This document shows, piece after piece, positions 1 through 39,075 of a DNA stretch of 39,075 bases. Position numbers and translations under genes: made by a program. The DNA lies in contig JAGQGU010000034.1 of the NCBI GenBank assembly GCA_020432165.1, positions 1-39,075 of the forward strand, read 5' to 3'. Below the pieces are notes generated by a model, which ran no database searches, had not been told where the DNA came from, and worked only from the letters and a program-made list of their open reading frames with translations. Numbering within the stretch: the first letter of the stretch is position 1; each line of letters starts with the position of its first letter. This DNA is from Thermomicrobiales bacterium. Lineage in GTDB: Bacteria; Chloroflexota; Chloroflexia; Thermomicrobiales; UBA6265.

Positions 1-10
1 AGAATAGACA

Positions 11-170
11 AGACTCGGGCCTCGCGTCAGCGAAGCTGCGCGAGTCGCCCGGGTTCCGGTACTCACTGGGCGCCAACTCCGCCACCTGTTCCGGGATTGA
101 GCGATCGATCGCCACGTGAACCCAGGCAACTCAATCGCGACGTTCCGTCGCTCTTGAGGCCTGGGTCTAC
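11..170. repeat. BIME-like double-hairpin repeat, copy 1
   Basis: The element has two palindromic halves in inverted orientation. The first half (about 11-59) pairs CTCGCG with CGCGAG and CAGC with GCTG. The second half (about 117-170) pairs ACCCAGGC with GCCTGGGT and ends in GTCTAC. The same element recurs at 20947-21109 in the same orientation and at 29089-29250 inverted. Similarity to the third copy continues to about 229 (the stretch containing CTTTCGCAGCGCGACC). No ORF here looks real. This is a non-coding dispersed repeat of REP/BIME type; mobilisation by an enzyme elsewhere in the genome is inference. Confidence 0.8.
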
Positions 171-282
171 CTTTCGCAGCGCGACCTTTCTACAGAGTAT
201 TTTCTCGGTACAGATGGTTTTATACCCGGCGAATATGGTCAACTCCGCCTCTCGCCCCAAATCAGAGCAACGCATAGCTCCT

Positions 283-360
283 TGAACCCGCCCCCCTGCG
301 GCTCCGCTCGAGATCGCAGGGTCGCCGCGACGGGACGTCGCTGGCGAGGGACGGGTCTAC
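283..360. repeat. Single REP-like palindromic unit
   Basis: This stretch begins GAACCCG and ends CGGGTCTAC, the same edges as the second half of the neighbouring double-hairpin element. It contains a CCTGCG/CGCAGG stem and a CGACG/CGTCG stem. It looks like a solitary or diverged half element. Together with the unit at 11-170 it fills the gene-free start of the window before the arginase stop codon at 407. Confidence 0.5.
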
Positions 361-406
361 GCTTCTGAGGCATCGTCGTCGATTTTCTCGACGCACGTAT
401 GGATCA

Positions 407-1372
407 CTATCCCCGATCCAACATCCTCTGTCCGAGTGCCGTGGCGAGCAAATGCAATGCTGTTTGTGTGCTGATGCCGCTGGGGTCAAGCATCGGGTTC
501 AGCTCCACGAAGTCCATCGAGCGGATCGGCAACTGGGTCCACAGACCGAGATAGCGCAACACCTGGCTTGCCTCCCGAATGGTGAGACCACCGGGGTACC
601 GTGTGCCGGTGCCGGGGAAGATACCAGGATCGAGCACATCGACATCAAAGCTGAGATGGATAGCATCGACTCCGGCATCGACCAGGTGCGCCAATGCTGC
701 TTCGAGCCCATGGATGATGCCATCATCGTTCCATTCGTCCATCGTGCGGGCGAAGATGTTGTTTCGCAGAATCGTCTTCTCTTCAAAGAGATCGATATCG
801 CGGATACCCAGGTAGGCGATCTGATCCGGCTGCAGCATCGGTACGACTCCCGCCAACGCGCTTGCCCTGGGCAGATCGTCCGCGGCAGTACCGATGGCGG
901 CCGCAAGCGGCATGCCGTGAATGTGTCCGCTCAGACTTCCTTCTACGGTATTGATATCCGGGTGAGTGTCGATCCAGAGCACGCCCACCTTTGCGGCATT
1001 GCGCACCGCACCGGCGATGGAGCCCATCGCCAGGGCGTGATCGCCACCGAGCACAATCGGCAGATGTTCACGCTTAATCGTCGCATCCACGGCATCGGCC
1101 AGCAGGACGTTGGCATCATCGATCGCTTCCAGAAAGACGAGATCGCGCTGATGCAGCCGCGCCCGCGCTCGGGGAACATCGGCCACAGGGATCGTGATCG
1201 GTGCTTCCAGGCGCCGCAACAGACTGTTGTAATGACCATCCAACCAGCGCTGTTCCAGACCGTCCCGCAGCGCGATTGCTCCGTGATCCGTGCCCGGAAC
1301 CTCGCATCCGTACCAGAGCGGCACCGCAATCGGTTGCATGCGGGCAGTGCGCAGGAAGTTATAGTCGGTCAT
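407..1372 (-). CDS. Arginase/agmatinase-family ureohydrolase
   Basis: This is a manganese-dependent ureohydrolase, most likely arginase (L-arginine to ornithine and urea). At 321 residues it has normal family length. Visible motifs are GGDH at 109-112, WIDTHPDIN at 133-141, SGHIHGMP at 148-155 and SFDVDVLDP at 241-249. The six expected metal ligands are H112, D135, H137, D139, D243 and D245. The second motif has Thr136 where Ala is usual. The ATG overlaps the TAA of argS by one base (TAATG), so translation is probably coupled. Agmatinase, formiminoglutamase or guanidinase activity cannot be excluded because substrate loops are not decisive by eye. Confidence 0.88.
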   Translation of the reverse strand: MTDYNFLRTARMQPIAVPLWYGCEVPGTDHGAIALRDGLEQRWLDGHYNSLLRRLEAPITIPVADVPRARARLHQRDLVFLEAIDDANVLLADAVDATIKREHLPIVLGGDHALAMGSIAGAVRNAAKVGVLWIDTHPDINTVEGSLSGHIHGMPLAAAIGTAADDLPRASALAGVVPMLQPDQIAYLGIRDIDLFEEKTILRNNIFARTMDEWNDDGIIHGLEAALAHLVDAGVDAIHLSFDVDVLDPGIFPGTGTRYPGGLTIREASQVLRYLGLWTQLPIRSMDFVELNPMLDPSGISTQTALHLLATALGQRMLDRG

Positions 1373-3594
1373 TACATCTGCTCCGGAGCTACGATTCCTA
1401 ATAGAGCCAATCCGTTCGCCAATGTCACCTTGGTGGCGGTCACCAGCGCCAGACGTGCCTGACGCACGGCGGGATCGACTCCCTCCTGCAGCACCGGTGC
1501 CTCGTGATAGAAGTCATTGAAGCGCTTGGCCAGCTCGAAGACATAGTTGGTGATATGTAATGGCCTACGTTCGCTTGCTGCTCGCTGCACCATCTCGGGG
1601 AAGGCCGAGATTTGCTGGAGCAGATTCAGTTCCTCGGCCACTGGCTTGACGAAGCTGGTGCTCTCCAGTGCTGCCAGGACGTCGACATCGGTCACACCGC
1701 CACGTTCAAGAATGCGGCAGGCACGCGCATGGGCATACTGGATATAAGGGGCAGCGTGGCCCTCGAAGCTGAGCGCTTCATCCGGATCAAAGACGATCAC
1801 CTTGTTACCATCGCGTGCGAGCATGACGTACTTGATCGCGCCAATGGCGATATCGTGTGCGACTTGCTCCTGCTCAGCGGCTGCAAGTGTCGGATTCTTC
1901 TCCTGCACCACGTTTAGGGCCCGACTGATCGTGGCATTGCGCACATCTTCCAGCAAGGGGGCATTGCCCTTACGGCTGCTCATGATGCCGCCTGGCAGGG
2001 TGACGAACTCATAGCCCTCATGCAGATTGGCCTCGGCCTCATCGAAGCCATAGAGCTCCAGAATCTTTGTGATCTGGTCGAAGTACAGCGATTGCCGTAC
2101 ATCCACCACCCAGATCGATTGATCGATGTCGTAGTTCTCAAACTTGCGACGAGCAAGCGCGAGATCCTTGGTGGAGTAGAGTGTGCTGCCGTCGCTGCGC
2201 AGAATCGGCATCGTCCGATAGGTCTCCTGCTCCAACCCCAGCTTCTCGTCGATTTTCACCACTGGCAGACCATCGGAGATCTCCGCGATACCGCGCTGGA
2301 GCAACTCACGCGCCATCTCGCGGCCATCTTCCTCGACTTCACTCTCGGAAAACCAGACATCGAACTCAGCCCCGAACTCCTCGAAGATTTCCTGGAGCTC
2401 GTCCATGCTCCAGCCGCGAGTGGTGTGCCAGAGTTCGACGAATGCCGGATCCTGTTGTTCCCAGAGTTGGAAGGTGGCCTTCTCCTCCTCGGTCCACCGC
2501 GGCACATGCGGCCACCAGTCGATCGTGGCGTGCAACTGCTGCCACTCTTCGAGGCGAGCGTTTGCCTGAGCGACGGCCTCGGTATTCTCCTGATCGATCT
2601 GCACCACCGCGGCGCGGAGGTAATCGCCCAGCAGTGTGAAGAACGGCACCACGGTATCTGTGTCCACGAAACCTTCGGCGGTCATTTCCTCGCCGTTGGT
2701 AACGCGACCGAGGATATACGCGATATCCTCGCCATCGACCGGATCGTCCGTATTCCAGAGGTTCTTGAGAACACGATCAATGCCTTCTTGCAGACCGGCG
2801 TCCTCCTTGATCAACGTGTTCAGGAACTTCAGGACATCCTCACGGTAGCGCAAGCGATTGCCGCTCTCGACATAAAGCTCACCAAGCCAGCGGCCCCGGC
2901 TGTGTCCTGCGGGTGGTTCCTCGTCGGCGTGGAATGCCTTGTAGCACCACAGGCAGCGAATAACATGCCGCCCAATATCCCCGATATAGGTTGTACGAAT
3001 GGTGGAATAGCCCGCAGCATCGCTGATATTACTCAGCGCCACACCCAGGCAGATATTGCGCAGATGACCAACATGAGCAGCCTTGTGCGTATTCAGCTGG
3101 CTATGCTCGATCATCACCTTGAAGTTCTGGCTATCTGGCGCGGCATGACCATAGGTTGCACCCTGCTCCAGCACCTCGCGCACCAGGCGATTGGTGGTGG
3201 CATCGACGTCGTAGCCGATATTGATGTAGCCATTCTCCGCTTCGACGCTGGCGAATCGACCAGTGCTGGCGATGCGATCGGCGAGCCTGGCAGCCAAATC
3301 CTGGCTCGCGGCACCCACTCGCTCATTGACCAGTTTTTTGGTTTCTTTTTTGCTCAGCCCTTCCAGCGCACCTTCGGCATCCAGCTGTTGCTGAACGATA
3401 TCGCCGGCGACCATGCGTGCGATCGTGCTGGCACTTCCCCAGGTTCCCTCAAAGGGAAGCGGGCGTAAATCTACCGGCTTGTTTCCGATATCGATACCTT
3501 CAGTGGCAAGGGCGGCACGGATGGCATCGATGGCTGCCTGCTCCTCGCGGGCGATGACACCGGTGGAAGGGGTAGAAAGGGGTTGACTGGTCAT
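1372..3594 (-). CDS. argS: Arginyl-tRNA synthetase
   Basis: This class I synthetase charges tRNA-Arg with arginine. The start is placed at the ATG at 3594, not the longest possible start, because GGAG lies about 13 bases upstream and the protein then begins MTSQP. That gives 740 residues, longer than the usual 550-600. The HIGH-type signature is HVGH at about 174-177, the KMSKS-type loop is MSSRKGN at about 538-544, and the tRNA-binding C-terminal region contains the typical PYIQYAHAR segment. The extra length lies mostly between the two signatures (about residues 215-400). Its stop codon overlaps the arginase start, which puts arginine charging and arginine breakdown on one transcript. Confidence 0.95.
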   Translation of the reverse strand: MTSQPLSTPSTGVIAREEQAAIDAIRAALATEGIDIGNKPVDLRPLPFEGTWGSASTIARMVAGDIVQQQLDAEGALEGLSKKETKKLVNERVGAASQDLAARLADRIASTGRFASVEAENGYINIGYDVDATTNRLVREVLEQGATYGHAAPDSQNFKVMIEHSQLNTHKAAHVGHLRNICLGVALSNISDAAGYSTIRTTYIGDIGRHVIRCLWCYKAFHADEEPPAGHSRGRWLGELYVESGNRLRYREDVLKFLNTLIKEDAGLQEGIDRVLKNLWNTDDPVDGEDIAYILGRVTNGEEMTAEGFVDTDTVVPFFTLLGDYLRAAVVQIDQENTEAVAQANARLEEWQQLHATIDWWPHVPRWTEEEKATFQLWEQQDPAFVELWHTTRGWSMDELQEIFEEFGAEFDVWFSESEVEEDGREMARELLQRGIAEISDGLPVVKIDEKLGLEQETYRTMPILRSDGSTLYSTKDLALARRKFENYDIDQSIWVVDVRQSLYFDQITKILELYGFDEAEANLHEGYEFVTLPGGIMSSRKGNAPLLEDVRNATISRALNVVQEKNPTLAAAEQEQVAHDIAIGAIKYVMLARDGNKVIVFDPDEALSFEGHAAPYIQYAHARACRILERGGVTDVDVLAALESTSFVKPVAEELNLLQQISAFPEMVQRAASERRPLHITNYVFELAKRFNDFYHEAPVLQEGVDPAVRQARLALVTATKVTLANGLALLGIVAPEQM

Positions 3595-3698
3595 GAAGCG
3601 GCTCTGACTCCTGCACGAGATTCTCATGGATGCACAAGGAAAACCGGCGCGGATATGCACCAGCTAGTTGCACGTTCATTCTAATCTCTTCGCGGAAA

Positions 3699-3962
3699 TC
3701 AGGCGTCGGTGGATTCGTCTATATCATCGGGTGTGAACTGGTGCTGAGAGCTTCCGTGACTGCGATCCCCGATAATCACCGCGATCCCGATGAGGAAGAT
3801 GACGATACCCGCAATGAGCACAATCATCTGGTAATAACCAAACCCCTTGCCTGTACCAATATTGATGGTGTCGGCCAAAATTGCGATGGCAGCGATCACA
3901 AGGCCCGTTAGCATCAGTGCAGCACTGAGCACACGTTGGGATTGCGGGGGGGTGGACTGCAC
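3699..3962 (-). CDS. Small two-helix membrane protein
   Basis: This is an 87-residue protein if translation starts at the GTG at 3962, which has CGGAG about 10 bases upstream. It has two hydrophobic helices (about residues 11-35 and 44-65) separated by a short segment with GTGKGFGYYQ, and an acidic hydrophilic C-terminus (PDDIDESTDA). No family is recognised. Longer upstream starts would add a Cys-rich segment that does not look like protein. It lies upstream of argS on the same strand, about 105 bases before the argS start, and could share its transcript. Confidence 0.6.
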   Translation of the reverse strand: MQSTPPQSQRVLSAALMLTGLVIAAIAILADTINIGTGKGFGYYQMIVLIAGIVIFLIGIAVIIGDRSHGSSQHQFTPDDIDESTDA

Positions 3963-4171
3963 GATTAGCAAACTCCGGGGTGATGTGCACAATGCCTGCA
4001 AATTTGGGGGACAGGCACAAACGGTAGCCACTACCGTCTGAGTATACATGAGGCATATGGAAATCCGGCTTGGCAAGCCGCTCCAAGGTGGTATGCTGAC
4101 TGCGTGCTCACATCACGGGTGGTTGTGCATGTTTTGCTGGCAAGTGTGTCCGGAAAAACCCGCACAATACC

Positions 4172-4201
4172 TTGACCACCGGGAAGGGATTTGGGTATAC
4201 G
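4172..4201 (+). promoter_or_regulatory. Putative promoter of the cox operon
   Basis: TTGACC (4172-4177) is followed after 18 bases by TATACG (4196-4201). This is a reasonable sigma-70-type promoter in the gene-free stretch between the small membrane protein and coxB. It would give a leader of about 185 bases. A second TATAC-like sequence lies a few bases downstream, so the exact start is uncertain. Confidence 0.4.
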
Positions 4202-4224
4202 TACTCTTATACGCGGTAGTATGA

Positions 4225-4390
4225 ACGCGTGCGCTCCCAAGGGTGGGGAGGAGTATCCCGACCGATCCGGTGAAACTCCGATGTGGGAGCCGATGGAAGA
4301 GCAATAATGGGCGGCTCACAGGGAAGAACTCCTGTGCAGCCGATGTGTGTTGGTGAGACCTGGCGCAGAACCAGGAGAGATTGGGGAGGC
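4225..4390 (+). promoter_or_regulatory. Structured 5' leader of the cox operon
   Basis: The stretch before coxB holds several stems: CTCCC/GGGAG (4234-4238 with 4246-4250), GGC-CACAGG with CCTGTG-GCC (4313-4322 with 4331-4341), and CCTGG/CCAGG (4359-4363 with 4371-4375) just before the ribosome binding site. A CGGTGAAACTCCG segment (4268-4280) recalls conserved riboswitch cores, but the order of boxes does not match any class I know. The last stem ends about 8 bases before the GGGGAGG ribosome binding site, so it could influence initiation. The 3963-4171 stretch before it shows nothing recognisable. Confidence 0.35.
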
Positions 4391-4393
4391 AGA

Positions 4394-5641
4394 ATGGACG
4401 AGCGGCGCCAGGAGCGACAGAAGAGCTCGGGAGAGAAGCGGGGAATCCCCAGGCTGCTCTCGTGGGGATCGTTGTCGCTGTTCGCGGTGATGATACTCAG
4501 TGCCTGTGGACCAAGTGGCGAAAAGCCATACACCACGCTCAGCCCGGCATCGGAAACGGCTGACGATATCCATAGCCTGTACAAGCTGGTTTTCTGGCTC
4601 TCGCTCATCGTCTTTGTTGGCGTGCAGTTTGCTCTGGTCTATCTCTCCTTGCGCTATCGCCGCAAGAAGAGCGATACCAAGCGTCCGCCCCAGGTCCATG
4701 GCAATAAGCGTCTGGAGCTTTTGTGGACGATCATTCCGGCGGTTGTGCTGCTGGTGCTGCTTGTACCCACGCTGAATATTCTTTTTGATCAGGATGCCCG
4801 GGCCAACGAAGGTAGCCTGCAGGTGGATGTTTACGGCAAGCAGTGGTGGTGGGAATTCGATCTTGGCGAGGACACCGTTCAGGGTGGTCAGGATCTGGAT
4901 GTCACCACAGCCAACGAGATCGTGATTCCGGTCGGACGTAACACCGTTTTCAATCTGTATTCAAACAACGTCATCCACAGCTTCTGGATTCCGCAGCTCA
5001 GCGGTAAGCTGGATGTGATCCCTGGTCACGTCAATAGTATTTCAATCACCCCAACCGAAACCGGCACCTTCTATGGTGAATGCGCCGAGTTCTGTGGTGC
5101 CCAGCACGCCTGGATGCGCTTCAAGATCACCGTGGTGGAAGAAGACGAATTCTATGCCTGGGTGAATAACTGGCGTACCAGCCCGGCTATCAGCGCCCAG
5201 GAGCAGCCCGAGGGTAGCAGTGTTATCCAGGCTCCGCAGAAGTTCAGCGTCTGCCTCAGCTGCCATACCTACAATGGCGCGGAGAATGCCAACGCGCTCA
5301 GTGGTATTGATGCATTCAGCACCTATGGTCCGGATCTGACCATGCTTGTCTGCCGCGAAACCTTTGCCGCGGGCATGATGGAAATGACCCATGAAAACCT
5401 GGTGCAGTGGCTCATGGATCCGGATTCGATAAAACCTGGCAACTATATGGGCACCATGATTGGACCTGGCAAAGCTGTTGAGCTAACCCAGGCAGAAGCA
5501 GAAGAGATGGCCGATTTCCTCTTCTCCATGGTGCCAGAGGGCGGATGCACGACTGCCGATGGGTGGAACACCACAGACACAGCCGCGACACCAGCAGTGG
5601 AATCGACACCCGTTAGTACCGAGGCGACACCGGCCGCTTGA
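4394..5641 (+). CDS. coxB: Cytochrome c oxidase subunit II (caa3-type, fused cytochrome c)
   Basis: This subunit carries the CuA electron-entry site and a covalently bound heme c. The start at 4394 is chosen for GGGGAGG seven bases upstream; the 415-residue product begins MDERRQ. A signal peptide ends in the lipobox LSAC (C38), so it is probably lipid-anchored. Two membrane helices follow (about 63-87 and 107-130). The CuA ligands are visible: H195, C230, E232, C234, H238 and M241. A C-terminal cytochrome c domain has CLSCH (C287, C290, H291) and methionine-rich candidates for the axial ligand. The tail is Thr/Pro/Ala-rich. It is the first gene of the oxidase operon. Confidence 0.95.
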   Translation: MDERRQERQKSSGEKRGIPRLLSWGSLSLFAVMILSACGPSGEKPYTTLSPASETADDIHSLYKLVFWLSLIVFVGVQFALVYLSLRYRRKKSDTKRPPQVHGNKRLELLWTIIPAVVLLVLLVPTLNILFDQDARANEGSLQVDVYGKQWWWEFDLGEDTVQGGQDLDVTTANEIVIPVGRNTVFNLYSNNVIHSFWIPQLSGKLDVIPGHVNSISITPTETGTFYGECAEFCGAQHAWMRFKITVVEEDEFYAWVNNWRTSPAISAQEQPEGSSVIQAPQKFSVCLSCHTYNGAENANALSGIDAFSTYGPDLTMLVCRETFAAGMMEMTHENLVQWLMDPDSIKPGNYMGTMIGPGKAVELTQAEAEEMADFLFSMVPEGGCTTADGWNTTDTAATPAVESTPVSTEATPAA

Positions 5642-5681
5642 TACGTAGCATGTGCGGACAATAGTCCGTAGGGGAGGGGAA

Positions 5682-7598
5682 ATGGCATCAGTCGCACAGC
5701 CAGGGCTCTCGGCACCAACGGTGTCCGGTGCGCACACTGGCACAAAGAAGCGCAGCGGTCTGCTCGATTGGATCACCACAGTAGATCACAAGAAGATCGG
5801 CATCATGTATGGTGTCACCGCGATCTTCTTCCTCATGGTTGGTGGTCTGGAAGCGCTGCTCATCCGTACCCAGCTGATCACCAGCGGGAACGGCCTCATC
5901 AACGAAAAGACGTATAACGAGCTTTTCACGATGCACGGCACCACCATGATCTTCCTGGCGGTCATGCCGCTCACGGTCGCGTTCTGGAACTACATCATGC
6001 CGCTCCAGATCGGTGCGCGTGATGTCGCCATGCCCAGGTTGAATGCATTCAGCTACTGGCTCTTTGTCATGGCCGGACTCACGCTGAATATCAGCTGGTT
6101 TGTGGGACATGCCCCAAATCAGGGCTGGTACGCCTATGCACCGCTCACCGATCTCGCCTGGAACCCCACCCGCGCGGTCGATTTCTGGATCGTGGGTCTT
6201 ACTATCTCCGGTATCTCCTCGATGCTGGGCGCGTTCAACTTCATTGTTACCATCCTGAACATGCGCGCTCCTGGTATGACGCTGATGCGTATGCCGGTCT
6301 TTACCTGGACCACACTTATCACCAGCATCCTGCTGATCATGGCCTTCCCCGCCATCACGGTTGCGATCATCTTCCTGATGTTCGATCGCTGGCTTGGTAC
6401 CAACTTCTACGCTGTCGCCGCCGGTGGTGATCCACTGCTCTGGCAGCATCTCTTCTGGATCTTCGGTCACCCGGAGGTCTACATCATGATCCTGCCAGTC
6501 TTCGGTATCGTCTCGGAGATCGTGCCGACCTTCAGCCGTAAGCCGCTCTTCGGTTACAGCATCATGGTCTACGCCACCTGTGCCATCGCCTTCCTCGGCT
6601 TTGGTGTGTGGGCGCACCATATGTTCACCACAGGTATGGGGCCGACTGCGAATGCTGTCTTCGGTGCCACCACCATGACCATCGCCATCCCGACCGGTGT
6701 GAAGATCTTCAACTGGCTGGGAACGATCGCGCTTGGGCAGGTGCGCTTTACGACGCCGATGATGTTTACCATCGGCATGATCAGCATGTTCACTATCGGC
6801 GGTATCTCCGGCGTGATGCATGCCACCGTGCCGATCGACTCGCATCACAACGATAGCTACTTCCTCATCGCCCACTTCCACTACGTACTCTTTGGTGGTT
6901 CGATGTTCGGTCTGATCGCGGGTCTCTACTACTGGTTCCCGAAGATTACCGGCCGCATGATGGACGAGAAGCTGGGCAAGATCAATTTCTGGATGACCTT
7001 TGTTGGCTTCAATGCCACCTTCTTCCCGATGCACTTCCTAGGTCTGGAAGGTATGCCACGTCGCTACTACACCTATGGTGAAGGTGCTGGCTGGAACTTC
7101 TGGAACGCGATCGTCACCTTCGGTGCATACATCCTTGGTGCGGCGATGCTGCTTCTGCTCTTCAATGTTGGCCAAAGCCTGAAGAGTGGCAAGCGTGTGG
7201 GCGCGAATCCGTGGGATGCCCCGACGCTGGAATGGGCCACCACCAGCCCGCCACCGGAGTACAACTTCGCCGAGCAGCCGATTGTGGCCAGCCGCGATCC
7301 GCTCTGGGCAGAGAAGTATGGCCATGGTGATGATATCCCGGCCCACATCGAGAGCCCGGAAATCGTACTCGGGCCAAATGCTGGCGATGATGTGCATCTG
7401 CCCAATCCCAGCTTCTGGCCGTTGGTGGGTGCCTCCGGTATGTTCATGATGGGACTTGGCTTCCTCTTCGAGAACATCACCATCTTCTGGCTTGGTCCGT
7501 TGGCGATCTCGGCACTGTCGATCGTCGGTCTGATCACGCTGATGTGGGGCATCTTCGGCTGGGCGTTTGAGCCAACCGGTGTTGAGGGGCTGCACTAA
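5682..7598 (+). CDS. coxA: Cytochrome c oxidase subunit I
   Basis: This is the catalytic subunit of the heme-copper oxidase, reducing O2 to water and pumping protons. The ATG at 5682 follows GGGGAGGGG and gives 638 residues. Key residues: H85 for low-spin heme; FGHPEVY at 261-267 with CuB ligand H263, the proton-channel glutamate E265 and the cross-linked tyrosine Y267; the HH pair at 312-313; K341 of the K channel; and H398/H400 for the hemes. The retained Glu in GHPEV is typical of A1-type oxidases. The C-terminus is extended by a hydrophilic linker and two further hydrophobic helices (about 575-625). It follows coxB by 40 bases. Confidence 0.97.
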   Translation: MASVAQPGLSAPTVSGAHTGTKKRSGLLDWITTVDHKKIGIMYGVTAIFFLMVGGLEALLIRTQLITSGNGLINEKTYNELFTMHGTTMIFLAVMPLTVAFWNYIMPLQIGARDVAMPRLNAFSYWLFVMAGLTLNISWFVGHAPNQGWYAYAPLTDLAWNPTRAVDFWIVGLTISGISSMLGAFNFIVTILNMRAPGMTLMRMPVFTWTTLITSILLIMAFPAITVAIIFLMFDRWLGTNFYAVAAGGDPLLWQHLFWIFGHPEVYIMILPVFGIVSEIVPTFSRKPLFGYSIMVYATCAIAFLGFGVWAHHMFTTGMGPTANAVFGATTMTIAIPTGVKIFNWLGTIALGQVRFTTPMMFTIGMISMFTIGGISGVMHATVPIDSHHNDSYFLIAHFHYVLFGGSMFGLIAGLYYWFPKITGRMMDEKLGKINFWMTFVGFNATFFPMHFLGLEGMPRRYYTYGEGAGWNFWNAIVTFGAYILGAAMLLLLFNVGQSLKSGKRVGANPWDAPTLEWATTSPPPEYNFAEQPIVASRDPLWAEKYGHGDDIPAHIESPEIVLGPNAGDDVHLPNPSFWPLVGASGMFMMGLGFLFENITIFWLGPLAISALSIVGLITLMWGIFGWAFEPTGVEGLH

Positions 7599-7617
7599 TC
7601 CCTGAGGAGGGTGACAC

Positions 7618-8346
7618 ATGGCACAAGCCGTAGAAGTACAAACCGGTGCCGCAGGCCACGGTCATGACGATGCTCATGACGCGCACGGTGGCCACGGTCA
7701 CAGCGGGACCGGGATCGAAAATCGCAAATTGATGATGTGGCTCTTCCTGGCAAGCGACTGCATGTTCTTTGGATCGCTGATCGCGACCTACATGATCTAT
7801 CGCAATCGCGCCGTGGAGATCGGTGTGGGTCCGTTCCCGCACGAGTTGATCGATATTCCGTTCACCTCGGTGAGTGCGGCTGTGCTGCTCATGAGCTCGC
7901 TCACCATGGTGCTGAGCCTGGGTAGCCTGCAGAAGGGCAATATCCGCAATAGCCGTATCTGGCTGGCGGCCACGGCCATTCTTGGCACCACCTTCCTGGG
8001 TGGTCAGTTCTTTGAGTTCACCGAATTCCATCACGAGGGTCTTACCCTGCAGGGCAATATCTTCGGTAGCACCTTCTTCACCCTCACCGGTTTCCACGGT
8101 GTGCACGTGGGACTGGGTGTGCTCTGGTTGGTCAGCCTGCTCTTCGTGAGCTTGCGCGGTGGCCTGAAGCAAGAGAACGCGATGACGCTGGAGATCGCCG
8201 GTCTTTACTGGCACTTCGTCGATATCGTCTGGATCGTCATCTTCACGCTCGTTTATCTGTTGCCGTATGCGTCCGCCGAAGGCGAGGGTGGCGAACATGC
8301 CAGCCGCGTTCATGATTTGGCGCACGCTGTCATGCGATTCTTCTAG
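7618..8346 (+). CDS. coxC: Cytochrome c oxidase subunit III
   Basis: This membrane subunit stabilises subunit I and the oxygen/proton pathway. It has 242 residues and about five helices, with the family features FLASDCMFFG near the first helix and FHGVHVGLG and YWHFVDIVWI in the second half. The start at 7618 has GAGGAGG upstream and lies 19 bases after coxA. Unusually, residues 17-33 are rich in His, Asp and Gly (AAGHGHDDAHDAHGGHGH), a possible metal-binding tail before the first helix. Residues 219-242 form a charged C-terminal tail. Confidence 0.95.
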   Translation: MAQAVEVQTGAAGHGHDDAHDAHGGHGHSGTGIENRKLMMWLFLASDCMFFGSLIATYMIYRNRAVEIGVGPFPHELIDIPFTSVSAAVLLMSSLTMVLSLGSLQKGNIRNSRIWLAATAILGTTFLGGQFFEFTEFHHEGLTLQGNIFGSTFFTLTGFHGVHVGLGVLWLVSLLFVSLRGGLKQENAMTLEIAGLYWHFVDIVWIVIFTLVYLLPYASAEGEGGEHASRVHDLAHAVMRFF

Positions 8347-8360
8347 GGGAGGTACTGAAC

Positions 8361-8714
8361 ATGGCAACTGCTCACGCAGCCGAGCACGCTCATCCGTCGC
8401 TCAAGACCTACGTGGATATCGCGATTATTCTCGCCATCATCACCGGTGTTGAGGTATTGATTTACTACATCGATGCTCTCTCTGGTGTCCTGGTACCGGC
8501 GCTGCTGATTCTCTCGGCCATCAAGTTTGTGACTGTGGTCGGATACTTCATGCACCTGAAGTTCGATTCCAGGATTCTCACCTTCACCTTTGGTGCGGCG
8601 CTGGTGGTGAGTATCATCCTCTTCATCGGACTCTTCGCCGTGATGCATTTCGATGCGCCGACGGTGTTCAACGGGAATATGAGCATCTTCGCGGATAAAC
8701 CATCGCGCCCGTAA
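8361..8714 (+). CDS. coxD: Cytochrome c oxidase subunit IV (prokaryotic type)
   Basis: This is a 117-residue protein with three hydrophobic helices (about 18-37, 42-65 and 75-97), matching the small subunit IV of caa3/bo3-type oxidases (CyoD/CtaF-like). The segment KFVTVVGYFMHLKFD is the recognisable family core. The start has GGGGAGG 8 bases upstream, and the gene follows coxC by 14 bases. The N-terminus again contains several histidines. It acts in the membrane as an accessory subunit of the oxidase. Confidence 0.9.
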   Translation: MATAHAAEHAHPSLKTYVDIAIILAIITGVEVLIYYIDALSGVLVPALLILSAIKFVTVVGYFMHLKFDSRILTFTFGAALVVSIILFIGLFAVMHFDAPTVFNGNMSIFADKPSRP

Positions 8715-8738
8715 ACGAGCGCGCGAAAGAACATTTTC

Positions 8739-9662
8739 ATGCTGCACCCTGTTGCATCAGCACCATACTTCCACGTTGGCGGGCCGGAACCAACTGGCCC
8801 GCTCTACACTCACTGGTTGATCGATCCGGCAATAGCTGTATTGATCATGCTGATGACGGCTGGTTACTTTGCGGCTATCGGACCATTGAATCGACGCAAA
8901 CCCGGGAGTGAGAATCGACCGGTCAGCAATGCCCAGATCCGCTGGTTCCTGGCTGGCCAGGTACTTCTGCTGGTATCACTCGGTCCGCCTCTGGATGACT
9001 GGAGCTACTACTTCTTTAGTAGTGCCCATATGGTGCAGCACCTCTTGTTGATGTTTGCGGTGGTGCCGTGCTGGATCAAAGGTACACCTCCGTGGTTGAT
9101 CCAGCCACTGGTGCGGACAAAGGTAGGGCGAGTCGTTTTCAACATTCTGCCGAAGGCCCTCCCGGGGTTCCTGCTGGCCACCATGATTATCGTTTTGTGG
9201 CACTTCCCGGCATTCTATAATCTCACGCTGCAGAACCAGTTTATCCATGCCCTGCAGCACGCCTTCTTTATCCTGGCGGGTTTCCTCTTCTTCTGGCCGA
9301 TTATGAGCACGGTGCCGGAGTCGCCGCAGCTTAGCCCGTTGATGAAGTGTCTCTATCTCTTTTTGCAAACATTGCCGAGTGGTGCCGTGGGTGCGTTCAT
9401 CGTCTATGCAGCACCGGGGCTCTATCCGCACTACGCCAACGCCACCCAGCGGCCATTTGGCCTGAGTGTGGCGGAGGATCAGGTGCTGGGTGGCGCTATC
9501 ATGTGGGTGGGAATGAACGCCGTCTTCCTGACAATGATCACGGTGATTTTCCTGAAGTACGCCGCCGAGGAGGAAGCGAAGGACCGGGCGGCAATCAAGG
9601 CAGGTACGTTAAAGCAGCGTATCGCGCCGGTGAAGGATCCTACTGGCGCGCATACGGGCTGA
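8739..9662 (+). CDS. ctaG: CtaG-type cytochrome oxidase assembly membrane protein
   Basis: This is a 307-residue polytopic protein of the Bacillus-type CtaG (caa3_CtaG) family, needed for formation of active caa3 oxidase and unrelated to the Cox11-type CtaG. Family features are SAHMVQHLLLMFAVVPCW in the first third, LWHFPAFYN and ALQHAFFILAGFLFFWPIM in the middle, and about seven hydrophobic helices. Conserved histidines in HMVQH and ALQHA could bind metal. No good ribosome binding site precedes the ATG at 8739, so it may depend on readthrough from the 24-base-upstream coxD. Confidence 0.87.
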   Translation: MLHPVASAPYFHVGGPEPTGPLYTHWLIDPAIAVLIMLMTAGYFAAIGPLNRRKPGSENRPVSNAQIRWFLAGQVLLLVSLGPPLDDWSYYFFSSAHMVQHLLLMFAVVPCWIKGTPPWLIQPLVRTKVGRVVFNILPKALPGFLLATMIIVLWHFPAFYNLTLQNQFIHALQHAFFILAGFLFFWPIMSTVPESPQLSPLMKCLYLFLQTLPSGAVGAFIVYAAPGLYPHYANATQRPFGLSVAEDQVLGGAIMWVGMNAVFLTMITVIFLKYAAEEEAKDRAAIKAGTLKQRIAPVKDPTGAHTG

Positions 9663-9682
9663 TTGCGAAAGGATGGGCGGAC

Positions 9683-10111
9683 ATGGCAGTTCCAATTCAA
9701 ACGCCGCCACAACCTTCGTATTCCGAGAAGGCCTTGCGGCAGATGGAACACGAACGCCAGCTGTTTGAGGACGAAAAGTTCACCAGCTGGGGCATTATCT
9801 GGACGCTCTTTGCGTTCAAAATGGGTACAATCGGTATCATTCTGTACATGATGCGGAATGCAACCGGGGATCAGAAAACTGAGGCGACGGCATACCTTGT
9901 CTCCACCTCGGCAATCTGGATATTCGTACCGATTGTGGCATTGAGCGGGTTTGTGATGTGGCGCTTGCGTTTGCGCAACGCCCGCAAAAAGGCGCAACAG
10001 CTGCGCCAAAGCGAGTTCAGCGCGATTCATGCGCGCGATCTTGCACCATTGACGGAAGAGGAAAAGATGCGGCTGCGGCAAATTCCGCAGCTACCGGTGG
10101 ATGAACGTTAG
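9683..10111 (+). CDS. Unknown two-helix membrane protein of the cox operon
   Basis: This 142-residue protein begins MAVPIQ, has a charged N-terminal region (residues 12-35), two hydrophobic helices (about 36-55 and 73-95) and a long Arg/Lys/Glu-rich cytoplasmic tail, partly amphipathic (RKKAQQLRQSEF). I do not recognise a family. Its place 20 bases after ctaG, on the same strand and before the operon terminator, suggests a role in oxidase assembly or stability; this is inference from position only. A longer upstream ORF in the same frame overlaps ctaG and is rejected as the start. Confidence 0.72.
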   Translation: MAVPIQTPPQPSYSEKALRQMEHERQLFEDEKFTSWGIIWTLFAFKMGTIGIILYMMRNATGDQKTEATAYLVSTSAIWIFVPIVALSGFVMWRLRLRNARKKAQQLRQSEFSAIHARDLAPLTEEEKMRLRQIPQLPVDER

Positions 10112-10141
10112 TACGGATTGATCGACAAGAGGAGAGCTTGC

Positions 10142-10774
10142 ATGACCAGTTTCCGGCACAAATTCATTGATCCTATCGCGCTACCCATTACCGGGTTGCT
10201 TGTGGTGGGATTGCTTATCGTCTCCATCGGGAGCATTTTCCTGGGTGTGCACGAGCCTGGTATCAAGGACCGTATCGATCGCCCTGAACTGTGGGCTGGT
10301 ATGGGTATTCTCCTGGGTGTCATCGGGGTTATGGCATTCCTCGCATCGCGCCCGGCGGATTCTGGCTTCCTGGGTAAGGATGTTGCTATCGGTGCCAACG
10401 GCATCTGGGACGGGGCTCTGCCTCCGGTCGATCCGCGGGCGAAGTACGGTGAGCCGGGCTCGTTGAAGGATATCTCCGAGGGATACACCGTCTATGCCGC
10501 CAGTGGCGCACTCGCTGTTGTGAATGGCGTGCTGCCAGCCGGTGTCGATTATGGCCGCCGCTTCAGTGGCATGATCTATGCCCAGGGTATCAAGAGCGCA
10601 GCCAAGGAGATGTGGATCCCATTCGAGGCTGTTACGGCAGTGTATCCGGAAGGGAAGGCCGCGTTCCTCGCCATTCAGGGCGACGAGGCGGAATCCCTCG
10701 GCTGGACTGCGCCACCGCAGGGCATGACCCGCGGTGCCAACAAGCACCTCTCCGCCGCCGACAAGGTGAAGTAA
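10142..10774 (+). CDS. Unknown membrane-anchored protein, last gene of the cox operon
   Basis: This 210-residue protein begins MTSFRH after GAGGAG. It has two hydrophobic helices (about residues 14-36 and 51-70) followed by a soluble domain of about 135 residues that contains a Gly/Ala-rich segment, three Trp and one aromatic pair. No cysteines or histidine clusters suggest heme or copper binding. I do not recognise a family. It lies 30 bases after the preceding gene and ends 15 bases before a strong terminator, so it belongs to the oxidase transcript. Confidence 0.72.
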   Translation: MTSFRHKFIDPIALPITGLLVVGLLIVSIGSIFLGVHEPGIKDRIDRPELWAGMGILLGVIGVMAFLASRPADSGFLGKDVAIGANGIWDGALPPVDPRAKYGEPGSLKDISEGYTVYAASGALAVVNGVLPAGVDYGRRFSGMIYAQGIKSAAKEMWIPFEAVTAVYPEGKAAFLAIQGDEAESLGWTAPPQGMTRGANKHLSAADKVK

Positions 10775-10789
10775 GCTGATGCAGACGTA

Positions 10790-10817
10790 AGCCCCGGATC
10801 AAAAATCCGGGGCTTTT
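10790..10817 (+). terminator. Rho-independent terminator of the cox operon
   Basis: A perfect 10 bp stem, AGCCCCGGAT with ATCCGGGGCT (10790-10799 with 10805-10814), has a CAAAA loop and is followed by TTTTC. It sits 15 bases after the stop of the last operon gene. Confidence 0.9.
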
Positions 10818-10880
10818 CGTTGATGGTCATACCAGGGCGATAACACTCATCTGCTATGGTGATTCCATGGAGGTGACCAC

Positions 10881-11981
10881 GTGATCCATCCCGAACTGCT
10901 TCTCGCTGGACCACGCGGCCGACGGCTTTTGCTCGAATATGCGCTGATATCAGACAACGCTGCGATGACGGAGTACGACGAAGCATCGTTCATCGCGGCA
11001 ATGAGCAAAGCGTCTTACAACCTCGATCCGGGCAGAGGGACATCTCGCGTCATCCTGAGCTTCTCCGATGCAGAGTATGTGGTGCCGGATGTCTCTCCCG
11101 AGGAGGTGGCGAGGCGTCTGGCTAACGTGCATCTTCTCCCGGTTACATCAGTCTCACTACGCACAGCACTTGCACGGGCGGTGGATAACGCTCGCTATTG
11201 GCAGGAGCCAGATGGCGAGGATAACCTGGCGGCCACACCACCAATGCTCTCTGGCCTGCGCCGTGTCGCCGATCACATTGCTGCATCTACTCAGGTAGCA
11301 TGGTGGACTGATCCGTTTCAGCCCAATGATCAATGGTCTATCCGCTGGTTTCCTGATCGTTATGCACCGGAGTTGGCAGATGCATCCTGGCTGGCACGCT
11401 GGCGAGAAGAGGAGATTGCCCAGGAGGAGCGATCCCAACGTGAGCGACCGTCCGATCCGACCGCGAACTGGTCGGGTACCTGGTGGTCGATTCCTCCCTA
11501 TACACTCGCGCACACCTCGCGGACATTGAGCGATGGTTCGCCAGCCGGAGTGTGGTTTGTAGAGGATCAAGCTGGTCACGAACAGGCGGCGGCTCATCCG
11601 GTCATCGTCCCGAAGTGCCGCATTTGTGAGATCGAAAGTGCTGAGGCCTGGGTCGATCTCTGCCAACGATATCCGCTTGATGTTACCTGGGGAAAGCGCC
11701 ACGACTGGTATCGCACCACCGGTCGTATTGGCCGGTGGGTGATGCCGGATTGGTCAGCCGTGGCCCGGGAATATGATGGTGTGCATCTCACGGTTATGGG
11801 TTATCTATCTGCCGCTGGTGTCGCTATTCCTGTGGACGACACGGCCAGCGTCATCGCTGGCTGGAATCCAGACGAAACCTGGTGGCTGACAAATACCATC
11901 TCGTTTGGTGAGCCGGTGGTGTGGGCACTGCATCGGTCTGAGGGTGAAGATGCGTGGGAACGATTGGAGTATCGCGAATAG
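10881..11981 (+). CDS. Hypothetical protein, Trp-rich
   Basis: This 366-residue protein starts at a GTG preceded by GGAGGTGA. It has no signal peptide or membrane helix. It is rich in Trp (about 20), with repeated WxxP/WW motifs in the middle and C-terminal parts, and has a pair of cysteines (KCRICEIES, about residues 247-255) that might bind metal. The N-terminal third mentions rather regular helical segments. I do not recognise a family. A single-gene transcript is likely: a terminator lies upstream and a convergent toxin gene downstream. Confidence 0.7.
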   Translation: MIHPELLLAGPRGRRLLLEYALISDNAAMTEYDEASFIAAMSKASYNLDPGRGTSRVILSFSDAEYVVPDVSPEEVARRLANVHLLPVTSVSLRTALARAVDNARYWQEPDGEDNLAATPPMLSGLRRVADHIAASTQVAWWTDPFQPNDQWSIRWFPDRYAPELADASWLARWREEEIAQEERSQRERPSDPTANWSGTWWSIPPYTLAHTSRTLSDGSPAGVWFVEDQAGHEQAAAHPVIVPKCRICEIESAEAWVDLCQRYPLDVTWGKRHDWYRTTGRIGRWVMPDWSAVAREYDGVHLTVMGYLSAAGVAIPVDDTASVIAGWNPDETWWLTNTISFGEPVVWALHRSEGEDAWERLEYRE

Positions 11982-12042
11982 CGAAGACACAAGAATTCGA
12001 TAGGTGCTGCCTGCGAATTGATTGTGCCGATAGCAATGTTTA

Positions 12043-12354
12043 TCAGTCGAACTCTAGTGACTCGAGCCTACGCTGCGCTTCCTTGTATAGGTTTTCTCTG
12101 GCAGCTATGAGGAAAACCAGACAGACCGTCTGATCCTTTGTAATCACGTAGATGGCGCGGTATTGACCTCCACCCTTGAGTGAGAAATGGAGAGAACGAG
12201 CATCGCGGAGTTCCCCCTTTAGGATTTCTCCCCGAAGTGGGTCAGTTTCGAGAACAGAAATCTGTTGCAATACGTTGGCAAGGTCATGTCGGAGCTTCTT
12301 GAGGTCCTTTTCCGCTCGTGGCGTAAGCTGTACGTCATATTTGGGAGTGGTCAT
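12043..12354 (-). CDS. RelE/ParE-family toxin
   Basis: This 103-residue protein matches the RelE/ParE superfamily: a basic N-terminal helix pair (TPRAEKDLKKLRHD), then the beta-sheet with GELRDARSLHFSLK and QYRAIYVI, and a C-terminal VFLIAARENLY segment. RelE-type members cut mRNA at the ribosome; ParE-type members poison gyrase. Which applies is not decidable by eye. Its ATG overlaps the antitoxin stop codon (ATGA), the typical order of antitoxin then toxin. Length and motifs look intact. Confidence 0.85.
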   Translation of the reverse strand: MTTPKYDVQLTPRAEKDLKKLRHDLANVLQQISVLETDPLRGEILKGELRDARSLHFSLKGGGQYRAIYVITKDQTVCLVFLIAARENLYKEAQRRLESLEFD

Positions 12355-12590
12355 TCCAACTCAATGCCTTCGCTCTTGGCAAAGTCACGAAGAGAAACAG
12401 TGTTTCCAGCTTCATACTCATCAATTGCTTCATCAATCAGTGCGTCGAAAGGATTCACAACCTTGGCGATTCGTAGCACTTGAGTACTAGTGTCAAAAAC
12501 AATGACATCACCAGGTTCGAGTCCAAGCTTTTCACGCACGGTGGTGGGGATCGCCAACCTACCCTTATCGTCAATTTTGCCGGTAACCAT
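12351..12590 (-). CDS. AbrB/MazE-family antitoxin
   Basis: This 79-residue protein starts at 12590, with AAAGGAG six bases upstream. The N-terminal half (MVTGKIDDKGRLAIPTTVR, then EKLGLEPGDVIVF) is the SpoVT/AbrB swapped-hairpin DNA-binding domain; the acidic C-terminal half (DALIDEAIDEYEAGNTV) would bind and neutralise the toxin. It is translationally coupled to the RelE-type gene. A 19 bp palindrome just upstream is a likely autoregulatory operator. Confidence 0.85.
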   Translation of the reverse strand: MVTGKIDDKGRLAIPTTVREKLGLEPGDVIVFDTSTQVLRIAKVVNPFDALIDEAIDEYEAGNTVSLRDFAKSEGIELE

Positions 12591-12605
12591 AGTAGACTCC
12601 TTTTG

Positions 12606-12624
12606 AAGTGGGATTATCCCACTT
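12606..12624 (-). promoter_or_regulatory. Palindromic operator of the toxin-antitoxin operon
   Basis: AAGTGGGA (12606-12613), TTA, TCCCACTT (12617-12624) is a perfect 8 bp inverted repeat ending 16 bases before the antitoxin ATG. On the minus strand the centre reads GATAAT, a -10-like sequence. Binding of the AbrB-type antitoxin or the antitoxin-toxin complex here would block transcription. Confidence 0.6.
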
Positions 12625-12655
12625 GCGACAGTATGAGGCCTGATTTGGCTCGGCG

Positions 12656-13672
12656 TCAATAAGTCGCATTCTCCGGCTCGGTTGCGAGCAGCAGAGCATA
12701 CGCTGCGACCCAGTGGCTGACCATATAGTGTGATCCCGTCACGACATCGATTGATGCATCGATATGCGCCGCACGCAATCTCTGCAATTCTTCCCGTCGA
12801 TTTGGCACCACCGCGGCGAGTTCGCCCAATGCCCAGGCTCGGCTCAGATTCAATCCATGCAAATGCGCCAATTGCCCATCGCTCTCATCGCTGATGATGG
12901 CTGGCACCAGCCAGTGCGCACCGGGAGTCGGCAGAAAGCTCTGAATCCAGGTTCCGAACTCGTCCCCGGTCATCACCCGTTGCATCAGCACCGCCTCGCA
13001 GAGACCGGCGCTGAGGAAATCGGCACCGCTTGGCTCATAACTAAAGGGATAGTGCACATCATCCAGGAACCAGAAACGGGCACGATCGGCGAAGAGCGCT
13101 GCCAAATCCGGATGATTACTGCTCACTTCCGGCCACGATAGCGTCAAGGCGAATGCTGTGTTGGTGTGCATGCCGATTCGTTGCGCATAGGTCAGTTTGG
13201 GTAGCCACTGCGAGAAGTTGGCAACAACCTGCTGCGAGAGCGGACGTAGCGTCTCACTCCACCGTCGGGCTTCCGGGGACATCCCGCGCCCGAGCTCATG
13301 CTGCAGTTGTAGCAACCAGCCCCAGCCATACGGACGTTCGAACCCGGGGTGATCTGCGATGAACCTCGCTTCCTGGGCGATATTCGTGGGGGTCAACAGC
13401 TCGTTGATGATAGCGACGGCTTCATTCTCGGCTGGAAGACCAGGGAAGAGCCGCATAATGCGGGCGGCTACCCAATACATCTCGACACAGCTATGCCAAT
13501 CAAGCGAACCGAAGAAGGTTGGGTGGCTTTCCCGGTGCATCACGTAGTCGTTGGCGGATTCCGCCACGATCCATGGCAGGTGCGGATACTCCTGCTGGAT
13601 ATTCTCGACTGCCTGGGTGAGCCAATCGTTGGCGATCTCTGGTGTAAGGACAAAGTCAGGTGTGTGGTTCAT
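12656..13672 (-). CDS. DUF2891 family protein
   Basis: This 338-residue protein carries the motifs of the DUF2891 family: HPTFFGSLDWHSCVEMYW near residues 51-68, YEPSGADFLSAGLCEA near 210-225, DGQLAHLHGLNLSRAW near 266-281 and a C-terminal GSHYMVSHWVAAYALLLA. The repeated helix pattern suggests an alpha/alpha barrel, as in glycan-active enzymes, but the family has no established reaction. The ATG has GGAG about 9 bases upstream. It is divergent from the kinase-like gene at 13839. Confidence 0.85.
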   Translation of the reverse strand: MNHTPDFVLTPEIANDWLTQAVENIQQEYPHLPWIVAESANDYVMHRESHPTFFGSLDWHSCVEMYWVAARIMRLFPGLPAENEAVAIINELLTPTNIAQEARFIADHPGFERPYGWGWLLQLQHELGRGMSPEARRWSETLRPLSQQVVANFSQWLPKLTYAQRIGMHTNTAFALTLSWPEVSSNHPDLAALFADRARFWFLDDVHYPFSYEPSGADFLSAGLCEAVLMQRVMTGDEFGTWIQSFLPTPGAHWLVPAIISDESDGQLAHLHGLNLSRAWALGELAAVVPNRREELQRLRAAHIDASIDVVTGSHYMVSHWVAAYALLLATEPENATY

Positions 13673-13838
13673 GGTTGATCTCCGGGGCCGTGGTGTGAAA
13701 AGACATCATGCTCAATCATATGTGCGATCAGGCCCGTCTTCACCATACCAATCCAACATCGCGGTCGTATGGCGGGTAACGGGAAAATCACTCTTCCGCC
13801 TGTATCATTGCGACAGTTCTGTGGAGCGAGGCACGATT

Positions 13839-14381
13839 ATGACGAACGAACAACAGCGCGCAATTGTCATTACGGGTCCCGTTGGTGCCGGTAAAACCAG
13901 CACCATGTGGGCGCTGGCCGATCTTCTGCAGGCGCATGATCTCTCCTGTGCCGGGATCGATATGGATACGCTGCGCCGCTATCATCCGCAACCGTCGGAT
14001 GATCCTTTCGGGAATCGACTCGGGCGCAAGCATCTCGCCTTTATGGCTGCCAGCTACTTCGGGGCTGGGATCGAGCGCGTGATTCTTGCAGATGTTGTGG
14101 AAACCACTGACGATCGTGAAGCCCTCGCGTTAGCGATGGGCGATCCTGGCTTGATCGTGGTGCGACTGCGGGTACCGATGGACACCTTGCGCCAACGTCT
14201 TCACGGGCGCGAATCAGCAGAGCGTTTGCCATGGTATCTCAATCGTGCCGTTGAGCTCGAGGAGATTTTGGATGCGAACGCCATCGGCGATCTGATCGTG
14301 GAAGTCACCGAACAGCCGCCGCACCACGTCGCCCATGAGATCGCAGCCAGATTAGGACTCATTGACTTCACGGCAACCTGA
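13839..14381 (+). CDS. P-loop kinase-like ATPase
   Basis: This 180-residue protein starts at 13839 with a GGAG-containing sequence 13-16 bases upstream. Residues 13-20 (GPVGAGKT) form a Walker A motif. An ILADVVE strand (about 78-84) and an Arg-rich LRQRLHGRESAERLPWY region (about 115-131) resemble the lid of small-molecule kinases such as shikimate, gluconate or adenylylsulfate kinases. The substrate is not identifiable. A longer in-frame upstream extension overlaps the divergent gene and is unlikely. Confidence 0.7.
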   Translation: MTNEQQRAIVITGPVGAGKTSTMWALADLLQAHDLSCAGIDMDTLRRYHPQPSDDPFGNRLGRKHLAFMAASYFGAGIERVILADVVETTDDREALALAMGDPGLIVVRLRVPMDTLRQRLHGRESAERLPWYLNRAVELEEILDANAIGDLIVEVTEQPPHHVAHEIAARLGLIDFTAT

Positions 14382-14401
14382 TATTCCGTTCTGGCACTCT
14401 G

Positions 14402-14407
14402 TACACT
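14402..14407 (+). promoter_or_regulatory. Possible -10 box of a leaderless gene
   Basis: TACACT lies seven bases before the TetR gene's ATG at 14415, and no ribosome binding site is visible. If it is the -10 element, the transcript would begin at or next to the start codon. The upstream -35 (GATATT at 17 bases) is poor, so this is tentative. Confidence 0.25.
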
Positions 14408-14414
14408 CTGCATC

Positions 14415-15017
14415 ATGAATAATCAGGGTGCTACCAACAAGCACGATGCCATTGCCGATGCCGTTCTCTCGCTGGCAGCGAGGAAGGGGCTGGAATATGT
14501 GAGCCTGCGCCATGTCGCGATCGAGGCTGGCGTTTCCATGGGGCAAATCCAGTACTACTTCGGTACCACCGCTGACTTGCTCCACTTCTCGATCAAACGC
14601 ATGATCGATCAGCTGGGTGTGCTGGTGGCGGCGCGGGCGGCATCCTGGGAGGAGCAGGACGATCCGCTCGATCCCCTCTTTGCCCTGGTGCACGCGCTGA
14701 TTACCGACGATCCGGAGATCTGCCGGATCATGAATGTTCTGGGACAGTACGAGGCGCGTCTGACCAACGATGACCGCATCGGCGGATTGCTCGCGCGCAA
14801 CGATCCGAATCTGCAGGCGTACACCGTTGCGATCTTCGCCGGCGCAGTCGAGGCCGGTGTATTACCGGAAAGCGTCGATCCCGTGATGGAAGCGCAGATC
14901 TATTGGGTTCTGCTGGGATCGCTTTCGGTGGAGATTGCGCTGGGGTCCAGCACCGTCGCTCGTGGACTGGAGTTGATGACCTATCACCTCACGCGGTTAC
15001 GATTGCTACACTCGTAG
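14415..15017 (+). CDS. TetR/AcrR-family transcriptional regulator
   Basis: This 200-residue protein has the N-terminal TetR helix-turn-helix: an IADAVLSLAARKGLEYVSLR helix pair, then HVAIEAGVSMGQIQYYFG (about residues 35-52), the recognition helix ending in YYF. The C-terminal ligand-binding part resembles the BetI-like type. No neighbouring target is obvious: it follows the kinase-like gene by 33 bases and converges on ArsR with a 12-base overlap of the two 3' ends. Confidence 0.9.
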   Translation: MNNQGATNKHDAIADAVLSLAARKGLEYVSLRHVAIEAGVSMGQIQYYFGTTADLLHFSIKRMIDQLGVLVAARAASWEEQDDPLDPLFALVHALITDDPEICRIMNVLGQYEARLTNDDRIGGLLARNDPNLQAYTVAIFAGAVEAGVLPESVDPVMEAQIYWVLLGSLSVEIALGSSTVARGLELMTYHLTRLRLLHS

Positions 15018-15347
15018 GAGCGGTGCTCCCAACAGATCACGAATCTGGGCCAGTCGTTCTGGTACAAGCGTGAAGAACGCCCATTTGCCCCGTTGCTCAC
15101 GCGTGAGCAATCCCGCCTCGGTGAGACGCTTCAGATGATGGGATGCGGTCGGCTGGCCGATCCCCAATCGTTCAGGAAACTCGCAGGCGCAAACATCCGC
15201 GCCACCCAACTCCACAATGATCGAGATGATACGCAAACGCATTGGCTCGGCCACGGCCTTCAGCAGTGCCGCGATCGCTTCGGCATCGTCGGCAGTGAGG
15301 ACGTTCAGTGGACGTGTTTGGTCGATACAATCGCAGGGCTCGTTCAT
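15006..15347 (-). CDS. arsR: ArsR-family arsenite-responsive repressor
   Basis: This is a winged-helix repressor with an ArsR-type metal site: the DVCACEF segment contains the paired cysteines expected at the DNA-recognition helix, followed by GIGQPTASHHLKRLTEAGLL and the wing RGKWAFFTL. It should release DNA when arsenite binds. I place the start at MNEPCDC (15347, 113 residues), six bases after an extended -10-like TGCGATACT on the minus strand, which suggests a leaderless transcript; an upstream ATG at 15377 would add ten residues. The MNEPCDC region adds two more cysteines. It is divergent from arsM. Confidence 0.87.
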   Translation of the reverse strand: MNEPCDCIDQTRPLNVLTADDAEAIAALLKAVAEPMRLRIISIIVELGGADVCACEFPERLGIGQPTASHHLKRLTEAGLLTREQRGKWAFFTLVPERLAQIRDLLGAPLLRV

Positions 15348-15366
15348 GACCATAGTATCGCACATA

Positions 15367-15395
15367 TTGACAGGCATCGATGCGTTTGTTATGCT
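15367..15395 (+). promoter_or_regulatory. Promoter of the arsM operon
   Basis: TTGACA (15367-15372) and TATGCT (15390-15395) are separated by 17 bases, close to the sigma-70 consensus. Transcription would start near 15402, leaving a leader of about 40 bases with GAGGAG before arsM. Confidence 0.65.
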
Positions 15396-15402
15396 CGGAT
15401 TG

Positions 15403-15420
15403 TATTGATGAGTATCGATA
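15403..15420. promoter_or_regulatory. Candidate ArsR operator
   Basis: TATTGAT, GAGT, ATCGATA forms a dyad with six of seven arm positions paired. It lies at the predicted arsM transcription start, where bound ArsR would block the polymerase. It falls between the divergent arsR and arsM genes. Confidence 0.45.
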
Positions 15421-15441
15421 TGAAATGAAGAGGAGCAGACG

Positions 15442-16320
15442 ATGACTGATCTGGATCAACGCACACTCGCGGCCGTTCGCGATCGCTATGCCAATGCCGC
15501 TACCAGGGTGCTCACCATGGCTGAACCCGCATGCTGCGGCCCGGATTGTTGCTCGGATAGTGCTGCCAATACCTCCGATCCAATCACCGGCAATCTCTAT
15601 TCGGCAGATGAGTCGGCCCAAATCACGATTCGCGCACTGGAAGCATCGCTTGGGTGTGGGAATCCCACCGCGCTGGCGAAGTTGAATCCTGGCGAGAAAG
15701 TGCTCGATCTCGGCAGCGGTGGCGGTATCGATGTCCTGCTGAGCGCGTTACGTGTCGGACCCACTGGTCATGCATACGGTGTGGATATGACCGATGAGAT
15801 GTTGGCCCTGGCCGAGCAAAACCGGCAGGCCCAGGGTGTGAGCAATGTCACCTTCCTGAAAGGACGCATTGAGGACATCCCATTGCCGAATGAGACGGTT
15901 GATGTCGTCATCTCGAACTGCGTGATTAATCTGGCGGTGGAGAAAGAGCCGGTATTGCGCGAAGCATTCCGTGTGCTCAAGCCTGGTGGACGCTTCGCCG
16001 TCAGCGATGTCGTCACCCAGGGTGCCTTGCCGGAAGATCTTCGCAACGATATGGAAGCATGGATCGGTTGTATCGCCGGGGCATTGGAAGAGCAGGAATT
16101 CCGTCGCCTTTTGGCTGAGGTTGGCTTTGAGGATATCGATATTCAGGTGACACGCGTTTACGATCCGCGGGAGTTGGCCAACGCTGCTGATGGTGAGCAG
16201 GCGTGCTGCTCTGGTGGTCGGGGCAGACCGGTCGCGTGGGATGGTTCCGCCTGGGATCGCTTCGAGCAGAGTGGCGGCAAAATGGTGAGCGCCTTCGTCC
16301 GTGCCACCAGGCCCGCATAA
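15442..16320 (+). CDS. arsM: Arsenite S-adenosylmethionine methyltransferase
   Basis: This enzyme methylates arsenite with SAM. It has 292 residues. The SAM motif LDLGSGGG is at about 88-95. Three catalytic cysteines match the family pattern: C72 (LGCGNP), C160 (ISNCVINL) and C210 (WIGCIAGAL). Additional Cys pairs occur near the N-terminus (ACCGPDCC, about 30-37) and C-terminus (ACCSGG). GAGGAG precedes the ATG. It starts the arsM-ACR3-small protein-metallophosphoesterase unit. Confidence 0.95.
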
Positions 16321-16324
16321 AACA

Positions 16325-17401
16325 ATGTCGACAAATTCGTTAGCGCAACCGGCAGGTCGTCTCTCGGCGACGGATCAGTTGCTGCCAGTATGGATACTCG
16401 TGGCTATGGTCACGGGTATCCTGCTGGGCAAGATTCTTCCAGATCTGGGATCCTGGCTCGAAAAGATCAAGATCGCTGGTGTTTCGCTCCCTATTGCCAT
16501 AGGACTGCTTTGGATGATGTATCCCGTCCTGGCGAAGGTGAAGTATGGCAAAGCCGGTCGTTTGCTGGGGAGTGCCAAATTATTGGCAACAACGTCTGTG
16601 CTGAATTGGATCATCGGTCCGGCACTGATGGCAGTACTTGCCTGGGTATTTCTGTTTGATGAACCTGCATTTCGCAACGGGCTGATCCTGATCGGCCTTG
16701 CTCGTTGTATCGCGATGGTGTTGATCTGGAACATGCTGGCCTGCGGTGATGGTGAAGTAGCGGCCGTCCTGGTAGCCATCAATTCGGTCTTTCAGATCGT
16801 GATGTATTCGGTACTTGGTTGGTTCTACCTCACCATGATTCCAGGGTGGTTCGGAGCTAGTACAAGCGCCTTCGAGGTTGGCATGGGGATGATCGCTCGT
16901 AATGTTGCGATTTTCCTTGGCGTTCCATTGGTTGCTGGTGCACTTACCCGATATCTGTTGACGCGCTCTCATGGCGAAGAATGGTATGAATCCACCTTTC
17001 TTCCACGGATAGGCCCAACGGCTTTATTGGGGCTGCTATACACTATCGTGCTTATGTTCGCGATGCAGGGTAGCCAAATCCTTGACCGACCACAGGTGAT
17101 CTTGCGCATTGCCTTGCCGTTGATCGTCTACTTTGGTCTGATGTTCTTTATCTCTTTCTTCGTGGCCCGGGAGTTGGGATTCAGTTACGAAGAAACGGCG
17201 GCTATCGCTTTTACGGCGACTGGCAATAACTTTGAGTTGGCCATTGCTGTAGCAATCGGACTCTTCGGTATCAGCTCAGGTGAGGCACTTGCAGGGGTGA
17301 TCGGGCCACTTATAGAAGTGCCGGTGTTGATCACTCTCGTCTACATTGCGCTTTGGCTTCGGGATAGGCTCTTTGCTTCATCGATATCGCTGACAGCGTG
17401 A
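16325..17401 (+). CDS. acr3: ACR3-family arsenite efflux transporter
   Basis: This 358-residue protein has about ten membrane helices and carries the ACR3 signature GLARCIAMVLIWN, with the conserved cysteine at C128, and FTATGNNFELAIAVAI near residue 300. It exports arsenite with the proton motive force. The chosen ATG at 16325 lies four bases after the arsM stop; an ATG eight codons upstream would overlap arsM. Placing methylation and efflux side by side gives two routes of arsenite removal. Confidence 0.93.
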   Translation: MSTNSLAQPAGRLSATDQLLPVWILVAMVTGILLGKILPDLGSWLEKIKIAGVSLPIAIGLLWMMYPVLAKVKYGKAGRLLGSAKLLATTSVLNWIIGPALMAVLAWVFLFDEPAFRNGLILIGLARCIAMVLIWNMLACGDGEVAAVLVAINSVFQIVMYSVLGWFYLTMIPGWFGASTSAFEVGMGMIARNVAIFLGVPLVAGALTRYLLTRSHGEEWYESTFLPRIGPTALLGLLYTIVLMFAMQGSQILDRPQVILRIALPLIVYFGLMFFISFFVARELGFSYEETAAIAFTATGNNFELAIAVAIGLFGISSGEALAGVIGPLIEVPVLITLVYIALWLRDRLFASSISLTA

Positions 17402-17413
17402 AAGGATCAAAAT

Positions 17414-17686
17414 ATGGACTTCGCCTCGTTCTCCCCCGATTCCGTCCTTTTCCCCGAAGACTCGTTGCGGGATATCAAGCTACGAACGTATCGATTTGCC
17501 CGCGAGGAATGTCCTCTGGACGCATGTCCGATCGAATCGGCGTTGATCGAGTGCGTCAATCAGTCGGTGGCTCAGGCTGCTGCAAACAGCCAGATCGATA
17601 CACATATCTCCATTTTGGCGATGCGCCTGATAAAGGATTGCATTAATTCAGAATCCTGTAATGGACAAGAATCGTCGTATGGATAG
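17414..17686 (+). CDS. Small Cys-containing protein of the ars operon
   Basis: This is a 90-residue protein of unknown family. AAAGGA lies eight bases before the ATG. Five cysteines occur, two in the close pair ECPLDACPIE (about residues 32-41), one at about 47 and two near the C-terminus (KDCINSESC). It is 12 bases after ACR3 and overlaps the following gene by 26 bases, so it is almost certainly co-transcribed with the arsenic genes. A metalloid-binding role is possible from the cysteines and the position, but that is inference. Confidence 0.65.
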   Translation: MDFASFSPDSVLFPEDSLRDIKLRTYRFAREECPLDACPIESALIECVNQSVAQAAANSQIDTHISILAMRLIKDCINSESCNGQESSYG

Positions 17687-18419
17687 ACATCGAAGCGCCG
17701 TCTTTGGTGACATTCACGGGAATGTTGCCGCTATCCAGGCTGTTCTGGGCGATATAGGACTCTATTGCCCAGACACACTCATTTGCCTTGGAGATCTCGT
17801 TGGCTACGCTGCCCATCCCAATGAAACAATCGAGGTCGTGAGATCACTCGATATCCCGGTAGTCATGGGTAACTACGACTATGGGATCGGTTTTGAGCGC
17901 GACGACTGTGGATGTGCGTATAAGGATAAGACCGAGAAGGCGAATGGAGAGCTATCCGTCGCCTGGACTTCGGCAGCTGTTACCTCTGAGAACAAGAAAT
18001 GGTTGCGAACACTCCGTAAGGAGTATCGTCTAGAGGTCTCCGAGGTTCGCATCCGTTTCGTGCATGGCAGTCCGCGTCGTATCAATGAGTATCTGTTTGA
18101 GGATCGTGATCCCGCATCCCTCGCCAGAATAGCCAGGGTCGCCGACTGTGACGTGCTGGTTTTTGGTCACACACACAAGCCTTGGTCTCAAAAAATCGGG
18201 GACGTGCTGTTCGTCAATGCCGGAAGTGTTGGTAAGCCGAAGGATGGAGATTCCCGGGCATGTTGGGTATCGATCGAGATTGCGGCTGACCATTCGGTGA
18301 CGGTGGATTTCCACCGTGTGAAGTATGACCTTTCGTCTGAAACAACAGCGATCCGGGCTGAGGCAGGATTACCCGATATTTACGCAACAGATATTGAGAC
18401 TGGCGGACGTCCCAGTTAG
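17661..18419 (+). CDS. Calcineurin-like metallophosphoesterase
   Basis: This 252-residue protein has the full set of two-metal phosphoesterase motifs: GDIHGN at 16-21, GDLVGY at 44-49, GNYD at 70-73 and GHTH at about 167-170, with SVGKPKD beyond. It resembles the YfcE-like subgroup. The insert FERDDCGCAYKDK (about 78-90) holds two close cysteines. The start could also be the ATG at 17679. It overlaps the small Cys protein and is the last gene of the ars unit. A phosphate or arsenate-ester role is plausible but unproven. Confidence 0.85.
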   Translation: MDKNRRMDRHRSAVFGDIHGNVAAIQAVLGDIGLYCPDTLICLGDLVGYAAHPNETIEVVRSLDIPVVMGNYDYGIGFERDDCGCAYKDKTEKANGELSVAWTSAAVTSENKKWLRTLRKEYRLEVSEVRIRFVHGSPRRINEYLFEDRDPASLARIARVADCDVLVFGHTHKPWSQKIGDVLFVNAGSVGKPKDGDSRACWVSIEIAADHSVTVDFHRVKYDLSSETTAIRAEAGLPDIYATDIETGGRPS

Positions 18420-18871
18420 TCCAGCCTCATCTTGTAGCCAAAATGGCTCTGCTCGAATCCGAGCCGTTCATAGAAGCGATGCGCATCGGCACGGCTCTTG
18501 TTGGTGGTGAGTTCCACCATACTGCAGCCATGGCCTCGCCCATAGGCGATTGCCCATTCGATCAGCCGTGTCCCGATGCCACCGCCACGACGTGATCCAT
18601 CGACGCGGACAGCTTCGATGAGCAAGCGGCTGGCACCCTGATGCGAGAGCCCGGGGATAACCGTGAGCTGCATGGTCGCGACCACTTTGCCCTCGGTGAC
18701 ACCGACGATTTGCTGTGTGTCCGTGCTGGCCTGCATCTGTCGCCAGGCGGAGAGATACGGAGTGAGATCGTGTGGGGATTCACGCTGGGCACCCAGATGA
18801 TCGTCCGCCAGCATCGCCACGATGGCGGGAATATCGTCTGCGGTGGCTGCACGGAAGACGATATCGCTCAT
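18416..18871 (-). CDS. GNAT-family N-acetyltransferase
   Basis: This 151-residue GNAT protein has a typical acetyl-CoA binding core: VRVDGSRRGGGIGTRLIEWA (about residues 92-111) is the motif A loop, followed by a C-terminal AHRFYERLGFE. The start MSDIVF at 18871 overlaps the stop of the upstream GNAT gene (ATGA). The substrate is unknown. Its 3' end overlaps that of the convergent metallophosphoesterase by four bases. Confidence 0.88.
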   Translation of the reverse strand: MSDIVFRAATADDIPAIVAMLADDHLGAQRESPHDLTPYLSAWRQMQASTDTQQIVGVTEGKVVATMQLTVIPGLSHQGASRLLIEAVRVDGSRRGGGIGTRLIEWAIAYGRGHGCSMVELTTNKSRADAHRFYERLGFEQSHFGYKMRLD

Positions 18872-19317
18872 TTCACGACAATCCGATAGTTGATGAAACC
18901 GCTGGCTGGTCCGAACTGATCGTAGAGTCGGCGAGCACGGGCATTGGTTTCGGCGGTGAGCCAATGCACCTGCTCCCAGTCGCGTTCGCGACCGATCTCG
19001 ACCAGACGCTCGATCAGCATTTTGCCCGCGCCACTGCCACGAGCTTCGGGATCGACGTAGAGGTCGTTGAGATAGCAGCGATCCTTTGGCGACCAGGTGG
19101 AGCTGTGCACAATACCGTTGGCAATACCAATCACCTCGCCATCCCGTTCCGCGATTAAGCCCATATAGTGCGGCGTTGCCTCGTCGATCAATCGGGCAAA
19201 TGTGGTAGCGGTGGTTTCCTCGGCAAAGGTCGTCTCGTAGAAAACGCCATATGCCTCCCAACATCGGCGCCAGGCCGCCTCATCGGCCGCAGTGAGATAT
19301 CGAACCGTTGTTGTCAT
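18868..19317 (-). CDS. GNAT-family N-acetyltransferase
   Basis: This 149-residue GNAT protein starts at 19317 after AGAGGAGG. Motif A is LYVDPEARGSGAGKMLIERL (about 92-111), with a C-terminal ARRLYDQFG. It is coupled to the second GNAT gene. The two proteins are only distantly alike, so they probably act on different substrates. The pair is divergent from the ArsR-family/VOC pair at 19412. Confidence 0.88.
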   Translation of the reverse strand: MTTTVRYLTAADEAAWRRCWEAYGVFYETTFAEETTATTFARLIDEATPHYMGLIAERDGEVIGIANGIVHSSTWSPKDRCYLNDLYVDPEARGSGAGKMLIERLVEIGRERDWEQVHWLTAETNARARRLYDQFGPASGFINYRIVVK

Positions 19318-19375
19318 GTAGTCCTCCTCTGTTGCAGGCAGCGTACGCGGTTTGGATTGATTCGACCAGATCAGC

Positions 19376-19405
19376 TTGACATGCAAGTAAATGCTTGCCT
19401 ATTAT
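19376..19405 (+). promoter_or_regulatory. Promoter with embedded palindrome, leaderless start
   Basis: TTGACA (19376-19381) and TATTAT (19400-19405) are 18 bases apart. The spacer holds GCAAG (19383-19387) and CTTGC (19394-19398), an inverted repeat suitable for repressor binding. The ATG at 19412 is six bases after the -10 box, so the transcript should begin at the start codon. The regulator encoded downstream probably represses itself here. Confidence 0.7.
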
Positions 19406-19411
19406 GATGCC

Positions 19412-19711
19412 ATGGCAGATGTGTTCAAGGCGTTGGCCGATCCGACCCGCCGTCTCATTTTGGATGAGCTCGCCGAACGTAATGAGCAGACGCTCTTCGA
19501 GATATGCGGTCGGTTGACGACCCGCCATAGTCTCTCGCTGACTCGACAGGCGATCTCCCAGCATCTGGAGATTCTGGAGGAGGCCGGATTGGTGAGAACC
19601 CGACGCGAAGGCAGATACAAGTTTCATTCTATCGATACGACGCCTCTCGAACCGATCATGAGCAGATGGCTCAGAAGAACGACCACCAAGGAGAAGGGAG
19701 TTTCCGAATGA
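19412..19711 (+). CDS. ArsR-family winged-helix regulator (SmtB/SdpR type)
   Basis: This 99-residue regulator starts MADVFKALADPTRR, with the helix-turn-helix LTRQAISQHLEILEEAGLV (about residues 42-60) and wing RREGRYKFHSI. No metal-binding cysteine pair is present, so it is of the SdpR-like, non-metal type often found next to VOC or START-domain genes. An upstream ATG at 19391 lies inside the promoter and is rejected. Its stop overlaps the VOC start (ATGA). Confidence 0.9.
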   Translation: MADVFKALADPTRRLILDELAERNEQTLFEICGRLTTRHSLSLTRQAISQHLEILEEAGLVRTRREGRYKFHSIDTTPLEPIMSRWLRRTTTKEKGVSE

Positions 19712-20100
19712 AAATCCACATGACGAGCGTCTTTGTTGACGATCAGGCAGTAGCCCACCGCTTCTATACGGAGGTTCTTGGTTTCGTCACCAAATACGAT
19801 GTGCCCATTGGCGAAGATCGATGGTTGACGGTCGTTTCCGCTGATGATCCGGATGGCACGCAATTGTTGCTTGAGCCGAGTTCGCATCCTGCTGCCCGCG
19901 CCTATAAGGATGCGTTGGTTGCCGACGGTATCCCGGCAACACAGTTCGCGGTCGATGACGTGCAAGCCGAATACGATCGCCTGATTGCCCTCGGTGTGCG
20001 CTTCACCCAACCACCAACAGAAATGGGCCCGGTCACCACCGCCGTCTTCGATGACACCTGCGGAAATCTCATCCAGATCGCGACCGTGCCGGATATGTAG
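19708..20100 (+). CDS. VOC-superfamily (glyoxalase/bleomycin resistance-like) protein
   Basis: This 130-residue protein has two beta-alpha-beta-beta-beta modules. SVFVDDQAVAHRFYTEVLGF marks the first, and DVQAEYDRLIALGVRF then FDDTCGNLIQI marks the second. In the family a His/Glu or similar set binds a divalent metal. The function is not assigned. It begins in the stop of the ArsR-type regulator and has GGGAG upstream; the pair is a common regulator/enzyme arrangement. Confidence 0.9.
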   Translation: MKIHMTSVFVDDQAVAHRFYTEVLGFVTKYDVPIGEDRWLTVVSADDPDGTQLLLEPSSHPAARAYKDALVADGIPATQFAVDDVQAEYDRLIALGVRFTQPPTEMGPVTTAVFDDTCGNLIQIATVPDM

Positions 20101-20195
20101 GCCAGGTTCACCAATTCCTTCTTGATCGACTGCAATCTATACTCACGATAGAAAAGGTCGATTCGTGAGTGCACGGAATGAACAGGGTGAAGGCA

Positions 20196-20849
20196 ATGCC
20201 AGCACAACGCAATGTGATCATGGCATTTACGGCTGACCAGATCGCACAGCTATCGGGAATTACCGTGGATCGTCTCCGGTATTGGGAGAAGACAGAGGCG
20301 TTCATAGCGGAACATGTACGCAAAATCCTTCCTGGTCCGTTCTCCCGAATTTATTCGTTCCAGGATTTGGTCAATCTGCGTGTGATGGCGGATCTTCGGA
20401 AGAATCATGGGATTGATCTGCAACACCTGCGGGGCATCTCTCATTACATCGCCAACTATCCCGACTATCCCTGGTCCAGTCTTGCGCTTCGTGTTTATGG
20501 GACGCATCTCGAGTTTCGTGATCCGGCTACACAACGTTGGATGGCGGCCGATCCTCTCGGTCAATACACGATGGAACTCGAGTTCGAGTCCGTTAGCAGG
20601 CAAGCCGAGCAGGATGCACGTGACGCTATGCGCCGAGGGATGGATCAGCAGGGGGTGATCGTTCGTAACCGCAACGTGATGAGCAATCAGTTTGTCTTCG
20701 CGGGTACACGCATTCCTGTATCGACGGTGCTTCACCTGCTTAATGCCGGATATGAGCGTCATGACATTCTTCGCTGCTATCCAACCCTCTCGGATCAGGA
20801 TATTCTGGCGGCGATCATCCATCGAGATACCGAAGCAGCCATAGCATGA
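20196..20849 (+). CDS. MerR-like/DUF433 antitoxin (VapB45-like)
   Basis: This protein has a MerR-type helix-turn-helix at the N-terminus (FTADQIAQLSGITVDRLRYW) and a C-terminal DUF433 domain (FVFAGTRIPVSTVLHLLNAG, then YPTLSDQDILAAI), the same layout as mycobacterial VapB45. The start at 20196 (217 residues) is chosen because GGGTGA lies eight bases upstream; GTG at 20169 or ATG at 20178 are possible. Its stop overlaps a small ORF that encodes only the first part of the cognate toxin, so it is an antitoxin without an intact partner. Confidence 0.75.
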   Translation: MPAQRNVIMAFTADQIAQLSGITVDRLRYWEKTEAFIAEHVRKILPGPFSRIYSFQDLVNLRVMADLRKNHGIDLQHLRGISHYIANYPDYPWSSLALRVYGTHLEFRDPATQRWMAADPLGQYTMELEFESVSRQAEQDARDAMRRGMDQQGVIVRNRNVMSNQFVFAGTRIPVSTVLHLLNAGYERHDILRCYPTLSDQDILAAIIHRDTEAAIA

Positions 20850-20917
20850 GTCAGCCCATGACGATTACGTTCTTCTTCGATGAAAACGTCAATCGGGACA
20901 TGGCACATCTCTACTGA
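20846..20917 (+). pseudogene. Truncated DUF5615-type (VapC45-like) toxin
   Basis: The ATG overlaps the antitoxin stop (ATGA), as expected for the toxin. The 23-codon reading frame encodes FFFDENVNRDM, the characteristic start of the DUF5615 PIN-like fold, then stops at TGA (20915-20917). The family normally continues for about 110 residues; nothing in the other frames restores it. A BIME-like repeat begins 30 bases later. The toxin seems to have been lost by deletion or repeat insertion. Confidence 0.6.
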
Positions 20918-20946
20918 AATAACCCAACTCGACGAGAGATTTCGAA

Positions 20947-21109
20947 GTAGACCCGGGCCTCGCAAGGCGCTTGCGCCTGCGAGTTGCCCGGGTTCCAGTA
21001 TTCCGCATATGTCAAATCCGCCATCCGCTCCGAAATTGGACACCCTGCAGCCTCATGAACCCGGGCAACTCAATCGCGACGTGCCGTCGCTCTTGAGGCC
21101 CGAGTCTAC
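20947..21109. repeat. BIME-like double-hairpin repeat, copy 2
   Basis: The first half (20947-20996) begins GTAGACCCGGGCCTC and folds via CTCGC/GCGAG and AGGCGC/GCGCCT. The second half (21057-21109) runs from GAACCCGGGCAACTC to GAGGCCCGAGTCTAC and is the inverse of the first. A 60-base spacer separates them. This repeat fills most of the gene-free stretch 20918-21255. Confidence 0.85.
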
Positions 21110-21255
21110 TTTCCGTCCGCGATATCCTCCCAGGTCATCTTGTGCACAGAGATGAGTAGACAACGCTACCAATCGTTCGGCTGACTCCTCACATACGTTC
21201 GGATTGACGGCGAGACCCGCACCATTCGCGGCCAGGGTGAACGACTGATCCCCGG

Positions 21256-21891
21256 CTAATCCCCAAATGCTCCCTGGAGTCCGGCAACGATAATCCCAAG
21301 CTGCTCTTCAAAGCGGGTATCATCGTTCGCGCGCAGGTGACCGACAGCGCGGACGAGCGGCACATCCTCGCCCAGCGCCTCATCGCGCCTGGCCACGGAA
21401 TAGCGATCCGGATCGGCCAGGACCGATTGGGCTCGTTCCTGTTCCTCAATCACGAAGCCAACTACAAAGGCACTGACCAGCTCGGCCGCGCTCGCGAGTT
21501 GCGCGATCGTCAGGTTGTCCGACGACCACCGACGCAACCACGGCTCCTGCGCACGCAGCACCGATGGATCAGTCAACCGTGTGCCGCTGAAGGTGCGGGC
21601 ACCGTCGCGATGCCGCAGATATTCTCGGCGCAGCACACGGGCGTAATCAGTAAGACCATCCAACCAGTTATCGAATGCATCCGCGTCGAATGCCTGCTGG
21701 ACGCGACGGTGAATCTCGGTTCCCATCTCGTCTAGCAGCTCCTGCTTGCTGTGCACATGCCAGTAGAGCGCCGGTGCCTGGACGCCGAGCTTCTTCGCGA
21801 TGGCGCGCACCGTTACGGCATCCGCACCGCCTTCATCGAGTACTTCCAGCGCCGCCGCAACGATGCGCTCTTGTGTGATTCCCTTTGCCAT
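21256..21891 (-). CDS. TetR-family regulator (class with TetR_C domain)
   Basis: This 211-residue protein starts MAKGITQ at 21891. The helix-turn-helix includes TVRAIAKKLGVQAPALYWHV (about residues 28-47), and the C-terminal domain resembles that of TetR itself. It is divergent from the MDR oxidoreductase at 21959, the usual arrangement for a repressor of the adjacent gene. The dyad TTGACAGTTTATCAA (21894-21908) lies at its own start. Confidence 0.9.
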   Translation of the reverse strand: MAKGITQERIVAAALEVLDEGGADAVTVRAIAKKLGVQAPALYWHVHSKQELLDEMGTEIHRRVQQAFDADAFDNWLDGLTDYARVLRREYLRHRDGARTFSGTRLTDPSVLRAQEPWLRRWSSDNLTIAQLASAAELVSAFVVGFVIEEQERAQSVLADPDRYSVARRDEALGEDVPLVRAVGHLRANDDTRFEEQLGIIVAGLQGAFGD

Positions 21892-21893
21892 GC

Positions 21894-21908
21894 TTGACAG
21901 TTTATCAA
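21894..21908. promoter_or_regulatory. Candidate TetR operator
   Basis: TTGACAGTTTATCAA has TTGA/TCAA arms around seven bases. It lies directly upstream of the TetR-type gene, in the 67-base gap to the divergent oxidoreductase. It is short and imperfect, so the call is tentative. Confidence 0.35.
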
Positions 21909-21958
21909 AGTTAAGCAATCCTGTGCATGAGAATTGAACTTAGTTAAGGAGAATTTCC

Positions 21959-22900
21959 ATGCACGCTGCTGTTCTCACCTCTCCCGATACCGATCCGATC
22001 TACACCGATTTCCCCGATCCGGAACCATTTCCTGGTCGTGAGCCGCTTACGCTTGTGGCAGCTGGTATGCATCAGGTGGTGCGCTCCATCGCTACCGGGC
22101 GCCACTATGGCAGTACCGGGAACTATCCGCTGGTGCCGGGGGTCGATGCCGTCGCCCGGCATGACGATGGCACGCTTGTCTATACGGGATTCACAACCCC
22201 GCCGTGGGGAACGATGGCGGAGAAGATCGCCACCAGCTTCGATCTCGCACTACCCGCCAGTGCGGATCCCTTGGCTGTCGCTGCTGGTATGAATCCGGGT
22301 ATGCCGGGGTACATGACGCTAACGCAGCACATGGAGCAACGAGGGCAGCTCGGTACGGTGCTTGTGCTTGGTGCCACCGGGATGGCTGGCCGCATCGCAA
22401 CACAGATCGCGCTCGGACTCGGCGCCTCGCGTGTGATCGCCGTGGGCCGCGACGTCCACGAGCTTGAGGCACTGCAGGTGATGGGTGCAGAACCAATCTC
22501 CATCGCCACATCCTCCCGGGCACTGGAGAGTTGCGTGCAGGAGGAAGCGCCATCGCTCATCCTGGATTTCCTGTGGGGATCCGCCGCCGAAAGCCTCTTT
22601 GCCGCACTTGGTCGAAGCGGACTGGATGACGACACGGCTGATATCTCCTGGGTGCAGATTGGGAGTTTGGCTGGCACCAATGCCGCGCTGCCGGCGAGTC
22701 TGCTGCGGAGTCGGCGCATCACTATTAGCGGTCACGGAGCTGGCTCTGCATCCATGGAGGAGCTGCTGGCCAAACTCCCACGGTTGATGGCAATGATCGC
22801 CGATGGTACCATCACCGTCCCTTACACAGCCTATCCGTTGGAACGCATTGCCGATGCCTGGAACCACACTGGCCGCACCCGCGCGGTCGTAACGTTGTGA
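21959..22900 (+). CDS. Zinc-independent medium-chain dehydrogenase/quinone oxidoreductase-like protein
   Basis: This 313-residue protein is of the MDR superfamily. The Rossmann segment VLGATGMAGRIATQIA lies near residues 138-153, with a GRD strand end (about 161) that would favour NADP. The N-terminal GroES-like part lacks the zinc-binding cysteines, as in quinone reductases. AAGGAG lies eight bases before the ATG. Its neighbour, a divergent TetR-type regulator, is likely to control it. The substrate is unknown. Confidence 0.87.
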   Translation: MHAAVLTSPDTDPIYTDFPDPEPFPGREPLTLVAAGMHQVVRSIATGRHYGSTGNYPLVPGVDAVARHDDGTLVYTGFTTPPWGTMAEKIATSFDLALPASADPLAVAAGMNPGMPGYMTLTQHMEQRGQLGTVLVLGATGMAGRIATQIALGLGASRVIAVGRDVHELEALQVMGAEPISIATSSRALESCVQEEAPSLILDFLWGSAAESLFAALGRSGLDDDTADISWVQIGSLAGTNAALPASLLRSRRITISGHGAGSASMEELLAKLPRLMAMIADGTITVPYTAYPLERIADAWNHTGRTRAVVTL

Positions 22901-22927
22901 GCCATCATCCTGAGGGAGGACATGTAG

Positions 22928-23005
22928 CGCCGAGCCGCAGTGCTCGGCGTTGGATGGTGGACCTCGGTGGACCGATCTCACATCTCAACGGCCACTACGG
23001 GCCGT
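22928..23005. terminator. Hairpin pair between convergent genes
   Basis: CGCCGAGC/GCTCGGCG (22928-22935 with 22942-22949) and ACGGCC/GGCCGT (22988-22993 with 23000-23005) lie between the convergent oxidoreductase and unknown enzyme genes. There is no U-tract, so termination is a guess; they may instead be repeat remnants. Confidence 0.35.
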
Positions 23006-23014
23006 CGCTACAAA

Positions 23015-24166
23015 TTACCGGAACGCGTCTCTGACGGCATTCCAGATCACGCCATTCATCAACCCGTAATTGTAGACATCGATGCCAGTGACACCTGTCT
23101 GCTCCCAAGCTGCTTTCCGTGGCGCGATCACTGCCGGATCGGTTGTATCCGGCGCGATCGCCCGAATCGCACCGCGCACTGGGCGGCCCAGCTGGGCAGC
23201 ATCATGCGCACGTTGTGCGGCATCGTCATCGGAATCCGCATAGCCCGCCAGAGTACCATCGCCCGTCGCGATTAACGCCGCGTCACCCGGCGTGCCATCG
23301 AGTGCCGCAAAGTGCCAGATTTCCGTGGACGGGCTGCTCGCGCGAACTGCCTCGCGAACCTCCGTGACCAGGCTGAGCTCATGCTGCTTCAGCCAGACCA
23401 TGTAGTGCGGCAATCCGTTCTTCACCAGTGCTTCCACCGTTTTGCTCGGTGTGCCATCGGCTTTGGCCAGCTTCACCCCCTGGTTCATGCTCGCATCCAG
23501 AACCGCAGCGGTGAGCTCACGGAGCATGGTTGCGGGTATCCCGGCCGCCTCCGCTTGCGCCACCTCGTAATCGCTGAAGCTGAGATTGAGCATATCCAGC
23601 TGTACGGCGTCAAACTCCGTGCCGATGAGCTCGTGATGCTCGCCGTGGATAAATCCCATATGTCCTGGCGATTCCATCATGATTGCGTGAATCGGATAGC
23701 GATTCACCATGTCGGTGATCAACGTCACCAGATACTCGCGCACCAGCGGATGCACCGGACTAAGACTATTCAGCAGTGGATCGCCAAACGCCGTGTGTTG
23801 CGTGGCCATAGGGAACTGCTCGCCCAGCCAGCGATTGTGCAGGCAAACTGTCCACGCCACCAGGTTCAGACCCAGTTTGTCAGCCCGACTCGCTACCTCA
23901 TCTGCCGGGCTGGACGTCTCGGTTACCAGGCTGTGCAGGCGCGGTTTCATATCGCCATATCGGCCCGGATCAGGGCGGAAGCTGATCGCGCCATCCTCCG
24001 CGTAGTAGACGCGTCGCTTCGGATTGCGTGGCAGCAGAAACTTGCCGTTGTGATATTGCATCGCCAGATTCACATTGGTGAACCCCGCCTCCGCGATCTC
24101 ATTCAGCGCCTTGTCGTATCCCTGATCCGCCAGTTCCCATGGGTATGCAAAGATTCCGTGCTGCAT
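23015..24166 (-). CDS. Hypothetical protein, possible TIM-barrel enzyme
   Basis: This 383-residue protein starts MQHGIFAYPWELADQG at 24166, overlapping the TetR stop (TAATG). The N-terminal pattern (ALNEIAEAGFTNVNLAMQYHNG) and regularly spaced strands suggest a TIM-barrel, as in sugar-active or isomerase enzymes. Motifs such as MESPGHMGFIHGEHHEL and AYADSDD are visible, but no known signature was recognised. It probably forms one transcript with the TetR regulator. Confidence 0.65.
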   Translation of the reverse strand: MQHGIFAYPWELADQGYDKALNEIAEAGFTNVNLAMQYHNGKFLLPRNPKRRVYYAEDGAISFRPDPGRYGDMKPRLHSLVTETSSPADEVASRADKLGLNLVAWTVCLHNRWLGEQFPMATQHTAFGDPLLNSLSPVHPLVREYLVTLITDMVNRYPIHAIMMESPGHMGFIHGEHHELIGTEFDAVQLDMLNLSFSDYEVAQAEAAGIPATMLRELTAAVLDASMNQGVKLAKADGTPSKTVEALVKNGLPHYMVWLKQHELSLVTEVREAVRASSPSTEIWHFAALDGTPGDAALIATGDGTLAGYADSDDDAAQRAHDAAQLGRPVRGAIRAIAPDTTDPAVIAPRKAAWEQTGVTGIDVYNYGLMNGVIWNAVRDAFR

Positions 24167-24756
24167 TAGGATTCCAGTTCTGTGTGTATCGATTGTGTCT
24201 CGAGCCATTTGAGGAAGATATCTACTGTTTCACGGATCCACTTCTCATGAACGGGAAGTTCCGCTACTACGTATGCGATGTGGGGACCAATCAGAAGTGA
24301 AAGACCATGAACCCGTCGTGATAATGGCAATAGGTTCCAGTCACCGTATGTTCCGATAGCGGCGTTCATGTGTGTCATGAGTTCGTTTAGTCGACGCGCG
24401 CGTAGTTGCTTTGCGCGGTGATCGATAGACGTACGGGAGAGGACATGGAACAACACGAGTCGACGCTCGGGATCACCGACAAGATCAGTAACCCATTTGA
24501 TCCACGCCGTCAGGCGTTCCTCAAGAGTCCCCTCAATATCTGGATTCAGAAGGCGAAAAGGATCGTCATCAAGCAACGCAAAGACCATTTCGTCGGAAGT
24601 TTTCCAGTGACGATACACCGTTGCTCTACCAACCCCGGCCACCTCTGCCACATGTTGAAACGTAACACGATCAACCCCCTCGTTTATCAGAATTGATCGG
24701 ACCGCCTTCAGAATAGATTCCCGTGATCGCAACGCGCGCGGATCGGTATTAGCCAT
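24166..24756 (-). CDS. TetR-family regulator
   Basis: This 196-residue protein has the TetR helix-turn-helix (TFQHVAEVAGVGRATVYRHW, about residues 32-51). Its base composition is more AT-rich than its neighbours', as is the divergent membrane gene at 24888. The ORF is followed with one-base overlap by the unknown enzyme gene at 23015. The operator palindrome at 24808-24838 lies between it and the membrane protein, which it probably represses. Confidence 0.9.
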   Translation of the reverse strand: MANTDPRALRSRESILKAVRSILINEGVDRVTFQHVAEVAGVGRATVYRHWKTSDEMVFALLDDDPFRLLNPDIEGTLEERLTAWIKWVTDLVGDPERRLVLFHVLSRTSIDHRAKQLRARRLNELMTHMNAAIGTYGDWNLLPLSRRVHGLSLLIGPHIAYVVAELPVHEKWIRETVDIFLKWLETQSIHTELES

Positions 24757-24807
24757 GCGTTCTCCGCTGATCTGACGTACTTTGCACTTTTCCTATTCTA
24801 CTTCCGA

Positions 24808-24838
24808 ATATCTATGATACATATTGACTCATAGATAT
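24808..24838. promoter_or_regulatory. Perfect palindromic operator between TetR and membrane protein genes
   Basis: ATATCTATGA (24808-24817) and TCATAGATAT (24829-24838) are perfect 10 bp arms around an 11-base spacer. A second copy of the pattern TACAT..TG.CTCATAGAT occurs 28 bases downstream (from 24846; the first starts at 24818), giving a tandem direct repeat. This is a strong candidate for TetR binding. Confidence 0.7.
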
Positions 24839-24887
24839 GATATGGTACATGATGTCTCATAGATTGCAGAGTTGCGAGGAGAAAAAG

Positions 24888-25865
24888 ATGCATAGAGAAA
24901 CTGGAAACACGATGGATGCTAGTCCGGTCAACCGTGCTATACCACTCGGAGCATTGATAGCGATTGGTATAGCAGCAGTACAGCTGCTATTTTTGTTCTG
25001 TTTTAGCTATCCACCGACCAATGCTACCCCGAAGGAGATTCCGCTCGGAATTTCTGGACCAGACCCTGCTATCCAGCAGCTCGGTGATTCAATTGGTCAA
25101 TCGGGCGACACATTTGAAATCCGGACCTATCCAGATATCGAGGCAGCGCGGCAGGCGATTAGGGATCGAGAGATATACGGTGCGATTGTCATCGAAGCAG
25201 ACGGAACAACGCTACTCGTATCAAGTGCGGCTAGTCCGGCAATAGCAACGATGCTTAAGTCCCATTTCACCTCTGTGGTACCGGATGGTCAAATGACAGT
25301 TGAAGATGTTGTTCCCGCATCTGCAGGTGACCCCAACGGCAGCGGATTCCTGACCTCGGTCCTACCATTGACGCTCTTGAGTCTCGCCTTGGGAACTGTC
25401 GTAGGCCTGGTCGAAGGCCGACCGATTTATGCATTGGGTTGGATTGCATTGACGGCTGTCATCAGTGCATCCGGTGCCAGCTGGATTACGTCAGAATTGG
25501 GGATTTTTACTGGTCATTTCTGGAGCACATCTTTGGTTTTCGCTCTTCTTGTATTCGGTATCGGGGTAACGAGCCAAAGTCTCACATATTTCGCCACCAG
25601 TGGTAAGGTGCTTGATTTGACGTTTGCGCTCGTTCTCCTTTGTCTCGGTATTCCCGGGGCAGGTGCACTGGTTCCGCGGCTGCTCCTCGTTGAACCGTGG
25701 CGATCACTGGGATGGCTTCTGCCTCCGGGTGCCGCAGTGGACACACTAAGAGGCGTGAACTTCTTCGCTGGAGCAGGTATAGCTGCTGGTCTATGGGTAC
25801 TCATTGGTTGGGTTCTGATCGGATTGTCTGTGTCAGTGTTGAGGAGAGTCAAACACCACGCATAG
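24888..25865 (+). CDS. ABC-2-like membrane protein, possible efflux subunit
   Basis: This 325-residue protein begins MHRETG after GAGGAG. One helix near the N-terminus (about 19-40) is followed by a large extracytoplasmic domain (about 41-155) and then by about five or six helices, as in ABC-2/YhgE-type permeases. No ATPase gene is adjacent. The arrangement with a divergent TetR regulator suggests a drug or toxic-compound export role. Composition is AT-richer than its surroundings, a hint of transfer. Confidence 0.65.
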   Translation: MHRETGNTMDASPVNRAIPLGALIAIGIAAVQLLFLFCFSYPPTNATPKEIPLGISGPDPAIQQLGDSIGQSGDTFEIRTYPDIEAARQAIRDREIYGAIVIEADGTTLLVSSAASPAIATMLKSHFTSVVPDGQMTVEDVVPASAGDPNGSGFLTSVLPLTLLSLALGTVVGLVEGRPIYALGWIALTAVISASGASWITSELGIFTGHFWSTSLVFALLVFGIGVTSQSLTYFATSGKVLDLTFALVLLCLGIPGAGALVPRLLLVEPWRSLGWLLPPGAAVDTLRGVNFFAGAGIAAGLWVLIGWVLIGLSVSVLRRVKHHA

Positions 25866-25886
25866 CATCCCCGCTTGGTGACGATC

Positions 25887-25914
25887 TGCCAGGACTGTAT
25901 GGTGAATCCTGGCA
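25887..25914. terminator. Possible terminator hairpin
   Basis: TGCCAGGA (25887-25894) and TCCTGGCA (25907-25914) form an 8 bp stem with a 12-base loop after the membrane protein gene and before the convergent MFS gene. The downstream sequence GTTTCGTCT is only weakly U-rich. Confidence 0.35.
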
Positions 25915-25953
25915 GTTTCGTCTATATGCTGTGTCAGGCTATTTTGATAGGTG

Positions 25954-27159
25954 CTATTGTGCCGGTTCCGGCAACGGGCGTACCAGCACGGATCCGGCAA
26001 TGATGATTGCACCCAGAATCGCGAACATCATCGAGAGATTGATACCGGCCAACCACCCGAGAATAACCCCGCCAATGCTGACATAGAGTGTGACCATCAG
26101 GCTGATCAGGCTGAGACCCGTGGCGCGAGCCCCCTCCTCAATATGGTGATTGTAGAACCCGGAGAAGAGCGGTTGTGCCATCTGCACCGCACCCCACTGG
26201 AGGACAAAGAGCACCACCGCCCAGACCGGGTTGTGCACCATTGCCATCAGCAGATAGAGCAGACCTGGCACCCCGGTTGCGATCAGCAATGCCCGCCGAT
26301 CTCCCAGCCATACCGGGAGTCTCCAGGCGTGGAGTTGGGTAAAGAAGGCTACACCCGATCCCAGCGCCAGACCCATACCGAGCCAGACAGCTGCGACCCC
26401 GGTGCGCAAGAAGTAATCCTGATAGAAGATCAGCAGGTGGGCCACAAACGCATTGGTCACGATAGTGATCAGCACCAATCGTATCAGCGCCGGACTGGAG
26501 CGGAGATTACTCCAGCCGGATTTGAGCAGGTTCAGGCTCCGCATCCGTTCGGCCACGATCTCACGCACGGGCTCACGCAGCGCCAGGACCAGCAGGGCCG
26601 CGCATGTCATTGAGACCACATCCAGCTTCAGGGTGAACCGCATATTCGCCATCGTAAGATCGCGTGTGAGCCAGCCACCAATGCTGTATGCCACCAGCGA
26701 TGCCGCCTGGAGAGCTGCGCCGATCATACCTTTGGCGCGATGCATACCGCGGGTGCGATCCTGTTCCGGCAAACTTTCGTATACCAGCGCATCGACCGAG
26801 CCGCTGGCGAAGGCGAAGCCGGTACCAGCAACGAACTGCCCAAGCAGAAACTCGCTATAGCTACCAGCAAGGAGTGTTACGACCTCGCCGAGTAACGCCA
26901 TGGCAAGGCTGATCTGATAGCTGCGTCGATGCCCAACCCGATCGGCGAGCACACCGGTGGGAATCTCCATCACCATCATGCTGATCATCAGCGCCGTTTG
27001 CATACCAGCGATCTGGGCGAGGCTGAGTCCCTTGCCCTGGAGATAGGGCGTCATTACTGGCACGAAGAAATAGAGCTGCCCGAAAAAGGAGATAAGGGCA
27101 ACGAGTTTTGGCGTCGAAAGTGATCCCAGCCGATTCAGCCAGGAATAGGGGTGAAACAT
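25954..27159 (-). CDS. MFS transporter
   Basis: This 401-residue protein has about 12 membrane helices and the MFS loop signature GVLADRVGHRRSYQ (about 69-82) between helices 2 and 3. It starts at 27159 with GAGGT upstream. The substrate is not evident; it may be a drug or metabolite exporter. No regulator gene is adjacent. The stretch 27160-27623 upstream is repeat-rich. Confidence 0.87.
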   Translation of the reverse strand: MFHPYSWLNRLGSLSTPKLVALISFFGQLYFFVPVMTPYLQGKGLSLAQIAGMQTALMISMMVMEIPTGVLADRVGHRRSYQISLAMALLGEVVTLLAGSYSEFLLGQFVAGTGFAFASGSVDALVYESLPEQDRTRGMHRAKGMIGAALQAASLVAYSIGGWLTRDLTMANMRFTLKLDVVSMTCAALLVLALREPVREIVAERMRSLNLLKSGWSNLRSSPALIRLVLITIVTNAFVAHLLIFYQDYFLRTGVAAVWLGMGLALGSGVAFFTQLHAWRLPVWLGDRRALLIATGVPGLLYLLMAMVHNPVWAVVLFVLQWGAVQMAQPLFSGFYNHHIEEGARATGLSLISLMVTLYVSIGGVILGWLAGINLSMMFAILGAIIIAGSVLVRPLPEPAQ

Positions 27160-27325
27160 GCGTACCTCAAACAAGAGCCGGAATGAACCGGCACGAACAC
27201 CGTAGAGGGGATGGCGATGAAACGCAGCATCAGATGTGGCTGCGGTCGGGTGTTATCCCAAAATATCGCCGGCGGCGGTGTCCGTATCTCCCATTGAGGT
27301 CCTCATCGATAATCGTTGGTCCGCA

Positions 27326-27490
27326 CGGACGCAAGCGTCCGAGTGCGAGCAGCGAAGTGTGCCCTTATGTGCGGGTTCGGATTCACGTTTTTGCGTCTTG
27401 TGGGCGACCACGAATCGCAGCTTCGTCTCCGTAGGCCCGCACTTTATGTGCGGGCTGACTCTCTCACCCGACCCGTGCATAAAGCACGGG
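27326..27490. repeat. Cluster of perfect hairpins, part of a dispersed repeat
   Basis: Three perfect stems occur: CGGACG/CGTCCG (27326-27341), GCCCGCAC/GTGCGGGC (27435-27455) and CCCGTGC/GCACGGG (27472-27490). The segment GTAGGCCCGCA and the pattern GCGAAG..GCCCTTAT.TGCGGG also occur at 33842-33887. The rest of 27160-27623 shows no gene. Hairpins near the end might slow transcription toward the HAD genes. Confidence 0.7.
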
Positions 27491-27623
27491 CGTACGCAGT
27501 GGAGTCGTCTCCCGCGATTGTACACGACTCCCCGCTATCAACAATCCTGCCATTCTGGCCTAGAATAGACAGAAGGCACACATCCCGCGTGCCGATTGTC
27601 CCCAATGCCATAAAGGAGTACCC

Positions 27624-28310
27624 GTGCCAGAGTTGAAAGCGATCCTGTGGGATCACGATGGCACCCTTGTTGAAACTGAGCCGTACTGGATCGAAGCCGA
27701 AGAGGAACTCGCCCTTATCTACGGTGCCAGCTGGAACGAAGCGGATGCTATTGCCTGCGTTGGTTCGCCGATGCGCGAGACCGGTGAACGCTTGCGGATT
27801 GCCGGTGTCCACGATATGAGCGCCGACGAGATTGTGGACTGGCTGGTTGATCGCGTTGCTGTGATGATGACGGAGCGCGGCATCCTCTGGATGCCAGGTG
27901 TTCAGGAACTCTTTCTCCAATGTCGGGAGCAGGGGATTCGTTGCGCGGTGGTCAGCAATGCCTGGCGCAAGGTGGTGGATATTACCGTGGCCGGTCTGCC
28001 GGAGGGCGTGGTCGAGTACGTGCTTGCTGGCGACGAGATGATCGTGGCCAAGCCTGATCCCTGGCCATACGCCCATGCCGCCGAAGTGTTGGGAGTGCCG
28101 CGGGAGAACTGCATCGCGATTGAGGATGCGCTTCCGGGTACGCTCAGCGCCGAGGCCGCCGGTATCGCCGTGCTGACGGTGAAGGGCATGATGCAGGTGC
28201 CTGCGGGTCCGCATCGATCGCGTGTCATTGATCTCTCGGATGTCACCCTCGATACCCTGCGTGATGTGGTCAACGGCAAACAACTTGAGCTGGTAGAGGT
28301 GGCGGAATGA
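27624..28310 (+). CDS. HAD-superfamily phosphatase (beta-phosphoglucomutase-like)
   Basis: This 228-residue protein starts at GTG (27624) after AAAGGAG. The catalytic DxDGT motif is DHDGT (D10, D12). CVVSNAWR follows as motif II near residue 110 and a KPDPWPY plus IEDALPG pair forms motifs III and IV (about 145 and 172). The cap domain is of the small alpha-helical type. It is followed with an ATGA overlap by a second HAD protein. The substrate is unknown. Confidence 0.87.
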   Translation: MPELKAILWDHDGTLVETEPYWIEAEEELALIYGASWNEADAIACVGSPMRETGERLRIAGVHDMSADEIVDWLVDRVAVMMTERGILWMPGVQELFLQCREQGIRCAVVSNAWRKVVDITVAGLPEGVVEYVLAGDEMIVAKPDPWPYAHAAEVLGVPRENCIAIEDALPGTLSAEAAGIAVLTVKGMMQVPAGPHRSRVIDLSDVTLDTLRDVVNGKQLELVEVAE

Positions 28311-28948
28311 GCCGATTGCAGGGTGTGCTCTGCGATATGGACGGCACGCTCGTCGATACCGAGCCCTATTGGGAAGCATCCAAGCTCGAACTCATGGCGC
28401 GCCATGATCTGCCCTTCACAGCCGCAGAGGCTGCCACGTTGGTCGGCAAGTCGATGATGTTCACCGTGCATTACCTGCAGGAAGCAGGTCTGCCCCTCAG
28501 CGATGAAGAAGTGCTCGACGCATTGGTGGATGATGTCGCTGAGCGTGTTCAGCAGCACATGCCCTGGTTACCCGGCGCGAGGGAGTTCCTGCGCACCATG
28601 CACGATGAAGGTGTCCCCTGTGCGCTGGTGACGCAGGGCTGGCCGAAGATCGCGCAGCAGATCGTCTCGGCTGCCGATGGCACACTCCAGACGATGGTGA
28701 CTGGCAACGAGGTCGCTCATCCGAAGCCGCATCCGGAACCCTATCTCACCGCGGCGAGTCGGTTGGGTGTTGATATCGCTCACTGCATCGCGATTGAGGA
28801 TTCTCCTTCAGGTGTAGAAAGCGCCGCTACCGCCGGGGCAACTGTGATCGTGCTCCCGGGCGTGCACGCCGTGCCAGAAGGCCCCCGCCGCATCCGCCGC
28901 GATTCCCTCATCGGCCTCAACCGCGCGGCTCTGGAAGCTCTCCTGTAG
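28307..28948 (+). CDS. HAD-superfamily phosphatase
   Basis: This 213-residue protein has the DMDGT motif (D10, D12), motif II VTQGWPK (about 105), a KPHPEPY segment and IEDSPSGV. It is the tandem partner of the preceding HAD gene and resembles it along most of its length (similar cap, similar order of motifs), consistent with an old duplication. The start ATG overlaps the preceding stop codon. Both may act on sugar phosphates. Confidence 0.88.
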   Translation: MSRLQGVLCDMDGTLVDTEPYWEASKLELMARHDLPFTAAEAATLVGKSMMFTVHYLQEAGLPLSDEEVLDALVDDVAERVQQHMPWLPGAREFLRTMHDEGVPCALVTQGWPKIAQQIVSAADGTLQTMVTGNEVAHPKPHPEPYLTAASRLGVDIAHCIAIEDSPSGVESAATAGATVIVLPGVHAVPEGPRRIRRDSLIGLNRAALEALL

Positions 28949-28969
28949 CTCCGCCCCGAACGTCGCCTC

Positions 28970-29035
28970 GGGTTTTACACCCGGGATTGAGAGACCATTT
29001 TCACAATCAACGGACCCCGGCCGTGGCCTCCGGGT
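28970..29035. repeat. Hairpin-repeat unit, isolated copy
   Basis: The unit GGGTTTTACACCCGGG...GAGAGACCATTTTCAC...GGACCCCGG is one copy of the 61 bp unit of the tandem array at 29292-29478. Another truncated copy begins again at about 29032 and leads into the BIME-like element. It lies after the HAD genes. Confidence 0.6.
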
Positions 29036-29088
29036 TTTACACCATCTGTACCGAGAAGATACTCTGTAGAAAGGTCGCGCTGCGAAAG

Positions 29089-29250
29089 GTAGACCCAGGC
29101 CTCAAGAGCGACGTCCCGTCGCGATTGAGTTGCCTGGGTTCAAGTAGCCGCCAGCGAGCAATCCTGGAACAGGTGGCGGAGTTGACGCCCATCGAGTACT
29201 GGAACCCGGGCAACTCGCAGGCGCAAGCGCCTTGCGAGGCCCGAGTCTAC
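29089..29250. repeat. BIME-like double-hairpin repeat, copy 3 (inverted)
   Basis: This copy starts GTAGACCCAGGCCTC and ends GAGGCCCGAGTCTAC and is inverted relative to the other two. Its flank matches the reverse complement of copy 1 beyond the element (29041-29088 against about 171-229), so a longer unit of about 220 bases was duplicated. It is inserted inside the 61 bp repeat array. Confidence 0.85.
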
Positions 29251-29291
29251 GCTGTTGCGGCCCCATCGTTATCCATTTTCTCGGAACGAAT

Positions 29292-29478
29292 GGTTTTACA
29301 CCCGGGATTGAGAGACCATTTCATTTCCACAACCAACGGACTCCGGACGTAGCCCCGGGTTTTACACCCGGGGTTGAGAGACCATCTTTGCAACCAATGG
29401 ACCCCGGACGTAGCCCCGGGTTTTACACCCGGGGTTGAGGGACCATCTCCGCAACCAACGCACCTCGGACGGAACCCG
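29292..29478. repeat. 61 bp tandem repeat of CCCCGGG-TTTTACA-CCCGGGG hairpins
   Basis: Three consecutive units start at about 29292, 29357 and 29418. Each carries a perfect 7 bp stem with a TTTTACA loop (for example 29353-29373) and a conserved segment ending GGAC. With the units at 28970 and 29032 it makes a composite array. The remaining 29479-29651 carries a sequence like TCATGCTGAGCAGCGCGAAG, a common dispersed bacterial intergenic motif. No gene is visible in 28949-29651. Confidence 0.8.
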
Positions 29479-29651
29479 GGATTGACTCCCCGAGTCGAGT
29501 GACACGCGTCATGCTGAGCAGCGCGAAGCATCTCGATCTGTCGCGGCCCTCAGGATGACGGCTCATCCCTTCTGTCTATCGTGATCATCCCCTAAAATCA
29601 TCTGCAGCATTACGAGTCTGTTCATACCTAACTCTAAAAGGAGCTCACCAC

Positions 29652-30401
29652 ATGTCAGAACCGCGTTATCCCGATCCAGCCATCACCGTGCCCGAGCGTT
29701 TGCTGATGATTCAGGCGCATCCCGACGATGCCGAGTTTAGTTCCGGTGGCACCATCGCCAAATGGGCCGCTGCGGGCAGCGAGATCATCTATTGCTCCAT
29801 TACGAGCGGCGATAAAGGCACCAGGGATCCGAATATCACCGGCGAAGAATTGATGGCGCTGCGTGAGCAGGAGCAACTCGATGCCGCCGCCGTGTTGGGT
29901 GTGAAGGACGTCATCTTCCTCCGCTACCACGATGCCACGCTCGTGCCTGATCTCCGCCTGCGACTTGATCTGACCCGCGTCATCCGTCAGGTTCGTCCCA
30001 CCGCGCTGATGTGTTTCGATCCCTCCACTCGCTTTATGGGTGATGGCTATATCAATCATCCGGATCACCTTGCTGCGGGCGAAGCATCATTGGCGGCAGT
30101 TTTTCCGAGCTGTCGTGATCGTCGGACGTTCCCGGAGCTGTTGGTTGAAGGGCTGGAACCGATCGATGTACCGAATATCTATATGTTCGGGAGCGCCAGC
30201 GCTGATTGCTGGATCGATACCACTGACTATATCGAGACCAAGATCGAAGCCCTGCGCAAGCACGCCTCCCAAATCGGTGGCACCGATGCCGATCTCAGCT
30301 TTGTGCGCGAATGGAATCGGGAGAACACGCGGAACCACCCCAACAAGCCGGAAGGTTTCGGTGAATACAGCGAGAGCTATAAGTACATGCACATCGGCTA
30401 A
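29652..30401 (+). CDS. PIG-L family deacetylase
   Basis: This 249-residue protein has the LmbE/PIG-L zinc site: AHPDDAEF near residues 22-29 (H23, D25, D26) and INHPDHLAAG near 135-144 (H136, H139). Family members remove acetyl groups from N-acetylglucosamine conjugates such as GlcNAc-inositol (MshB), GlcNAc-malate (BshB) or GlcNAc-PI. The ATG follows AAAAGGAG. It is followed 45 bases later by a small unknown protein. Confidence 0.92.
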   Translation: MSEPRYPDPAITVPERLLMIQAHPDDAEFSSGGTIAKWAAAGSEIIYCSITSGDKGTRDPNITGEELMALREQEQLDAAAVLGVKDVIFLRYHDATLVPDLRLRLDLTRVIRQVRPTALMCFDPSTRFMGDGYINHPDHLAAGEASLAAVFPSCRDRRTFPELLVEGLEPIDVPNIYMFGSASADCWIDTTDYIETKIEALRKHASQIGGTDADLSFVREWNRENTRNHPNKPEGFGEYSESYKYMHIG

Positions 30402-30446
30402 AATGAAGTCGGATACAGCTTTCGATCTGGCAGGAGTTTTAACCCG

Positions 30447-30827
30447 ATGATGCAGCGCACAATTGGCACCTATATCGCCAACAAGGTGAAAGACGAGATC
30501 TTCAAGCCGACGGATATGGTTGAGGACGATGCTGGCGACGAGGTTCACTACGTCGAACAGATGTCCGACGCACTTCATGGCGAACTGATCCGTGATAGCA
30601 GCGGTGCCGTGCTGGGGCGCGCCTATCGTGTGCCTGCGGCAATCTATGTGGTTGCTGCCAACGATGCCGATGTACATGCTGCGCTGGAACGCACGCTGAA
30701 TGATCCCGAACACGAGACGATTCTTCACTGGGATGGCAGCGAAATCGGTGCACTGGTATTTGTCAGTGGTGATGTCCGCGCCAATGCGGAATCCGGCCCA
30801 CGCGGTTTTCGCGCGGATGATGTATAG
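30447..30827 (+). CDS. Hypothetical protein
   Basis: This is a 126-residue acidic, soluble protein without signal peptide or cysteine. Segments such as HGELIRDSSGAVLGRAYRVP and HWDGSEIGALVF alternate strands and helices. I do not recognise a family. The ATG is doubled (MM), and an alternative start is three bases downstream. It is probably co-transcribed with the PIG-L gene; the bidirectional terminator at 30949 follows. Confidence 0.6.
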   Translation: MMQRTIGTYIANKVKDEIFKPTDMVEDDAGDEVHYVEQMSDALHGELIRDSSGAVLGRAYRVPAAIYVVAANDADVHAALERTLNDPEHETILHWDGSEIGALVFVSGDVRANAESGPRGFRADDV

Positions 30828-30948
30828 GCCGTAGCCCCTTCCGAGTATTCAGCTTCGGACGTAGCCCCGTGGTTGATCCACAGGGTTCATGTCACGACTC
30901 TGGTACACGGTTACCTGGAACATGACAGGTGTTCAACCCAAAAGAAAA

Positions 30949-30981
30949 CCGCCCGGGATCAACTCCCGGGCGGCTTTTTTT
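30949..30981. terminator. Bidirectional rho-independent terminator
   Basis: CCGCCCGGGA (30949-30958) and TCCCGGGCGG (30964-30973) form a perfect 10 bp stem with a 5-base loop, followed by CTTTTTTT on the plus strand; on the minus strand it is followed by TTTTCTTTT. It lies between the plus-strand unknown gene and the minus-strand msrB. Confidence 0.9.
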
Positions 30982-30983
30982 GA

Positions 30984-31394
30984 CTACTTTGCGTCCAGAT
31001 TGATCGCGAGCGAGTTCATGCAGAATCGCGCGCCATCATACTCTCGCGGTCCGTCATTGAAGACATGCCCGAGATGACTATTGCAACGCGCGCAGCGAAC
31101 TTCGGTGCGGCGCATGCCATGGCTACGATCCTCGATATAGACTACTGAGCCTTCAAGCGGTTCGCCGAAACTCGGCCAGCCGCAGCCATGATCGAACTTG
31201 GTCGTGCTATCGAAGAGCGGGTTGCCGCAGGCAGCGCATCGATACGTACCGTCGTCCCAGACACTGTTGTAGTACCCCGTGAAGGGTCGCTCAGTGCCGG
31301 CCTCACGTAGCACGTGATATTGTTCCGGTCCCAATACCTCGCGCCATTCTTCTTCACTTTGCGGCAGGTCGCGCAATTTCTCGTCGTTAGTCAT
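30984..31394 (-). CDS. msrB: Peptide methionine-(R)-S-oxide reductase
   Basis: This enzyme repairs the R form of methionine sulfoxide. It has 136 residues and starts MTNDEK. The four zinc cysteines are C53, C56, C101 and C104, the CGWPSF motif is at 71-76 and the catalytic cysteine is C125 (RFCMNSLA). It overlaps the MsrA gene upstream by eight bases; the two enzymes cover both stereoisomers of methionine sulfoxide. Confidence 0.95.
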   Translation of the reverse strand: MTNDEKLRDLPQSEEEWREVLGPEQYHVLREAGTERPFTGYYNSVWDDGTYRCAACGNPLFDSTTKFDHGCGWPSFGEPLEGSVVYIEDRSHGMRRTEVRCARCNSHLGHVFNDGPREYDGARFCMNSLAINLDAK

Positions 31395-32100
31395 GTGGCA
31401 CCGCCAGACTGGGGATCTCAAGTTCCTCGGTGAGATCAAGCACATCCTGCCGACTTGTCGCGCAAGTGATGCCCGTCCCCTTCAATCCACAATAGCCATC
31501 CGGCACCTTGTGTAGATATTGCTGGTGATAATCCTCGGCGTAGTAGAACTCCGGCACCGGCAACACCTCGGTAGTGACCTCCGGATAGCCCGCGCGCGCC
31601 AGCAGACGACCGAAGGATGCCGTCATCTCTTCCGCGATCGCTTTCTGCTCGTCATTGTGATAGTAGATGGCGCTGCGATACTGTGTGCCAACATCGCCAC
31701 CCTGGCGCATGCCCTGTGTCGGATCGTGATTCTCGTAGAATGCCTTCACCAGTTGGCCGTAGGTCACCTTGCGTGGGTCGAAAATCACTTCTACCACTTC
31801 CGCATGACCAGTTTTGCCGGTGCAGACTTCCTGATAGGTGGGGTAGGGGGTGAAGCCACCGCTATAACCAACAAATGTGCTGTACACACCTTCCATCTGC
31901 CAGAAGAGACGTTCCGCACCCCAGAAACATCCGAGCGCGAAGGTAGCCGCCTGTAAACCGGCCGGGAAGGGTGGCTGAATGCGATTGCCATTGACTGCAT
32001 GAATTTCGGGAACCGCGAAGGCATAGCCATCCCGCCCCGGCAATGCCGAATCGGAGGTAGGCATGTCGAGTTGCTTACCGAATAATCTGTCTAGAACCAT
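31387..32100 (-). CDS. msrA: Peptide methionine-(S)-S-oxide reductase
   Basis: This enzyme repairs the S form of methionine sulfoxide. It has 237 residues from the ATG at 32100, which has GGAG eight bases upstream. The catalytic motif GCFWG is at about 57-61 (C58), and the C-terminal cysteines (YCGLKGTGITCA) provide candidates for resolving residues. The 48 N-terminal residues before the domain are an extension, seen in some bacterial MsrA. It overlaps msrB, forming an operon. Confidence 0.94.
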   Translation of the reverse strand: MVLDRLFGKQLDMPTSDSALPGRDGYAFAVPEIHAVNGNRIQPPFPAGLQAATFALGCFWGAERLFWQMEGVYSTFVGYSGGFTPYPTYQEVCTGKTGHAEVVEVIFDPRKVTYGQLVKAFYENHDPTQGMRQGGDVGTQYRSAIYYHNDEQKAIAEEMTASFGRLLARAGYPEVTTEVLPVPEFYYAEDYHQQYLHKVPDGYCGLKGTGITCATSRQDVLDLTEELEIPSLAVPHD

Positions 32101-32196
32101 ATCGAGAACTCCGTGGTGAACACTGTGGAGCAGCGTGTGCTCCATTACTATTCTATCGGAAGTGTGCAAGTGGCCGGACCATCTGGCACACTGGTT

Positions 32197-32217
32197 GCTA
32201 ACTTATTATCCGTTAGC
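32197..32217. promoter_or_regulatory. Dyad upstream of the split-barrel protein gene
   Basis: GCTAAC (32197-32202) and GTTAGC (32212-32217) surround TTATTATCC, which includes a -10-like TATTAT. It lies 22 bases before the ATG at 32240, between the divergent msrA and this gene, so it could be a regulator site. Confidence 0.35.
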
Positions 32218-32239
32218 GCTATGGCGAAGGAACCTCCCG

Positions 32240-32635
32240 ATGAGCACAACAATTCCCGCATCCCACCTCGATCTGTTGGAGAATGGCCAGATCGTCATTC
32301 TCGGCACCAATGGTCCGGACGGCCAGCCAGAAATCACGGCGCTTTGGTATGTCTATGCCGATGGGCAGGTGCATATGAGCATCAACGATGCCCGCCAGAA
32401 GGCGAAGAACCTGGCGCGTGATCCCCGCGCATCGGCGTTCTTTGTCGATTCCCAGAATCCGTATCGCACACTGGAACTCCGTGGCACGGTGACGATCACA
32501 CCGGATCCGGACTACACCTTCGCCGTCGCGGTCAACGCGAAGTACCACGCCGATGTGTCTCAAATGGACAAGGCGGGCGAATCCCGCTCCTGGGTGACGT
32601 TGAATGTCGAGAAGGTCTTGGTGTTTGGGAAGTAA
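32240..32635 (+). CDS. PPOX-class FMN/F420-binding split-barrel protein
   Basis: This 131-residue protein has the pyridoxamine 5'-phosphate oxidase-like fold: VILGTNGPDGQPEITALWYVY at the N-terminus, KNLARDPRASAFFVD in the middle and a C-terminal WVTLNVEKVLVFGK. It binds FMN or F420 in related proteins; which cofactor is used cannot be told by eye. AAGGA lies about nine bases before the chosen start. Confidence 0.82.
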   Translation: MSTTIPASHLDLLENGQIVILGTNGPDGQPEITALWYVYADGQVHMSINDARQKAKNLARDPRASAFFVDSQNPYRTLELRGTVTITPDPDYTFAVAVNAKYHADVSQMDKAGESRSWVTLNVEKVLVFGK

Positions 32636-32671
32636 CATCGTATTTCTATACGACCATGAGAATGGAGCATA

Positions 32672-33796
32672 ATGTCATCTACCTACAACGACCGTCTCCA
32701 ATACCTCCGGGAAACTATTCCCTCCCTCACCGCCGCGGAGGTGGTGGAGTTGGCCCAGGCCGATGCCGTTCTGCTGGATGTGCGTGAACCGGATGAGACG
32801 GCCCAGGGGATCGTCGATGGTGCGGTGGTGATTCCCCGCGGTCTCCTGGAGATGAAGGTGCAAATGGATATTCCGAATACGGATACTCCGATTGTGGTCT
32901 ATTGCGCATCAGGCGTGCGCTCGCTCTTCGCCGCCGAAGCGCTCCAGGCGGTCGGCTACACCAGCGTGGTGAGCCTCACGGGTGGTTTTGATGCCTGGAA
33001 GCAGGCCGGTCTCCCCTGGAGTGCTCCGCAGCAACTCACAACTACCCAATCGCAGCGCTACTCTCGGCATTTGCGTATTCCGGAGATCGGTATCGCGGGC
33101 CAGCAGAAATTGCTGGAGAGCAAGGTATTGCTCATCGGTGCCGGTGGACTCGGCTCGCCCGCCGGACTCTACCTCGCCGCGGCTGGGGTGGGGACGATTG
33201 GCATCGTGGATGACGATGTTGTGGATGCCAGCAATCTTCAGCGACAGATTCTCCACCGCACGCACGATCTCGGCACACCCAAGGTACTCAGCGCCCGCCG
33301 TACAATCGAAGCGCTCAATCCCGATGTGCAGGTGCAGGTCTATGCTGAACGTCTCACCGAAGAGAACGTGATCGATATCTTTGCTGGCTACGATCTCATT
33401 GTGGATGGTTCAGATAGCTTCGAAACGCGCTACATCGTCAACGATGCTACCGTGCAACTCGGTATCCCACAGGTGCACGGCAGCATCTTCCGTTTTGACG
33501 GGCAGGTGACCTCGTTTGATCCGCGACGGGATGACAGTCCCTGCTATCGTTGCCTCTTCCCAAGCCCACCCCCGCCCGAATTGGCGCCGAACTGCGCAGT
33601 GGCTGGCGTTCTGGGTGTGCTCCCCGGCGTGATCGGCACGATTCAGGCCACTGAAGCCATCAAACTCTTGCTCGGCATCGGTGAACCGTTGGTTGGTCGC
33701 TTGTTGATGTACGACGCCTTGAGCATGAGCTTCCGCACCCTCAAGGTGCGTCGCGACGAGAATTGTCCAGCATGCGGCCAGGCCCAATCCAGGTAG
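32672..33796 (+). CDS. ThiF/MoeB-type adenylyltransferase with N-terminal rhodanese domain
   Basis: This 374-residue protein has a rhodanese domain (about 17-118) with the active-site cysteine C78 in VYCASGVRS, followed by a ThiF/MoeB domain with GAGGLG at 156-161, C308 as the catalytic cysteine and zinc cysteines C291, C294, C365 and C368. It would activate a sulfur-carrier protein by adenylation and transfer sulfur in cofactor biosynthesis. The rhodanese lies at the N-terminus, whereas MoeBR-type fusions usually carry it at the C-terminus. Sulfur carrier and pathway are not identifiable from this window. Confidence 0.92.
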   Translation: MSSTYNDRLQYLRETIPSLTAAEVVELAQADAVLLDVREPDETAQGIVDGAVVIPRGLLEMKVQMDIPNTDTPIVVYCASGVRSLFAAEALQAVGYTSVVSLTGGFDAWKQAGLPWSAPQQLTTTQSQRYSRHLRIPEIGIAGQQKLLESKVLLIGAGGLGSPAGLYLAAAGVGTIGIVDDDVVDASNLQRQILHRTHDLGTPKVLSARRTIEALNPDVQVQVYAERLTEENVIDIFAGYDLIVDGSDSFETRYIVNDATVQLGIPQVHGSIFRFDGQVTSFDPRRDDSPCYRCLFPSPPPPELAPNCAVAGVLGVLPGVIGTIQATEAIKLLLGIGEPLVGRLLMYDALSMSFRTLKVRRDENCPACGQAQSR

Positions 33797-33841
33797 CATC
33801 ATGCCGTCGATCCGGGTAGCGCCCAACATGGTGTCGAGATC

Positions 33842-33887
33842 GTAGGCCCGCATTGCCGAAGGCGGCGAAGCCCTTATATGCGGGCGG
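33842..33887. repeat. Dispersed hairpin element
   Basis: GCCCGCAT/ATGCGGGC (33846-33853 with 33878-33885) encloses a smaller GCC/GGC hairpin. It shares GTAGGCCCGCA and a GCGAAG..CCCTTAT segment with the cluster at 27326-27490. It lies between two convergent genes. Confidence 0.6.
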
Positions 33888-33891
33888 GAGA

Positions 33892-34353
33892 TCAGCTGTT
33901 CTTGGCAGCCTCAATCGCATTGCGAAGAAGCAGATAATCCGCTTCCTCGATTTTGTGGACATTGCCCTGGAATGCCAGTGTCCAATTCTGTTCGGGCCAT
34001 TTCTTGGTATAGGTCATCTGGCGGGCCATTTCCTGGGCGTCGATCATCTGGTCATCGTCCAGCCAGATATCGAGTTCGATCGGGAAACGATAGGGGTAAT
34101 CATCCTGTTTCTTCTTTTCGCCACTCTTCCAGATCGGTGTGTGATCTTCAAAGCCATTACCGGTCACGGTGGTGATACCGGCGAACTTCTTCACCGCAGT
34201 GGTGTAGTAGATGAACTTGTCGCCTGGCTGCACCAATTCCAGCTTCTTGCGTTGGCGTGACTTCAGTCCCTGCAGATCAAAGCCGCGATCGCGCGTGATA
34301 TGATGGTTTCCAAGCGAACTTACGATAATCCAGTATTGCGGTTGGTCGGTCAT
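33892..34353 (-). CDS. EVE domain-containing protein
   Basis: This 153-residue protein matches the EVE (PUA-like) domain: YWIIVSSLGNH at the N-terminus, KLELVQPGDKFIYY and KKFAGITTVTG in the middle. EVE domains bind modified bases in DNA or RNA. It has no other domain. It is the only gene here with a clear nucleic-acid-modification reader fold and has no toxin or nuclease partner nearby. Confidence 0.85.
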   Translation of the reverse strand: MTDQPQYWIIVSSLGNHHITRDRGFDLQGLKSRQRKKLELVQPGDKFIYYTTAVKKFAGITTVTGNGFEDHTPIWKSGEKKKQDDYPYRFPIELDIWLDDDQMIDAQEMARQMTYTKKWPEQNWTLAFQGNVHKIEEADYLLLRNAIEAAKNS

Positions 34354-34410
34354 GAATGCTCCTCGGGCGCAAATGCGAATCCGTTGCTTTCAGTGTACCG
34401 GCAATGAAAG

Positions 34411-34433
34411 AACCCGGCCGCTGGGGCCGGGTT
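34411..34433 (-). terminator. Terminator of the minus-strand small gene
   Basis: AACCCGGCC (34411-34419) and GGCCGGGTT (34425-34433) form a perfect 9 bp stem with a 5-base loop. On the minus strand CTTTC follows the stem, so it would end transcription of the small gene at 34548-34814. Confidence 0.55.
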
Positions 34434-34547
34434 CAATCGGGGTTGGGGAGGAGAGAAATCAAGAAGCGTTGGTCTCACTTCTCAATACATGTATCCTATC
34501 GCCGCAGCCTGAACGTACGCTGAGACATTCCTGAGCATTTGCTGAAT

Positions 34548-34814
34548 TCAGTCACGAATCTCAAATGCGTTCACAACCGCCCGTTGCAGGCTCGGATGCC
34601 TGTCCATCAGCTCATCCATACTCACCCGCAAAAACGCGGCCAGCTGGATCAATTCCAGTGGCGAAAGCGTGATGGTAAGGAAGTCAATGCTGAGTTGCAC
34701 CTGATCCCCCTCTCCCAGCGTATCTTGTGGTTTATCAGGCACTGTCAGGGTCGTACTGAGCCCGGTCTCCGGCCAGATCATATCCAGCAGTTCGATTGTT
34801 GGTTTGTTGTTCAT
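34548..34814 (-). CDS. Hypothetical small protein
   Basis: This 88-residue protein begins MNNKPT at 34814 with GGGAGG upstream; a longer start five codons upstream is less likely. It contains helical LSPLELIQLAAFLRVSMDEL followed by MDRHPSLQRAVVNAFE and an acidic, hydrophilic start. No membrane helix, no cysteine and no known family. It is divergent from the gene at 34896. Confidence 0.6.
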   Translation of the reverse strand: MNNKPTIELLDMIWPETGLSTTLTVPDKPQDTLGEGDQVQLSIDFLTITLSPLELIQLAAFLRVSMDELMDRHPSLQRAVVNAFEIRD

Positions 34815-34895
34815 CGTTTTGCCTCCCATTCACGATGTAATTGTGCCACCTTCTATAATGAACGTCAGATCACCAGCGATGCCTCGGGAGCGATC

Positions 34896-35465
34896 ATGAC
34901 CACTGCCTATCAGCCTTTGCCTACCGATCCGCGCACGGTGCTGCGAGATATCTCCGCCAGCGCGCGTAATTCTCCGGAGATCGCGGCATTGCGCCTGGCA
35001 GTACTACGGCTGGATATTCCCGACGCCATCGTGCAGATCGATGCTGTGCGGCAGGATGACACCGCCATCGCGGTGAAAGCGACCATCGGTCTTCCTGGTG
35101 GTGCACGTCATTCCGCTATTGCTGCTCACGATGTGACAGGTGATTCCGGTTGGGCGATTCAGTATGCCGCCACCGAAGCCGAGGCGATCGCACGGGCTCT
35201 CGATGGCCTTGGAATCTCTCTGCAGAAGCAGATCGGTGCCGCAGCATCGCCCGCCAAATCCCAAACCCAGCCAAATCATGCTCCGAGCAAGACAAATGCA
35301 GACGACCACCTGCCTGAATATTCCTGGAACGCTTTTTGGCGGGAAGCGCATACCCGTGGGATTAGTCGGGAAGATGTCGAACGCGCCCTTGGCCGCTCTA
35401 TACAAGAGGTAGCGCCGCAGGAAGCGGTAATTGCGCTCAAGTCCTCGGGGCTATGGACCTCCTGA
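34896..35465 (+). CDS. Hypothetical protein with C-terminal helical module
   Basis: This 189-residue protein starts MTTAYQPLPTDPRT with GGGAG 7 bases upstream. Residues 20-120 contain alternating strands and helices; a Ser/Ala/Pro-rich linker (about 122-140) leads to a C-terminal segment with SWNAFWREAHTRGISREDVE that resembles short helical modules attached to unrelated proteins. I do not recognise its function. A longer in-frame extension runs into the divergent gene and is rejected. Confidence 0.65.
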   Translation: MTTAYQPLPTDPRTVLRDISASARNSPEIAALRLAVLRLDIPDAIVQIDAVRQDDTAIAVKATIGLPGGARHSAIAAHDVTGDSGWAIQYAATEAEAIARALDGLGISLQKQIGAAASPAKSQTQPNHAPSKTNADDHLPEYSWNAFWREAHTRGISREDVERALGRSIQEVAPQEAVIALKSSGLWTS

Positions 35466-35561
35466 GCGGGGATCTAGGCGCTGGTTGTTGTTGTGCATGC
35501 TGTCATTGCAGCACGCCTGCCAGATTACCATCCTTACTTTATCGACTAATTGTCAATTGAT

Positions 35562-35711
35562 GTACGGACGCGATTATCAATCTCGCAATGAGTCAGATAC
35601 ACGGACACTGCGTACATTCATATTTGATTTCTATGTACGTACAGAATCAAATCAATGAAATAGATCATCATTGAATTGAATATCGGATGATATTTCCCGT
35701 ACGGACACTGC
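35562..35711. other. AT-rich spacer with spaced short repeats and a palindrome
   Basis: CGGACACTGC occurs at 35602-35611 and again at 35702-35711, exactly 100 bases apart; GTACGGAC is found at 35562 and 35699. Between them lies a near-palindrome around TGTACGTACA (35625-35649). The composition is more AT-rich than its surroundings. No gene is visible. Confidence 0.5.
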
Positions 35712-35774
35712 ATCTTGTGCCGAAATGGCAGTGAACGTACTCTTGTTACATCTTATCCACTCCGCCAGACTGGT

Positions 35775-35909
35775 CTTGCACGGGAACGCCTGTCCATCCC
35801 GCAAGCTGTGACAGGTCCCGGCCATCGGTCCCCCGCCCGATGCATGATCGATGCCAGCACATTCCCGCGATGTGGCATCAGCCAGAGGTAGATGTGCCCG
35901 TACACATCT
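35775..35909. ncRNA. Candidate structured RNA (stem-loops with possible pseudoknot)
   Basis: The stretch holds a CTTG-CGGGA/TCCCG-CAAG stem (35775-35805), whose loop CCTGTC (35789-35794) matches GACAGG at 35810-35815; CATCG/CGATG (35823-35842); GATGCC-ACAT/ATGT-GGCATC (35850-35879); and AGATGTG/CACATCT (35890-35909). These are in the 500-base gap before the surface protein gene, with no convincing ORF. It could be a leader RNA or a dispersed structured repeat; strand cannot be settled by eye. Confidence 0.35.
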
Positions 35910-35965
35910 CCCTTCGTGGCGCTTACATACCGCGGTTTCGTCTGGTTCGGAGGGGATAGACTGCT

Positions 35966-37228
35966 ATGGCCATTAATCACACTTCGGGTGCGGCGGGATC
36001 ATCGTCCCGCACCGCCCAGCAATTTCTCAAAGGCTCGCCATTTCGGGTGTTGGCCTCGTTTACGATTCTCACCACGCTCTTCGCGCTTGTGCTGAATGCT
36101 GCCGCGCAGGATTCCGGTACACCATCGGCCTCGCCGCAGGCAACGCCATCGGCAGCCTTTCTGCGCATCGAGCTGCCGTTGAAGGAAGAGAACGAAAGCG
36201 ATCTCGGTGGCAAGGTCACACTCTATGAGTTCGGTGATCAGACCATCGTCGAGTTCGCTGCCGAGGGTGCCGGTGGAAATCATCCGGCAGCGATCATCAG
36301 CGGCACCTGTGCCGAACCAACCAACATGGCGCGGTACGATCTCAACTCTGTATCCAATACCGGTGAGAGTTCCACCACTATTGATGTGGCGTTAGATGAC
36401 CTCCTCGCCTCGGATCATATTGTTCAAATCTTCATGAGCCCTGACGAAGCCGATACGGCCATCGCCTGTGCCACGATCGAAGGTGAGCCTGGTTTGGATA
36501 CCGGGGCCACGCCTGAAGCCAGCCCGCAGGCGAGCCCGGCCGCGTCACCCGCAGCCACCGATGTTGAGGATCTCACCGGTGTTGGCGGTGAAACTACGGC
36601 AAACACACTCACTGTCGATCTCCAAGACTGGAGCGATACGGGTGTGACTGGTACGGCAATCCTGACCGATAACGGCACCAGCACCACCGTCTCCATTCAG
36701 CTGGATGGCGATGCAGTTACCGGCGGTCACACGGTACATATTCACAATGGCACGTGCGCATCACCAGGATCGGCGACCTACACACTTACCCCGATCGGTA
36801 CCGATGGCAGCAGCGTTTCCACCGTGAATCTGAAGCTGGCAACACTGACGAATGGTGCCTATTTCATCAATGTCCATCCGGATGAGGAGCATTGGGAAGA
36901 GTGGATGGTTTGCGGCAATATCACAGCCGCCGCTGGCACGCTGACAGGTACCACGACAACGACGACTACGCAGACCGGCACCGGTGGTAATCAGACCGGC
37001 GATGGTTCCTCTGGTGGCAATACCACCACCAGCACAACCACTGCCCAGGCGGGTAGTTTCCCGCAGCAGGTGGGTGTGGGCGATGGCCTCCGTTGGCCCA
37101 GCGAAACACGCGATGCTGTCGTCTGGGCAGTAGCCATTAGCGGTGTGGTGCTGCTGACAACAGGTATGTTCATTCGACATGCAGAAAAGTCTGGCAAGTC
37201 GCCACGATTCACCCGACTGGGTCTGTAG
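35966..37228 (+). CDS. Secreted surface protein with two CHRD-like repeats and C-terminal anchor
   Basis: This 420-residue protein has an N-terminal signal-like helix (about 27-48) and a C-terminal membrane helix followed by a basic tail, as in cell-wall or membrane-anchored surface proteins. Two repeated domains (about 66-170 and 205-312) share the pattern H..I..GTC..P....Y.L..V; the second contains HTVHIHNGTCASPG, typical of CHRD/superoxide-dismutase-like folds. Low-complexity Ser/Thr/Pro/Ala linkers separate the domains. Possible roles are adhesion or metal binding. The ATG has GGAGG upstream; it is a single gene followed by a terminator. Confidence 0.75.
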   Translation: MAINHTSGAAGSSSRTAQQFLKGSPFRVLASFTILTTLFALVLNAAAQDSGTPSASPQATPSAAFLRIELPLKEENESDLGGKVTLYEFGDQTIVEFAAEGAGGNHPAAIISGTCAEPTNMARYDLNSVSNTGESSTTIDVALDDLLASDHIVQIFMSPDEADTAIACATIEGEPGLDTGATPEASPQASPAASPAATDVEDLTGVGGETTANTLTVDLQDWSDTGVTGTAILTDNGTSTTVSIQLDGDAVTGGHTVHIHNGTCASPGSATYTLTPIGTDGSSVSTVNLKLATLTNGAYFINVHPDEEHWEEWMVCGNITAAAGTLTGTTTTTTTQTGTGGNQTGDGSSGGNTTTSTTTAQAGSFPQQVGVGDGLRWPSETRDAVVWAVAISGVVLLTTGMFIRHAEKSGKSPRFTRLGL

Positions 37229-37253
37229 TTTCACAAGCTCCTCGCGAACCAGC

Positions 37254-37295
37254 GTGGCCCCATCCTCCCTCGGGTGGGGCCACTCGCGTCTCTTT
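37254..37295 (+). terminator. Terminator after the surface protein gene
   Basis: GTGGCCCCA (37254-37262) and TGGGGCCAC (37275-37283) form a perfect 9 bp stem with a 12-base loop, extended by CGCG/CGCG outside and followed by CTCTTTG. It would separate the surface protein from the downstream phosphatase operon. Confidence 0.6.
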
Positions 37296-37345
37296 GCTGT
37301 TTAATAGGAGATAACACGCTCGTCACGCACCCTTGGGGAGGGATC

Positions 37346-38023
37346 ATGCGCATTCTGCTCATACGTCACGGTCAATCGGAAGCGAATGTGAACGGTCGCA
37401 TTCAGGGACCAGATGATCCGCTCACCGAGCTTGGTCGTGAGCAGGCGCACACATTGGCACCCTACCTTGCGGAAAGCTATACCATCGATCATCTCATCGC
37501 GAGCTCGCTGCATCGCGCACAGGAGACGGCTCGAATCATTGCATCCCAAACAGGCAATGACATCGTGGCCGATGCTCGCTTCCGCGAGATCGATAACGGC
37601 CACAGCATCGGCATGCTTTGGTCCGATTGGCGCGCTGCCAATCCGGAGATGTCCGCTGTCTGGGGATGGGATGTGCGTCACGCTGATGCCGGCTGGCCCG
37701 GTGGCGAGTGTGGTCGGGATGTCTGCAATCGCTCCTTTGCCGCTTTCGATGAGATTATTACCAATTACGTAGATACTGATAAGACCGTTGCTGTCGTCTC
37801 TCATGGTGGTGTTATCGCCTGGCTGGCCGCCCGGCTTTATGGTGATTCCCTGGAGACATGGCCGGCAGCATATGGAGATATCGCCAACTGTTCTGTCACG
37901 GAGATCGCGGTGAACGATGCCGGTCAGGCAAACATCGTCGCCTGGAATCGCACTGATTACCTGGGCGATACCTATGCACCGCACATTTCTCCCGTGATCC
38001 CAGGGAGGGGCGGAAACGCATGA
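37346..38023 (+). CDS. Histidine phosphatase family protein
   Basis: This 225-residue protein starts MRILLIRHGQ with GGGAGG 5-10 bases upstream. It has the RHG motif with catalytic H8, an ETAR segment near 70 and VVSHGGVIAWLA near 154-165 containing the second catalytic His. Family members act on phosphosugars, phosphoglycerate or small phosphoesters. A longer N-terminal extension is unlikely. Its stop overlaps the next gene's start (ATGA). Confidence 0.9.
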   Translation: MRILLIRHGQSEANVNGRIQGPDDPLTELGREQAHTLAPYLAESYTIDHLIASSLHRAQETARIIASQTGNDIVADARFREIDNGHSIGMLWSDWRAANPEMSAVWGWDVRHADAGWPGGECGRDVCNRSFAAFDEIITNYVDTDKTVAVVSHGGVIAWLAARLYGDSLETWPAAYGDIANCSVTEIAVNDAGQANIVAWNRTDYLGDTYAPHISPVIPGRGGNA

Positions 38024-38751
38024 ACCTGAAGGTGCTGGCTGTTACCGATGAAGTTGATCCTCGTATTTACAGCAGCTCCGTGCGCGAACGCATGGGCGAT
38101 GTTGATCTTGTCATCAGTTGTGGTGATCTGCCCGCGACCTACCTCGAGTTTCTCACCGATTCGCTGCACAAGGATGTCTACTATGTCCTGGGCAATCACG
38201 CCGAGGAGATCGTGCGTGAGGGGCAACGCGGCCAACCTCGGCATCCGCTGGGGTGCATTGATCTCGGCTTCAAAGTCGTGCGCGATGAGCGCACCGGGGT
38301 GATCTTTGCCGGACTACCGGGATCGCCAAAATATCTGGAGAACGCTCCGGTACAGTTCACCGAAGGGCAAATGCGGTGGGCGATCTTTAAGATGATGCCC
38401 AGACTCATCTGGAACCGGCTGCGATACGGGCGGGCGCTGGATATTCTCGTCACGCACGCCCCGCCCCGCGATGTTGGTGATCGCGAGGATCCCGCCCATC
38501 GGGGTTTCATCGTGATGCGAAAGCTGGTGAAATGGGCAAAACCAAAGTACCAACTGCACGGACATGTTCATCTCTATGATCGTAGTAAGGGCAACGCCAC
38601 CGATCTCTTCGATACCAGGGTGATCAATGTGTACCCCTATCAGAAACTCGATCTCGTGCTCGAACGTCTACCAGAGGTAGAGGATCAACAGGTGGTCCAT
38701 CCGGATTCGATTCGCGCCGAACTGGGCGGTGAGGAGGCACAACATGTTTAG
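38020..38751 (+). CDS. Metallophosphoesterase family protein
   Basis: This 243-residue protein has motifs typical of calcineurin-like phosphoesterases: SCGDLPATYLE (about 33-43), LGNHAEE (about 57-63), VTHAPPRDVGD (about 144-154) and HGHVHLYDR (about 179-187). The first metal ligand pair is changed: the usual Asp-x-His is TDEVD at the N-terminus, which may be a divergent form. It is coupled to the histidine phosphatase, and its 3' end overlaps the next gene. Confidence 0.85.
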   Translation: MNLKVLAVTDEVDPRIYSSSVRERMGDVDLVISCGDLPATYLEFLTDSLHKDVYYVLGNHAEEIVREGQRGQPRHPLGCIDLGFKVVRDERTGVIFAGLPGSPKYLENAPVQFTEGQMRWAIFKMMPRLIWNRLRYGRALDILVTHAPPRDVGDREDPAHRGFIVMRKLVKWAKPKYQLHGHVHLYDRSKGNATDLFDTRVINVYPYQKLDLVLERLPEVEDQQVVHPDSIRAELGGEEAQHV

Positions 38752-39075
38752 GGATGTCTCCAATGCCGATTTTGATCGTGCTCGCAACAAGCAGGTCATC
38801 AACGATTGGCTCAGTGTCGTTCGGCGGCGCGAGAACCAGTTGGTGCCGTTGCACGAGATTACGCGCCGTCTGCGCCCAGAAGGCGAGAGCTACCGTGGTA
38901 TGCAGGAAGTCCCAATCAATCAGATTGTGGGGAGCATGGATCGCTGGCGCGATTTCGATCGTGCCTTTCTGCCCAGAGATAGCCACACCAAGAGTCGATG
39001 GCGAAGTATTGATGAAGCCTATTATCAGGATGTTCGTCTCCCCCCGATTCAGCTCTACAAGGTTGGCGATATCTA
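38744..39075 (+). CDS. ParB-like/DUF4032-type protein (3' end outside window)
   Basis: The first 110 codons are visible, starting MFRDVSNADFDRAR with GAGGAGG upstream. The N-terminal part is helical and Arg-rich; the last residues seen (RLPPIQLYKVGDI) match the entry strand of ParB/Srx-like domains, which bind nucleotides. The window cuts off the remainder, so the domain and function are not certain. It overlaps the metallophosphoesterase gene by eight bases and is the third gene of that operon. Confidence 0.45.
   Translation, partial: MFRDVSNADFDRARNKQVINDWLSVVRRRENQLVPLHEITRRLRPEGESYRGMQEVPINQIVGSMDRWRDFDRAFLPRDSHTKSRWRSIDEAYYQDVRLPPIQLYKVGDI

Follow-up and report, generated by a model that had tools for sequence, protein, structure and literature searches.

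A conserved array of CCCGC-tipped hairpins, very likely a structured RNA leader, before a CHRD-domain gene in Thermomicrobiales

We find that the intergenic region before a CHRD-domain gene of a Thermomicrobiales bacterium very likely encodes a conserved structured RNA leader, which occurs in one full copy in the genome and is new as a motif; its transcription and its mechanism we infer from sequence. The reading that we favour, with a probability of roughly 0.55, is a cis-acting 5' leader RNA of the CHRD-gene mRNA, in which the CCCGC tips of several hairpins would dock a partner and control translation or mRNA stability. A preliminary description of the region had proposed an undescribed structured RNA, and that proposal is supported by covariation, by a common loop motif and by the absence of an Rfam match.

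Results

The locus and its relatives

The window, i.e., the whole stretch of DNA that was analysed, comprises 39,075 nucleotides (G000:C21:1-39075) of a 3.2-Mb draft genome in 105 contigs, here called G000. The element lies in a 500-base gap between a 308-aa gene (34539-35465), for which no Pfam family was matched, and a 420-aa open reading frame on the + strand (35966-37228) that contains a CHRD domain (Pfam PF07452, E 4.9e-05, 24.6 bits vs a cut-off of 24.1). The product of the latter is a probable surface protein, this location being predicted.

Two of the genomes used for comparison, G003 and G002, belong to the same genus as G000, and G002 is the more distant of the two. In a DNA search of 101 genomes the gap of G003 is 76% identical over 35556-35952 (E 7.7e-67) and G001 comes next (E 5.6e-17); most of the other matches listed at E ≤ 1 are short and chance-like. 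The G001 locus is interrupted by a contig end within box A, a conserved box upstream of the hairpins (see below). The order of upstream gene, gap and CHRD gene recurs in G002, G023 and G013, while in G009 box A and the CHRD gene lie on one contig and a match to the upstream gene is absent. The hairpin array itself sits between box A and the CHRD gene in five genomes (G000, G003, G002, G023 and G013), a conserved position directly before one gene that is characteristic of a cis-acting leader. As a separate observation, several relatives also have the 308-aa gene in this position, ahead of the leader and the CHRD gene.

Four hairpins and a possible pseudoknot

Four hairpins are found within 35789-35909 on the + strand, and all four appear in the minimum-energy fold of 35775-35909, so the four consecutive stems of the preliminary description are indeed there. 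H1 (35789-35794/35810-35815) has the stem CCUGUC/GACAGG and the loop CAUCCCGCAAGCUGU; its outer pair, judged by eye, changes from C-G to U-A in G003. H2 (35823-35828/35837-35842) pairs CAUCGG with CCGAUG around the loop UCCCCCGC, and 2/6 of its pairs are changed on both sides among three genomes. H3 (35850-35856/35873-35879) pairs GAUGCCA with UGGCAUC around a loop that contains UUCCCGCG, two of its pairs becoming G-U in G002. H4 (35890-35896/35903-35909) consists of AGAUGUG/CACAUCU with 4/7 pairs changed on both sides; its loop is CCCGUA in G000 and CCCGCA in both G003 and G002.

The structure is supported because of the comparison with relatives, the energy of the single sequence being unremarkable: for the + strand z is -1.20 and 22/200 shuffles fold as well, and for the - strand the corresponding values are -1.77 and 9/200. 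In the minimum-energy fold of a longer 295-nt stretch of G000, H2 and H3 are absent.

The region had also been described as holding a pseudoknot, made by a match of CCTGTC in a loop with GACAGG downstream. The match is present and at its simplest is the stem of H1; it turns into a loop-to-downstream match only if CUUGC-AC-GGGA (35775-35785) pairs with UCCCGCAAG (35797-35805), an alternative stem that spans 35775-35805 on the + strand. GCACGGG can then pair with the CCCGC loop of H1, which makes H1 a pseudoknot. The letters GCACGG are identical in G000, G003 and G002. By eye, most of the alternative stem is seen in G003 (UUGC/GCAA and GGG/CCC), and in G002 it takes the form CGC/GCG and GG/CC, with one pair changed from T-A to C-G. 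On the other hand, the alternative stem competes with a CGGG/CCCG extension of H1. A pseudoknot at H1, with one compensatory pair seen by eye, is possible and plausible as had been proposed, but is rivalled by the extended H1 stem.

Conservation and covariation

Identity between G000 and G003 is uneven along the gap. It is complete in box A (33/33 in 35716-35748) and around H3 (36/36 in 35849-35884), nearly so just before the CHRD gene (26/27 in 35932-35958), intermediate in 35775-35822 (41/48) and 35556-35715 (108/160), and lowest in 35466-35555 (41/90) and 35910-35931 (13/22). For comparison, at codons with identical amino acids the two genomes share the third position at 141/268 sites in the CHRD gene and at 98/178 in the phosphatase gene. 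The conservation of box A and H3 exceeds that of synonymous sites.

Counted by eye, G000 and G003 differ by seven stem changes that leave all 26 pairs intact, with three two-sided changes. Of 1,000,000 trials with random transitions, 20,535 preserved every pair and 420 had the two-sided changes as well. The computed count for the same two sequences, which puts the outer H1 pair outside the structure, gives 2/25 pairs changed on both sides with 137/500 shuffles as high; the two-sequence covariation stays within its shuffles because two sequences are too few. A covariance model built from G000 and G003 only, however, finds G002 in 72,710 bases with 44.5 bits (E 2.2e-08) vs 14.9 bits (E 0.069) for the next match. 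In the alignment of all three, which leans towards the structure because it was fitted to that of the covariance model, 71/71 counted pair cells are standard and 6/25 pairs are changed on both sides, a count as high being found in 1 to 3 of 500 shuffles depending on the measure; six slid controls on this alignment were 19-41% paired and had 0 pairs changed on both sides. Covariation had been named in the preliminary description as a check on a structured RNA, and it is present: compensatory stem changes, as looked for in a cis-acting leader, are found in three genomes, two alone remaining within the shuffles.

Several details qualify the individual stems. For 4/5 H1 pairs the G002 row of the three-genome alignment consists of gaps, and the H1 counterpart in G002 (GAGCG/CGCTC) was matched by eye only. 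On the structure-fitted alignment RNAalifold recovers H2, H3 and H4, together with a GGC/GCC stem enclosing H2-H3, and does not recover H1; on a longer sequence-based alignment it recovers H1, H2 and H3, with H4 replaced by long-range pairs. Each of the three one-sided pair changes yields a G-U pair on the + strand, where the - strand would have A-C. Conserved stretches are also found outside the stems.

The covariance models give no significant match to G013 (9.7 bits, E 0.33, H2-H3 only), G023 or G009, so outside the genus the leaders are recognised as alike by position, box A and the loop motif. In a stricter order-wide model search of 61 genomes even G002 was missed.

A repeated loop motif

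The loops of H1-H4 carry a nearly identical CCCGC tip that recurs every 25-37 nt. In leader coordinates CCCGC stands at 53, 87 and 119 in G000 (with CCCGU at 152), at 54, 90, 122 and 154 in G003, at 56, 118 and 152 in G002 (with CUCGC at 89), at 54, 91 and 116 in G023, and at 48, 82 and 111 in G013. Those at 56 in G002 and 54 in G023 sit in stems below the strength threshold, and one more CCCGC outside the array, at 183 in G003 and at 65 in G023, sits in a weak stem in both cases. The observed count of CCCGC in strong loops was reached by 0, 0, 2, 7 and 0 of 3000 shuffles for G000, G003, G002, G023 and G013 respectively. When the motif was fixed and its flanks were shuffled, 13/23 tested sites had P ≤ 0.05.

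Because CCCGC had been chosen after looking, the test was repeated over all pentamers, with four leaders from three genera (G000 and G002 from one genus, G023, and G013). CCCGC was the commonest strong-loop pentamer, with 10 occurrences vs a shuffled maximum of 5, and 0/1000 shuffled sets reached it; with G009 added, again 0/1000 reached the CCCGC count. G009 itself has no CCCGC hairpin, although box A and the stem at the ribosome-binding site are kept, and the syntenic pieces examined from G027, G018 and G005 have no CCCGC-hairpin cluster.

Taken singly, strong CCCGC hairpins number 10 on the + strand and 3 on the - strand of the whole window, H1-H3 being three of them. A spaced triple of CCCGC alone has 3 matches in the genome, two of them outside the window, vs 11 for the reversed control. 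Other clusters of CCCGC hairpins were seen at four loci (L032, L052, L068 and L083), the one at L052 overlapping long frames.

One full copy, and rejected identities

The suggestion that the same sequence might be a dispersed family found no support: a single full copy was found, and its place before one gene is fixed. A search of G000 with the 500-base region gave one match at E ≤ 0.001; apart from this full copy, the own-genome matches at E ≤ 1 are partial ones of 17-23 bases only. Among 32 genomes of the family, model R2 finds below E 0.02 only G000, G003 and G002, which are its own sources; the next match, in G022 (E 0.0218), overlaps long frames.

A minus-strand frame across the element had been described as not protein-like while keeping many codons. 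The former part is right, since the frame is open for 101 codons yet has no Pfam family above the cut-off (the best, HTH_36 with E 0.061, is below it), and the protein family that would have spoken for coding was not found. Nor is the frame conserved: in the alignment with G003 it is shifted by gaps of 1, 1 and 4 bases, which lie at 35830, 35887 and 35908. A small open reading frame on the plus strand was likewise rejected, as the plus frames of G000 and G003 part, by eye, at the 1-base gap at 35887. We also rejected a known Rfam RNA: the window has no match at gathering score, and none of the 7 matches up to E 5 in 35400-36050 was accepted.

Repeats of other kinds occur elsewhere in the window. 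A tandem array with a 61-nt unit and a CCCGGGTTTTACACCCGGG core occupies 29292-29471 (2.9 copies) within a region of 28954-29485 and 30853-30887, a related copy being found at 28954 and a weaker one at 30853. Between 29030-29250 on the one hand and 40-365 and 20947-21115 on the other, segments of 40-119 nt show 80-96% complementarity, and these three regions possibly form a repeat family.

Box A, the upstream region and the ribosome-binding site

Upstream of the array, on the + strand, lies a region (35556-35715) with TGTACG-type repeats at 35560-35569, 35601-35611, 35633-35642 and 35701-35711. Its direct and inverted repeats include ACGGACACTGC, which occurs twice, 100 apart, and GTACGGACACTGC/GCAGTGAACGTAC. 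Similar repeat blocks are found upstream in G003 and, by eye, in G001. The repeats may serve as a multi-site operator, which would make this an upstream control region.

Box A follows at 35715-35748 on the + strand and overlaps an imperfect palindrome, GTGCC...GGCA. It is probably a promoter, with a candidate -35 element TTGTGC (35715-35720) and -10 element TACTCT (35738-35743) chosen by eye; a simple sigma-70 scan did not mark it and marked one site, at 35550-35577, with 0.8 expected. The exact box TGGCAnTGAACGTACTCTTG is present in 5/32 family genomes in one copy each. With up to 3 mismatches there are 16 matches in 14/32 genomes vs 12 for the reversed control, so that only the 5 exact matches are informative; box A as the promoter of a regulon was rejected for the same nearness to the control. 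The box of G013 has 3 mismatches and is counted by position only. A contig scan for box A together with CCCGC returned 17 stretches, four of which (G003, G013, G023 and G002) were taken as true and the other 13, from other phyla, as chance.

Next to the start codon, at 35932-35965 on the + strand, are a conserved CCGCGGTTTCGTCTGGTTCGG element and GGAGGGG (35949-35955), probably the ribosome-binding site. In G000 a short stem of 4 pairs, seen by eye, surrounds this site (GUCU 35940-35943 with AGAC 35958-35961). In four relatives a GAC..GTC-type stem holds the ribosome-binding site in its loop, as seen in the computed folds for G009 and G013 and by eye for G002 and G023; in G002, G009 and G023 an outer GTCAT/ATGAC stem includes the start codon. 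No stem around the site was found in G003. Pairing of the hairpin loops with the ribosome-binding site of their own leader is weakly above background, with 4/18 loops in the best 5% of leader windows. A simple consensus scan of 35400-36100 found no terminator-like site. Separately, a long strong hairpin, partly different in sequence, follows the array region ahead of the start codon in both G023 and G009 (L057 1373-1408 on the minus strand, and G009 leader positions 137-173 at L062).

Discussion

From the G-U pairs on the + strand, box A upstream, the lack of a terminator-like site in the scan and the stems at the ribosome-binding site, taken together, a 5' leader emerges as the most likely reading. 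Transcription would start just past box A, at about 35750, and would continue through the leader into the CHRD gene. The leader is predicted, with support from the comparison of relatives, to form three to four hairpins in succession, whose CCCGC tips are almost identical. These tips could be docking sites for an RNA-binding protein that recognises several hairpins together; alternatively they may dock a G-rich strand, which could be the leader's own GCACGGG, the G-rich ribosome-binding site or another RNA. Either kind of docking would alter how accessible the ribosome-binding site is, or how stable the mRNA.

The array could instead be a separate small RNA gene, for which the CHRD gene is a mere neighbour. 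Box A would then drive an RNA of about 160-220 nt that acts as LhrC does, its C-rich loops pairing with G-rich ribosome-binding sites on other mRNAs. The promoter-like box of its own fits this explanation, as does the likeness of the repeated C-rich loops to both the redundant UCCC sites of LhrC (PMC4132741) and the C-rich loops of 6C RNA (PMC4046766). However, the simple scan found no terminator-like site, the conservation extends towards the start codon (26/27 in 35932-35958), the place before the same gene is fixed, and the trailing GC of CCCGC would misfit a GGAGG target. We regard a separate gene as unlikely.

Less likely still is a riboswitch-like aptamer, in which the GGC/GCC-enclosed H2-H3 and the GCACGGG-CCCGC pseudoknot would form a pocket for a metabolite or ion that controls the ribosome-binding site. 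RNAalifold places the closing stem around H2-H3 in three genomes, the conserved stretches outside the stems would suit a pocket, and the possible pseudoknot has one compensatory pair; but the closing stem has no covariation because it is invariant in all three genomes, only three genomes align well, no Rfam family matches, and a repeated loop motif is generally unusual for aptamers.

It is very unlikely that the inverted repeats act as DNA, as protein-binding or cruciform sites, even though the adjoining upstream region is rich in operator-like TGTACG-type repeats. The letters common across genera sit in loops, the array lies between a promoter-like box and a start codon, and the one-sided changes, small in number, all (3/3) give G-U on one strand, which pairing in DNA would not favour. 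That GC-rich intergenic DNA merely folds by composition is highly improbable: the single-sequence z-scores (-1.2 and -1.8), the spaced triple whose genome count does not exceed that of its control (3 vs 11) and the strong single CCCGC hairpins elsewhere in the window would agree with chance, but the slid controls at 0 against the observed covariation, the motif-blind loop test (0/1000) and a conservation above that of synonymous sites argue against it.

To return to the cis-acting leader with docking tips, a more specific version of it, which we consider rather unlikely, is a new class of mRNA leader: an in-cis docking array that would be read by a probably oligomeric Thermomicrobiales RNA-binding protein, while the GCACGGG strand would compete internally and switch the tips on and off. 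A repeated loop pentamer as the main sequence shared across genera suggests that a specific partner recognises it, one that could be fished out, and the leader would offer a way to study how a probable surface protein is controlled after transcription in this lineage. Among the matches listed in our literature searches, which covered open-licence papers with subscription journals mostly missing, there was no description of a CCCGC-hairpin leader and none of regulatory RNA in the Thermomicrobiales lineage ('thermomicrobi' had zero occurrences).

Comparison with known RNAs

By analogy, the element appears most like RNAs that offer several equal loops, such as LhrC, 6C RNA and the targets of ANTAR proteins. 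Sponge RNAs of the CsrB/RsmZ type are separate small RNAs with hairpin arrays and a repeated GGA loop motif; a hairpin array with one repeated loop motif is common to both, whereas ours has CCCGC loops and a leader position.

6C RNA of Actinomycetales is described as two stem-loops, each typically with six C (PMC4046766). Both RNAs thus have stem-loops with C-rich stretches, but the leader has three to four loops, mostly with three to five C followed by GC, and occurs in another phylum; the Rfam model of 6C RNA has no gathering-score match in the window and is absent from the 7 matches up to E 5 in 35400-36050. LhrC of Listeria is a trans-acting small RNA with five copies, a terminator and a UCCC motif, and binds a G-rich strand through several redundant C-rich sites, two of them in loops (PMC4132741). 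Several redundant C-rich loop sites are found in both, whereas the leader is one full copy before a gene, has a CCCGC motif and showed no terminator-like site in the scan.

ANTAR targets are tandem hairpins in a 5' leader with a common loop signature that is read by one protein; each loop is a hexanucleotide in which position 1 is A and position 4 is G (PMC3369931). Here the loops vary in length and no loop of G000 has both A1 and G4, the only hexaloop, CCCGUA of H4, having G at 4 and C at 1; nor did the simple scan of 35400-36100 find an alternative intrinsic terminator. The genome of G000 has one ANTAR-domain match. What the two have in common is the tandem hairpins, the common loop signature and, probably, the position in a 5' leader.
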